From Amphirosellinia nigrospora (Eukaryota > Ascomycota > Sordariomycetes > Xylariales > Xylariaceae): a stretch of DNA of 64,000 nucleotides. A program made the position numbers and the translations under genes. The stretch is taken from contig SCHM01000002.1 of assembly GCA_004123355.1 (NCBI GenBank), forward strand, positions 11,071,569 to 11,135,568, written 5' to 3'. The stretch's first letter is position 1. Each line of letters begins with the position of its first letter. The notes under the pieces are model-generated. The model saw only the letters and a program-made list of their open reading frames with translations. It was not told where the DNA came from and did not search any database. This document shows, one piece after another, positions 1-64,000 of this stretch.

Positions 1-433
1 GCATCCCCTCGCGGTGGCATCGATGTTCGACCATCCGATAGATTAGGCGATTTACAAGCCGTAGTATGCTTCTTTGCCTACGTGCTTGTACGTCGAGACG
101 AGATGATGATAGGATGATCCCTATGTTTCATGTCATAGGCGGTTCAAACAAATTGGCCGGGATTGGTATGTCTCCATCTATAGTCTGAAAACTATTCCTA
201 TCATCTCATTCTAATGTGATTCAGCTGGCAGGCCGCTTTAGCACAGATGCTTCATCAGATTCATATGTGGACAGAAGCCTCTCGTCGTATTAACAACAGT
301 CCGAGCCGGAGAATAAACAACATCTAAAAGCTGTATACAAGAACAAGAATAGTATAAATTGTCCAAAAGCTCCCGTCATCGTACCATCCAATCGCCGCAC
401 CTCTCTTCTGCATTTACTCGATTACTTGTGTCA
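1..433. other. Intergenic, left edge
   Basis: No coding potential that resembles a real gene is seen here. It lies downstream of the minus-strand membrane-protein gene and probably holds its 3' untranslated region. AT-rich short motifs are present, but no clear terminator or RNA gene. Confidence 0.5.
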
Positions 434-3400
434 TTAAGTCACCGGAGCCGACATTGCTCGATACTTCTCGGATGGATTGTAGGTTATACCCCGACTCTGT
501 CGGAGTATCTGTCGTGCGCGGTCGAGATCCTGTTCGTAACCCTCCACTACCGTATTACGCCGCGATCTTCGACTACCGCCCCTCCGGAGAGTATACGCAT
601 CCCGCGTGTTTTTACTTATTTCGACTGGTGCCATCGTCGTTTCATTCTGTGCTTCATCATCTTTCTCACTGCGGGCATCAAGTCTCCTGCTTTCCTCGTA
701 GCTATACTCGCTCTCCCGGTTCGAGCTTGGACTAGTACTTCCCAGTGAAAAATAGTTCTTCGCAGCGCCAACGGTTCCCTTCTTGCCCGGGCTACATCCT
801 CCACCTCGAAGTTCGGGGAGAGTGGGACTTGTGATGTTCGTTGTGGCCGTGCTATACGAACTGACGCAGCTCACCTGGCTGTTCATGCGGCGGAGTTCTA
901 CCACGGTGTTCATGACCCGACTCGTGTGCTTGCCTGGCGCCGCCGTCGTATTAGAATAAATAGGCATGAGCGGCGCCAACCTATCTCCGCCTTCATCTTG
1001 CGAATATGTCGATTCGCTGACGGTGCTGCAGGTGATGTCACGATGTGGCTGGGACCGGGGGAGCGCGTCTTCCACGGTATAGACCATCCCCACGGCGCCA
1101 TTCTCCATTGTGGAGAGCTCCAATGGGTTGGCGAAATGCGTGTATGTCCCAGTCCCTGATAGGGCGTTATTTAACCGTACGTGTGTGGAGCGCATCTCGC
1201 GGTCATCTGTATGGTGCTCAGTCGCTATGATGGAGAGGGGTCTGGTTCCATGTACTTTTTGTGGGCGATCCCTCAGCAGGCGGCACTGTGAGCATCGTAG
1301 TGGCGCTCAGCCGCGCCAACGCCTGTGACCCCTCAACACTGTCACTGTATCGACGACTGTATCGATAGCTGTCGTACACGGACGACAGCCCGCCCTCTGA
1401 TTCCACCGGGCTTCCCTGTCGGCTCGGGGCTTGGATCTGGAACTGCGCGTCATGGTAGTGGCCCAGCGTCGGCGAATTTGCCCCAGGTCGTAGGCGGTGT
1501 GGAGGAGGGACCACGCGTCGTGATGGCGAGGGCGTCGGGGTCCCGGAATACGGCTCAGCCGTGTCTTCGGCAGAGTTCGTGGTGTCACCCTGTAGCTTGG
1601 TTGGCAGCGGAGAGAAGAGCTTGGAAAGACGCTGTGGCGTGAGCTGTTTCGGCGTTGTAGATGTGGTGAAAGGATCTTCTGTTTCGGTCTGAAGGTTTTG
1701 AATTATCGACATCCCCTGGGGCGAGAATCTAGCTGTCGGCTGCTTTATGCCACCTGAGGGGAAGAGGCGGCGGTTTGAGTGCCATTCGGATATATACGTT
1801 CCAGGGTCCTGTGCCGTTTATGGAAGGATCGAGGGCCGGAACTGGGTTGAACATTTTCATATAATTCCCGTCTTCCCTCAACGGCTTCAGCGTCATCATT
1901 TCCCTGTACTTGCCTACTGTAGAAGGCATCACTTGTCTGCAAAGCTTGAGCCATAACTCTTCCCGAAATCTCGCTCGCTCCCCCGGGACGCTTTCGAGTT
2001 GCGGAACGCTGGTTGGAAGACCATCTTCCTCCTCGCTATACACGGTCGAAAGTGCCGAGGACTGTTCGCTCGCTGGTGAATATGATCGAGGAATCAAATC
2101 TTGCTGCGTGTGAGAAGGTGGTGTGTGGATCGAGCGACTCGGGCTGGGGAGCGTTACGTGTAGCATATCAACCTGGGAGCGGTGCTTAGTCGGTGTTGCC
2201 ACCAGATTGTCGGGCTCAGCGAGCATCGATACTCGTGATATTGTGGAATGTGGGATATCTCTCGTGAATGAGTCCGTCTGTGCGTTTGCCACGGCGCGCG
2301 GTTCTGTGACGGGCCCTGCTGCTGGATCCCAGGATTGCCGCCTTCGGGCTCAGAGTACAGCATGACCGCAGGAGCGCTCTTCTGGCTTTTCGCCGGACTC
2401 GTTACCGCACTCCCTGCATGCGCGTAGTCCTTGCCGGACCAATTTCCTTGATCTGGGCCCGTCTCGTCTGGTCTAGCAGTCTGGTAGACGATGACGAAGA
2501 AGCTGGCACCATCATCGTTTGCCTCCTCGCGCTCCGATTTCCGTCTTCCAACCTTTCTGCCGTGCGACGCAAGATCGCTTGCAGTTCTGCGTCTGTATTG
2601 CTCTGCTGCGAGCGCGAGTAGCTTGGTTGTTGTCCGTTGACCCCTCTGTCGAAGTTCGGCACCCGTGCTCGACTAGGTAGCTGTTGCGGAGCATCATCAC
2701 TCCTATTGTTGTGATACCGAGAACTAGGAGGGACAGCCCCTGGAACAGAAGCTCGTTGCGGCCCCGAGCCCCGATTGTGGACTCGAGGTATTGGGTTGTT
2801 CGGAGGTCCGCCTTGCTGATACGGAAACGGTTGCTCGATAGTGAAACGTGGTTCGGTCTGTGGCTCTGTCTTCATCTCGCGCGATCTGCGCGGGTTCTCC
2901 GTATAGATGGTCTTTCGACTCTCGTGTGACTTTCTAGAAGCCCCATCTGCCATATCTAGGCTGGGACCGGTTTCTATATAGGGCAACGTAGGACTACGGT
3001 CGAGCTCAGGTGCATAAAATCTGCGAATCGAAAGATGTCGGCTTAGCGTCCGCGTGAGCCCACGGCCTGGAACCCAGCTCGATTTCTTCTTCGTATCCTT
3101 CTTTGTCGAGATGCGGGGGCCATGCAGCGCGTCCTCATCAATCCATGATGTCCTCCGTCGGTTCTGGTAGATGGCGTGTCCACGGCGCTTCTCTGGGGAC
3201 CCATACGTTTGCTCTCCGTTTGCACCTGAATCTACGCCGTTATGGTTCCTTTCACCGCCCCCATTCTCAGACCCAATCCCTGAAAAAAGGTCACCGACCC
3301 CGAAACTCCCAGGACGTGAGAAGACAGGTGGGAGAATGGGCAAACTGAGATGTCTCGCTACCCTCCCACTACCACCTCTGCCTCCCCCGACAGCCTCGGC

Positions 3401-3780
3401 ATGTTTTGTCCCGAAATACATCACACCATCGCTGACCACACTCCTCTTACGCAACCTCCGAGGCCCGTTGAAATTCTCATCCTGTGCGAGCTGTCCGTGT
3501 TCTACAGAGGAGAGGCTAGTAATTGAACCTTGGCTTCGGTGGCCACGACCCCGCCGCTTCGCAAGCCTTATCAAGAGGGGCGCGATAATCAAGAAGAACA
3601 CCACGGAGCCCGCGATGGCGATGCTGGCTAACGCGCCGCTCGATAGCTTAGTTGTCGGGATTCTGAGCGGTTTACCAGCCGGTAGATGGACAGGCCCATT
3701 TGTCGAGCTTGCCTCAATATGGGTTTCGTCATTGTCCCCCCCCCAGCGGTCCTCTTCAGCAAAGGCGGCGAAAATGTATT
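434..3780 (-). CDS. Single-pass membrane protein with long Ser/Arg-rich cytoplasmic tail (hypothetical, fungal)
   Basis: Four long minus-strand reading stretches follow one another (about 3780-2402, 2292-1729, 1712-1218 and 1195-434). Near 3690-3560 a short Thr/Pro/Gly-rich ectodomain leads into one hydrophobic helix (ALASIAIAGSVVFFLIIAPL) followed by a basic stop-transfer stretch (RLAKRRGRGHR). The rest is a long, low-complexity, Ser/Pro/Arg-rich tail containing RRTSWIDEDALHGP, which resembles conserved fungal plasma-membrane proteins of unknown function. Frame changes near 2300-2400 and 1712-1730 could be introns. The one near 1218 looks more like a one-base break, because the downstream frame stays open upstream of the stop. 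A signal-peptide exon should lie upstream; frame is lost at a TAA near 3779-3781, just above a run of nine C (3736-3744). No function is assigned. Confidence 0.6.
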
Positions 3781-5178
3781 ATTCGCTTTCCATATGCTCA
3801 ATCCGCGAGCTTGTGAGACTCCTTTCGGGCGGGAACTGTCAACGTTGTCCCAGGTCGTTGTCTACCAGAGGTTCCGCTTGCCCTTCGACTTGCCGATAAT
3901 ACATTTGGCGTCGACCCTCACAAAGATCCCTCGCAGCCGTGAATACGTCAGATCGTTGCGATTGTTAGCCTCGCCTCTGAATAGACCGACGATAGCTTCT
4001 AGCAAGGAAAGACAAATGGGGGGAAGAAGTCCAAGGTAGACAGACGACCATGACTGACACGACGGAAGGAGAATGGAGAAGATTACCTAGATTCCAGAAT
4101 TCATAGCGTCCGCAGTCCAAAAAAACAAAAACAAACCCTTTACCCACCATTGCATGGAGAGACAAAGTGAGTGCATGATAGGCAGGTGGGCAAATTGGCC
4201 CCCGTGTTAGGTCTAGATGTAAACCTCCAACGAGAGCACATATAAGATTACGACATAAACAGACCTAAGACTCGCCCTTCTTCAATCACTTCCTTCTACT
4301 CGCCGAACAAAGATCCACATACCTTCAAGATCGTCATCGCTGTTACGGCAACGAGACACTAAGAATGTGTTGTCACGGTGTGACCGGGCAGGCGAGACAA
4401 CAGCATTCCGGCACTTACGCGCTTCGGATCTGCGCCAACAGGCCAAGAGATGAGAGATGAGCTCTTGAGACATAAAGTAGTTACCTCTAGAGTCCAGTTG
4501 TCCATTCTCGGTGTTAACACAAACAAATGAAGGTTGGTGGTGTCTAGATTACAATAACACATCCAGCATTTCTGCAGTCGAAATTTCGCTTGGACGTCGT
4601 CGGCATGCATACTGTGCACAAACCATGTTACTAAAAATATCAAGTCACATGGTAAACTCATAAGGTGTTGTTATTAACAACGGATTAGCGACACGCAAAA
4701 TAGTTATTGGCAACAATGTCTCTTGGTGTCTTCAGATTATCTTCATTGTAGTGCAATACAATACGAAGCCTCGAGAGGTAGCGTAGAAAGAAGCATTTAC
4801 GTGAAGACAAGACCACTCATCACTTCCCTGACAACTTTGGCTCCAAAAATCAGACGGCCTTGGGAATACGAGAGCCTGAGCCACCATCATATGCAATACC
4901 TCTCATCCCTACATTTCAGACTGCACTGCCATAATCACAACTCAGTTGTTTAAGGTGTGCAATAGGAAAGCAAGCATCTCGTACGTAAAGCTCGCCCAAT
5001 TCGGTTCATATGCTTGTGCTCTTCCCAAGAGTCTAGAATCAATCAACATGTACCGAAGAAAATCCCCAGGCAGAATCTAGCCGCTCATGGGAGATAGTAG
5101 GTGCAATATCCTCTTCCTCCCTTATCGCCCAAAATATCTTCACAGAAACAAATAGTAGTGTGTGGTCTCGGTTCGAAT
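3781..5178. other. Intergenic between two minus-strand genes
   Basis: May contain the first exon or promoter of the upstream membrane-protein gene (about 3781-4100), which I could not fix. An A-rich patch with repeated aaaac units lies near 4118-4137. The remainder shows only short unsupported reading frames and no RNA gene I can defend. Confidence 0.4.
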
Positions 5179-7028
5179 CTAGTATCCACGACGACCATGG
5201 TTGTGACGATGTTGCACAACGTGGTCTCGAGCTTTCTTGACCTTCTGCGGCGCCGGGCCGGGGATTGTCACAGTTGTGACAGAGTCTTCCGTCACATACA
5301 CAACTGGCTGCATCCAAACAATTTCTGACACCACATCGGCACCAGTGATTGTCTGCGTGCTAACTACTTCATAAGACACACCCGGCTCTGATGTGGGCTG
5401 AGGTGCAGAAGTGGTTGTGGGCAGAATGGAAGTCGAGGTTGAGGTGAAAGAGGTTGTGGTCGATGAAACGGCAGCCGCGCCGAAATCCGGTGCTGAAGGC
5501 GTGGCTGAAGACGTGGCTGAAGTTGGACTTTCAATAAAAGCACCACCTGACTGGACGTCTGATGAAGTGGCAACAGGTGTAGAGGTGGAGAATGTGGAGG
5601 TTGAAATACTGGATGATGTGGTAGTGGCAGGCGTGTCGCCGCCAACAATTCCACCGATCAAGCTGGTGAGCTGGCCAAGAGGGCCACCAGAGGGGTAGCC
5701 GACTGAGGGCCGTCTTGAATCTGAACACCACCTGGAAGCTCATTCATGGTCTGCGCATCAGCGTTTTCTGCAGCCAGTACCAATGGCATCTTAAACTTGC
5801 ATTCTCCTTGCTCGGCCTGTGAAAGTAGTGGTCCGTTGCTGGTGAAAAGCCCACAGTCCGAAATCTCTCCGGAGTCATTGGTGCAAGTCTCAATAGCCTC
5901 TTGCAAGAACGACGGATCCCAACCAGTCATGAAATCGCCATGGTAACCAAAGCCTGAAATTAACCTTATTAAAACAGAACATACAACATCTATGTTTTGA
6001 AATGGAGAACTTACCGGTTCTGTCGCCGTTAGACATGACAAACGAGCCACTCTTGCCTTGAAACTGAGCAGCATTTGTGTCCCAGATAGTTTCGAAAAAG
6101 AGGGTAACAAGACGCTGCGTATGAGTATCTGGGCAATTGCCATTTCCAACAAGGTCAGGATAGGCAACGTGACTCTTATGGTCATCACTGTCCGTCTCGC
6201 CATTCCAGCACGATGGGAACATGAGTTCAAGTCGAAGGCCATCAGGACAGTTAGCGTCGGTAAAGGTCTTGTTCGGCATATAATGACGGAATAGTGAGGC
6301 CTCGGCATCTTGCTTATAGTTCAAGCAGTTAAAGCCAATGGCCCGTTGTTCTAGGTCAGACTGGCCGGTTTGCTTGAGCGCAGCCCAGTTAGACTGGGGA
6401 GGATCAGGGGAATAAGGGTCTCCGACCGTGTATTCACGGCGATAGTTGCTTCCAGCAACCATTTGGAAACCAGGTGGGTAAGCAGTCACGTTGTCGCCAC
6501 GCAGGAGGTAGTACCTATGCACAAGTCAGCATGTGCACGTGAATATGTGCGTATGTTATATAAAGGGTAAATAAACAAGGTTAAATATGCACCCAGGCAT
6601 ATTGAAAGACGTTTTCAACGTAGTTGATAAGGAAATTTCAACTTACGCAAGCATTCCGCCAACCTGAGGAACAGGTGAGTACTCGTTAGTTGCAGAGTCA
6701 AGGAAGTACATTGCTGGGGTCCAGTAGGCGGATTTGTCCTGCTTGACAGCACATGATGTGCAGTCACCACTCATAAGATCGTCATACTTGGCACTTAGAC
6801 CAAAACCTAGTGATAAACATGTAAGAAAATATTCCTCTTGTAACTCAACTCAAGGAAACTCACCTGAAGATCCGTGGACAGTGTGGGCATGACCCGAGAT
6901 CTTGCCGAAGTCAATAATGGGATCGATACGAGCTAGTCCAGTGCTGCCACGGCACTCCATGCGCCAGAAGGCCTGGGTCACAGTTGACATGCAAGAATGG
7001 CCAAAGTACCAAGCGTTTTGGAATACAT
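5179..7028 (-). CDS. Secreted DUF1996 family protein with Ser/Thr-rich C-terminal tail
   Basis: The N-terminus from 7028 reads as a signal peptide (MYSKTLGTLAILA) followed by the family hallmark FWRMECRGSTGLARIDPI and GHAHTVHGSSG (about 6990-6860). Introns lie near 6810-6860 and 6515-6645, with clear GT-AG ends. The DUF1996 core continues (DGLRLELMFPSCWNG near 6200-6250; SGFGYHGDFMTGWDPSFLQ near 5890-5955) to CKFKMPLVLAAEN and a conserved LPGG end. A Ser/Thr-rich tail of roughly 150 residues follows in another frame, so either an intron or a one-base break lies near 5690-5710. Another single-base discrepancy sits inside the signal peptide, about 6985-6995. DUF1996 proteins are extracellular or wall-associated and their activity is unknown. 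The Ser/Thr tail is a likely O-glycosylated linker; no GPI signal is obvious. Confidence 0.8.
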
Positions 7029-10000
7029 TGTCAAGTTGCTAATGCAATTGGTTCTTTGCTAGTGGTCTTGTTGATGAACGACTACACTCGGGTAGTTCGT
7101 TGTGGTGAGTTACCAATATCGGCGAATGATTGTGCCAATCGCGCTAGGGTCTTACGCAGATTGATGTCTGATAACAATCGGCGTGGTTAAGTCGAATTGT
7201 TCACTTGAGTGTGAACCAGGTATAGTGATAGATACTTGAGTTCGTCGGTCGCAATAGTTGGTGCACGCAATTGCTTACTCGGCCAGCGTGGATTGAGTGC
7301 ACAACACTGTTCGCACCGTTTAGCTTATTGCGCAAGCAGCTAATCACGAGATAGACGAACGGTGTTGAGTGCCGATGAGTTGGGGATATCCACGTCAAGC
7401 GCACAAGTGCGCGATTGCCTTATATCCAAGCTGACCGGTCGCCAGCCTCTTCGCGAGTGAATTGGTACCGACTTGAGGGTTGGATAAGGTATGAGCGTGG
7501 GTAAACGATCGGGGAATTAAAACGAATGCGATCAACACAGGCCAAGGTGAGGTAGGAACGAAATGGCCAGCAATCTAGAACTACCTGATATCAGCGTCCA
7601 GACTGATGGTCGAGATTTGGTAAGGAGCGTGGTGACAGAAAGCCGTCGTGTGGTGAGGGAATGACTAGATGGAATGTGGGATGTGAGAAAACGAGGTGGT
7701 AAGTGATAAGGTAAAGGCCGGTGGTGGGCGATGCTGGTTCAAAAGGGAGAGCGTGACGGTAGGGTGCCTATAGACAGACGTAACAGAGTACCCAAACGGA
7801 AGGCACAGTGGGTGCAAAGTCGTGCAGGGCGCCGTGTAGGTATCGTTCTTAGCGCATGTGGGCAACCATTTGGCGACGGCCTATTTGATTGGCGGAATTG
7901 TCCGGTACTTAGGTACCTTGTAAATCCCAATAGGAGCAAGAGCGCGAATTCAGCTATGATTAAGGTCACTCCTTGTAATATAGCTAGGTCACTCATCAGA
8001 GATTAGAAAGAAAATACACATATTAAGGAAAATATCGGTGACACTAGTCATCTACCCAGGCATTAACATCGTTTGTTCCATCACAATCTACATACCATAT
8101 ACCTTTTTTACCTGACTAACAAGCAAAGCTAGAGTACCCACTTATAGCGAGTACATGATGGGATGCTCAAGGTACTTGGTTATCCTTTCTATCTACGTCA
8201 CTTATAAGCCCTAAAAAAATATAAAAGAACTAAATCTCACACGAACAGTATTACTGCGCAATATAAAGAAGCAGATCTATATTCATTGTAACAGAAATAG
8301 TCCGAGGCAGATCTAAAGCAGATCCTTATTTTCTTCGTTAAGCTTGAAAATAAATTAAGGCCTACGCTTAAGCATCCGTATTAGGGGGCAACGTCGGCTA
8401 TGATTGGGCCTCTCAGTTTCAGTTTCAGGTACCCGGGCAGGCCCCGGGCACCCCTACTGCAGGTACCAGGAAATATATACTACCTTCGCGCCTGCCGTGT
8501 CGCAGCACCAAGAATCGGGAAAGGTGCCCCTGAAATGGCGATTTCTTGCTGATTACCACATGTTACACGCATGCAAAATCCAGGTAGTGCATTACGGCTG
8601 CATCCGCTGTCAACCTTGAACAGATAGAACCCAGGTATTTCCCCGTCGCAATAAGTACCTAACTGTAGACATTGGAGCACGTGTACACCTTGCGCTCCCG
8701 AAATCACAGCCAATCAACATTTGCCACAGCGTTGGGTGCGAATAACTACGATAAAGACCTACCCGTGATGGCATCTTTTGTGTCATCTCATCACCTGTTC
8801 TGCTGCCAGTGATGACTTGTCCCAAATGCTAGTATTACGAGTGGTGCAAGCAATCTTACCTACCTACAGTAATAGTAGTCTCAAGTTTGTTGTGCTTAGC
8901 TTATCCCGTCTTCCTACAAAATATTGTAGATAGTGTAGTGTAGTGAGTGCCTGGCAGACGTTTACTATTCTCACGCGAATCCTATGGCGATCCCATAAGC
9001 GCCTTTCACACGTATAGTAGTCAGGGACCTGGTCATCCCCACCTTCTTGGCGGGTCTCTATGAGCCGATCATAAGTCGGTTCGGGAAGCCGTTCCATCCA
9101 AGATGAAAGTTTTGTGGTCTTCAATACGTCACAGGAGAAAGTGCTAACTTAAAGCGCGATCATCTCCCGCCCCATAGCCCTCCTCGAGTTGTACATTACA
9201 CTAAGTATGTGATACCTGCACATCGCAATGAGTATTTTGCTGACTTGTTTGTCTTCTTGTGCCCCTTTTCAAAATCCCAGCCCGGTTCAAGCTCCTGCAC
9301 GTTTGCTATACAAATCGTCTTATACCCCGCTTCATTATTCCAGTTTTTAGCCATAGTATACTATATAGAAAACGTGGCTGCTAGCTTTTAGGGCCCTAGA
9401 GCTCATCTTGCAATAATTGCAACGCCACAATTGCGCGTACACTATTGTGTCTTGCCGTCTGACTAGGAAGGCACCAAATTAAAGGCATGTACTACCTTTG
9501 TTAAACAACTATAAGCATATGCGGGTAGGTACGGATGATTCTTACTAAGGTAATACATACATTACACCCGGTGCAATGGTCGCGCCGCTATCTCACGGTT
9601 GACAATAGCAAATTACTGTGTATCCTACTTTTCCCCGTTGTGCATAGTAGACAGGCGATTTTCGGCGGTTGGTTTTTCGGTCGGTTTTTTTTCAGTAGCG
9701 CTTCGTACTTGAGATGTTCAGGAGACGAGCACAATCCAGGGGTCGCATGCATGGAATGTGTTTCGAATATTTTAGCTCGTAAAAAACCCAACCCTGTCTA
9801 GCCAATCAGACACGCTTGCAGGGCTAAATGATTGCTATGTTAGGAAACATTCCCACGCCGACTCGGAGCTGGTCTCGCGGCAATTGTTTTTTCCCTCACA
9901 CCGCACCGCGTCCTCATATCCTACCCGGGTGTTCAAGGTCACAATATCATTTATGACAATGTCCTGCAGCGTAACACTGCTTGAACATTATATTCAGGTG

Positions 10001-11206
10001 CCATTGGAGCTTGTCATTTTTAACCAGTCAGTTACTATATTATAACATCTGACAATAAGGACAATGACTACATATCTTATAGATTACAAGCTAGGACAAC
10101 ATGCCAACATGTCTACCTGCCTTGGGTAGTTTTCATTGTCGCCATAAATGCTAAGGCACCAGGTATGCCATACACTACTCTAGGAGCACAATCTTATGTT
10201 GCCAGTGTTCGCCTCTCCATCTCGGCCAGTTGTGCGACTAGGTGTTGTGTGACCGGACACGTAATAGCAACAAAGCGCCCGCCTATTGGAGACAGAGCAT
10301 ATCACAAAGCCGTATTCTGTCCCTCGGTGATCCTATACCTAACTACCTAGGTAGTAGATGTATAATGTAAGACGAAATACAGAAATCTCTGCAACTGCTT
10401 TTGCGTTCCTGCTTCGTACGAATTCATGACCCATGGCTTGCTGCACTGTTATGTTGTTTTCTTGTAGAACGGTCAAAGAGTCAATACGCTGTCGAGGTAT
10501 CTTGGAAATCCAACATGCCATTATCCTCATACAGAACTCTTATACTAAGAGTCTACTTTCGAGAAGTTTTCGGAACCCACCATCTGGTTGCTATTCGTTA
10601 TGATCCCAATGCGCATAAACTGTGTCTCGTAAAGTGAACGGAGTGGGCCAGTCACACTTGTCATTGTTGAGATGACTCTGGTAGATATTACATTTCTCTC
10701 CTGGCCTGCTGACGACGCAGCCTCCACTGCGAATTCCCACCAATCAAAATCTAGACGATGTTTGTTAGACACTTGCCACGACAACTCAGATATACCTCGC
10801 AGATGCCGAGTACCTAAAGCTATTGTTTCCAAACCTCAGACACACGTAAATGATAGATAAAATCTTCGACAGTTCGTTACAAGGCACACAACAGACATTA
10901 ACATATGCAGTACCTTACCTTGGTAAACCCTTCTACAACATCAATATTCGCACCTATATGTAAATATGTCAACCTGGTAGAGCCGACGTTAGTATCAGCC
11001 ACAAACATATTCAATTAGCCACGTACATTGGACCCACATGCCATATTCATCTTCAGCCACACCTATGACAAAGGTGGGGTTGCCAAGATCAGACTGGCCC
11101 AGGGTCGATGGTCTCAATTATCAACTCCCACGTGGGCAGTCATGTCCATTTGTATGAAAGATCACGATACTCCCTGATATGACGAAGTGAAGGATTGTAT
11201 GTCAGC
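7029..11206. other. Long gene-free interval (~4.2 kb)
   Basis: No reading frame here resembles a protein family, and none has plausible splice structure joining it to a neighbour. Features seen: GC-rich palindromic patches near 8430-8460 (CCCGGGCAGGCCCCGGG), a T-rich stretch near 9663-9692, and a perfect 12-base palindrome CTACCTAGGTAG near 10343-10354. It probably contains the promoter of the DUF1996 gene (proximal part) and of the auxilin gene (distal part). Could be relic transposon sequence, but no terminal repeats were recognised. Confidence 0.5.
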
Positions 11207-13988
11207 ATGGATGACCTTTCGGGACTGGACTGGTCGTCGGCCAACCCTGCGAATGGGAATGGCAACAAGCCGCCGCCGATGAATCCTATGAGTCCGCCCA
11301 CATTCTATCCAACATTACGCCCGACCCCTTCGCCGCAGCTGTCCGGCCGGTCGACGCCTTTGTCGGCACAGACTTCCGCAGGCCCGACTACGAGGCCCGC
11401 TGCTTCGAAACCCCGCCGCCGACAGCTTTAGTAACCTCGTCAACTTCGGCGCCACAAAGAGCAATGCCAACCTCAGCCTAAGGGAACGACAGGAACAACT
11501 CGCGATAGAGAAACGCCAGAAGGATGAGGAGCAGAGGCAGCGGCTTCAATCTCAGTATGGAGTGATCAGTTCTGGGACACAATCGGCCAAGGGTCAGGTC
11601 CCGCTTCACGAACTATATCGCCTGCCGTCCCGCCGCTAGGTAGCACAACAGGGACCACGAATGGGCAAAAAGAAAGACGATGATGACGACGATTTGTTTG
11701 CGGCGTTTCAACGGGATACGAAAGTTGATAACTCGAGTCACTACCCTCCACCGACGCAGCCGCTATCTGGGACGAGCACTCCTGCCAGCGCCGCCAAACT
11801 CGATCTATCGAATGCCAACGCATGGAATAAACCCCGGCAGTCAGCGGGAATGACCTCTATGATAATGATGACGATGACGACCCCTTGGCCTGAAACAGCT
11901 AAAACCCAAGGCTCAAAGCCAACCAATACCAGATGCAGCAGACGATGATGATTTCCTTGGGGACCTAGGCAAGCCTGTTGAAGAGGTCCGGTCGAAGGCG
12001 CAAGCAGCTGAGCCAAAGCGGCAGCCTGGTAAACCGATCGATGACTCCGATTCGGACTCTGAACCCGAAACATCGTCCGGGCGTCCTGGTGTGGACCCAT
12101 TTGACAAAGCCGTAGCTGAGTTGGTTGATATGGGTTTCACGGCGGAGAATGCGAGGCGCGGTCTGACAGAGAGTGGTGCTGGGTTCGACGTGCAAGCTGC
12201 AGTCAGTTGGCTGCTAGATGACGCCCATCGGCAAGCTCGGAATAAGCAAAAGGTGCAAGGTTCTACTTCTGAACGCAGGAGAGGAGATGATAGCCGTTCG
12301 ACCAATAGCCGTGGAGCTGCATGGATGGGATGACGAAACTGGGAAAACACCTTCACGCGGAGATTCGCAGTCACCGGCCCAAATCGACGATATCTCGAAG
12401 AAAGCTGCTGCTATGGGTTCGAGCTTATTTAAGACGGCGAATTCATTGTGGAAAACTGGACAAAAGCAAGTGCAAAAGGCAGTGGCCGACTTCCAGCAAG
12501 ATGGCGGTGACCCGAACCAGCCGAAATGGATGCGCAATGCGCAAGAGCAAATGCCGCCTAGGAGAGAAGCACCTCACAACACGACTGACGAGGCTTTAAT
12601 GCTTGAGTCTGGGAGACGACCTGAGAGGCAAACGTCCCAGCATGACTCAACCCGGCGCAACCCTTCCCGTGACCACTCCCCTGCTCTGCCAATAAGGCCA
12701 CCTGGTCAGTCCAGTGCACCTAGGTGGCAACAGCCTGGGCCAACAGGCTCTGTAGACCCCCGAACGAGATTAAAGAAACAAATAGTAGAGGAGAGTGTTC
12801 AAGCATATGTTAGCCCAGCAAGGAGGAAGAAAACGACGCCGCAGGCCACACCGACAGCCGAGCCTGAAGGTGATCTTCTATTTGGTTCGCCAGGCCATCT
12901 TTTCAACCAAAACCTCAGCGCTCTACGCAGCCTTCGCCGACACCCAAAGCAGCATCACAAAGTTCATCAAGAGCCATCAGTCCCAGGCCTCCTGCACCAA
13001 CGAGAAATATACCTCCACTATCTCCTTCAGTTTTACAGGCTTCTACTCGTCACCGCCTGGATGGAACGGCACATTTCAAACTTGGCGACTACGATGCTGC
13101 ACATACGGCGTATACCAATTCGCTGTCAGGCATACCACAAAACCATCCAATATGCATAATTATTCTTACCAACCGAGCGCTGACCTCATTAAAGACTGGA
13201 AGCCCTAAGCAGGCAGTCAGTGATGCCGATAGCGCAATCAGTATTATTGGCCCTTCACGTGGCGAAGGCGAGAGTGTGGCATTACCTGATGGTGACTCAC
13301 GCGATATGAAAGACCTCTACGGAAAAGCACTTAGCCGCAAAGCAGAAGCTCTTGAGCAAATGGAGAAATGGGCAGATGCTGGAAATGTATGGCAGCAATG
13401 CGTCGAATCTGGAGTAGGCGGCCCGAATGCAGTCGCGGGTCGGCAGCGATGTCAGAAAGCCCTTGCACCCAAGCCTAAAGCAGCGTCACGACCCGTCCAG
13501 GCGTCAAAACCTCGGCCACGACCCTCGGCTATGTCCGATCTTGGACCTCAAAAGAGCTCAGAAGCCGTCCAACGACTACGCGAGGCGAACAGGGCTGCCG
13601 AGGCTGCTGATGATGAGAAGTTCGCCCTTGGAGAAAAGGTTGATGCTCGAATTGCTGCTTGGCGAGATGGGAAGAGGGACAATCTGCGAGCACTACTGGG
13701 CAGCATGGACCAGGTCTTATGGGAGGATAGCGGCTGGAAGAAGGTGGGCTTGCACGAGCTGGTGATCGCCAATAAAGTGAAGATTCACTACATGAAGGCG
13801 ATCGCAAAATGCCATCCCGATAAGGTGAGAGCTAACTCTCGACCCACCGCCACGTGCTTCAGCTACGATACTAACGACGATGATCAGCTCCCCAAGACGC
13901 AAACACCGAAACACGGCTGATTGCGGCTACTGTATTTGCAACTCTCAACGAGAGTTGGGACAAATTCAAGGCTGATAACGGATTATGA
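11207..13988 (+). CDS. swa2: Auxilin-like clathrin uncoating factor (UBA + TPR + J domain)
   Basis: Swa2/auxilin recruits Hsp70 to strip clathrin from coated vesicles. Start MDDLSGLDW matches the family opening. In order: Pro-rich N-terminus; NLVNFG and LSLRERQEQLAIEKRQK motifs; acidic clathrin-binding-like stretches (DDDDDDLFAAF, 11680-11710; DDDDFLGDL, ~11945-11970); a UBA domain (DPFDKAVAELVDMGFTAENA, 12095-12165); SLFKTANSLWKTGQKQVQKA (~12420-12485); TPR helices (GTAHFKLGDYDAAHTAYTNS, ~13065-13130); and a C-terminal J domain with the HPD motif at 13813-13822. A clean intron (13825-13887, branch TACTAAC) splits the J domain; translation ends at TGA 13986-13988. The reading frame changes at several places: an extra C near 11410-11414, a break near 11655, a missing T near 11885, and breaks near 12325 and 12890. 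All are one- or two-base slips while the protein sequence on both sides stays conserved. Confidence 0.88.
13825..13887 (+). other. Intron in the J domain of the auxilin gene
   Basis: Donor GTGAGA follows the HPDK codons, branch site TACTAAC near 13868-13874, acceptor ATCAG. Removing it joins HPDK to a normal C-terminal J-domain helix (LIAATVFATLNESWDKFK). Confidence 0.85.
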
Positions 13989-16205
13989 GTAGCTCGGACA
14001 CAGCGTTATAGAAATGAAGGTAGATATGATGATGATGATGACGATGATGATAGTTGATGCATCGAATGACCAGAAGCACGCAGCTTCGATATGAGCTTGC
14101 GCACGACATATCCGCATAGTCTGAGACATCCCCATGGGGACCCCAGGATCTAGACTCTATCAGACCTGCACAGAACCAACTTCAGGACAGCGCATGGCCG
14201 GCACGTCGAGGCCACTCACGTGATATAAGTGCTAATTTGTTTTTAACCTTTGTCAAATACTGCCGCCATCAAGTTCGGATGTCCCTACCTGGCTAGCCAT
14301 CTCTCAGCACGGACAAGCCGCAGGGTCTCAAATACATCTCTAGCTTAGTCCATGCGTAGGCCGATTTAGCTGTCAAGATTGGGGCATCCCGTTCGACGGC
14401 GCGCGTTTAATAACGTGGCGTTTTTATTACCTAATGTTCTAACGGTAGTATGTTCGCTATTCCTTGGCTTTAGGCTCGAAATAGCGAAGCCAAATTTCTC
14501 CCATTCAGACAGAATTCAGGCGGTGCCTGAAACGGATTTCTATTACAGTAGTATCTGCTCTGCTTGGCTAGCTGCCTGTAATAAGGCTAACTAACTAATG
14601 TAGGAACAACTTACGCTACTGTAGGCTGGAGGCCCCGTTTCCTAGTTCTTAGGGCAGGCGAAGAATCCATCAACCAGGATCACGCGACTGGCAATTCCAA
14701 AGGTAGTATAGAAAGCGACTACACTTACAGTATGACAGTTATTAACTCATTAACATGTGCACCAGGTCTCCTTCCTCTTGTGTACGTAACTAGGTATCAT
14801 AACAAACGTGTGCATCAGCATCTCAGTGCCGCGTCGGCAATGACTCTAGACTGTTGGTGGCGCAACGGAGACCCCGACATATTCCCCGGCAGCCGTATGC
14901 CGACTTATGCCGGGGCAGAAGCCGCTCGTCGCCGCAACAACACGTCAGATTTGAGTGGAGTTCGCATGCCAAGCATCTACGTAGTATCTATCCAGCGTGT
15001 TTCAATAGGTAAGGTTACATGGCGTTGTCGATGAAAACTCAGACACATCTCATTTCACCCGATAAAAAGAATACTGTTCGCCAGTGACAATCTCTCTACA
15101 AGCAGTCTAACTCAAGCCTCAAAGCTCCGATTATTTGTTAAATCATTTTTTACGAACGCTAGGGATCCCTGTAGTTCGCCTGGGCAACTTATTCTCCGGC
15201 TACGTCAGGGGGCGCTAGCCGGATTTCCCAATCCGGCAAACCGCCAGAGCACCAAGTTTCCTGCTACGAGAACAATTCTTGGGGTTAAGGGGCCGGGCGC
15301 CGGCTCTCCTGGATGGATGCAGGCATTGTTGCGGGGGAAGGGGAAGAATCTGGGGGACACCGGGGAGAACCACGATCACCAACACGATTGTTAAGCAGGG
15401 CGGTGCGGTGCGGCCCTTGTCCCCTCGTTCGAGAAGCACAGGACTAGAACGCGTGTACATCCAATTCAGTAATTCGATCATCCCATATACTTGTACACAG
15501 TTGCCATAGTTGGACGACGAACAATTTCTGACAAGGGTATCCCTCAATAACGTACCAAACCCTATTAGTCGTATACCGCTCATGATTTGACGTCCAGCAG
15601 CCGATGCCAATTGGTAAGTTATCATGTATGTTGTACCTCACACTCATGAGGTAACACCTAGTTAGACAAGTCTCTATGATCATTATCATCTCGCCCTTCA
15701 AGCATGTGATTACGTTGAATGAATAGACAAGGTTTGTATTTCGACGGCGTATATTGCCATCGGGCTTATCCCGAACCTTACACTGCTTTTGGCCTATACA
15801 GTGCTATACACTATTACAGTATCCGCTCAGACTCACACAACCGTCAAGGATCATGCGCACGGCGGTGGAGTTGCTGAGACGGCGGTCAAATTACGGCCAA
15901 CCGAATCGTTCAACGGGTTTCCTGTTCACGTTGTATCTCCACCACACCATGTCAAGCCTTAGTCCCTGTCATCGAAGGCATCCACGCCTTAAGAAGAGAT
16001 CTGCATTTCGGCGCCAACGGCTTTCTAGCCTTGAGTAAACATATAAGAGCAGCTGTTGACCCGCTGCCACGAGACTTGAATCGGTAGACTGACCGGACCA
16101 TTGATTCATTTCATTCTAGAAGCTCGAACCTCGTCGACGTTTAGTTCGGGTGATATAGAAAAAAATCGTGGGGAATCAAAGTGGGCGTGAAACGCGGTGA
16201 GCACA
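13989..16205. other. Intergenic between auxilin and sugar transporter
   Basis: Begins with a GAT/GAC trinucleotide stretch (about 14025-14051) just after the auxilin stop. No protein family is recognisable in any frame. A TATA-like TATAAG lies near 16041, about 165 bases before the transporter start, so the last few hundred bases are probably its promoter. Confidence 0.45.
14025..14051. repeat. GAT/GAC trinucleotide microsatellite
   Basis: About nine near-perfect GAT or GAC units directly downstream of the auxilin stop codon, in the presumed 3' untranslated region. Confidence 0.8.
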
Positions 16206-18042
16206 ATGGGCAAGCCGTTCTTTGGCCTTCGAGGCAATGCCCTCAACTATGCCATCGGCTTGGTCGCTGGTTGCGACTTTCTCCTCTTCGGTTATGGTAA
16301 GCAATTCACTCACACTCGCCTCTTACATGCAATCCAATGGCGTCGTGAAGCTAACAAGATGTGATAGATCAGGGTGTCACTGGTGGTATCTTGACGATGC
16401 CTCAATTCCAAGCCGTCTTCCCGGCCATAAATCCCAACGACCCAGCTATCGCCGGCGACATGGCACTCAAGGCGCACCGAGCTGAAACGCAGGGTATCAC
16501 AGTCGCCAGCTACAACTTGGGATGCTTCTTCGGCGCCATCATCAGTATCTTCATCTCCGATCGTCTTGGCCGTAAGCGCATGATTATGTTGGGTACCAGC
16601 ATCATGGTTATCGGTGCTATTCTCCAGGCTTCGTCTTCTACTCTCCCTCACCTGATCATCGGCCGTATCATCACCGGTCTTGGAAACGGCGGCAACACCT
16701 CGACTGTACCTACATGGCAATCTGAAACGTCACGCTCGCATAAGAGAGGTAAACTGGTCATGATCGAAGGTGCTCTCATCACCGGAGGAATCACACTCTC
16801 GTACTGGATTGATCTCGGCTTCAGTTTCGCGCCCGGCACCGTCGCTTGGCGATTCCCTCTCGCGTTCCAAGTCGCTTTCTGCTTGTTCATCTTGTCTTTC
16901 ATCTGGAATCTGCCCGAGTCGCCACGTTGGTTGATCCTGAAGGGCCGCGAGGATGAGGCCCGCGAGGTTCTCGCTGCGCTGGCCGACACCCACGCTGATG
17001 ATAAGATTGTGCATAACGAATTCTTGGCTATCAAGGAAACTGTCTTGGAGATGCAGAAGGGCAAGTTTTCGGATCTGTTCAAGATGTCGAACGACAGAGA
17101 ATTCCACCGAACTCTACTCGCCTACGTGAACCAAGTGTTCCAGCAAGTCTCCGGTAAGAACAGCTACCCATTCAGACTAGATGGCGCTCGAAAGCGATGC
17201 TAACATACTACTTGCAGGTATCAACCTCATCACCTACTACGCTGCGGTTATCTACTCGGGACTGAATCTAGGCGGTTTCCTCTCCCGACTTCTCGCAGCT
17301 CTGAACGGCACGGAATACTTCATCGCTTCGTGGCCAGCCGTCTACCTCGTCGACCGCGTCGGTCGCCGTAAGCTCATGATTTTCGGCGCCGCCGGTCAAG
17401 CCGCTACCATGGCCGCCCTTGCCGGCGCCGCCTCGCTGACGGGAGGAGACAACCCACCCAAGGCGGCCGCCGCTGCCGTCATCGCCCTGCTGTTCATCTT
17501 CAACACGTTCTTCGCCGTCGGCTGGCTCGGAATGACCTGGCTCTACCCGGCCGAGATCGTGCCCCTGAAGATCCGAGCTCCCGCCAACGCCCTGTCTACC
17601 TCAGCCAACTGGATCTTCAATTTCCTTGTCGTCAGTAAGTAAAAAGACCTCGAAAAATCATTTTGCACAGAGCAATGCAGGCTAACCAGAATATCAAGTC
17701 ATCACGCCCATCGCCTTCAACAGCATAGGTTACAAGACGTACATCATCTTCGCCGTCATCAACGCCTTCATGGTTCCCTCGGTGTACTTCTTCTACCCCG
17801 AGACGGCCTACCGCTCGCTCGAGGAGATGGACACCATCTTCCACAAGGTGAAGGGCGCCAAGGGTTTCTTGGACGTCGTGCGCGTGGCCAAGGAGGAGCC
17901 CCGCCGCTACGGCAAGAACGGCGAGCTTCTCATCGCCTACGACGAGACCGACGAGCACAAGAACCACCTGGGCCACACCCAGCACTCGGAACAGGCCTCC
18001 GACAGTGGCGTCGAGAAGGGCCCCAGCGGTGTTATGTCGTAA
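16206..18042 (+). CDS. MFS sugar transporter, STL1-like
   Basis: A complete, undamaged gene in four exons. Introns are 16297-16367 (branch GCTAAC), 17154-17217 and 17635-17698, all GT-AG, and the splices restore FGYDQGVTGG and QQVSGINLITYY. The product is a twelve-helix sugar porter of the plasma membrane that moves a hexose or polyol, probably with protons. Family signatures are present: DRLGRKR in the loop after helix 2, the PESPRWL motif before the central loop, DRVGRRK in the second half, and a PETAYRSLEEMD end of the last helix. The closest match I recall is the STL1/high-affinity sugar transporter group (ITPIAFNSIGYKTYIIFAV). The His/Glu-rich cytoplasmic tail is short. The substrate cannot be read from sequence. 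Confidence 0.93.
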
Positions 18043-19344
18043 AAAAAGTGTTATAGATTCTCTGATCCATCTATTTAGAGTCAGAGTGGCCCCCTTGATG
18101 GAGGGCACCGCCCATGTTTCTACCTCGAAGATACTTATTTCTAGATTACCCCGTTTCTAAATATAGATGGATACCCTAGACACGGAGAGTGAATATATAG
18201 AGATTGCATAGCTACATGGGCAAAAGGCTACCTTTTGAGTTGTAATTTAGATACAAATGCTGGAAGATATCAAGGATGTGCTTCCAACGTACGAATACAC
18301 ATTTTTTTTCGTTTTGAATACGCAGTTTGGAGTTGACATCGTGAATGACATTCCCAATTTAACTGTCTGTGGGTTTGGGCCACTAAGTTGAGAATCAGTT
18401 GTCGCAGCTTCGATGTGCTTTGGTCCTACAGTATGACTTTTGAGTTCGCCGCTTCGGCGATATTATCACAATCTTCATAGATCGCCAGGGCTGCTTAAGG
18501 GACAAAGAGACTCCAGGCCACATTATACAACCTAGAGTACCTTCTATAGGTATTAGAGTATTCGCGCAACGATAGAAGTTGTACTATACCCCCATGAGAA
18601 ACTCCTCAAGAATCCTAACAACAGCTATATAGTCCCTTCATAATGAGTCTAGTAACGGCATGCAATGCCGTTGTTAGTTGAGTGATAGGCGTCACTTCAA
18701 GCTCGATTGTTGGTGACGCCTATCACTCAAGTTTCTTGCCATCTCTTCATTTTTCCAGTAATGACATCGCAGCAGATCGGCCAATAGCTGCATCGAAAGG
18801 GAGATTTCCGCGAAACTCAATTAATTTTATCGACGAATTGCCTACTTGAATAGGCCGACGGGAACCTGGGCCCTGGCCAAGGGCAAGCTGGCCCATACCC
18901 ACCTAGTGGCTGAGGCTTATTCATTTGAATGATTGGGAGAAACTTCTTGATTGAATAGATCTTAGTTGGAGCTCTTAAAATAAACTAGGCGTAGTGGCTA
19001 AGGTAAAAGCTAAGTGAAAAGAAGTGTAGTTGTGGTAGTTAGCCGCCTAGAGCATATTGCTCCTTTATGCGCGTAAATTTACCCCTTATTGGCTGATAAG
19101 TCCCTAAGTGCCGCCACCACTACCTCGCGAGTCAGATGTCAAATTTTAGTGTTTGAGCACTAACCTTATTCAAATACGTTGTTGCGAAAGAATCTCTTGC
19201 TTTATATTCGTCTACCCAAGTAGTAACTTGTAACTATAGTAGTATTTTTACATTAGGCATACTCATCCTCCAAAGCCTACCCTCGTTAGCCGTCCGAAAA
19301 TTCTACCTAGGCGTTGAAAATAAGGCGTTGGATCCAATCTCTGA
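18043..19344. other. Intergenic with two adjacent inverted repeats
   Basis: Contains 3' regions of the convergent transporter and kinase genes and a pair of hairpins (18652-18730, listed separately). No coding sequence is supported. Confidence 0.5.
18652..18730. repeat. Two adjacent perfect inverted repeats
   Basis: The first is an 8-base stem AACGGCAT / ATGCCGTT with a 3-base loop (about 18653-18671). The second is an 18-base perfect stem, TTGAGTGATAGGCGTCAC (18678-18695) and its complement (18713-18730), with a 17-base loop. There is no T-run after the stem, so it is not a bacterial-type terminator. Possible readings are a foldback element remnant, a structured non-coding RNA or a protein-binding palindrome. 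Confidence 0.75.
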
Positions 19345-22172
19345 TCATCTGGTCCGTTTCATTCGGAAGACCTTGTTAATACCAATTTTGGCCTGCTGGA
19401 GAAGCGTCCTCGTCGTGGGACGATCCCGCGGGTCGTGGGCCAAGCACAGAGCGATCGTCCGCCTGAGCTCGTAATCGTAAATATTGTAAGCGTTCTCTGT
19501 TAAGAGAGACGCGCAATAATTATTAGGCAAAGCTAGGTGCTCTCCGACCTTTCGCTGTAACTGTGGAGGAGTCGGGGGCAGCATTTTGGTCATGAGCTGC
19601 CATCCTACCTATACACGCAAGAATATAAAGTTAGAAGCTCGATGCTTGGGAAATGACGATAGCAGCTACGGAGTTGCCTGAGTAAACTCACAATACCGAT
19701 TTGGAACACGTTTGTATGCGGCCCGTAGTTTCCAGCGATGTCCTCCTCGGCGACCTCTGGGCCGTCGGCGTCGAATACTGGATTTCCATTATCTGCCTGT
19801 ATGTAATCCCATTCGATGCCGAATTGCTCCTAGATGAGTCATGAGCGCCTCCGTAGGTTATCTAAAACATTCATAATAAATATATGTATAGATATATACT
19901 TACAGGCGCAAAGTAGCCATACTTCGCTTTCATTCGCCTCCCGAAATAATAAAGACTATCTGCAGTGTAAGTGTTTGTTTTATCATACTGATAGGCGCCC
20001 AGATGACTCACTTGCTCTTCCTCGGTTTTACCTCTTCGGCAAGCCCGAAGTCTGCCAGCTATAGATATATGAGTGTGAGATCAACAGTGCCACGCGCAAG
20101 GTGCTATTATCGATAGGGTAATGAACTCACTTTCAACCTTGGTACGATTTGATGTTCATTGTCATGCGCCCCAATATCAAGACCACTTATCAGAACTGTG
20201 CTATATATCAGAAAGGGTATCCATCGTGAAAGACGAGCATCGTACGCGGGACGCTTACTATTCTGCGGATCAATGTCAAAGTGGACCTGTCGTTTCTGAG
20301 CCCATCGTCGCCTGGCGACCGGGATGTCTTCGTATAAGTCGTTACCAACGGTCTTGCCGTCTACCCTGGTATTGGCTACCGGCACACCATTTGCACGGAA
20401 TTCAGGGGGTTCTCTCGCCTTGGGTGGAATTTCCGGGGCGGATATCTATTGAACGGCATAAATATATGGATAGAACGTTTATAAAAACAGGTTACTTACT
20501 GCATGGCAACACAAGCCCGTACCACTAGGTTCACTGTTAGTACAAGACTGCCACGGCGACGATAAATTTTAACTTGCTGCAAAGCCAAAATCCCCAGAGA
20601 ACTGTATTTATCAGAAGTCAGTACTTTCTCGTGCAGGAGATGTCTTGTCATCCTCGACCAGGCTAGGAATGAATATTTAGGTATTAATTGAAGGGAACGA
20701 GCCACTAAATTGAAAGAGAGGGAGAGAATCGCGTGTACTCACTGCGATTCGGAATAATCATGTTCGCTTCATTCAATCTTGTCATAAGAAAGTTAGCATA
20801 TAGTTTAGATTGTCATAGTTGAAGAGATAAGTGAGATAAGATCAAATGGCACCGCTTAACATAATATGTAGGCCATCTGATACGAAGGCCTCGGTGGTCC
20901 ATATGAACATGGTGGTTGCAGACTTACCGATACAGGAGGTTCTGCAAATCGCCATTCTCAACAAACTCCAATATAATGACATCTACGCGTAACTCTTGTG
21001 CTGGGTCGTAAGCCGCAGGGGGTGGCTCGACGCCTTGCCGCCGCCTGTTCTGTATATATAGGCCCCGCTCTTCGTCGTCGGTCAGCCACTTCTCTACCCT
21101 CTCCAGTTGTCGGGCTTTCTTAGCTTCCACTTCGTCGTTCTTATGTAAATGCTGCATTCTTCTCGTCATCGGAACAGGGCCGGGGCCGGTCATCGGGGGG
21201 CCGGGGCCGTCTTTACGAGACTCGTCTCCGCTGGACTCTCCCGAGTCGCTGGAATCATCCGTGGGCGGTTCTTCCCACAGGTATGGCCCCTGTTCTGGAA
21301 TTCCCAACTCGTCCCAGGACTTCATCTGGACACAATGCGCCGCCCGTTTCATTTTCTGTGCACCACACCTAGCTTAGCTACGATAGAAAAGTTGAATCAC
21401 GCAGTCTCGGGGGACCGTACTCTCGTCTCTCTTATTTCATCCCGAATCGATTTACTCTCCCACCCGCTGAGTGCAGCCTTAATCACGAAATCGTAGTTCC
21501 TTGCCGTATTTCTAAACTTGAGAGCGAGACCGTTCCCACCGAAACCAAGGGCTCGGAGGTATTGTATGTTCGGTACGGTGCCGAACACATTCACCAATGC
21601 TTGCGCCCTATTCCTCGCAACGATGTACTGAGGATGCGGGTGGAGTGGTGGAGCATTATTTAAGTCAGCGAACTGTAATACTCGAGTGTCAGTTACCTCC
21701 ATCTTGAATGTAGCCTGTTGGAATTAAACTGGCCAAAATACAGGAGGAAACAAAGCCGGATTTCCTTACGCCATTTGCTCTTTGCAGTAGATGCCTCGTC
21801 CAATTCTGGATAGGCTCGCGTCTGAGCGGGCGTCGACCTGGCCTACCCACATTATATGCGTCTGGGACCCCTACAATCAGCAGCTTTTCCGCAGAGTTAA
21901 CTAAACATACAGATCTGGCGAGTTTTGGAATAGGCAGAGCCGTTCACAGGGCCAGAGCCCAAGTCTTGTTGGTACCATTGCTGTCGCCAATAGTTGACGA
22001 AGACAAGAATAGTCCATAACCACTGACAACTTACCCATTGGTCTCGGTTGTTTGCAAACTCAGCAAAGCTCCGGGCTTCAATCGTGCGATATTGGTTAAA
22101 TCGCCATGCATACGCCCTAACGTTTTCGTCCCAATACTGCGGCGAGCCTGGAGGGCCACTAACAATTGCCAT
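19345..22172 (-). CDS. Fungal Ser/Thr protein kinase (HFD-type catalytic loop)
   Basis: A multi-intron gene from about 22172 (MAIVSGPPGSPQYWDENVR) to the stop at 19345. The N-terminal ~150 residues, including GRRPLRREPIQNWTRHLLQRA, are of unknown role. The kinase domain starts near 21600: glycine loop GFGGNG, VAIK-like lysine in DFVIKAAL, and a conserved Glu in the RDEIRET helix. A charged Ser/Gly/Asp-rich insert (21350-21060) precedes VDVIILEFVENGDLQNLLYR (hinge). The catalytic loop is HFDIDPQN (20283-20260), the Mg-binding motif ADFGLA near 20040-20060, and KYGYFAP|EQF (the APE motif, interrupted by an intron) near 19830-19915. A subdomain XI Arg occurs in HDPRDRPT. The canonical HRD arginine is replaced by Phe, as in a large group of fungal orphan kinases. 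Substrates are unknown. No frame damage is seen. Confidence 0.8.
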
Positions 22173-23089
22173 ATTGACAGGTTGTGAATTTTGGCTACTA
22201 CCTTGTGAGTATCGCTACCTAGAGCCAGATACTCAGGCCGAAACCGTGAGGAGTGATAAGTTGAACTGGCAGTAATAAATGTCAAGGTGGTGAGAATCAT
22301 TCTGGTTGCAGTGGTACGTATTGGCAGCTCGCTGAATCCTTACAAGAAGTACCTACCAGTACCTTGATTGACACTGTTCTTTGTTTGTCTTGATCGCTTC
22401 TACCGCATGCGTACTGCTTTCATCCTCTTTGTTATCGTATATTAGTTATCTTGGGATAGTTTTCTCTTCCCCTGTTAACTAAAGGCTGTACTAGTTGGAG
22501 CCTGCGATTCTAGGAAGCTACCGATAAGCGCAAGCGAGGAGATTTAAGGTTGAGCTCTTTCTATTACGACGATATATGGACGTAGACAATCAATGTTAAC
22601 GATTTTATAATAGGCTTCCTAAGCTGATCATGTTTTGTAGATAAGTCCTTGAAGTTTCATTCGCATGAGGGAAACCATGGAACGTTGAGGCCACCGCACG
22701 TGGCATATATGCAAGTCAAGTGCTTTCAAGCTCATCTAAGGAGAGGGAAGACGCATGCCAATGAGGCCTAGGGTATCACCCATCCTAATTTGCCAAACAC
22801 CGAGCCATTAAACGTCATGCAACAACCAGCGCACTTTGAACCAGACCGTCACCAAATACCCTGGTCTCCTAAAGAATCATTCATTAATATACAATGCTTC
22901 CCTTCCGCACTCCATCAAATCTGTCATCATTTAGTTCTAGGATAGGAAAGCGTTGAGACGTGTAGATACTTGGTGCACAGTTCAACTGCATTTGCATTGG
23001 TCGGAATAGCATATATGTTAGAGTAGATTTCTCTACTCGAGCTTTGCTTTTGAGCACGAGCGTAACAAACCGAGATAGATTGCGTTAAC
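22173..23089. other. Intergenic between kinase and RFTS-domain gene
   Basis: Presumably the promoter of the kinase gene (proximal to 22172) and the 3' region of the RFTS gene. No coding feature is supported. Confidence 0.5.
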
Positions 23090-25737
23090 TCAAATGAAGA
23101 GAGTCCTCTTGATTGGCTCGGGCACTGCATGTCCGTTGATATGAATCTCATCTCGTTGCTTCGATTTCTCGCCGAGATTCCGAATCTTTTCAAGTAAATG
23201 GCTGAAGAATATGTTAGACATGGAAATCTGAGGGACATGGGGTTATTGATTTTGATGAAGAAGGGTGACATTTGCGTAAATAGGCGTATCAAGCTCGCAA
23301 GGTCAGTTTGAGCCAAACAGCTGACGGAAGCTGATCTTGGTAGGTGCAGAGCCATGCTAGACAAACCTCAATATCCACAATGTGACCGCCTGGACCGCTG
23401 GGTTCCTGGGACCGCACGTGGCTACGTATGTACCACGGCTTCATTATATGTGATTAGAATGAGAAAAGGGGGGATATAAGCATACTTAATTGGCATGTGT
23501 CCTCTAGTACCCTCCTGAACAGCAAGGTTCTCTCTGTCTAAAGTCTCTTGTGCCATGTCTTGAGCCTCTTTCTCGTGCTCTTCAAAGTGCGCACTAATGA
23601 GTTTTCGACCCTTCTCTTCATTGGCAGCTCTTACCACGTAGCCACAATCGGGTTCTCCGCAAACCCAGGTCTTGTTGGGTCCTTGTGGTTGGGTAGATGG
23701 TAGTTTTTCGGCACGAATGACAAATTGAGTTATTGGCGAATTATCCTTTTCGCCATGAGAGTTGCTCTCGCTCGAGGAGTCTTCGCCGTGCTTATCAACG
23801 CCGTCAGGATCCTCATCTCCATCTTCATCATCATCATCTTCTTCCTCGTCTTCTTCAGTGAAGTAATGCGACCTTTTGGATTTCTTCTTCAAGTTTCCAT
23901 CTTCGTCGATATCCATTTTGTTTTCAAAGTCTGCTTCGTACCGCAAGCGTTTCTTGCTCCCCGTCGATGGTCGTAGCCCAGCTGCCTTACCGCTCAGGCG
24001 ACCCTTAGGTGTTTGCTTAATGGCATAGTCCTTAGCCTCTATCTGTGGGTTTTCGTTCATAGAATTTTCTGTCCGGGCTCCCCGTGCTGCTTTTTTGACT
24101 CTCCTCACGATTTGTTTGACCTCTGCTTCGGAAATGAGGGTGAGTGTTGGTGGTTTAGACGTATTCTCCTTGATCCACTGGTAAATCTGTGTATCGTGCC
24201 ATTCAGGCCCTAGCCACTGCACCATATCTCGAGCGTGGTAATGAAAAATTTCCGACGTCGAGTTGTAGTGCTTTATATTACACTCCATATAAACCTTAGT
24301 TTGCCAACTCTTGGCAGTTATTTGATCTAATTGTTTCTTTTGCCTTCCTTCGCTGATGAGCTGGAGCATCTGTCTTTTGACGTCTTCCAAGGCATCGACT
24401 AAAACGCGTGCTGAAGATTTTGCTCCTTCTGTAGCGTTAGAGGCTATCATCGAATTTCCGCTTTGAGCTCCTCCCTGACAATCGCGTGGTGTTCTTGAGG
24501 GAGTGAGATTTTCACTGGTGGAGTCAATCATGATAATATCATCTTCAAGCGGAATTTCTGCTGGTGATCTTCTTTTCGTCCTGGTAGATCTATGTGAGGG
24601 TCCATTATGGATTTTGTTGGGTAGGCCAGTGAGTTCAACGTCGGACACCTCACTTGTTCGCATAGTTCTAGGAGCACTAGTCTTGGCACGCTCCTTCCCC
24701 TTCTTCTTCCCGTCAGTCATCTCCAGCGACGCAGATTTCTCACGAAGAGAATAGTCATAATCGTAGGCCTTCAAAGGGCAAGGCCCAGAGTTGGCTTTCA
24801 TTCTCGCGCGTGCATCCTTGAAATCCTTATCGACTAGGTTTCGCGCGACATTCTACAAAATCTGTCAATCCTGAACGTACGAATGCGAGTATGGGAGAAC
24901 TAACGGGAAACTTCTTCGCTAAATAATTGAAAACGCCAGTGTTCTTTGGGAAGTGCGACAGAAGAAAAAGAGACTGGTGCCATAGCCGCTTATAGGCCTC
25001 TGGAAGAGTGAGGCCGTCGCCAGCACGTAGGGCGTACTAGAACACCCTGTCAGATTCCACATGGCTTGGTTCTCTGGCATATTAAAAGGATGCGCAGTAA
25101 TACGGCGTACCTGAAAAAGAAGCTCGTCTAGATCCAAGGAGACATCGGCCAATGTCGCCTTTTTCTTCTTTCTCGACTTTTGTAGATCTTCGAGAGCCGT
25201 TTCGTACTGGTCTAAAAAGGAATAGTGTAGACAGACACCCTGAAACATCTCATCGCATATTCGTTGGTAACTCGCGTCTGGGACAATCTCAAACCAGCCT
25301 GCTTCTCCGCTGGCCCAGACCACAGGGACGGCTAAGTTGTCATCTTTAGCGCCTATCGAGAAGGCGCGTGAGCTTTCGATTTGAATCCAAAGAGCTTCCG
25401 TCTTCAACTGGCGGTTGACAACTGTATGGGTGGCATGTTAGCGCGCAGCTAGCATATGACGGGCCACAGAAAAACATACGGTACCGCTCATTGTCCTTCT
25501 CTAGTTCCAGCCTTCCGCGAACGATAAAGGGACCATCTAAGTCAACCTCAAGCTGGTTGGCCAGCGAGCCGTCGTGTCGATGCACGGTAGCATTGGAGAG
25601 GAGGAAGCAGGGCCAGTCGTCGGTGTGGGGGGGCTGACAGGCTTGAGGACGGAGGCTTCTTTGTAGTGGCGGGCGGTTTCCTGATAATTGGGTGCGGCAT
25701 TCGAGGCGGGGGCGGCGCGCCTCTTACGTCGGACCAT
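23090..25737 (-). CDS. RFTS (DNMT1-RFD) domain protein, Raf2/DIM-7-like
   Basis: Start MVRRKRRAAP at 25737. The domain follows as LEVDLDGPFIVRGRLELEK (~25500-25560), then, after an intron, LKTEALWIQIESSRAFSIGA, VVWASGEAGWFEIVP and ICDEMFQGVCLHYSFLD (25410-25200). This matches the replication-foci targeting domain, seen in DNMT1 and in fission yeast Raf2 of the Clr4 H3K9 methyltransferase complex. Introns near 25110-25040 and 24905-24855 splice cleanly (ELLFQ|YALRAGDGLTLPE; AKKFP|NVARNLVDKDFK). The middle is acidic and nuclear-type (DDDDEDGDED). The C-terminus carries a zinc-finger-like CGEPDCGY...H..H segment (23640-23570) and ends HLLEKIRNLGEKSKQ...PEPIKRTLFI at 23090. One break lies in a C7 run (25627-25633), where an eighth C restores the frame; the last intron near 23340-23215 leaves an unresolved phase. 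Role in heterochromatin is inferred from family. Confidence 0.72.
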
Positions 25738-26598
25738 GATGGCGGAGATGTGTGTGTCTTTGATTAGGTATGATTGGAATCGAAGCGAGTGCGAGATGCG
25801 AGATGCGAGATGTGGGATATTGCCGGAGGGGATTTGGTAAGGTGAGGTAGAGATCGAAGTATATCGAAAGTACGAGGGCCGAGCAGCACGCAAGGAAAGG
25901 ATCGCAGGTCAAGATCCAGAGATTAGATGTTGGGAGGAGGGAAAAATAACGGGAGTGCACGAAGCGAATTGAGCCTTTGCATTTGCAGGTGCATGTGCCG
26001 CTGTTTATGCGGTCATCCCTCTGAGAGCATCAATCAACATTAACGCTTGGAAACGCGCGACGCACCCGGACCGTATTGTGGGGTAGTGGGTAGTGGCAGG
26101 GGTTTTAAGTGCTACTGTAAGTCTCCTGTGGGCCTTCGTAGGTACAGGTGTAGGTACCGAGAGTGGGCAGGTACTACCACTGTATGAGGAGGGAACTTGG
26201 GCGTAGGGACTATATAAGGCGTGTGTGTGTGTGACTTAGAACCTCTATATCACCTGTTGTAGCTATATCATGGATACTTAGTAGGTATAATCTGTAACTT
26301 GGAAGTATGAATCAGCTCAGGTGGTACCTACTTTCATGTGAGAAGGCTAGTAGCAAATACCCTTGCTTCGAACCAATCAATGGTCAGCTTTGTTACTTTG
26401 TGTCGAGGTCTAGGCTCAACTGCATTCCCCAACCTTGCGCTATCGGTCGGCTTTTTTTTTTCCAATTTTTTTTCCACGATCAGCCCAATTATCGACAACC
26501 ATAGAGCTTCATTGCCACTCCGGGTGCTTCTATTCAAACAACAGTGCTGCTACCTGCTCTTTTCCTTGGGCGCCCCTCCAAGCGACAACACCTTTTGA
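25738..26598. other. Divergent promoter region between RFTS gene and PUS4
   Basis: The two genes are transcribed away from each other. A TATA-like ACTATATAAGGCG followed by a GT dinucleotide run lies near 26209-26231. T-runs near 26451-26471 precede the PUS4 start. No other gene is seen. Confidence 0.5.
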
Positions 26599-27965
26599 AT
26601 GAACACCGCTAGGTTCCTCAGAATGGCGACGTCTGGTTCTGCCTCCACCCCCGTCTTGGATGGCGTCTTCGGTATTCCTCTCAAGAATCAAGAATCACTG
26701 TCTGCATTGAAAAGTCTTGATTGGCTGACCTCGAGAGCTTATTGTAGGCATCAATAAGCCGATAGGCATGAGCTCTGCGCAAGTCATTCGAGACTGCCAA
26801 CACCACTTCAACCCCTCCGCTCTGTTTAAGCCGCTGATCGACCAAGAGACCGCGAACAGGTCATGGCAATCTAATAACAGGAAGAAGCGGCGCGGGTTTG
26901 GCAAGAATGACATCCGAGTCAAGATGGGCCACGGTGGCACCCTGGACCCTCTGGCAACAGGAGTGCTCGTTCTAGGCGTTGGAAAGGGAACGAAGTCCCT
27001 ACAGTCGTTCTTGGACTGCACCAAAACTTACGAGACGGTAGTTTTGTTCGGCGCCAGCACTGACACATATGATCGCGTCGGTAAGATTTTAAAGAAGACG
27101 GCTTATGACCATATTACACGGCCTATGGTTGAGGAGGCCCTGAAATCGTTTCGCGGCCAATTCCAACAGATGCCTCCCCTTTACTCTGCACTCAAGATGG
27201 AAGGCAAACCTCTGTACGAATATGCGCGCGAAGGTAAACCTATACCACGAATGATTGCGACTAGGGAAGTCGATGTCTCGGAATTGGAGCTAGTGGAATG
27301 GTACGAACCTGGCACTCACTCCCATCGATGGCCGGAGGAGGAGGCTACAAACTTCGAGAGGAGTTTTGCTGAGCAGGTTTGGAAGGTCGAGAAGGATCAG
27401 ATGACATCGAAGAAGCTCACACCCGAGGAGGAGGAAGCTGACACAAAAGCCCGGAAAGAACACGAGAATTTTAAGAGAAAGGCTGACGAGAATGTCGATG
27501 CTCTCGTATATGACCGGCTTAATAAACGCAAGAAGTCGAATAACCAGAAGGAGGTCCCACTGATGTCTGGGGCTTTAGGTGATATGCCTCCCGCGGCCCC
27601 TAAACCCGGCAAAGGGTCAAACCTGATTCCTGAGACTCCTGATACGGATTCGCCTCCTTGGGAAGACAAAGGACCTCCTGCAGCAAGGATTCGAATGACG
27701 GTTACCTCCGGTTTTTACGTGCGGAGCTTTTGTCACGATTTGGGGCTAAGCTTCTTCCGCTATGATGGCTGAGCTCTGTAGAAGTCGGCAAGGAGACTTC
27801 GTCCTCGGAGGCTCTAACTGCTTAGAGTTCTCTGATCTGGCCTCGGGCGAAGATGTTTGGGCTTCACAGGTAAAATCGATGCTAGACCAATGGAATAGTA
27901 AAGGGCAGACAGCCAAGCCCCAATCACCTTTCCGGCCAAGGAGAACAAGTCAAGAAACATTTTGA
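26599..27965 (+). CDS. pus4: tRNA pseudouridine-55 synthase (TruB/Pus4 family)
   Basis: Converts U55 to pseudouridine in the T-loop of tRNAs (cytosol, nucleus and mitochondria). The first exon (26599-26671) joins after a 76-base intron (26672-26747, ending TTGTAG) to give GVFGINKPIGMSSAQVI, the family start. The catalytic motif GHGGTLDPLATGVLVLGVG, with the nucleophilic Asp, is at about 26928-26985. FGASTDTYDRVGK, QQMPPLYSALKMEGKPLYEYAREG and IRMTVTSGFYVRSFCHDLG follow in order, all diagnostic. A charged insertion of roughly 100 residues (27340-27660, Glu/Lys-rich) sits before the last motif. The frame breaks near 27742-27755, after a GGGG run, then resumes as AAMMAELCRSRQGDFVLGG; about two bases are missing relative to the family pattern. 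The Ala-rich ending runs to the stop at 27965. Confidence 0.9.
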
Positions 27966-28561
27966 AATTTTACAACTACACAGCTTAGTACCCAATATAT
28001 CCTGCGTGATTACCAATTCCTGCGCGCAAACAGCTGATGCATGCCTATGTCAGGTTGAATTAACTAGACTGGCGAATAGGTATCTAGTAAGTAAACTATA
28101 CTAGCTGCTAATGATCATATATATATGTAAGTAAAAATGGTGCTGTACTTGATGAAAACCTCATACGGTAACAACTTGTATCCGCATCATTCATTTGAAC
28201 GAAGTCTGCCTAATAAGTTGTGTCTGTTTTATTTTTATCAGGGTCTACCAAAATCTTGTTGGACAACATAGTAATGACGCAGGCTATTTCATCAGATGAG
28301 GTAGTCAATAGATATTTCGCTTTTTGAATAGCCAGCTTGAGTTCCGCATAGCACTAAATCCCCCTCAGTGACGCTAAGCACAAGGTTGCATACGAAGGTC
28401 TGCTTGGTATGGAGTTGGTTCGCTCTTTATGATTTGTCTTATTCGTCTTACAGATCGTCTATAGAGAGAGAGAGAAAGAGAGAGTCTGAACCTCAGATCT
28501 AGGCCAGTGTAGTACAATATCTGTCTATCTATCGCTCACATAAACTCCGGCTCGACAGATT
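27966..28561. other. Intergenic between convergent PUS4 and FAD-oxidoreductase genes
   Basis: AT-rich 3' regions of both genes. It holds an AG dinucleotide microsatellite near 28461-28484. No gene is seen. Confidence 0.55.
28461..28484. repeat. AG dinucleotide microsatellite
   Basis: About twelve AG units with one interruption, in the 3' flank of the FAD oxidoreductase gene. Confidence 0.85.
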
Positions 28562-30030
28562 CTATAAGCCAGCGCTCATTCCTTGAGCGGCGGCGACCTG
28601 GTCCTCGAGGGTACTCGGCAGCTCCATCCAATGCGCCCTCGCCATCCTCTCCCAGCTGGGCATCCAGGCGGCCGGCACCTTAACACCCCCTTCTTTCCCC
28701 AGCATCATCTGAGCAACCGCGATGCCGCACCGCGGCGCCACCGGCATCCCGTGTCCCGTGAAGGCGGCGCTTATCCATAGACCATCGGCGGCGTCGTCGT
28801 CGTCGTCATCGTCTTCCGCGGCGTCGCCCAGAGCTGGCCCCGGGACCCGCCCGACCCACGGGTGTCCGTCGCGCGAGTAGCCCATTATCCCCGTCCACTC
28901 GTACGCCGCGCAGCACCTCCTGCTCCGGCTGCCCGTCGGGGCGGAGCTTGATGGCGTGGTCGAGGCCGCGGTGGAGCGCGCGGCTGATGAGCGGGTTGAT
29001 GGTGTCGTCGCGGGAGATCCCTTCCTCCCCCTCGGGCACGGCGAACCGCTCGCCGCCGAGGATGAGGCTCCTGTCCCCGGGTTCGCCCGCCACCTGCGTG
29101 TCGTCGAGCCCGCGGTGGATCAGGTACTGGTCGCTGTCCTTGGTCCACACGTAGCTGTGCGGAAGCTGCACGGCCCCCGCGGCGGCTCGAGAGCGCAGAC
29201 CTGTCCCCTCACCGGCACTATGAGGTCCGTCAGACCCGGCAGGAGATACGACGTGTACCCGTTCGCGGTGAGGAGCACCTCTCTCGCCCGGACCTCGCCG
29301 CGCGGCGTGTGCGCGACCCAGGACGACGACGACCCGTGGCGCTCGAGGCGCGTCAGGGGCGTGTTCGTCTGCAGGTTGAAGACGGCGGCGCCGTGGTCCT
29401 CGAGGAGCTTCTCCAGCAGCCACGCGACGAGCTTGTAGGGCCACAGCTTGGCCGCGAGGGCTGGAAGACGGCGCCGAGGGCCCCGGGGACGTGTCGGGCG
29501 GCCAGCTCCGCCGGGTCCGTGATGAGGAAGGCCTTGTCCCGGAGATCCGGGTACTGCTGCAGGCGCGCGATCTGCGCCTCGGCCACCTCGAGGACCTCCG
29601 GCGAGTAGATGGCGTGCACCCCGCCGACGACGCGCCAGTCGCACGGGATGGCGTGCGCCGCGACCAGGTCCCGGATCAGCTCGAACGTCGCCAGCTCGAA
29701 CCGCGCCACCTCCTCCGCGCTGTCCCATACCGTGGGCTGGCAGTGGCCTCCGTTGCGCCCCGTCGCCCCCAGCATGCCTCCCGGGCCTCGAGCATCACCA
29801 CGCTTCTCCCCCCGGCTACCAGCTCGCGGGCGGCGAAGGTACCGCTTATGCCGCTCCCGACAACGATGACATCGGCTGTACTAGGGAGATCTTGGGTTGT
29901 GTGGTGATTGAGTAGTCTTTTAGAAGGGTCGCGGTGCCAATATGAATGTGTACTATTATGACTGGGCAGCTCGGCTTGCTTGGCCTGAGGTTCGGGGGCA
30001 GGGTGATCAAGGTCATGTTTATGTGAATTT
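28562..30030 (-). CDS. FAD-dependent amine/amino-acid oxidoreductase (DAO family)
   Basis: The protein starts upstream of THSYWHRDPSKRLLNHHTTQ (~29960-29900), then carries the dinucleotide-binding loop ADVIVVGSGISGTFAARELV (~29880-29820) and GATGRNGGHCQP, the DAO-family FAD-contact motif. Later segments are LWPYKLVAWLLEKLLEDHGA, TPRGEVRAREVLLTANGYTS, QLPHSYVWTKDSDQYLIHRG and, near the end, EWTGIMGYSRDGHPWVGRVP with ISAAFTGHGMPVAPRCGIAV, the second FAD-binding stretch. The best family guess is gamma-glutamylputrescine oxidase-like; substrate unknown. The first exon was not located; an ATTTAG acceptor candidate is near 30040. Frame breaks fall at or beside G/C runs: 29766-29770, 29458-29460, 29174-29178 and near 28900. 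Adding one base restores the family sequence at the first three. Base composition is visibly far more GC-rich than any neighbour, and an Asp run is encoded at 28793-28815. Confidence 0.78.
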
Positions 30031-30967
30031 TGGTAGTCCTAAATGTACAGATGGCGTGGAGTGGGAGTGTCTCTGAGAATATGCGAGGTGTAAGTGAACT
30101 GTCTTTGTTTCCATCTGTCTGTTGACCGTCTTATATAACAGTCAAAGCTCGGTTGCCCCGCACACCACCAGACCACCTCAGGCGACTCGGCTTGTCAGGC
30201 GGAAAGGAACTGCTATCCTCAACCAAACTTACCATGGAAGAAAAGAAAATAATTCAAATTTCTCATAAAATACACTAGATGCGTAGGGAAACATCAACCG
30301 AGGTGGCTGATATGGAACCCTAACCCGAGCTTTGACGCGCTTGTTGGAGCGAGCAAGTATTATGGGTTGGCCCTTCGCTCTCCGGCTTCGAAACTAATCG
30401 CTCGGCATCAGTAATATGACTTGGCGTAACTATGCCTGCGCGGTGTTGGTTGGGATTCGGATGCTCGGTTTGAATATTTAGTAGTTACTGGCATTGATGG
30501 TGTTTTCTCTTATGCAATCGATCAGCCATCTTGACTAGTAAGCCGGCTATCTAAGGCGTCTAGATCTCACCTGCCTTCACTCCCTTTCTACCGACATTTG
30601 ATTTGCAAGTCACGATTGACGACAAGTGCGGCGGAAAGCGAATTAATGTAATGTGTAATAATTGACAACGCAAAACGAACGTGTATCGTCGCCACGTCGT
30701 CATCTATCATTAGTATCATTAATCGTACAAATACTTATAACCAGCCTACATCAACCTTCCAAGAAAAAGAAATTATGCTCTCCAGAGAGCTCTTCGCCCA
30801 AAACCAGTCATGAGCTATACTTCAATGAGTGAATACTGATCGTGAATATAGTAGATTTACTGAGTTGTCGCAAATCGTGCCCCTAACTCCCTGGTCAGAC
30901 TTCAAGCCCTGGATGGCAAGTCACCGGCGCCTAACGTGTTGTGGATGGCCGGGCATTAAGAAGGAAT
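30031..30967. other. Intergenic upstream of FAD oxidoreductase
   Basis: Probably contains the FAD gene's first exon and promoter (30040-30200). The rest shows no coding feature. Confidence 0.4.
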
Positions 30968-32844
30968 CTACGGCGCGTTTCTCGTGAAATCTTGAAAACC
31001 GGCATCAAATGTAGCTGTCTGAGGCGGTGGCGACAAGCTCCTCTCCCATTCCTTAATGAAGTTCGAGGTCGTATTCTTGATCTTGCTCGGCGTGAGGCGG
31101 TTCAGTATAGCTCGAGGCACTTCTTCGAGCTTAGTGGCAGTCTCTGGGGACGATGGTTGAAGTTCGCCCCTCGAAAGTTTATGTCTTCTATTTTCATATT
31201 GTATTAGAAAGTTGAAGACCATTTCTATCGCGTTTGGGCATTTTTGTTTTGCTTTATCTGTCGTTGGGTGGCTTGTTCTTACAGTGCAGTTTCGTTCTCA
31301 GTCCGCTCGGGAATGGCTGAAGCGATATCTCCGTTTGCAGTGCTTCCACTCCATCGCGATGTTTTCACATTGGGGAATCCCAGTTCGACCAGTCGTCATC
31401 GTCAAAGTTGTCAAAAGTCAACGGTGTCCATGAGAAATGTTTTCGAGCTCGGGGTTCTGGCCTGGATGTTGTCCGCCGATGCTGAGGTCGATCGCTGGAG
31501 CTGCTTGTGGATGTGGCTGGGCTATCCGATGGGGAGTCTAGCTCTGTAGAGAATGGAATGCGGCCACGGCTCGCCGATGGATGCGCGTATTGTGTCTTGG
31601 TCACCATCTACCTTATTCGACCTCAGCCCAATCTCGGTGGTTCTATTTGTCGTCCCTGATATGGCTTCATCGCCGACCGTTGCTTGCCTTAGGTCTTCAA
31701 CAAAAGTCCAAAGGCCTTGCTTGAAGTCATTGGCAAGCTGCTTGACACCAGTAGAGTGCTGAGTGCTTTGATACGGTGCCCATGTAGCACGTTTATTCGC
31801 GGGATAACGAATTGAACTAGGCGGAGGACCAATGTACGAATCTGGCGAACGAACAATATCTTGATCCTCATGGACTGGAGCGTCTCCGACGGATCTAGTA
31901 GGCGATAGTAAGGATAGAGTGCGCGTGTGGCTTCCACGAAAAACGGTTCTTTTATGTCGTTGAGAGGTTCCTTGGCTTTGTGCAAGCAGGATAGCCTTTC
32001 GTCTCTCGAGTTCACTGTTGCGCTTTGCTGCCGGGCTATCTTCACTTTTATCACGAAGATTCGCAGCTGGCGCAAGAGCTCGGAGAGGTTCAACGGTTGT
32101 GTTTGGCGGCCTCTTTTTGCAAGCTTCTGATATGGTCCACTGTCTCTGCAGCCTCTTAAGCTCCACCTCGGCTCGGGTCAGTTCTTCTCGCAGCTCCAGT
32201 ACGCGGCGTTCCTGTGCCGCGATAGCAACGATAAACCCGTCCGAGTCAGCAGGAGAATTCAGGGCCATAGTGTCGATAGGCGTCGGAGGCATTGACGACG
32301 TTGGTGTCGGTCTCGAGGAGAGGCTGTTGGGCAGGGCGATAGGCAGCGTCAAGGACAGCCGATTCGCATTCCGGGAGGCGGGTGATGTAGAGCGGATAGA
32401 ACATGTGTCGAAAGTCTCACTTGTTGGTGGCGGAGGCATGGAAGACGACGTCGTGTCCGCCGAGTTCGACTCATTTTCAATACCATCGCCTATGTTGGCT
32501 TCGGTTCTGAAGTCGACGCTAGAGACATTCAAGACGGCGTCGAGGGACGCAGGCGCATTAGGCGACGCGCGCGACAAACGGCGCTCCAAGCCCATGTCTG
32601 CCCAAACAATTGGCTTGAGAAGAAGTTTTTCAAAAGAATGATAATCTGAAGGTTCACCTATGAGACGACCTTGACTATGATGGTAATACGGAGAAAGAAT
32701 GGAAGCAGGCATGCCGTTGTCTCCCGGAATTGGATATTCTTCTAGAATATAGTGTATTGATTGTATTGTTGAGACGCCCGTCGTTGGAAAGAGTGGACGA
32801 GAAGATGTAACCAAACAAATTCGTAAAAGTTGTTGTTGTTTCAT
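30968..32844 (-). CDS. DUF4048 family protein (hypothetical, coiled-coil region)
   Basis: The core is conserved in Pezizomycotina: NANRLSLTLPIAL (~32370), an AAQERRVLELREELTRAEVELKRL coiled coil (~32215-32150), GLWTFVEDLRQATVGDEA (~31715-31660) and FSWTPLTFDNFDDDDWSNW (~31440-31380). The end of the gene lies beyond an intron (about 31275-31205, donor GTAAGA, acceptor AAATAG): PRAILNRLTPSKIKNTTSNF then IKEWERSLSPPPQ, stop at 30968. This terminal motif is typical of the family. Two frame changes occur: one near 31590, and one in a C4 run (31372-31375, plus-strand G4), where a fifth base restores the frame. The start at 32844 is the first Met and could be internal. Function unknown; probably an intracellular phosphoprotein. 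Confidence 0.75.
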
Positions 32845-34124
32845 GGACAGACGAAATAAACTGCAGCTACTGCCACGTAATCTACCATCGGCGCCCGGGG
32901 CTGATGGCGATGGCGATGATCAGTGCGTAAGGACTGCGATTGCAGCGGTGAATGAGAGTGAGGCCGCGCTTGATGGCAGCGTTGGGAGATTGAAGGAGTA
33001 CCGGAGGGTACTGCTGCACCGAGATGGTGGTATTAGTTGGTTGGGACCTTGCAACCAGCGCAGGGCCTGGAGCCACCTATAATATGTACAATTCCAATAA
33101 GAGGATAGGGCAGTGACTCCCTGTTGGTCAAATCAGGGGTAGCTGAGGGTCCAGGCGACGAATGGCGATACCCAAATACCTAACTGCCTTAAAAAAAAGC
33201 GTAGTGGCTGTACGAACAGGACGAGGTAGAGAATGACTTATTGCTTGATTTAATGGTTGCACTGTTGAAGGCGTATTGAATTTCAAAGAAGACGGGGTAG
33301 TCGGAAGATTACAACTCAATGAACGACAGCTATATATTCTAGATATGATGAGATGGCGGAGTCACTAATTTTGTTGAATCGAAGAGGGTCGGGGTCTGCT
33401 TTAAATATGAGATATTAGGATAATTCAGCCCATCTAAACCCCTCGTCGTCGTTTGTTTTGATTCAAACTAGGTAGAGTAGTATCCCAAGCCTCCTACGTT
33501 TACCGTGGTACTACCACACTGGGCTGTCTGTTTCCGCCGCCCTGGTTCCCTGGTTCCCTGGTCCCAGTCGACCGTCGGCCGTCAACAAAACAACGTGCTA
33601 GAACTCCACAGAAGCCGTGATCAGTGTTTGTCTGGGTTCGCCCAGAACGGTTCTGGTGGCTACATCTTGTGTTCTAGCGCATTACGGTGTGGAAAGTGTG
33701 AAAAGTTGGAACCCTGCAATCGCGAAATGATGTCCTGCAGGTCCCTTTACCATGTGGAGAACTTAAGGATAACGCGATCCTGGCAATTGGTTCGCCTTGG
33801 CCGGACCCGCAAAACTCAACGACGAGTGTGAAAACCCTTTAAGGTTTAGGGTTTACCAATTTTGTGGCTCACGACGAATTGAGCTTAGCGCTCTCGCCAT
33901 TTATGCATTTTTTATGTATATGTAGAGGGAAACGGTTGAGCTTAGGCGTCAGCCAACTAGTAGTACATGTGCCATTTTTCTATATTCAGAAGATGGGTCA
34001 CAAATTGACAAAAGAGAAACAGAAGCAGAGTTAACAACCCTTCATTCTATTCTGCAAGCTAAGTGTGATAGAACTTCTGTTCTCGAGTCTTATACTGGAA
34101 TCGAGACCTCAGGTAACATGCCAC
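32845..34124. other. Intergenic
   Basis: Upstream region of the DUF4048 gene and 3' side of the SDR gene. It contains a short CTGGTTCC direct repeat (~33540-33562). No gene is supported. Confidence 0.5.
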
Positions 34125-35054
34125 TCAAATCCAGTTAATTCCACCGCTGACGCTGATGTACTGTCCGGTGATCCAACTGCTCAATGGTGACGCGACGAGC
34201 ACCACGGCATTCGCGATCTCCTCTACAGTTCCCATCCTCCCCTCTAGCCTGTTCATGTTCAATAACCTCTGTATCTCGGGGTGGTCATTAGGAGGCGATA
34301 TCTCGGTTTTGGTAGCGCCGGGTGCGATCGCATTAACCGTGACGCCAAACTTCCTGCCAAACTATGCGACGAGAAGTATTAGTGTCCAAACATCGCGTAG
34401 AAGTTGTCATGGACATGTGGAACATTACCTCCAGAGCCCAGGTATAAGTGAGCGAGTCGAGCGCCGCTTTCAAAGCGGTGTAGACGGGAGAATGCAGACC
34501 CATCCTGGATAAGCACGTGCTGATGTTGATGATACGTCCGCCGCGAGGCATGTGGGGAAGAGCAGCTTGGACGAGAAGGAATGGTCCCTGGAAATTGGTA
34601 CGGAATACCGATGACATTTCCTCAGGCGTAACTTCGACTGACGGAGTCATCGGGGCGATTCCGGCATTGTTGACTGCAGTAGACTTGTTAACAGCTAAGC
34701 TTACGTCGTCACGATCATGATTCGCGACTTGGTTTGTGGACTAGGAGAGAACCTACCGAGAATATCGATCTTGTCGGTATTGAAGGCAGCTAGGGTCTCT
34801 TGGACGAGCTTCTTTGCTACCTCCGGGTCTCCGACATCCCCACGGACGACGGTGGCCTTTCCGCCTTTGGCTCTGATGCTCTCCGCAAGCTCGGCTGCCC
34901 TGGGCGCGCTGGAGTCGGAAACGTAGTTGATGGTGACGCAGGCACCTCGGGCGGCGAGCGCTATGGCTATCGCGGCCCCAATGCCACTAGGTCTTCCTGA
35001 GCCCGTGACAATGGCAACCTTGCCCTCAAAGGACAGATCGTTTGCGACAGACAT
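34125..35054 (-). CDS. Short-chain dehydrogenase/reductase (classical SDR)
   Basis: A complete 259-residue NAD(P)-dependent oxidoreductase in three exons (35054-34757, 34673-34429, 34361-34125; introns GT-AG). The nucleotide-binding motif is TGSGRPSGIG, with two residues more than the common TGxxxGIG. NNAG follows the first splice (ILVNNAGIAP), and the active site is Ser in INISTCLS with YTALK (YxxxK). The C-terminal part has the usual APGATKTEI and SGGIN ending. Chain length and motifs fit 3-oxoacyl-ACP reductase-like fungal SDRs (versicolorin or tetrahydroxynaphthalene reductase type). The substrate cannot be read, and no pigment or polyketide gene is adjacent. The gene reads without damage. 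Confidence 0.9.
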
Positions 35055-35174
35055 TTGAAATAATTCTGAGAGATTGGAGTGGACGTTTACTGTTGTAAGG
35101 CTTACGAAGGACGTAGTGATGAGTTGGGTTTGCCGTGAAACAACAAGTCGTGAGTCGACATTGCTGCCTTTAAA

Positions 35175-35190
35175 CCCATTTATATAGCCC
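35175..35190 (-). promoter_or_regulatory. TATA box of the SDR gene
   Basis: Minus-strand GGCTATATAAATGGG lies about 125 bases before the SDR start codon, a fitting distance for a fungal TATA element with a short leader. Confidence 0.5.
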
Positions 35191-35978
35191 TCTGAATCAA
35201 CCTCTGATAGATTCCTAATCGGATAATTATTCAGCAGTCGTGTTTAGCTAAATCAGTGCCGGTAAGAAAGATTCTTGATATTCGGCTTCGTCTTGTGGGG
35301 AGTGAAGTTTCACATTTTGGTAAAAGCCTCTTCATCCCGATAATTTAACGCCGCAATAGGCAATAGGTGTCTTCCAGATGCTTTGGTGCCTGGGGAAAAG
35401 AGGCAAGAACTTGAAAATGGTTCATTGAAATTGGTAGATAACAGGAGTAGGCGTCTAAAGAACGAAACTTGGACGAAAAGGGAAACCGGTCACCCCTGCA
35501 CTGCATAGTATAGATATCTACCGACGTAGAGGATGCTTGAGGCCACGGGAGAAACCCGTTGGCAGCACTCATCCTCCACGTTTCATTGGGTTGATAGCTT
35601 TGTTAGGGTGCTTGGTGTCGGTTGTGCCATATTGTGTTACGTCTTTTTCCTTTTACAAAGATAAATAATGCTTATAATTAATAGGGGTACGCCAATAGCT
35701 TCGAGGGGTAATGTCCAAAATATTATAATTACTGAACTCGTGCGTGTCCGATATTTGTACATATCTAATTGCGTCAAAGAGGTAATGCTGGGGTCGATGT
35801 AATTGCCTTCCACTCACCAAACAATTTTTTACTCAGCTGATTACGTAGCTGGCTGAGTGTCTGGCAGTACTCGCGCTATTAGGAATCGAATTTAATGCCG
35901 TATTTTACCTTGCCAGGCTCTCGCTTGCTAGCTTGGTCAAGTCGAACTCTGTTTTGATCATGTTCGGCTTAGACTACT
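35191..35978. other. Intergenic
   Basis: Upstream of the SDR gene and downstream of the transcription-factor-like gene. Only short unsupported frames are seen. Confidence 0.5.
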
Positions 35979-37676
35979 CTACGCGGCATTCTCATATGGT
36001 ATGCCATACGTAGCGGCCTCGGAAAGGTGTAACCTCGACATTACATCCTCTCCCAGCAACATGCACTCTTCTTCCCAGAGCCTTTCGAACCACGGCATAG
36101 GACTGATCCGCTCCGTGACGTCTCTCCAGCTCCATAACCCTGCAGCCCTCATCTCTGCCACGAGTCTCACCTGTGCGCCCTTTCGCTCGTTCTGCTCTGT
36201 CGCTAAGATTCCCAGGATGGTTAGCAGCCACAATCGCAGCGCGAGAAATTTAGTATCGTTCATCTCAGAATCCCTTAAAGCCTCGGCGATGGTAATTGAA
36301 TAGGATGGAAGAGCACCTGGGAAGCTGTCATATTTGCGTTTAAGCGATATGATGATCACAAGGGCCGCCAGCGCACATGCCTTTGTGAAGGGGGAGGTCA
36401 TAGACACTATTGGAGCGGAATCGGAAAGTGCGCGGTGGGCTATTGGATCGAGAAAGAGACTAACGGATAGGCTGTCTCTTTCGATATCCGGCATCGATGA
36501 CTGGGTTTCAAGCCAGGCAGCTAACCTCTTCAGATCACGATATACATGCACGACACTCGACATCTCTGGTGATATACTAAGCATGAGCGCAGTCATATCT
36601 TCCATTTGGCGTAAGCTTTCTGACGGCGGCGGCAGCAATATCGGGAGCAGGTCAGCCGGCAAAACGTAATGAGGCGGATGGTTCCGCATCAAGGCCGTGG
36701 TGATGTCAATCCTAAGATATCTTGGTAAACTCGCTAAGGCTCTCATAGGCAGGCTGGGGAGCCTACCACATAATCATCAGCCTGACTTGAGGGGGTAGAC
36801 TGCTGATGCCCCCTCTGAGGTCTATTATCTCTCGCAAGCCTGCGAAATGGATCGCTGCCTGAGCAAAGTCTTGACACGCGTACTGACAACTCGGTAAGTA
36901 TGAGAAAGGCGTTTCACGTGATTATTGTAATCGCATACATTATAGCATATGAACCCGATAATAGCCTTTATGACGGGTATCCTTAGGCTAGCCTCTGGGC
37001 TCATGCTGGCTATCGAAGAATTAATGCAGCGCAGCCCATCCGCGTATCGGCGTAGACAGATCGACACCCCTTTGTCGGAGTCACGAATAACAGCATCGCG
37101 CATGGTTGGGCTGATGAAAAGATCTTGAAAGGAGCGGGAATTGGCAGGCGCGAAAGGGAACAAGAAGTACTGCCGCCGTTGCGAGAGAGCTGTGAAGCTG
37201 GACGATGCTAAAGAAGATTAGCGCCGGCTTTGGGTTTGGTGCAAGAAGGTAGATTTTAAAGTACGAGATTGACTTGTCGTATTGCTATTTAAGGCCAAGG
37301 CTATTGTATACATGGCAAATGGATCCATTCCCCAGCCATCGTCGAGGACTTGGAGCGGATTTTGGCTCCAGAATGGACGAGATAAGCCGACAGCGACGGA
37401 GCGTTCTGGAGTGTGAGACTCGACATCCAGATCTTTGTCCTGTGAATTCCGCCCTGTGGAATTAACAAGCTTTGCCACAGAGGTGATGTCGAGTCTTGAC
37501 TGTGTTGGTGGTGGAGGCGAGCGTAACTTTAACGGTATTTGCACATTCTTCCTCGTCTTTCGGCGCGCTTTGCCTATATCTTGCATTACATGCGTTCGCA
37601 TCTCCTTCGCCGTTTTGCGATCCTTCGACCTCTTGTCCTGCGTCAGGTTGACGAACAGATACTTTTGCGAATCCAT
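35979..37676 (-). CDS. Fungal transcription-factor-like protein without zinc cluster (tachykinin-family type)
   Basis: Starts MDSQKYLFVNLTQDKRSKDR, with EMRTHVMQDIGKARRK, the N-terminal signature of a fungal group often annotated as tachykinin-family. It continues with GWGMDPFAMYTIAL, then an intron near 37290-37205 leading to YFLFPFAPANSRSFQDLF, then RYADGLRCINSSIASMSPEA. The C-terminal half (36746-35979) has the helical PF11951-like pattern of Zn2Cys6 factors (RDLKRLAAWLETQ; LRLWLLTILGILATEQNERK; WFERLWEEECML). No CX2CX6C zinc cluster is visible, so direct DNA binding is uncertain. Target genes are unknown. Confidence 0.7.
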
Positions 37677-38443
37677 CTTTGCTATGGGTTAGAACTTGGA
37701 ATAGAAGGATCAAGTGATGGTCAGGGCATTAGACCAAAGGATCGGACCGGAATGATGGCACCGTAAATGAATGTCATTTCCAAGGTTTGTCGGAACGAGT
37801 CAAAGGATAGGCAAAAAAGCGTCATTCTTCTCTGATGCTGACTAATGCGGCGGCGTGGGTATATATTCACGATCTATATCTTTGCGCATCTGCTTGACTT
37901 TTTGGGAAGTTACTCTAAGTATAATAATATGATAAAATCCGTTTTCTTCTAGACGGTTGCCTTTTCCTATTTTACTACAATCAACTATTTTTTTACGGTA
38001 AATACGTGCATTAGATAACTGCGCACAGCTGTTTCAGAATATCGTTGCCTTTTGTGGGTACCCTTTAAGATAGGCACGTGAACACGGGTTATTGACGTCG
38101 CGTCAGCTCCAACCCCGCGTCGACTAATCAGAACAAACCAACAGACTTCGCTAAAGTATAAGTGGGTGGGCTTGCCTTACATTCTTTGCTGCCTTCAAGT
38201 TTCAATTCTTTGTTAGACCTCATTCAGCAATGGTGAATGAGGTCTATTTGGGGTAATCGATTAGGTTTGCTTGCCTTGCTCCCCACCACTAAGCCTGCAA
38301 TGGATTTGTGCTCTTTGCTGCCTACAAATATGACCCGTCTCTATCAGTACACATTTTCCCTTGAACTTGCGTCTTCTTCTGCGACCATTTCTTTTCGGCG
38401 GCTCGTATCTTGACGAAAGAAAAGAAAACCGAATGCAACTGAA
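37677..38443. other. Divergent intergenic region
   Basis: Separates the minus-strand transcription-factor-like gene from the plus-strand ligase. An AT-rich stretch at 37915-38015 and two copies of a related motif around tttgctgcc (38187 and 38312) are seen. No gene is supported. Confidence 0.45.
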
Positions 38444-41400
38444 ATGCCTTTCCCCTATCGCTATATATGTGATCTGCTTCAGCAGCTCGATGACGAAACG
38501 CGCAGGTCGCCAAGCAAACAGGCGCCCTCTGAGGCAATCGTTCAATCCTGGTTCCAACACCACCGGTCTCTCATCCATGAGCCTGGCAATGATGCCTGTG
38601 CTATTCTATCTATGCTATTACCTGAAAAGAGGACGGATCGAGTCTACAACATTCAGGCCCCGAGACTACAGAGCATTTTTGGAAAGGCCTTGATGCTAGG
38701 AGCCTCACGTGTGCTGGGGCTGCGGAGATGGACTGAGTCTGGCTCTGGTGTAGATCTAGGCGACTGTATTGAGTGCGTTTTACGGCAGACGGTAAGCTCG
38801 TCATTCCTACCCTTCCATCGTTGGCATGTATGAGGTCTTAGCCATAGCAAAACTAACCGGTCTCTAGCCTAACTCTCGCGATGACACGTCTCATCTTACC
38901 GTAGAAGAGATTGACGAGACATTGGGTCGTATAGCAGGAGCTTGCAGATTTAGCTCGCCTGCTGTTAGAGCCCTACATCAAACGTCGAAGGTGTGTGATC
39001 CAAACGCATTGTTAGCCGGCATCTATACTCGGCTTGGTTCACGGGATGCAAAATGGTTTACTAGGCTGGTCCTGAAGAATTATCAACCCGTGGTATTAAA
39101 TGCCCACGTTGTATTCCGTAACTATCACCCGCTCCTACCCCAAATGATGAAAATCAGAGAAGATTTCTCCATCGCCACTGCATTTGTACGGCATATCGAT
39201 GAGAAACTTGATGCTCCAAGCACTATTGCAAACTACCTGAAACCGCGTCTTGGGACAAAAGTTGGAAGGCAGCCTTGGTTCAAAGGAAGGAGCATGAAGA
39301 ATTGCATGGATATGGCGCAGGGTCGAGATATGATATGCGAACAGAAAATCGATGGCGAGTTGTCAGATTCATTTGACATGCGAAAGCCTCGCAATCGCAT
39401 TCAAATATTCTCCAAGATGGGAAAGATAGCACAGCGGATCGCGCTGGCTTACACAAGTCAGTTAAGACGCCTTCACTCTCCCTAAACTTCGACTAATATG
39501 GATATAGTGCTTCCGTGATTCTCTTAAGATAGGAAGTGAAAATTGCCCCTTTACCCAAGGTTGTATCCTCGAGGGGGAGCTTGTGGTCTATAGCACCAAG
39601 GTATGTCCCTAAATTTCGTTTGGAGTCCCCGTAATTAAATAAGAAAGGAACACAAAATTCTTCCGTTTCATAAGATCCGCAAACATGTATCTCGCTCAGG
39701 CTCATTTCTGGGCACTGGAAATGACTCACAGTAAGTTGTATGCAGTTGTTATCATGGGTGTAGAGCTCACATTTCGCTAGGGCGCATGACTACGAGCATC
39801 TAATGATCATATATTATGATGTTTTGTTGATTGACGACGAGTCTCTACTCGGAGTTAAGAATAGTGAACGTTTCGACGCTTGAGTGAGTTGGTGACGTGT
39901 CGAGAAGGTTACGCAGAACTTGTAACCCGAACTACTATCTCCACCTCTCGATCTTCGGCCGTACGGGCTCTGCGTGAGCTTTTCGCACAATGCATTTCTT
40001 CACGTGGTGAAGGTTTAGTATTAAAGCCTGACGAAACCTACTTCGACTTTACCACAACATCTAGACGCTACGGATGTGTAACATTAAACTAAAGAAGCAA
40101 TATATTCAAGGATGGGGCGATGTTGGAGACTTTGCGGTCGTGGGCGCTTCATACGATGCAGCAAAAGCCAGAGAGTACAGGGTACCCAACGTGAAGTGGA
40201 CACACTTTTTTATAGGGTGCTTGGAAAACAAAGATCAAGCAAGGGCAAAAACCGAGATTCCCCGGTTTCGGGTAACGAATATCGTTGAGCTCAGCGGACC
40301 AACATTATCGACATTTTGGGCCCAACGAAGTCCAATATCGTGCCGTACGAAGAAAACACCTTCATTCAGTTGGACTATCGCGGGCGTTTTCTGACTAAGA
40401 AGCCAACGGTTGTATTTCCAGCACCCTTGGTTTTCGATATGCGTTGTTTCAACTTTGACAAGGAGCCGAACACCAATTTCTGGAGTATGCGATTTCCGCA
40501 GGTTGATAAAGTACATCACGATAGATCATACCTAGATACCGTCACATTTTCGAGTTGCAGGAAATAGCCGAAGCAGCAACGAACGTTCCGGACGAAGAAG
40601 ATAGCCAAGAGATGCGGGAATGGGTGAATGCTCTGGAAAAAATGGACCGTGGAAAGTTCCCAATCGATGTCCTAAGCCAAGCGACCAGCTGTTCCGATTT
40701 TCTTCCTTCACCTGCATCAACAGTATCATCTCAATCGACTCCCCGACAATCCCAACACGCCTTCCCCACGCCGCCAAGGTCCTCAGCCGTTGAACTTGTA
40801 GCAGCTTCAGTGGGGATCGAACCTACCAGTTCAACAAGATTAGTTGCGAACCACGGTAAACGACGGGTAAGTGATTGGTTGGGATCAAGCCATGCTGTAA
40901 AGCGGCGTCGCACGCAATCTGGCATATCCTCGGTGAACTCGTCGCAGCAAAGTACACCAACAGATTCCTCGTTTGGTCACACACAACACCGGGAGCCCCT
41001 TAGCCAGCTTGACCCAAATACGCACCGGGCAGGAGTTGAGAGTCTTGCAGTTGACTCCTCATTGTCAACTCCGTCGCTACAGGACAATATTGACCTTGCC
41101 GCCGTGAAAGTTGCCCCCTCGTCACCTGCTGCGTATTATACGGCATCAGAGATGGTGTCTTCGTCACCCAATGGGGACATTGGGACCCGACAAACTTCAT
41201 TGACACCCGGGAGCCCAAGTAAGGCGAATAAGAGGTATCCTACATGTTGTTCTATTGCTGGCCACGAATGCGTCCTTGCCAGCTGCTCTATTCTACTATC
41301 TCCCTGTATATCGAGTTACGCCTGGATCACAGAAGATTTGCTAAGACGTCACGGTATCGTTGACCCTCTTCTTGACCCGCGTGTATGGAGAAACGGGGAT

Positions 41401-41777
41401 CCGTATATGAGCACGTGCGGAAGCGTAGGTAGTTTCGAATGCGGGCCGACTGCCACAGCTACGTCTATGTCCACAAGAAGGCGGCGCATCCGCAAGATCT
41501 GCCTCGTCGAATCACGGCGAAGGGAGGCGACAAAGGCCTTCCTACAGAAAATCAAGGATGTTGACCTGAGAAGAAAAGATGGGGACGGGAATGGATTACC
41601 GTCTATGACTGGAGGGTTCTAGAGTCCATCACGAAGCAGGAGGAGGACAAGTCATTGAAAGAGACCGATCCTTGGAGACGGTTTTACGTGGAATTGTATA
41701 GGCGGATGCATAGCGCTGGTTTTTTTCGCCTGATTGAATTCATTACAGGCGTATTACGATACCACGGTCCAACATAG
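38444..41777 (+). CDS. ATP-dependent DNA ligase, LIG4-like fungal group
   Basis: N-terminal ligase domain from MPFPYRYICDLLQQLDDETR; an intron at 38792-38867 (branch CTAAC) joins it to LTVEEIDETLGRIAGACRFS. The nucleotidyl-transferase motif EQKIDGE (KxDG, the lysine that takes AMP) is near 39350. ILEGELVVYS (motif III) follows near 39570-39600, then FHKIRKHVSRSGSFLG, MIIYYDVLLIDDESL (motif IIIa), GEGLVLKP (motif IV, 40008-40032) and IKLKKQYIQGWGDVGDFAVVG (motif V). A Ser/Pro-rich linker leads to a conserved end (VYDWRVLESI...DPWRRFY). No BRCT repeat is visible, unlike true Lig4. Frame slips occur near 39357-39405, 39870, 40065, 40290, 40550 and 41590, each one or two bases, with motifs preserved on both sides. 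One more slip would end the protein at 41701 instead of 41777. Confidence 0.8.
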
Positions 41778-42754
41778 CATAGCATAGAATTATAAACGCA
41801 CCTGCAAGCCAGGCAGCAACTGAGTCAATCTAGTACAAGAAGCATATATCTTCGAGCACTCGGAAATTCACTGCGTAGTCTTCTCTCCAATCTGTAATTG
41901 ACGTTGCAGCCTATTTATGCTACAGTAGTGCTTGACATAGTGATGTTGCGTTAAAGGAATATCAAAGAGAGACATCAATCTTACATTTTGACCGGTTGGG
42001 TTACAGTCTATTCTTTGGAGTCCTAGAATCATCTTACTTTTTACAAGATTTTCTAGGCAGTGTTTTAAATGGTCACATTCGAATATAACACCTTATGCAA
42101 GGGCTGATACGTATACTTGACTTGTGAATAATCCCATATAGCGTCTTGTCTCCTATTCGGTCACGGTAGGAGGTCTACACTTACAGTCTCGAAAACAAAC
42201 TACAGCGCTACACCTATGCCGCCAAAATGTTGAATATTTTACAGGCGACTAACTTCATGGCTGCAGTCATTTATATATATAATGCTAATGCTTGGATTAT
42301 AGCCACCTTGCTGACCTTGCTTTGATATAGCTGTCCCCTGAGAACATGCAACCATAGGTAAGCCGGGAGGCGAAGAGTGACATATAATCTCGCGCTCGTA
42401 TGACTACGTGCAACGCTCCTATAAAGGACACTTCCTGAATCCAGAAATTTAATCACCCCCCTTATGCACGTTGGGGCAGAATAACGTCGTCCAATTACTA
42501 CATAATGCTACCCGCCAAGTCGATCCTTTGCCGTGAAAACGCAGGGGTTTCTAACGACTGCGACCCTGGACTTCGTGCTCGGTTTCACCACGGCACATCT
42601 GCCGTCTGACCCTATTGCTGACGACGAGAGCCCCCAGCCACAGTACGCGAGTCCCCAAAAGATTATTCTCATCATGTTTATACCGTCTTGATCTGTCATC
42701 TTATATAATTATAGTTTGATGTGATGATCATCGCGAACTAGTTTTTTATCTACC
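41778..42754. other. Intergenic
   Basis: AT-rich; 3' region of the ligase and promoter of the next gene. A short gcatagcatag direct repeat (~41776-41786) is seen. No gene is supported. Confidence 0.5.
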
Positions 42755-43709
42755 ATGGCAATCCCTAGCAATGAGATGGAAGTCATGACAGCCTTTCAAG
42801 GCCTCGAGGTGGCAACGCATCAGCCACAGAACTGGCATTCCACTCCGCAATCGCCCACACAACCACCGGATGTGGCCAACGCAGAGGTTTCTTCGTACTA
42901 TGCTCCTCCCATTCTTCCCAAATATGATGAACAACAACTTCAGAATCCAAGTCCCGCTGCGGTCGACCTGCCAGTCTCCGGGGAAAAGGAGAGGGATGGT
43001 AGAACCTGGATTCCCATCGCCGCGATCGCCGCTGCGGCAGCTGCGGTTATCGTGGGGGCCGCGCTGGGAGGTGGTCTCGGGTCGGCACTATCCAGCTGCC
43101 AAAAGGATCTTCAGTCATCTCGGAACGCGTATTTTGCCAACCCCTGGTTCGTAACCTTATTTATTACGGGGGACCGTTCACAATAATTAACTAACATTGT
43201 GCGTGCGCGCGGCCAGCAGCCAATGCACAAATGGCTCGACGACGCCAACACTGACGACACAGACCCTTGCCTCTGCAACCACTTGTCTAGCCACCTTCCA
43301 GACCACCGCTGGCGGCCAGATCATCAACTACGAGCCGTGCCGAGCAAGAACGTATCCACTCTCGGCGTCGACTGCGACTCGGTGCAGAAGAGTTTGCAGG
43401 TGACGAGTCAGGGAGAAGTTCTCGGCGTACTGCAACGTGGGGTTCGAGGCGGGACCGGCCGCACCGACGGGGACGGGCACTCGTCACGTTGGCCGAGATC
43501 ACCACCTTGATTGCTTATTCGCTCTCGGATTGCCTGGAGGCGTGTTCCGGGTACACGTCCAGCTCGAGGCAGCCCGGAGGAACATTGACGAAAACTGCGG
43601 ATCTGTGGTTTTCAAGACTAACCTGGCGGAGAATTATAACGCGAACTGCGTGTTGTTGAACTCTACCATTACGCACAATCCCGGGGCGGTGCTTGTGACG
43701 AGTGTATAA
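42755..43709 (+). CDS. Single-pass membrane protein with PAN/apple-like ectodomain
   Basis: Met at 42755. A Pro/Gln-rich cytoplasmic N-terminus (PILPKYDEQQLQNPSPAAV) leads to a basic junction (EKERDGRTW) and one Ala/Val/Gly-rich helix (IPIAAIAAAAAAVIVGAALG, ~43014-43075). After an intron near 43146-43216 (CTAAC branch) the ectodomain has a Thr-rich linker, then Cys-containing segments NVSTLGVDCDSVQ, VTLAEITTLIAYSLSDCLEACSGY and ENCGSVVFKTNLAENYNANC. This spacing resembles PAN-like fungal ectodomains. Frames shift near 43420, 43480 and 43570, so the single-frame readings mix. The function may be carbohydrate or protein binding at the surface; this is inference. Confidence 0.6.
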
Positions 43710-44912
43710 GCGCTACGAGAATCGATTGAGTGACGGCAGGTATGGTTATTAACAGTTAAATGCGGGGGGTGGGATAGTCCGGGACGAAGGTAGTATTAAT
43801 GAGAACAAGTAGACAATAGCACATTAATATATACTAATATCATATAAAATTTATTAAAAACTAGAAACCGCTGATGTAAAAAGAGCTTGGAAAGGTTTTC
43901 AATCCAGGATAATCCCATAGAGTCAAGGGAGAAGGATGTCAGATCGCTAGTAGGTAATTAGTAGGTAGAGTTATATAGGTAAGGGCGAGGTTACCTTGAA
44001 TTGAAAAATTAGAAAACCAGAGGCACTATGTCAGGACCTCACTATCAGGGTATGGGGTGTATATTGATATCTGTTGTTGCGCAGAGAGTCTAAGGGTCTC
44101 TGGGGGCTAGCCCCTGGCTATATACATTTAGGTCCTTTGTTCCCAGGGTCGTAAGTCCCACGGAGTCTATATGAGGCTTGGGAAGGTGAGTGTTTTGGTG
44201 TGTCAGACAAGGTATCGTAAGATCAGGAGATGCAGATGCCTTGTGACACACTATAAACCCGAAGAGTTTGTTAATTAAATACAACTCTAAGTTCTAAGCT
44301 CTTGTCACACATTTCAATCATGATTCTTACGGTAAAGGTCTAAATATCACGGATATCTACAGGGGTCAAAAAGCCATACATTATATATTTAGGCGCAAGG
44401 AAGTCTAACTACTCTATGTTCTCTATATATACAGACCTATATATAAAATCACATAATAAAAGGTTATTATAGATTGTACTCCAGCGGTCAAGGACTTAAG
44501 GCAAACTGTAGCGTGTTAGTTCTAAGACCTTGCAGACGAAGATCTTTTGGTATACGTGCCCCAGTATGAACCGTAAATAATACGGCGGGGAGCATCAAAT
44601 CATCTGCTTCGTGTTTAATATATAGACAAACCCTACGCGAATCCGCAATAAATCAACACAGTGACATCCAACAGCGACATCCGCGCCAAAGGAAGCTAAT
44701 TACCTAATTGGTCAACTACCTCGACATGAACTATACCCTGCATAAAGAGTGCGGCTGAAGAGCATGTATGACAGTCACGTGCTGTTGAACGCTCAGCCCC
44801 CAAACGATGTGCCTAAACCCCTCATTCTACGCTGCCTAAACCCGTTCTCCAACGACGGCAGCGTTTCGCATCGAAAAGCCCTTATCTTAGCTAAACAGAC
44901 AAACAAGCCATT
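43710..44912. other. AT-rich intergenic upstream of the NLR
   Basis: Visibly AT-rich, with repeated tatata stretches (43830-43860, 44380-44460). A 44140-44280 segment has only an unsupported short frame. Likely promoter of the NLR gene near its right end. Confidence 0.5.
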
Positions 44913-47900
44913 ATGCGTCTCCTCCAGCGGCAAGAGAACGGAAGCTTTACGCTGACCGACGATCTTTTCGACAAGATCCCACCTTATGCCATTCTTTCGC
45001 ACACCTGGGGAGAAGACGGTGAAGAAGTCGTCTTTCAAGATATCAAAAGTGAGGGTCAAGGGGGAAACAACTACCGACAAAAGACCGGTTATCAAAAGAT
45101 CGATTTCTGCGCGAAGTGGGCTGCTGCCGATCGCTTGCAGTATTTTTGGATCGATACTTGCTGCATCGATAAGTCGAACAGTACCGAGCTTCACGAAGCA
45201 ATCACTTCCATGTTCCGATGGTACCAGAACGCAGCCAAATGCTACGTATACTTGTCAGACGTTATAGGCAACCAGGAACAACATCAAGACACTCTATCAC
45301 AACCAGCCTGGGAATCCGCCTTTCGCAAAAGTAGATGGTTTACTAGGGATGGACGCTGCAAGAACTTCTAGCCCCACGATGTGTAGAGTTCTTTTCGAAG
45401 GACGGCTGTAACTTGGGTAGTAGACCAGTTCTGAATCGACTTTTGCATGAGGTGACTGGGATTGCCATCGATGCTCTTCATGGGGAGACGCTGTCCCAAT
45501 TCAGCATTACCGAGCGCATGTCATGGTCGCGCGGCCGGGAAACGAAGCGTAAAGAGGACAAGGCATACGCACTCTTAGGCATCTTTGATGTTTCAATATT
45601 CATTAATTATGGCGAGGGAGAAGAGCGGGCGATGGATCGACTTCGAGCAGAGATTGAACGGCGCCGGGACTCTCAACGTAAGTATAACATATTCTAAAAT
45701 GCTATCAGCCCCTATTAACGCACCTTAGGGGCGGCATATGCGAAGGAGTTTCCCTCCGTCATACCTACGATAGCAACCGAAACAAGCTCAACTAGTATGT
45801 GTGCCCCATTATAAATGAGTTCAGGCTTTGCTTACGTACTGCCAGGGAAGCGGTACGAGAGCGCCGGCAACTTCTCATGGATTCATTATCGTTTGAGAAG
45901 ATCGACGCGCGACATTCAAATATCAAATCCGCCTATGGCAAGACATGCGCATGGCTACTGAGCCATCCCGACTATATAAAATGGCTGACTCCCGCTGAGT
46001 TTCCTCAACATCATGGTTTCTTATGGATTTATGGCAAGCCTGGCGCTGGAAAGTCAACAATAATGAAATTCATATATACGCGAGCGCTAGGGAACAGTGA
46101 CACTACTATCTCATTTTTCTTCAATGCCAGAGGGGATAATCTGGAAAAGTCAACACAAGGAATGTACCGTTCACTGTTGCTTCAGTTACTAGAGAAGCTA
46201 CCGGACCTCCAAGAAGTGCTCGATCTACCTAGCCGCTTTGGTCAAGGTCATAACGACAATAGTCTATGGGAAATCGAGGTCCTCCAGAGCCTTTTATCCG
46301 CTGCTATTGACAAACTTGGACGACGGCGAGTAACGTGCTTTGTTGACGCCCTAGATGAATGTGGCGAATCGCAAGTTCGGGACATGGTCGAATACTTTGA
46401 ACACTCGGACAATCTGCTCTGGATAACGAAGGAAAGCTTTATATCTGCTTTTCAAGCCGCCATTATCCGACGATTTGCATCCAGAATGGCCAGACATTGA
46501 CGTTAGAAGATCAACCTGGTCATAGCCAAGACCTAGAGAAGTACGTTCGAAGCAAGCTTCAAGCGGGAAAAGGCAAAGACGTCCAGCCGATCAGAACTGA
46601 GCTTCTCCAAAAGGCAGCTGGCGTTTTTATGTGGGTTGTCCTCGTCGTTAACATCCTAAACGAAGAATTTCAACGGGGCCGTATCTTTGCAGTTAGGAAA
46701 AGGCTTCAAGAGACACCTGCCGAACTAAGTGAACTCTTCAAAGATATTTTGAGACGAGACAACAAAAATATGGCCGACCTATTGCTGAGCATTCAATGGA
46801 TACTTTATGCAAGGCGCCCGATGAAACCTGAAGAATTTTACTATGCAGTAGTAGCTGGACTGGATCCGACACAGGAAAATCTAGCTCAATGGGATCCCGA
46901 ACACATTACAGAAGACGATATAAACAGATTTGTTTGTAGTTCCTCTAAGGGGCTTGCTGAGATTACTAAATCAAAAGCGCGGACGGTTCAATTCATCCAC
47001 GAATCCGTACGGGATTCTTGTTGAAAGATGGAGGTATTCATGACTTATGGCCTAACCTCGGGGTAAATTTCGAAAGCCTGAGTCATGATCAACTCAAGAG
47101 ATGTTGTTACGCATATTTTCTGACGGATATCCCAAATCGCATTACAGACAACCAAGAACTCCCAAAAGCCTCTTCTGATAGAGGAAAAGATTTACGACAA
47201 CAAGTATCAAGGAAATTCCCTTTCCTTGAATATGCGACCCAGCAAGTACTCTATCATGCTAATATGGCCGCAATCGAGTTACCCCAGCACGATTTTCTAA
47301 ACTCGTTCAATCTAAGAGTCTGGATCGATCTAGATAATCTTTTTGCAAAGTTCGGAACACGTCGGCATACATTAACTGCAAGTTTTTTGTATATTCTTGC
47401 TGATAATAACTTTGCTAGGCTTATAGATAGCATTTGTTGGGACGATACTCAAGCCTACAGTGATGAGCAATACTGGTACCCCCTCTCCGCTGCTTTGGCG
47501 AATAATCACCGAGAAGCGGTTAAAGCCCTGCTACAGTTGCAAAACGGCTCAGTAGTAGATTTTAACAGAATTATTGCAATAACGAGTTCTAGAAAAGACT
47601 TTAAGGTTTATAAAGGGCAGACACCGCTGTTGTGGGCTGCTAGAAACGGAGATCAAGAGATCGTGCAGCTACTAGTCGAAAAGGGCGCCGACGTTGACTT
47701 AGAAAGTAGTTCTGGACAAACACCACTATCGTACGCTGCCGAAACGGGCATCGAGAGACCTTGCAGCTACTGATCGAAAAGGGCGCCAATATCGATTTGA
47801 AAGATAGTTTTAGTCAAACGCCGCTATGGTACGCCGCCCGAAATAGGCATCGAGAGACCTTGCAGCTACTGATCGAAAAGGGCGCCAATATCGATTCGAA

Positions 47901-49000
47901 AGATAGTTCTAGTCAAACACCGCTATCGTACGCTGCCGAAAACGGGCATCGAGAGACCTTGCAGCTACTGATCGAAAAGGGCGCCAATATCGATTTGAAA
48001 GATAGTTTTAGTCAAACGCCGCTATGGTACGCCGCCCGAAATAGGCATCGAGAGACCTTGCAGCTACTGATCGAAAAGGGCGCCAATATCGATTCGAAAG
48101 ATCGTTCTAGTCAAACACCGCTATCGTACGCTGCCGAAAACGGGCATCGAGATATCGTACAGGTACTGATCGAAAAAGGCGCCGACGTTAACTTAAAAAT
48201 AGTTCTGGACAAACACACTATCGCACGCTGCTAAAAACGGGCATCGAGATATCGTACAAGTACTGATCGAAAAGGGCGCCAACGTTGACTCAAAAAGTAG
48301 TTCTAGTCGAACACCGCTGTCGTGGGCTGCTGAAAACGGGCATCGAGAGATTGTGCAACTACTAGCCGAAAAAGGCGCTGATATCGATTTGATAAGTAAT
48401 CATTATGGTCGGACACCGCTATCATACGCTATTAAAAAAGGGCATCGAGAGATTGTGCAGCTATTGGTTGAAAAAGGCGCTAATATCGATTTGAAAAATA
48501 ATCATTATGGTAAACACCGCTATCATACGCTGCTAACAAAGGGCATCGAGAGATTGTGCAACTACTAGTCGAAAAAGGCGCTGATATCGATTTGAAAAGT
48601 AATCATTATGGTCGGACACCGCTATCATACGCTGTTGAAAAAGGGCATCGAGAGATTGTGCAGCTATTGGTTGAAAAAGGCGCTGATATTAACTCGAAAG
48701 ATAATTATGGTCAGACACCGCTATTACGCTACTGAAAAAAAACATCGAGAGATTGTGCAACTACTAGCCGAAAAAGGCGCTGATATCGATTCGAAAAGTG
48801 GTCATTCTGGTCAGACACCGCTATCATACGCTGCTAAAAACGGGCATCAAGAGATTGTGCAGCTATTAGTTGAAAAAGGCGCTGATATTAACTCGGAAGA
48901 TGATTATTATGGTGGTCGGACACCACTGCAATGGGCTGTCGAAAACAGGCATCAAGCGATTGTGCAGCTATTAGTCGAAAAAGGCGCCAACGTTGACTAG
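44913..49000 (+). CDS. HET-NACHT-ankyrin NLR (heterokaryon-incompatibility type)
   Basis: Start MRLLQRQENGSF. HET domain: PYAILSHTWG, YFWIDTCCIDKSNSTELHEA and RSRWFTR then WTLQELLAP (44980-45380), the three HET blocks. An intron at 45678-45728 separates it from a linker (LCLRTAREAVRERRQLL). NACHT: LWIYGKPGAGKSTIMKFIY (P-loop, ~46022-46080) and TCFVDALDECGES (Walker B, ~46335-46375). A helical region leads into about 14 ankyrin units of 33 residues (47610-49000), with the pattern GQTPLSYAAENGHREIVQLL and EKGADIDLK. Known family role: innate-immunity-like sensors that trigger cell death on non-self contact; the HET domain is the death effector and the repeats sense the ligand. Frame breaks are all lost bases: 45346-45348, ~46404, 47015-47016, 47742-47744, 48195-48199, ~48217, 48512-48514, and two bases near 48724. 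Stop is TAG at 48998-49000. Confidence 0.9.
47610..49000 (+). repeat. Tandem ankyrin-repeat array, 99-base units
   Basis: About 14 direct repeats of 99 bases encoding 33-residue ankyrin units. Nucleotide identity between units is high, and 47745-47942 and 47943-48140 are two 198-base (two-unit) copies that differ at one base. The last units are more diverged (NNHYG, DDYYGG insertions). Confidence 0.92.
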
Positions 49001-49885
49001 AAAGACATTTCTACCTAGTTAGATAGCACCATTATAGGCCGCCAAAAGAGATATAAAGAGATCGTGCAGCTTTGAAACCTGGCTCGAAGTCCAGCTTTCC
49101 GACTACGTGATATTTTCCATTTAAAAGATCTAGTCTTTAACCGACCTATTGCTTGAGTTGTATGAAGGAGGTACCGGCCAGGTGAAACGATGGTTTTTGT
49201 GTCAATAAACTATCTGTAGCGATTATGTGGCCTAAATAAAGAATTCTTTTGTTTTAATCAAGAAGTTACTTCAGCTACAGTTATTGATATAAAATATATA
49301 ACTAAAAACAAATATATATATAACTTGATAGGACTGCCTTAGCCTCGCAGGGTAATATTTAGCTAACTCTGTATAGGATCCGTGTGGCACTATATCACGT
49401 AGTCAAGCTATATCTGTGTAACAGAGTCACTGTAGTTAAAGGACTGAGTATCACGATAATTAAGCCCCCCAAAAATCAAGGTTGTCGCGAGGCAGGGCAC
49501 AGAGAAGGGATAAGCAAGTAGAGTACTCATGAAACTCTAATGGAATTCATTCTAACGGACTGTAGCTAGGTATATACCTGCTAACATGTGTTCGTCCGGG
49601 TGCCCGGGTGCCATCAAGTGGGCAGAAAACGTATACACTAAACCCCCAAGCAAACTAACCAACTGTTTACAACTCCTCGTACTCCTGATGCATACCGCTT
49701 AGTGCTATCGTACCGCTTCGGACCATGGCTACAGAGTACGTGCTCTACTGAACTTCTTCATCGGTTCAAAGTCCGCAGGCGGTTGGATTGGCTGTTGTCC
49801 GGGCCCGTTGTCTCCGCTTCCACGACTGATCTGGAAGCCGAGTGCATTCGTCTCATCTCAGCACATGTCTGTGAAATGACGTCTT
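49001..49885. other. AT-rich intergenic
   Basis: 3' flank of the NLR. At least one decayed ankyrin-like unit may extend to ~49075 (gccgccaaaagagatataaagagatcgtgcagc). The remainder is AT-rich without supported genes. A CGGGTGCCCGGGTGCC motif lies near 49597-49612. Confidence 0.45.
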
Positions 49886-51602
49886 TCAGCCCCTCAAGCT
49901 TACGTTGCTGGGAATGAAGGCTCTTCGACACTGTTTCCATAGTTTCCGTAGTTGATTCGTCACTCCCACTCGCTCTCTCCTCTTCCGCGACGGGCTCGTG
50001 AGTCTCCCTGGCGCTGTCCTCCTGACCCTCTTGGCATGACTTCGAATTATGCCGGAGTCTGCTGGCGACCCTTCAGCATCGAGGCGTTCTGAGACTTTTA
50101 TGACATCCAATAAGGAAATTCGTTTTCTCAATACTCTACCTGTGGGAGAAATACGTGGATTCTTCTCCACAGGTGACTTGGAAGCTGTGGTCACTGTAGA
50201 CTCAGTATCTTCCCGAAGAGTGGTACACGACCTGAGAATATTAAGGGCCTTTTGGCGATCGGCTCTGAAAATTGGATTGAGTCGAAGACCCTTTATGAAG
50301 TTGTTTACATCACCCCAGTGCTTATTGACCCATTCGAGTTCATGGGAAGAGAAACTGCTGTTAGAGTCGTACTTCGGCATGTCATAGAGACGAGACATTG
50401 CAGCTGTCATCCTATCTTCTTCGGTCTGTTTGCCATCTTTGTCAAGTTGTGGCCCGTTCTTTTTCTGGCCGATCTCGGGATTGTAGATCGCCGACGGTGG
50501 TGGCCAGGTGAATGAGGGCGCATTCGATCTCATCTTTTTAGGCGGCGGTAGTATATAATCGGGTACCCCGGTGTCATTCGTTGGTCTCCCCCGTTTGGTA
50601 CCCTGTTGGAGGGGATCGGTACTGATCTCGTTTGGCAGTTGTGCTGGGAGTCGTGTTGGGACAGGACAATCTCGCCTTATAGCTTTCCACATCTGCCATT
50701 TTCGCCGCTCACACGTTGGCCAGGCGATTTTTGGATTGTTAGTCGAGTAGGAAGGGTGATCTGAAAGAGCAATTTTATGTCCGGCCGGAAAATAGGTTGG
50801 TTCAGGCGGGTCTAGTACAGATGCATTCCGGGGATTCCATGGTACCCCGGCGGCGCTCTTTCTGACGGGCTGGAAGGAAGCGGCAAGGTTTCCATCCTGG
50901 TCGTAAACGAGACTATGTGCCGTCGGATTGGACCATTCGTCGGTCTCGGGGCTGCCGCAATAACGTTGAAAGGGAGTTTCGGCACCCACAAGACGTCTAC
51001 GAGATGAAGAACGCTCTCTGATAATTTGGTGGAGTCGCTGGATAGGGTCTTGATGGGTAGCTCGATTGTCCCAACACCCTGCACTTGTATTTCTTCAGTC
51101 TCGTTCGTAGCAGACACGTTCAGATACTTGAAGAAGAAGGCGACGGATAGAAATTTGGTGAGTTTTTTGAATTGACGTTCATCCCTGCATGCACTTTTGC
51201 GTTGTACTATTAGTAGTTGCGTGGTGCGACGTTCCAAGCCATGAAAGACTGGGCTCACTGTGCTTCAGAATCACGAGACCAAAGCCAGAATGCGGGCTGC
51301 GGGCTGGCCTCGGAGGGCTGTCTATTGATGGATTGCAGTCTATCGCTGAGTTGCTGTCTACAGACGGATTCCTGTCTAGCGGTGGATGGTCTACTGAGAG
51401 ATTGTCGACCCATGGATCGTCCATCTATGGGTTGTCCATATATGGGATGTCCATATATGGGTTGTCCATATACGGGTTGTCCATATACGGGTTGTCCACT
51501 TGCATATACGGGTTGTCCAATTATGGGTTGTCCATATACGGGTGGTCCAAATCTGGATAGTCGATCACGATGGACGATCGGGGGAAGGATTCGTGGCATC
51601 AT
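49886..51602 (-). CDS. Retroelement-protease-like domain protein with YGQP repeats
   Basis: From about 51602 ([19 protein letters not shown]) the frame encodes five-residue repeats ([10 protein letters not shown]) over 51554-51413, then a Gln/Arg/Ser-rich stretch. In two further frames follow [13 protein letters not shown] and [15 protein letters not shown] with [19 protein letters not shown] (~51080-50960). This block resembles the copia-type pol aspartic-protease region, in a fungal family whose members continue to [15 protein letters not shown] (~50730-50680). A single open frame from 50989 to 49886 holds the C-terminal 367 residues, Pro/Lys-rich with a basic nuclear-like end. No integrase, RT or flanking terminal repeats are seen. 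It is therefore probably a domesticated single-copy relative or a solo gag-pol fragment; introns are needed near 51250 and 51130 (uncertain). Confidence 0.55.
51413..51554. repeat. 15-base minisatellite
   Basis: About nine copies of a GGGTTGTCCATATAC-like unit, with two shorter interruptions (near 51500 and 51520). Read on the minus strand it encodes YGQPV-type pentapeptides of the gene at 49886-51602; being a multiple of 3, copy-number change keeps frame. Confidence 0.9.
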
Positions 51603-52691
51603 CTTGTTTTCTCGGAGTAACGGACAGTACCTAAAGAATGAAATATATGGGCAGACTAATAAGATCTGAATGAACAGAAGAAAAAGCGGACAATAACCTG
51701 TGTATTGGGTGCAGAGAATCGTGGCGGATGCCCTACTTATATCGGTACCTGTACCTGCCACATATAGTTATTATCAAGGTCGGAAGTCTCAGAGAAGCTG
51801 TCGGGACCGTGCATAATTAAGTAATAAACAGCTACTAACATATCTAAGAAGGAGAGAACTTGATTAAGGTAAGTAATCACCTACCAACCAGCTCCAGCGC
51901 GACTTCTTGCCGTTCAAGCTACGCCATCCAACAAACATTGTTCCTGACCATTCCAGTCTCCGATAATCCTAGACGACTACCTACCTACCTAACATATAAG
52001 CAACTACTGACCAAGTGTATAAGCACCTACCTTGTGATGTCTTTTAGGGCTGTGGTATATGTTGTATCAGGGGTTGTTGCAACCTGGGTGGAGTTAAGGG
52101 CGAAAGCTAAGGAAGACGGAGTGCACAGACCACCTGCAATAACCTCCCTACAATGAATCTACGTCACGTTAGTTATCTAAAGAGAGGGAATAAAATTAAG
52201 TGTTTAACATAGTATTAAGGTTATCACCTTGAGTGAAGAGATCCGCCAGTGGTATCCACGTTTTTCCAAGACGTGGGGCATTCTTCTCTGGAGCATACTT
52301 CTCTTAAATCCTATGCTTACCTAGGCACCTGGCCAACAGAGAGGAAACGACCAGGATATGTATATGCCTTTATTGTCAATCTAAGTGCCTAAGGTACTAT
52401 AGTTCTAGAGTCTAAGTTATTTATACCTAAAATGTGTGAATACTACATATCGCATACGTTTGATCGTGAGATATTACTTAGCTCGACCTAATACCAAGGT
52501 ACGAGACCGACGAGGCCGTTTCCCCGCACAAATAGATCATTGTCCTCCACCTGTTTCGTCGGCTAATTAATCTGGAAATATTTTCCCATCTCACCTACTA
52601 ACCCATGTATTGAGTTCGGCCGTTGGTTTGCAGGGTATCATCTGTTTTGAGCAACGGGTATATGTAGTAGATAACCTACCTAGACTGTAAC
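51603..52691. other. Intergenic
   Basis: Contains the promoter side of the preceding gene and short repeats ctacctac near 51969-51985. No gene is supported. Confidence 0.5.
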
Positions 52692-54063
52692 ATGGCTTCG
52701 GAACCAAGACTCTCGATATCCTGTCACTGTGGCGCTGCAGAGCAGACGGTGCGCCTGCGCGACCAATCATCGAGCGCGCCGCAGGAGATTAACCTCTGCC
52801 ACTGCACAGCGTGCCGGCATAATACAGGGTTGATGTGCGTCTCCCATGCCGGCATCGAGTGCCCGGATTCCATCGAGGGGCTCAGGGATACTACTCCACC
52901 ACCAAAACGATCACTCGGTTCTTTTGTGCAACATGCGGGTGCCATGTTTTCTGGAGGCTCCAGAGCCCCTCACGGACGAACGCCGACAGCCAGGTCAGGG
53001 ATGGTGCGCGTACCACTGCCGAGCGGACGGAATGGTGGGCTGTCGCCACGGGCGTGATCATTGGGTTCCTGGAGGAAGGGGAGCAGGACTTGGTGAGATT
53101 CACAAAACACATCAATACGGCCGGTACTACCGACGGCGGTCTCGGCCCGTTTATACGGGACTTTGGGGTTCGCAAGGACCGGGATTGATCGAAAAGCAAG
53201 GTTCACCGCCGCCCTCCTCCTCCATTCAACCGGCGGAGGAGAAGCTTGAAGATTCAAATCTTGATGTAGGTGTAGATATAGACGCTTTCTCACAAGGGGG
53301 TGATAAAGGAGGAAGGGAAGAAGAGGTCTTGAAAGCCTTCTGCCATTGCAGGACAGTACAGTTCCACGTCACGCGTCCCAACGATGCGAGCAAGCTTCCC
53401 CGGTCCAACTATCCGGACCTCATGGTCCCATATTGTACCGGCTCGCCTCAGATCCAGAATCCCGAGGATAGCAAGTGGTGGCTACGCCCTGAGCTTCGTC
53501 GGTATTGCATTGATACTAATGAGACTCTGCCGACAAAGGCGGGCCGGCTACGGCGCTACCTTGCGGGTACATGTGCCTGCCGCTCCTGCCGGCTCACCTC
53601 CGGCTTTGAGATACAGACGTGGGCATTCATACCAAGGGCCAATATATTCTTTCATATTCATGAAAGCCGTAGAGATCCATCTATCGCAGGGCCTTGGACA
53701 ACTCTCACATTGAACGAGTCCAATGAAGAGGCTGACATAGTCCCTCTCGACTTCGCGACACTACCGCCAGGCATTCTCACAAGCTACGAGAGCAGCCAGG
53801 GCGTCCGGCGCGAGTTCTGCTCCCGTTGCGGCGCGACCGTCTTCTGGAGGGATCGCTGGCGACCAGAGCTCATGGATGTCAGCGTCGGGTTGCTAGACGC
53901 CCCTGAAGGCGCCAGGGCCGAGAGCTGGCTGGATTGGTGGACTGGAAGGGTCAGCTTTGCCGAGGATGCTGGGAACGGTAGGACGGGAGAGATGTCCAAG
54001 CATGCAAGATCTCTGATTGGCAGCCTAGAAGACGGCTTGAGAAGATATCAGGGACAGGGATGA
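52692..54063 (+). CDS. Tandem GFA (CENP-V/S-adenosyl-like glutathione-formaldehyde fold) protein
   Basis: Two consecutive GFA domains, each with the zinc-ligand Cys pattern. Domain 1: ISCHCGAAEQTV, NLCHCTACRHNTGL and RFFCATCGCHVFW (52710-52960). Domain 2: AFCHCRTVQFHV, GTCACRSCRLTSGFE and REFCSRCGATVFWRD (53330-53850), followed by SWLDWWTGRVSFAEDA and the stop at 54063. The GFA family includes glutathione-dependent formaldehyde-activating enzyme, but most fungal members are of unknown activity. A single-base loss at a GGG run (52885-52887) breaks the first domain; adding a G restores RGYYSTTKTITRFFC. A second slip lies near 53185, at the domain junction. No intron is evident. Confidence 0.85.
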
Positions 54064-54813
54064 AAAGGCAGCTAAGGTAAGGATCTGTGACGTATCAGTT
54101 TCCCGGAGAGATAGATGCCCTACATGTGTCGTAAAAGTGAGGGTGGTTGTATGGGTTCCCGGATGCCGATTCATTCGATGCCCCATCCACTACCTACACA
54201 TATCCCAGTAGGACCGGAGATATGCCACATAACTAAGTACCTACCTCAGGTGTCTTATACACATGCCTAGCCCAATCTTGACCTGATCACAATAATGATT
54301 ATTGCGATAAGGGCTTGTGTCCAAGTGCTTGTAACTTGGAGTTCTATTCAGCTAATAATCTCTTTGGGGTCTATTACTTCAGCGTGTGAGGGTACGTCGC
54401 TCGATTCAGCGCGTGGTTTATTAATTAACATCTCTTGATCGAGATTAGGTGCCTATCTACGAGGTATGGCCATAGTTCGGCTCAACATCAGCTCAGAGCT
54501 GCGACCTTCCTTACTCCATCAGTCCTCGAATCACAGCACGACTTTTCTATTCTCATGGTAGTTCTGCGATAACGTTAGCATTGGCGACGACATCCTTGTT
54601 CCTTTGTCTGCGGTTTACGTGCCTGGGGCGTTTTTCCTAGTCGCAGTTCGACTACTCTTCGCTGACAACTTGCGTTACTGCTTCGATACCCGCCAAGCTA
54701 ATACCGCCTTCAAAGCATCTGTCCACCCATCTTTGTAGTAGCTTCTTTCTTGCTAGTTATATGGCATCAGCTGTAGATTCAGATACCAGGTGGGCTCGCT
54801 CGTTCCTGTCACT
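54064..54813. other. Intergenic between convergent genes
   Basis: No gene is seen. It contains short inverted elements such as aggtacc-like and ttattaattaa (54419-54429) stretches. Confidence 0.5.
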
Positions 54814-55260
54814 TCACCCATCCTCACACTTGTCATCTCTCTGGAGTCGTGGGGGAGTGAAGATGATGGGGCAGTTCCTGCATCGTGGTATGCTGTTGTG
54901 AGGACACTCCGCATAGTCTGGGTTCGAGCAGTAGGATCCGCTGCTGTGGTATCGGCAGTAGCAGCAGACGAAGCCGATGGGCTGGTGGTGCTCGGTTGTT
55001 GGCGGCGCGCTTCCCTTCTCCCTTTTTTGTGTTGCTGTGGCCTTAGGATAGGGGTGCTTATGCGAGCTCGAGAGTGATGAGACCGGGCAAGATTGCATTC
55101 TGACTTCACTGCTATCTTGTAGATAGTCGGTTGGTAACGATGCAGCTGTGGCTGGTGCGAGGTCTGGATTGTCAAGATCTGATGAGCATGGTAGTTGTGG
55201 GTTGTCATTGGCATCGGGTCGACTCTCATACCTCCAACTTTTCCTCATTCTTGGTGTCAT
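54814..55260 (-). CDS. Small Cys-rich zinc-ribbon-like protein
   Basis: A 148-residue frame with start MTPRMRKSWRYESRPDAND. The first ~95 residues are Ser/Pro-rich and unstructured. The C-terminal third holds FVCCYCRYHSSGSYCSNPDY and CPHNSIPRCRNCP, a CxxC...C...C...CxxC arrangement like the small fungal zinc-ribbon proteins that begin W/FxCCxC. It overlaps reading frames on both strands, but the clustered Cys pattern favours this one. Function unknown. Confidence 0.45.
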   Translation of the reverse strand: MTPRMRKSWRYESRPDANDNPQLPCSSDLDNPDLAPATAASLPTDYLQDSSEVRMQSCPVSSLSSSHKHPYPKATATQKREKGSAPPTTEHHQPIGFVCCYCRYHSSGSYCSNPDYAECPHNSIPRCRNCPIIFTPPRLQRDDKCEDG

Positions 55261-55976
55261 GGTAAGTTGTCAAAAGCGTAACCGGACGAGCGAGCTTCGG
55301 TTTGTTGACTTAGTGTGATGAACAGTGGGATAGAGGGCCCAGTGAGAACATAAGATTTTACCCCGATTGCCATTCCAGATGGTTTTTATACTGTATGCGA
55401 ATAGTTGTTTGAAACATTTCGAAAGAATTGTTGAACTAGGAACCTGGAGTAACACGTGTCAGAAACCCGCCTTACTCAAGGAGAACAACGTAGCGATCTT
55501 TGATATCCTAGCTACACCGGTTTTTTCTTTTAATATAGTGATACAGCAAAAATTTGGCCCGACTTGTCACTCCCTTTCACATTCATGATTTTCAAAATTG
55601 TCTTACCCAAACAAAGGGCCTACGGAGGAGCCTGCTAGAAAATTCGCATTGTTAGTTGGGACATGAGACTTTTTCCATTTGTACACCTCTCGTATAATAT
55701 GGCCTGATCTATCGTCTATCTTATGTACACGCTGACCGGGAACGAATACTACCGTGACACCTCCCCTATTGGAAAAAATACTTGGAAAACAATCTTTAGT
55801 CAAGATTGTATCACGATAAAAACTGTTGTTGATTGTCTAGGTGCTTTTTTTTTTTTTTTGGTATTGGATTTATAAACTTGAGCGGAACATATGAGATTGT
55901 TTTTTTAGATAAAAGTATTCTTTATTAATGAGATTCTATTCAAAAAGCAAAACAAAAAACATGAACTAAAACAACG
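55261..55976. other. Intergenic
   Basis: Promoter side of the small Cys-rich gene and 3' side of the next minus-strand gene. Contains a run of 15 T (55845-55859). No gene is supported. Confidence 0.5.
55845..55859. repeat. Poly-T tract
   Basis: Fifteen consecutive T on the plus strand, in an AT-rich intergenic stretch. Confidence 0.9.
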
Positions 55977-56657
55977 CTATGAATAAAAAGTCAGTATAGA
56001 CAATGGAACAGGCTTAGAAGCGACAATAATCCACAGCTGCACTCGGGAGCGTAAGTTATACCGTGGCTGCTCTGGCTCTGGCTCTGGCTCCGGCTCTGGC
56101 TCTGGGGAACTTTGTTCTGAGGACTGTAGAGCATTTTTCGGCCTTGATAAATCTAACAAACTCAAGGCGGCCATTGCTAAGGAGTCATAATACTCTTCAG
56201 ATTCTGTTTCCATCACCGCGACGTCACACTTTCCTTTAGAAAGCGATTCAAAGCTGCTCACTACCATGTAGCAGTCCTCACATAGTAACTTCCCACTTAC
56301 CACATTGGAACAGACACTGCAAGTGTGTGTCTGTTCTTGAGGTTTCTCCTCTTTCTTTTTGAGGTAGCAAATCTCGTCTGGCGAGGGTTTCGCCAGTCCC
56401 AAGAGCTTTCTCTCCTGGCGGATATAACTTCTACAGTGTGGGCATTGAGCGAAGTTGAGGTCGTCGTTGGGAAAACCACACTTTACACACTTCCCACTCT
56501 CTTTTAGTTTTCTATGGTGTTCCATGCTGCGCTTATTATTGTCTGTCTTATGAGCGAGACAAAGGGATTGTCCGGGGACTGTGTGGTCATTACAGTGTCC
56601 CTTGCTGCAAAACTTGCGCCGAGAGAGCCTTCTACGTGAGAGTTTGTTAATCGCCAT
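55977..56657 (-). CDS. Cys-cluster protein with Glu-Pro repeat (hypothetical)
   Basis: 226 residues from MAINKLSRRRLSRRKFCSKG; an upstream in-frame Met at 56834 is less likely because the segment before 56657 looks non-coding. Cys clusters: FCSKGHCNDHTVPGQSLCLAHK, then CVKCG...CPHC (56495-56415), then CSVCSNVV...CEDC (~56310-56275). This resembles small zinc-binding domains at the start of some fungal regulators. A PEPEPEPE run (56062-56100) separates it from a C-terminal end without recognised motif. The surrounding DNA is AT-rich and the gene is moderately AT-rich itself. Function unknown. Confidence 0.5.
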   Translation of the reverse strand: MAINKLSRRRLSRRKFCSKGHCNDHTVPGQSLCLAHKTDNNKRSMEHHRKLKESGKCVKCGFPNDDLNFAQCPHCRSYIRQERKLLGLAKPSPDEICYLKKKEEKPQEQTHTCSVCSNVVSGKLLCEDCYMVVSSFESLSKGKCDVAVMETESEEYYDSLAMAALSLLDLSRPKNALQSSEQSSPEPEPEPEPEPEQPRYNLRSRVQLWIIVASKPVPLSILTFYS

Positions 56658-58017
56658 AGTGAATTGAAAGCTGAAAGTGAACTGAGATAGACGAGATGGT
56701 GTGTGATGTGGTGTTGTGATGCCAAAATCCTTAAGTGAATTGGGGATTTTTTGGTTTTTATAATCAAGTTTCAAGCTACAGACAAACAATTTCATTATGC
56801 TAGAGTAAATACACAAGATGTTAAAAGAAAACAATCAAATAGTTTAGAAAGCCTAGCTCCTTTTAAAAAAAATCTTTATCTTTTAATAATTGCATTCAAA
56901 TAGTAAAAACACTAAGAAGCCGTTTTTAAGTACTAATTAACTCTTGTATTAACAATACTCCAGGTAATACTAAGTCGATCTGTTGTTTTAGTTAAAAATG
57001 TCGATTTTTGTTTAGAGGGGCGAGGATGAGCACGCTTCTCAACCCCAAAGTTTCAAAATGACAATTTAGAATACCGTCCGGCCACCAAGGATACTCTAAC
57101 AACCAACTGACGCGCGACAAGATCTGAGCCTGGTATATACTCTTAAGTTAATCGAAGACACTGTAGTTCATATTCTTTCGCTATCACCGACTACCTTAGC
57201 GTTGTGAACAAATAGTTATCATGCTTCTACCCCTATTAACCGTTACCTAAGCGAAAAGGGGCGACCCATCCGACAAGTTCTACTGATCTGCCCTAGCCGA
57301 TTAGCTAACACCCTTTTCTTGATTACTTCTATGGACTTGGGCTAGGCGGGGCGTTATTCCTCAATCTTCTACCCGATTTCTTTCAGCTTTGCGCCAATGA
57401 TAACAACTTCGGCCGTTTGGGACATCGAGGCATTCAGAAAGCGGCGAGGCTTGTTGCGATTGGAACATGTATTCTACCTCGCATTTCATGGTTGGATCCC
57501 TTCGAGTTCATAAGGCCTGGTATATGTGTAGGACCTACCTAGCCATCATCTATTGTGCCTTCCTCCTACATGCAGCCTATCTAGCCGAGGTAGTTTCGGG
57601 GCAAATGATATATGAAAGACTTTAACTGCTGACTACTCCCTTTTGCCAACCCGAATGGAGAAAGTGCTTGCGGGGTTGTATGCACCAGCTTTGGTTCAGG
57701 TAGGCAGGCAGGTAGCTGCTTATACGTTAGGTAAGGAGATGCCCGCAGAAGTTACAACTGATTGATGGTAGCACAAGGTATGGGAAGGCGCTTGCCTGCT
57801 ATAATTTCTTAGTGAAATGGAAAGTGCATGGGCGATATATTAGTACCTAATGCTAATCGCGTTGCTCTGTCGTTAGGATACATTTTCTTCCTACCTTAGG
57901 GATTTGACACCTATCAGGCTAGGTCCAACTTAAACCATCCTCGACTACTGAATCAAACATACGTAATCATTTCACTTGCTTGTTCTTGCGATTTAATGTT
58001 TTTAGCCACATAACACC
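56658..58017. other. Intergenic
   Basis: AT-rich near 56750-57000, then mixed. Short motifs such as CTACCTAGCC and CCTAGCC recur (57535, 57580). No gene is supported. Confidence 0.5.
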
Positions 58018-59468
58018 ATGGACAGCGACAACATGCGAAACACTAGTGTCGGTGGCGATCTTAGTGGCCATAACAAGAGTCTACTTGAACATCAGGAAGG
58101 GAGCTCCCGCTCGCTTACCGACTCACTCTATGACGGACCACTCAATCACATTATCAGAAACCACCCAAAACTATTTGTCAGGCCACGACAATGGACGAAG
58201 CAGCATGCTAGTTTTCTACATGTTATATGCAAGGAAGAAGGATCATGGTCCTCGCCTTCTACCCAACAAGCCAATCAACAAGAAGATGAAAGCTTAACCC
58301 ACCCCGTGGAAGAGCCGAATTCTCAGCCTCAAGGGCCCGAAGAAACGCAACATCATACATCTCCCGCCGAGGGTGCCGATACCTCCGAGGTGCCGCTACG
58401 CGTCCCTTCTTTCCGATTCCCCAGCCTGCCACACCCACATCTAAACTCACACATCGGGAGACTCAGGAGTGAAGACGCCTCCATTCCCTCACATCGGGCT
58501 GCGATGGATAGCCTGCTGGTATGGAAAAGGCGCAGACCAAGTAGAATCTGGAAGGCCCTATTGAACCCCGACGGTGTTGCCCCCGAGCCTGTCGAGACCC
58601 GCAGCTTCAAGAGCGAGGATAGCGTCAGAGAGGTGCGCCACAGGCTCAGAGTGAGATCTATCCCGCTCTACCTGAGATACGGGAAGAGGAGTATAGACAT
58701 CGGATCTATTCCTCAGATTTACACGCTTGCCGGCGACACGCCCTACACACAGATAAATTCTTGGCGCCTGATCTATCTCGATCGCTCACAGCTGGGGCCG
58801 ACTCCTTTGCCGAAACGAGAGAGACGACGCCGTAGAATGGCCGCGCGGCTCGGGATCGAGGTGGAATTCGGGCCTGAACCAAACACCGTGGTAAGCTCAG
58901 CCGACGGCAAAGACCAACAAGACGGCTGGCCGATCAACGAGGGTTACATGGCCGGTCTCTTCATCGCCACGGCACAGCAACGGCAGCGGGAGATAGAACG
59001 GAAGGAGACCTCATCTGCGATCGACACGCAGCAAGAAGCATCGCAAGTGTCTCAAAACACCCCGAGGTATACCCGCGCTACCAGATCCTGCTCACCGACA
59101 ACGGCGAGGACAGTTCCTGCATCCACCTCTACACAGCTCACGTGTCCGACTTTCTCCTCGAGCACTTCCGCCACCCCTCCCACTCCCCACAGATCTCGCC
59201 CTCTGAACACGAGCCGCACCTCATCAAGATCCACCACACAACGATTCCGTACACTCCTTACAAGTCTTTTCGACGTCGTCTTCGTATGACGATTATGGAG
59301 TTCGCCAACGGCACCGCCGGTGGTTTCTTTTCTGATCCGAACCCAGGACGTGATGAAGAGCAAGAACGGAACAGCGAGTGCGTAGCGACGACGATCGGCA
59401 CAGTTGAAACGGAGAGCCTGAACCGCCCGGAAGACGTAGTACATATGGGGGCTTGCGTGGTAGTGTGA
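58018..59468 (+). CDS. Conserved fungal-specific protein, unknown function
   Basis: Start MDSDNMRNTSVGGDL. A Pro/Gln-rich N-terminal half (to ~58500) precedes a folded region with RIWKALLNPDGVAPEPVETR, IPLYLRYGKRSIDIGSIPQI and EGYMAGLFIATAQQRQREIE. The C-terminal block YPRYQILLTDNGEDS and IHLYTAHVSDFLLEHFRHP, then HLIKIHHTTIPYTPYKSFRR (59080-59285), is typical of an uncharacterised Pezizomycotina family. A one-base loss in an A4 run (59054-59057) switches from frame 1 to frame 3; adding an A joins the two halves. The tail runs to a TGA near 59466-59468. No enzyme motif is visible. Confidence 0.7.
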
Positions 59469-60065
59469 CTAGTGAGCGTTGAATCATGAGCTGCCTTTTT
59501 GCTAGCCGTATTTATGAGAAACGTGGAAAGAAGGGGGAAGTGAAGCTCATCGTTGACAGCCAAGTTGAAAGAAGGCAGAACAGTAGTGCGAGGTTCAAAA
59601 TATGAGAACTTTAGCAGTGGCTATCATCACACTTGTCATCTCCAGTAACGAAGAGGGGAGCTTGCTTCGTGTCTCTTACCAACTGAAGTGGCGAGAACAC
59701 ACGAGAAGTGAAATTCACCTTATGGCGTCTAAAAGAACGTACATTAAAAGCTATATCAATTATAGGAGATAGATTGCTGACCAGAATACACAGCTAGTAA
59801 TGTCAATAGAGCTACCAGGCGTAGCTTACCGCAAGATACTCCCCTATTTTTGTCTTTTTTAAGGCCACATTCCCCCATCCCTGAAATTTTCGTCCGTTGA
59901 CTCCTCGTTAAGTGTAGATAGTGTTACAGAGACCAAGACCAATACACCGTCTGAGATGCAGGATGAAAAAAACCCAAGGTCACCGACCACCACCGGGGCA
60001 GATTGACCACACATCGTCTTAGCTTACACATATAGTCTATAAACCCCAGTACTCAAATTAATGGC
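59469..60065. other. Intergenic between convergent genes
   Basis: 3' regions of both neighbours, with GA-rich strings. No gene is seen. Confidence 0.5.
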
Positions 60066-63000
60066 TTAGATAGTAGCCTCGTTACCTTCGCTAGCAGGCT
60101 TCGGAGCTAGTCTTTCCGCTTCTTTCTCGCCATCCTTGCTCGACGACGCTTCCTTTGGAGCAGCATCATCATTGGAAGCCTTCTTGGTTTCTTTATTGGC
60201 CCCTTCGACGTCTGGATGGGGGGTGCGACACCAGCAACTGCCAGCTCCTCCGGAACGAGGACTTCATTACCGTCCGCATCAATCACGCGCGTTCTCGTTT
60301 CATATCTTGTTTTGAACTCTACCTTCCCTTCCAGCGCCTTTACTTGCTCTTCATTAAGAAGGTTGCCATCCTGGTCTCGGTACTCGACCTTTTCCTCGCG
60401 GGCCAAGACCTTCTGCCCCTGGGGTTCGAACTTGGGGGCCCCAGAAATCACCCCGTTTGATGACTCTTTGTCGTTTACTGCTGCAGGAACCGGTTTCTCA
60501 TTGTTCGCGGCAGCGGGCTGGGAGCTGGGAATGGGGTTCGAGTCGATTGCGGAGTATGCGTCGTACTGTAGAAATGAATGCATCAGTCTAAGCCCGAGGC
60601 AATAAGGATAAAGCGAACTTAATACCGGCTCCATATAGAAAACCGCCCATCTTAACCCCTTTGTCTCGATGGCATGCCTTGAGGAGGGACACTTACACTT
60701 TCTAAGAAGGTATTGCAATCCCAATCCCAAGTGTCAAACAGCTTGACTCGTTGGCATTCTGATTTTGTCCAGGCATTTCCATAAGATAGTGGAGCATATA
60801 GGGCAAAAACGATTGCGGAGATAGCCAGGAATGCAATCACTCCAGCTTTGTTGACGAGAGGATTCTCGCGAACACCGGGAATGGCAAAACGAGCTGTGAG
60901 GAAATCATAAGTCTGGCAAAGCGCCAGCACGGCAAAGAATAAAGCTGGGAAATAGTGGTGTAGGAAAAGCTGGCGTCCCATGAGGAAGAATGGGAAATAG
61001 TGGAATGCCCAGCCAAGCACCCACGTTCCAACTTCATAGTCGAAACGCTTGAACGTGGTATTTGAATAGTCATTATAGTTCCGCTGCCAGCGAAGAACAG
61101 TGATACCTTGACTATCACATATACTACCACGGCAAGAGTGGAGGACCACCAGATAACGGGGTTGCCAATAAGGTAGATCTGGCGATTGGCCTTCCCCAGA
61201 AATTAATACCCCGACGAAGGATGGCCAAGACTCGGGGCGGGAATCCCAGGCGTGCGACTCGACTAGGCCAGCATTGGTCCTCCACATCACTTTTTGTAAT
61301 TCCCAGAACTTGCCAAAAAATCCAGGGTTGACATAGTTGACCTTCTCAGCATCACTGGGGAGCGCAGGATGCAAATTAGACTCTATATACCAAAGGCTGT
61401 TTGGGACTGTGCCACCCTTGGCGCACGTGACCTCTTGCTGTTCGGACGCCCATTCAGGAAGTTTAACCTTGTGGGAGAAGAGAACGCAGCCTGTCATGAT
61501 GTGGACAAGTCTGAATTTTGTCTGAAGGGTTCTGAGTCTTTGCCGCGCTACACCCGAGGCGGACTCTTTCTTGACAATCTCAACACGGAATAAATCGTTG
61601 GCATCGCCGGGAAATCCCTCGTACCCATAGGCTGAAACCTCATTCTGCCACTCCTGCTCACTGACTGGCGGGCGCACATCATGGGTGAAGGCGACGGTGT
61701 GTCGGCTGTGGTAAAGTCGAATGACATCTCCGTTCTTGATGTAATTCTCCGTAAAATTCTGCACGTTGTCCAGACGTGAGTCCATTGATTTCAACGCCGT
61801 TCACATCCAAGGGCTGGGTCTGATTTTCCATCAACCAGATGTTGTTCTCGTCCTTATGGGGATACAGGTAATCTGTTGTTGCTGGCTGCCGGTCGGATAC
61901 ATTAAGGGTGAGAATGAAGGTATCCTCCTTGCGTATTGACGTGGCGGATGGTTACGCGACTTCCAAAAGCGACGTCAGCCGCGACATCTTGCATACCTTT
62001 GCTATTTAGTGTGGCTTGGAACTCGGAACTCATGAATCCATCGCCGTCGCCGGGTTAGATAGGATTACGAAGTGTATAGCAAACATAGCCATGTAGAAAG
62101 ACACTGGGATGATAATCAAGCAGAAAGCACGGGCCAAAGTGCTTCGCGAAGAGGCGCATGGTCACCGTCTTAGTATCTCCCAAAAGAACCCATAGTTGCA
62201 GCAGAGTCAGGGATCCGACCCAAGCAATGGTGAACAAGCCAACCATTTGATGCTAACGGTAACGCCCAGTCCTAGACCGGTCATAACGAGCCACCACCAA
62301 CTGATATCGAATGCTTTTGTAGGACCTTGTTCATGCTGGTTCGTGAACGAAGTGAAGGCCAAAGCTGTGAAGGCGGTTGCGACAACGAGCGGAGAGTCGA
62401 GTAGAATTAGGCGGGCTTGGGTGAGAAGACCTTTTCTAAGAGGAGACGGCATGTTAATACGTAGGTAGAGAAGATAAAGTATATAGACCTACCAAAGATG
62501 ATGAGGGAGGCGCCGAGAGCCGAGGTAGCAGTGCGACACCAACCTTCAGTGTCAAAAGGTGATGGGCACCAAGAGATTCCACAGATAGCTGGGAACAGAC
62601 GCATGGATACATATGGGACACCCGGCTCTAGATAATCTTTGCCAATCTCCTTGAAGTCGAAGTCGCCGGTGAACCCGGCGAGCCAGCCAGCAAGAGCAAT
62701 TAGCATTTTGGCTAAGGGAGGATGGACATCCATGAAAAATTTGCCGTTTGTACTTCGTAGCGAAACCTCCGAAGCTATAAATGAAGACGTCATGTTAGTT
62801 TTTCCAAAACAGTAGGCAATAGGGGGAGTGTATGGTGCGTACTGGACCTCATCAAAGACTACGCTGGTAGGTTGGTAGATGCGGAAAAGCCGCACAACGG
62901 CTCCTATGATGGTCACAAGCAACATAACTTGATAGTCGGATACAGGGAGTAGGAAAACGTCGTTGTCCTCCACGCCATCCGACGTGAAGTCATCATGAGA

Positions 63001-63085
63001 CCTTTTTGCCTGTTTGGGTTTCGGACTTGGTGTTGGTGTAGCCGCCCTTTTCAGAGGGCGGCTTTGTCGAATTGGGTTTGCCCAT
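60066..63085 (-). CDS. pmtB: Dolichyl-phosphate-mannose protein O-mannosyltransferase, PMT1-type (PmtB)
   Basis: Transfers mannose from Dol-P-Man to Ser/Thr of secretory proteins in the ER membrane. Start MGKPNSTKPP at 63085. Diagnostic segments in order: RLFRIYQPTSVVFDEV (catalytic Asp-Glu; intron follows) joined to FGGFATKY, FFMDVHPPLAKMLIALAGWL, IGKDYLEPGVPYVSMRLFPA; a MIR region with SRVTIRHVNTQGGYLHSHP, YPHKDENNIW, VTGCVLFSHKV.. and QQEVTC; then NPGFFGKFWELQKVMWRTNA and FLHHYFPALFFAVLALCQ. The charged C-terminal tail (VEYRDQDGNLLNEEQVKALE) is characteristic of filamentous PMT1. At least eight one-base breaks are seen (for example ~62560, 62250, 62050, 61870, 61160, 61100 and a C6 run at 60218-60223), almost all lost bases. 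Correcting the last gives a stop at 60066. Subfamily assignment is moderate. Confidence 0.85.
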
Positions 63086-64000
63086 GCTGTGCCAAAATTA
63101 AGAGTTGTTGATTGGGGCAGGAGAAGGAAGAGGGTAAGATGTTGTTGTGGCCTCTTGGGAGTCCCAAATCTCGGCTGCGTCGCAGCTCTGGTGCAACACG
63201 CAAGACGCCTCCGGGTATTGGAGTACAGGCTCGGCAAGGAAATGAAATTGACGTATGGTTAACGAGAGTCAAGAAGTAAGTAGAATTGGCATTACAAGGA
63301 AACGTAGGATGATATGATATCCCAGGTAAGAAGAACAAGAACACTTGAAGAGAAACGAGGCGTGATGAAGAGGTTCCCTCGTATGCTAGCTGGGGCTGAG
63401 GTGGTTCGAAATCACGGTGAACAGATGTTCAAGGTTAATGGACGGATAAGGGGCGCGGGCTTGTGAATGACAAGGGCTAGCTGCTATTTGGAGCCGTCCC
63501 GTTGCTTTCCAGGGGCCGAGAGGTGATGCTACAGTGGCCTTATCGAGTTCTGGATTAGCGCGATGTCGTAGTGGTGGCGGGGCTTTTAGCTGGTGATGGC
63601 CTAGACTACCTGATACCTAGGTAGCTTTTACTTAGGTCAGGCTAGAACACCACTTGGAACCTTACCTAAGGTTAGGTACCTCTTAGGAGGCACCTAAACA
63701 CCGGTGGCGGTAGAAGGTTATTCCATTTCCGGTTGCGGACCCACCTGCATCCACATTCCAATGTTCCACCCAGGACTCGGTAATGCCAAGGCTGCAAATG
63801 CGCTAGCTAGATCTTCAGCGAAGCTCAAATCGCGACCGCGCCACCACGACCATTCTCAACGAACATTAGCCACCAACCCGTCGTTATCAACCACCACCCC
63901 ATTGTTGTTAATACAAGAACGCGCAAGGAGGGTCTGAGATTGCCGACAATATGGGCATCTACTAACGGCGATGCAGCTGCGGCTTTGGACGACATCAAGC
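63086..64000. other. Right-edge region, PMT promoter and possible partial exon
   Basis: The first part is the PMT upstream region. Palindromic CCTAGG and ACCTAAGGTTAGGT clusters lie at 63614-63690. From about 63830 a frame stays open to the edge (reads RTRKEGLRLPTIWASTNGD), which could be the 5' exon of a gene continuing outside, but I recognise no family. Confidence 0.35.

Follow-up and report, generated by a model that had tools for sequence, protein, structure and literature searches.

A HET, NACHT and ankyrin NOD-like receptor gene of Amphirosellinia nigrospora whose frame breaks are probably assembly errors

The window analysed here is a stretch of 64,000 nucleotides (G000:C4:11071569-11135568) of the Amphirosellinia nigrospora genome, which is assembled as 48.1 Mb in 11 contigs. 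Between 44913 and 49000, on the forward strand, lies a gene whose consecutive pieces match, in Pfam, first a HET domain, then an NTPase and finally ankyrin repeats, and which we refer to as the HET-NACHT-ANK gene. Exon 1 (44913..45677) contains the start codon and the HET domain, with one frame break near 45.34 kb. Judged by their signals, two short introns would separate HET from the NTPase. The first (45678..45728, 51 bp) is predicted from the signals GTAAGT...TTAG; the letters and frames then suggest a short linker as exon 2 (45729..45798), whose end may fall at either 45794 or 45798. The second predicted intron (45799..45845) has a weak donor, GTGTGC, as the phase-consistent choice, while a stronger donor, GTATGT at 45795, would lead to a phase different from that of the downstream frame; a ninth frame break near this intron is a possible alternative to the weak donor. 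The NACHT-type NTPase and its helical part follow (45846..47015, by PF24883, PF05729 and the frames, with two frame breaks), and then a linker with a diverged ankyrin unit (47016..47620; an Ank_2 match to residues 144-244 of the piece 46970-47773) that precedes the array proper. The array (47621..49022) consists of 14 units of about 99 bp, as indicated by TRF, unit alignment, Pfam and the unit translations, and the register alignment finds a decayed remnant of a further unit past the stop (49023..49071).

The HET assignment is secure for the first part of the domain, where the piece 44913-45371 matches PF06985 above the cut-off (E 4e-11, 43.9 bits) over profile positions 1-106 of 146. The second piece (45347-45697) begins GWTLQELLAP and by itself has no Pfam match at E 0.01. 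The HET sequence blocks are recognisable by eye. Searches of solved structures with the first HET piece and with the NTPase piece returned no match at E 0.1; HET domains are described as remote relatives of TIR domains with a conserved glutamate (PMC9815663).

The NTPase is recognised in 45796-46500 by PF24883, well above its cut-off (E 1.5e-31, 110 bits), and by the NACHT profile PF05729 at E 2.1e-4 and 21.6 bits, which is below the curated cut-off of 26.7. Its Walker motifs are both in place, the P-loop GKPGAGKS at 46033-46056 and DALDEC at 46345-46362, so that the HET blocks and Walker motifs picked out by a sequence-only reading of this DNA are all present, and its identification of a HET-NACHT-ankyrin NLR is borne out by domain content and order. 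The helical motif at 46986-47015 reads VQFIHESVRD and, compared by eye with the motif given in PMC12258605, is not of the NAIP-like FhHxxhQE type, which places the gene in the T-NACHT (TLP1-like) class. An N-terminal HET domain, a STAND NTPase with Walker A and B motifs and C-terminal repeats of a superstructure-forming kind together are the make-up of a fungal NLR; the repeats are ankyrin by Pfam and not the WD40 repeats that define the HNWD family.

Pfam ankyrin models match the array with E-values down to 1e-44. TRF describes it as a period of 99 with 12.5 copies, 80% matches and a score of 1108 at 47621-48865, while alignment in register extends it to 14 units at 47621-49022; the last frame stops at an in-frame TAG (48998-49000) within unit 14. 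By comparison, the arrays of two other ankyrin NLRs of the genome, at the loci L042 and L044, score best at 198 bp. The sequence-only reading had counted about 14 nearly identical units, and the number holds but the near identity does not: over a 28-residue core, pairwise amino-acid identity averages 0.72 (range 0.57-1.00). Identity to the consensus over the 28-codon core ranges from 0.68 to 0.93 unit by unit. The threshold for high internal conservation (HIC) is an identity of 85% or more across 100 amino acids or more. When it is applied to the 28-residue core only, in runs of at least four units, runs such as units 2-5 (0.94) and units 8-11 (0.90) are above it and the whole array (0.81) is below it. 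On this measure parts of the array would show the high internal conservation proposed earlier, which makes the array partly of the HIC kind, not a near-identical set.

Within the first of these runs, units 2+3 (47720-47916) and 4+5 (47917-48114) are a recent tandem block duplication (47720..48114), differing by two substitutions and one gap in 198 columns; the comparison is column by column, so the single gap is listed at two neighbouring columns. Synonymous change predominates among units, with dS 0.55, dN 0.16 and dN/dS 0.30 across the array, by a pairwise count over the core rather than a formal selection test. Variability is concentrated at residues of the inner helix, an observation that is descriptive and not a test of positive selection. 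Entropy peaks at core position 8 (1.78 bits), followed by positions 19, 4, 7, 5 and 10, and two sets of inner-helix positions are more variable than the remaining positions (1.17 versus 0.52 bits, P 0.009; 1.12 versus 0.48 bits, P 0.003), where the P values are descriptive because both sets were picked from a general picture of ankyrin structure once the entropies were known. The ankyrin position scheme applied to the units is likewise our assumption, and core positions 19, 24 and 27 are variable though they lie outside the inner-helix sets.

At the DNA level the gene has nothing close in its own genome, a search returning, beyond the self-match, seven short matches at 66-82% identity. By protein, the NTPase piece has 44 further matches at 24-54% identity, and the genome as a whole contains at least 151 HET matches (150 of 240 candidates scored) and 111 matches to NPHP3_N, the gene content of a filamentous fungus; collapsing 111 and 35 matches by hand gives 94 NTPase loci. 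The nearest NTPases are in L039, L040, L041 and L042, whose scanned pieces yielded no HET; the N-termini in L040 and L041 we take to be SesB-like from a familiar motif, for which Pfam gave no match. The best HET match among the 12 stretches compared is in L048, at 52% over 98 amino acids for the first HET piece, and the second piece matches the HET part of the same locus at 51% over 105 amino acids. L048 is a HET-NACHT-WD40 gene, so the idea that the HET-NACHT-ANK gene is the sole HET-NACHT gene of the genome is rejected, although the HET position of L048 is absent among the HET matches listed. Among the 150 HET matches listed and the 94 NTPase loci, the HET-NACHT-ANK gene pairs a HET with an NTPase within 1 kb, and one other pair is 3.9 kb apart. 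Between the members of that pair lies another long frame, L041:4075-4995, presumably SesB-like though with no Pfam match. L044 is a PNP_UDP, NACHT and ANK locus (PNP_UDP 9e-6), and in L054 and L055 HET is followed by ankyrins, with no NTPase between them among the matches listed. The differing domain partners of these relatives fit the domain shuffling described for fungal NLRs (PMC4986451).

The reading frame of the HET-NACHT-ANK gene is broken eight times. One break lies in HET, one in the NTPase (46.40-46.50 kb) and one past the helical motif, near 47.0 kb; the other five fall in array units 2, 6, 7, 9 and 12. By frame order, seven of the eight breaks are net -1, and none of the three outside the array has an intron candidate. 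Our contention is that the sequence nevertheless represents a HET, T-NACHT and ankyrin NOD-like receptor, probably intact in the living fungus and interrupted here by some eight consensus errors of the assembly; we are slightly more confident of the narrower statement that this strain has an intact gene. What the sequence itself shows is the domain content and order, the intron signals, the block duplication, the excess of synonymous change and the variability of the inner helix. The comparison of repeats reflects the past, and as such is also compatible with a recent loss.

The breaks are probably, and indeed most likely, assembly errors because conserved chaperone genes of this genome show breaks of the same type. 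As a baseline we took 45 Pfam matches to CCT and Hsp70 (25 and 20, respectively), which form 20 loci and cover 25.1 kb of matched sequence. At 14 of their junctions the frame changes where the matches abut, leaving no space for an intron; nine junctions are intron-like and two unclear, and nine of the 20 loci have at least one such frame break. One locus whose matches overlap broadly accounts for three of the 14 breaks, which gives a cautious count of 11, and the indel rate in the sample is about 0.56 per kb, or 0.44 by the cautious count. Three loci were chosen for reading since their matches were split, two Hsp70s (presumably the cytosolic and the mitochondrial type) and one CCT subunit. In each of them the frame shifts twice within a conserved region, and five of these six changes are net -1. 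Conserved chaperones are unlikely to be pseudogenes at so many loci, which points to uncorrected indels in the assembly.

Other genes of the window behave alike. Two frame changes occur in an auxilin/Swa2-like gene located at roughly 11.9-13.9 kb (UBA_7 1.9e-8; auxilin J domain 4.8e-11; best match 4.5e-13, to 3ag7), whose likeness to Swa2 is our own impression from a comparison by eye, and one occurs in a gene at 58.0-59.4 kb. No frame-consistent GT..AG stretch with a donor consensus occurs at these changes (0 of 32 and 0 of 10 in the auxilin-like gene, 0 of 13 in the other). The neighbouring gene at 42.7-43.7 kb also shows an apparent frame change by eye. A published precedent exists in het-d, where R9 nanopore data gave a one-base deletion in a repeat that was judged to come from misassembly of a homopolymer (PMC12222747).

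The rate derived from the chaperones predicts 2.2 breaks in the whole gene, against eight seen (P 0.002). The part outside the array, with three breaks against 1.4 expected, fits that rate (P 0.18); the array, with five against 0.8, exceeds it (P 0.001). For the array, a uniform error rate across the genome is therefore rejected as a full account of the breaks. When 11 baseline breaks are used in place of 14, the excess in the gene grows. Consensus calling is expected to perform worst in arrays built of similar units.

This excess is an argument for the most serious rival, that the source strain carries a naturally inactivated allele and the gene is truly broken, which we consider unlikely. 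The decayed unit past the stop would suit such an allele, and there are parallels in a null allele of the hetE candidate of A. fumigatus (PMC11138114) and in a het-d allele, from one strain of P. anserina, whose stops are supported by reads (PMC12222747). However, like breaks occur in Hsp70, CCT and the auxilin-like gene, and in the translations of the pieces and units no nonsense substitution is seen ahead of the last unit and its terminal TAG. The excess is limited to the array, expected to be the hardest part for consensus calling, and the ankyrin array of L042 (contig C11, 21 units) is similarly affected, with four breaks in 2.1 kb, all net -1. Against the assembly reading, other NTPase-bearing loci keep their frames open, for 903-1,128 amino acids in several cases and 1,382 in one. 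Repeat-induced point mutation (RIP) as a cause of decay is unsupported, the RIP index of the gene (-0.32) being close to that of the window (-0.29); positions 48001-50000 alone give 0.01, above the rest of the gene.

If the gene is intact and behaves like others of its family, its ankyrin face would bind either a self protein that has been modified or a non-self cue, be it a strain difference, a virus, a bacterium or another fungus; the NTPase would switch from ADP to ATP and oligomerise, and the HET domains, once clustered, would start the regulated death of the hyphal compartment. A more specific proposal is that the locus is dedicated to allorecognition (a het locus) and that its repeats are polymorphic; the sequence-only reading had suggested a polymorphic incompatibility or antagonist-sensing gene. 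The best HET match among the 12 stretches compared, which is in L048 and so in a gene with the architecture of het-d and het-e, the block duplication with partly conserved repeats and the variable residues at the inner helix are all in keeping with that role. Against it, the data come from one strain; no SNARE, Boi1-like or glycolipid-transfer match appears in Pfam among the window frames scanned for partners (25 of the 38 other frames of at least 170 amino acids, plus some shorter ones); and published accounts credit just a small share of HET and NLR genes with control of allorecognition, five of 125 HET genes in P. anserina (PMC10197012, PMC12881547). We accordingly regard a dedicated het locus as doubtful, more so than an inactivated allele. 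Less probable again is its fullest version, a functional het locus where a rapidly reshuffling ankyrin array, in place of a WD40 propeller, would gate HET-mediated death and where duplications of two-unit blocks of 198 bp would supply the diversity. That the cell itself employs the frame changes, through programmed frameshifting or through splicing of micro-exons such as the codon-sized ones mentioned for Tuber NACHT-ANK genes (PMC4986451), is barely conceivable given that the breaks hit conserved domains at dissimilar sites, are net -1 in most cases and recur in unrelated chaperone genes.

With the gene read as a probably intact receptor, its interest is twofold. HET NLRs with ankyrin repeats, though a known type of fungal receptor, have been little tested, and the present array is clear enough for comparison among strains. 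In practice, the lesson concerning assemblies outweighs, by our own weighing, the interest of the single gene: frame breaks in this assembly, chiefly in NLR arrays, are unsafe as a sign of pseudogenes unless accurate reads are to hand, and we advise caution over such calls because Hsp70 and CCT genes look equally broken.

Much of the wider context is already in print, namely HET domains on NACHT NLRs, HIC ankyrin arrays, positive selection in one of these, and NACHT-ankyrin incompatibility genes. In the open-access literature, supplements aside, we found no paper on a HET-NACHT-ankyrin gene under that name. The earlier remark that the HET-ankyrin type is much less studied is only partly right, as HIC ankyrin arrays, their repeat-number polymorphism and, for one gene, positive selection were published in 2014, and hetE is a candidate and Bcvic1 a named incompatibility gene. 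Among the annotated repeats of fungal NLRs ankyrin ranks first (42%); high internal conservation is seen in 10% of ankyrin arrays, and HET prefers such arrays (PMC4986451); among the Sordariales, HET-like NLRs are mostly of the T-NACHT type (179, or 92%; PMC12258605).

The HNWD family of Podospora anserina (het-d, het-e and het-r) shares with the HET-NACHT-ANK gene an N-terminal HET domain, a NACHT domain and C-terminal, internally conserved repeats, but has WD40 repeats where our gene has ankyrin, with lower conservation over the whole array (0.81 to the consensus). Two NACHT-ankyrin genes linked to incompatibility, the hetE candidate of A. fumigatus and Bcvic1 of Botrytis, share NACHT and ankyrin with it; their description mentions no HET domain and places them beside, or paired with, Boi1-like or SNARE genes, of which there are none in the window frames scanned (PMC11138114). 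The HET, T-NACHT and ankyrin NLRs surveyed by Dyrka in 2014 (PMC4986451) and in Sordariales in 2025 (PMC12258605) have the same kinds of domain in the same order and, like our gene, a helical motif other than the NAIP-like one, and no feature that we tested separates our gene from them as they are described there. Pa_2_8180 and Pa_3_8560 of P. anserina, with PNP_UDP-NACHT-ANK architecture, differ in their effector domain but share internally conserved ankyrin arrays; both show repeat-number polymorphism, and positive selection is reported for Pa_3_8560 (PMC4986451, 2014). The variability of the array described here is similar to that of a Podospora ankyrin NLR, reported to vary on its concave face (PMC4986451).

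The assembly from which the window is taken (GCA_004123355.1) contains uncorrected indels, since in each of three conserved chaperone loci read as controls, one CCT and two Hsp70 loci (L051, L052 and L053), the reading frame changes twice without an intron. Frame changes are also found in genes of the window. An auxilin/Swa2-like gene with UBA, TPR and J domains (11878-13920, forward strand) is spread over two frames, and at neither of its two frame changes was a frame-consistent intron with a donor consensus found; a gene at 58006-59468 (forward), for which a Pfam scan of two frames returned no match, has a single frame change and no intron signal there.

The frame also appears to change in the neighbour of the HET-NACHT-ankyrin gene at 42728-43709 (forward), in which a hydrophobic stretch is visible by eye and two pieces scanned with Pfam gave no match. 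On the other side, a weak Pol_BBD match at 50812-51264 (reverse; E 0.0021, below the model's cut-off), perhaps a retroelement remnant, is adjoined by a tandem repeat of 15/30 bp at 51402-51549.

Elsewhere in the genome, contig C11 carries another ankyrin NLR array, made up of about 21 units (L042:1166-3247, reverse). Here the tandem-repeat finder gives a period of 198 bp a higher score than one of 99 bp (2258 vs 1889), as it does in a further NLR-type locus, L044 (736 vs 567), and duplication of two-unit blocks may therefore be common. In two further loci, L054 (C4:11225700-11229300) and L055 (C6:5799600-5803000), HET is followed by diverged ankyrins, with no NTPase between them among the matches listed. 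Finally, the same genome that carries the HET-NACHT-ankyrin gene also holds a HET-NACHT-WD40 gene (about 1967-5424, reverse, in L048, C1:1577000-1586900), whose repeat period is 126 bp and whose architecture is of the HNWD type.
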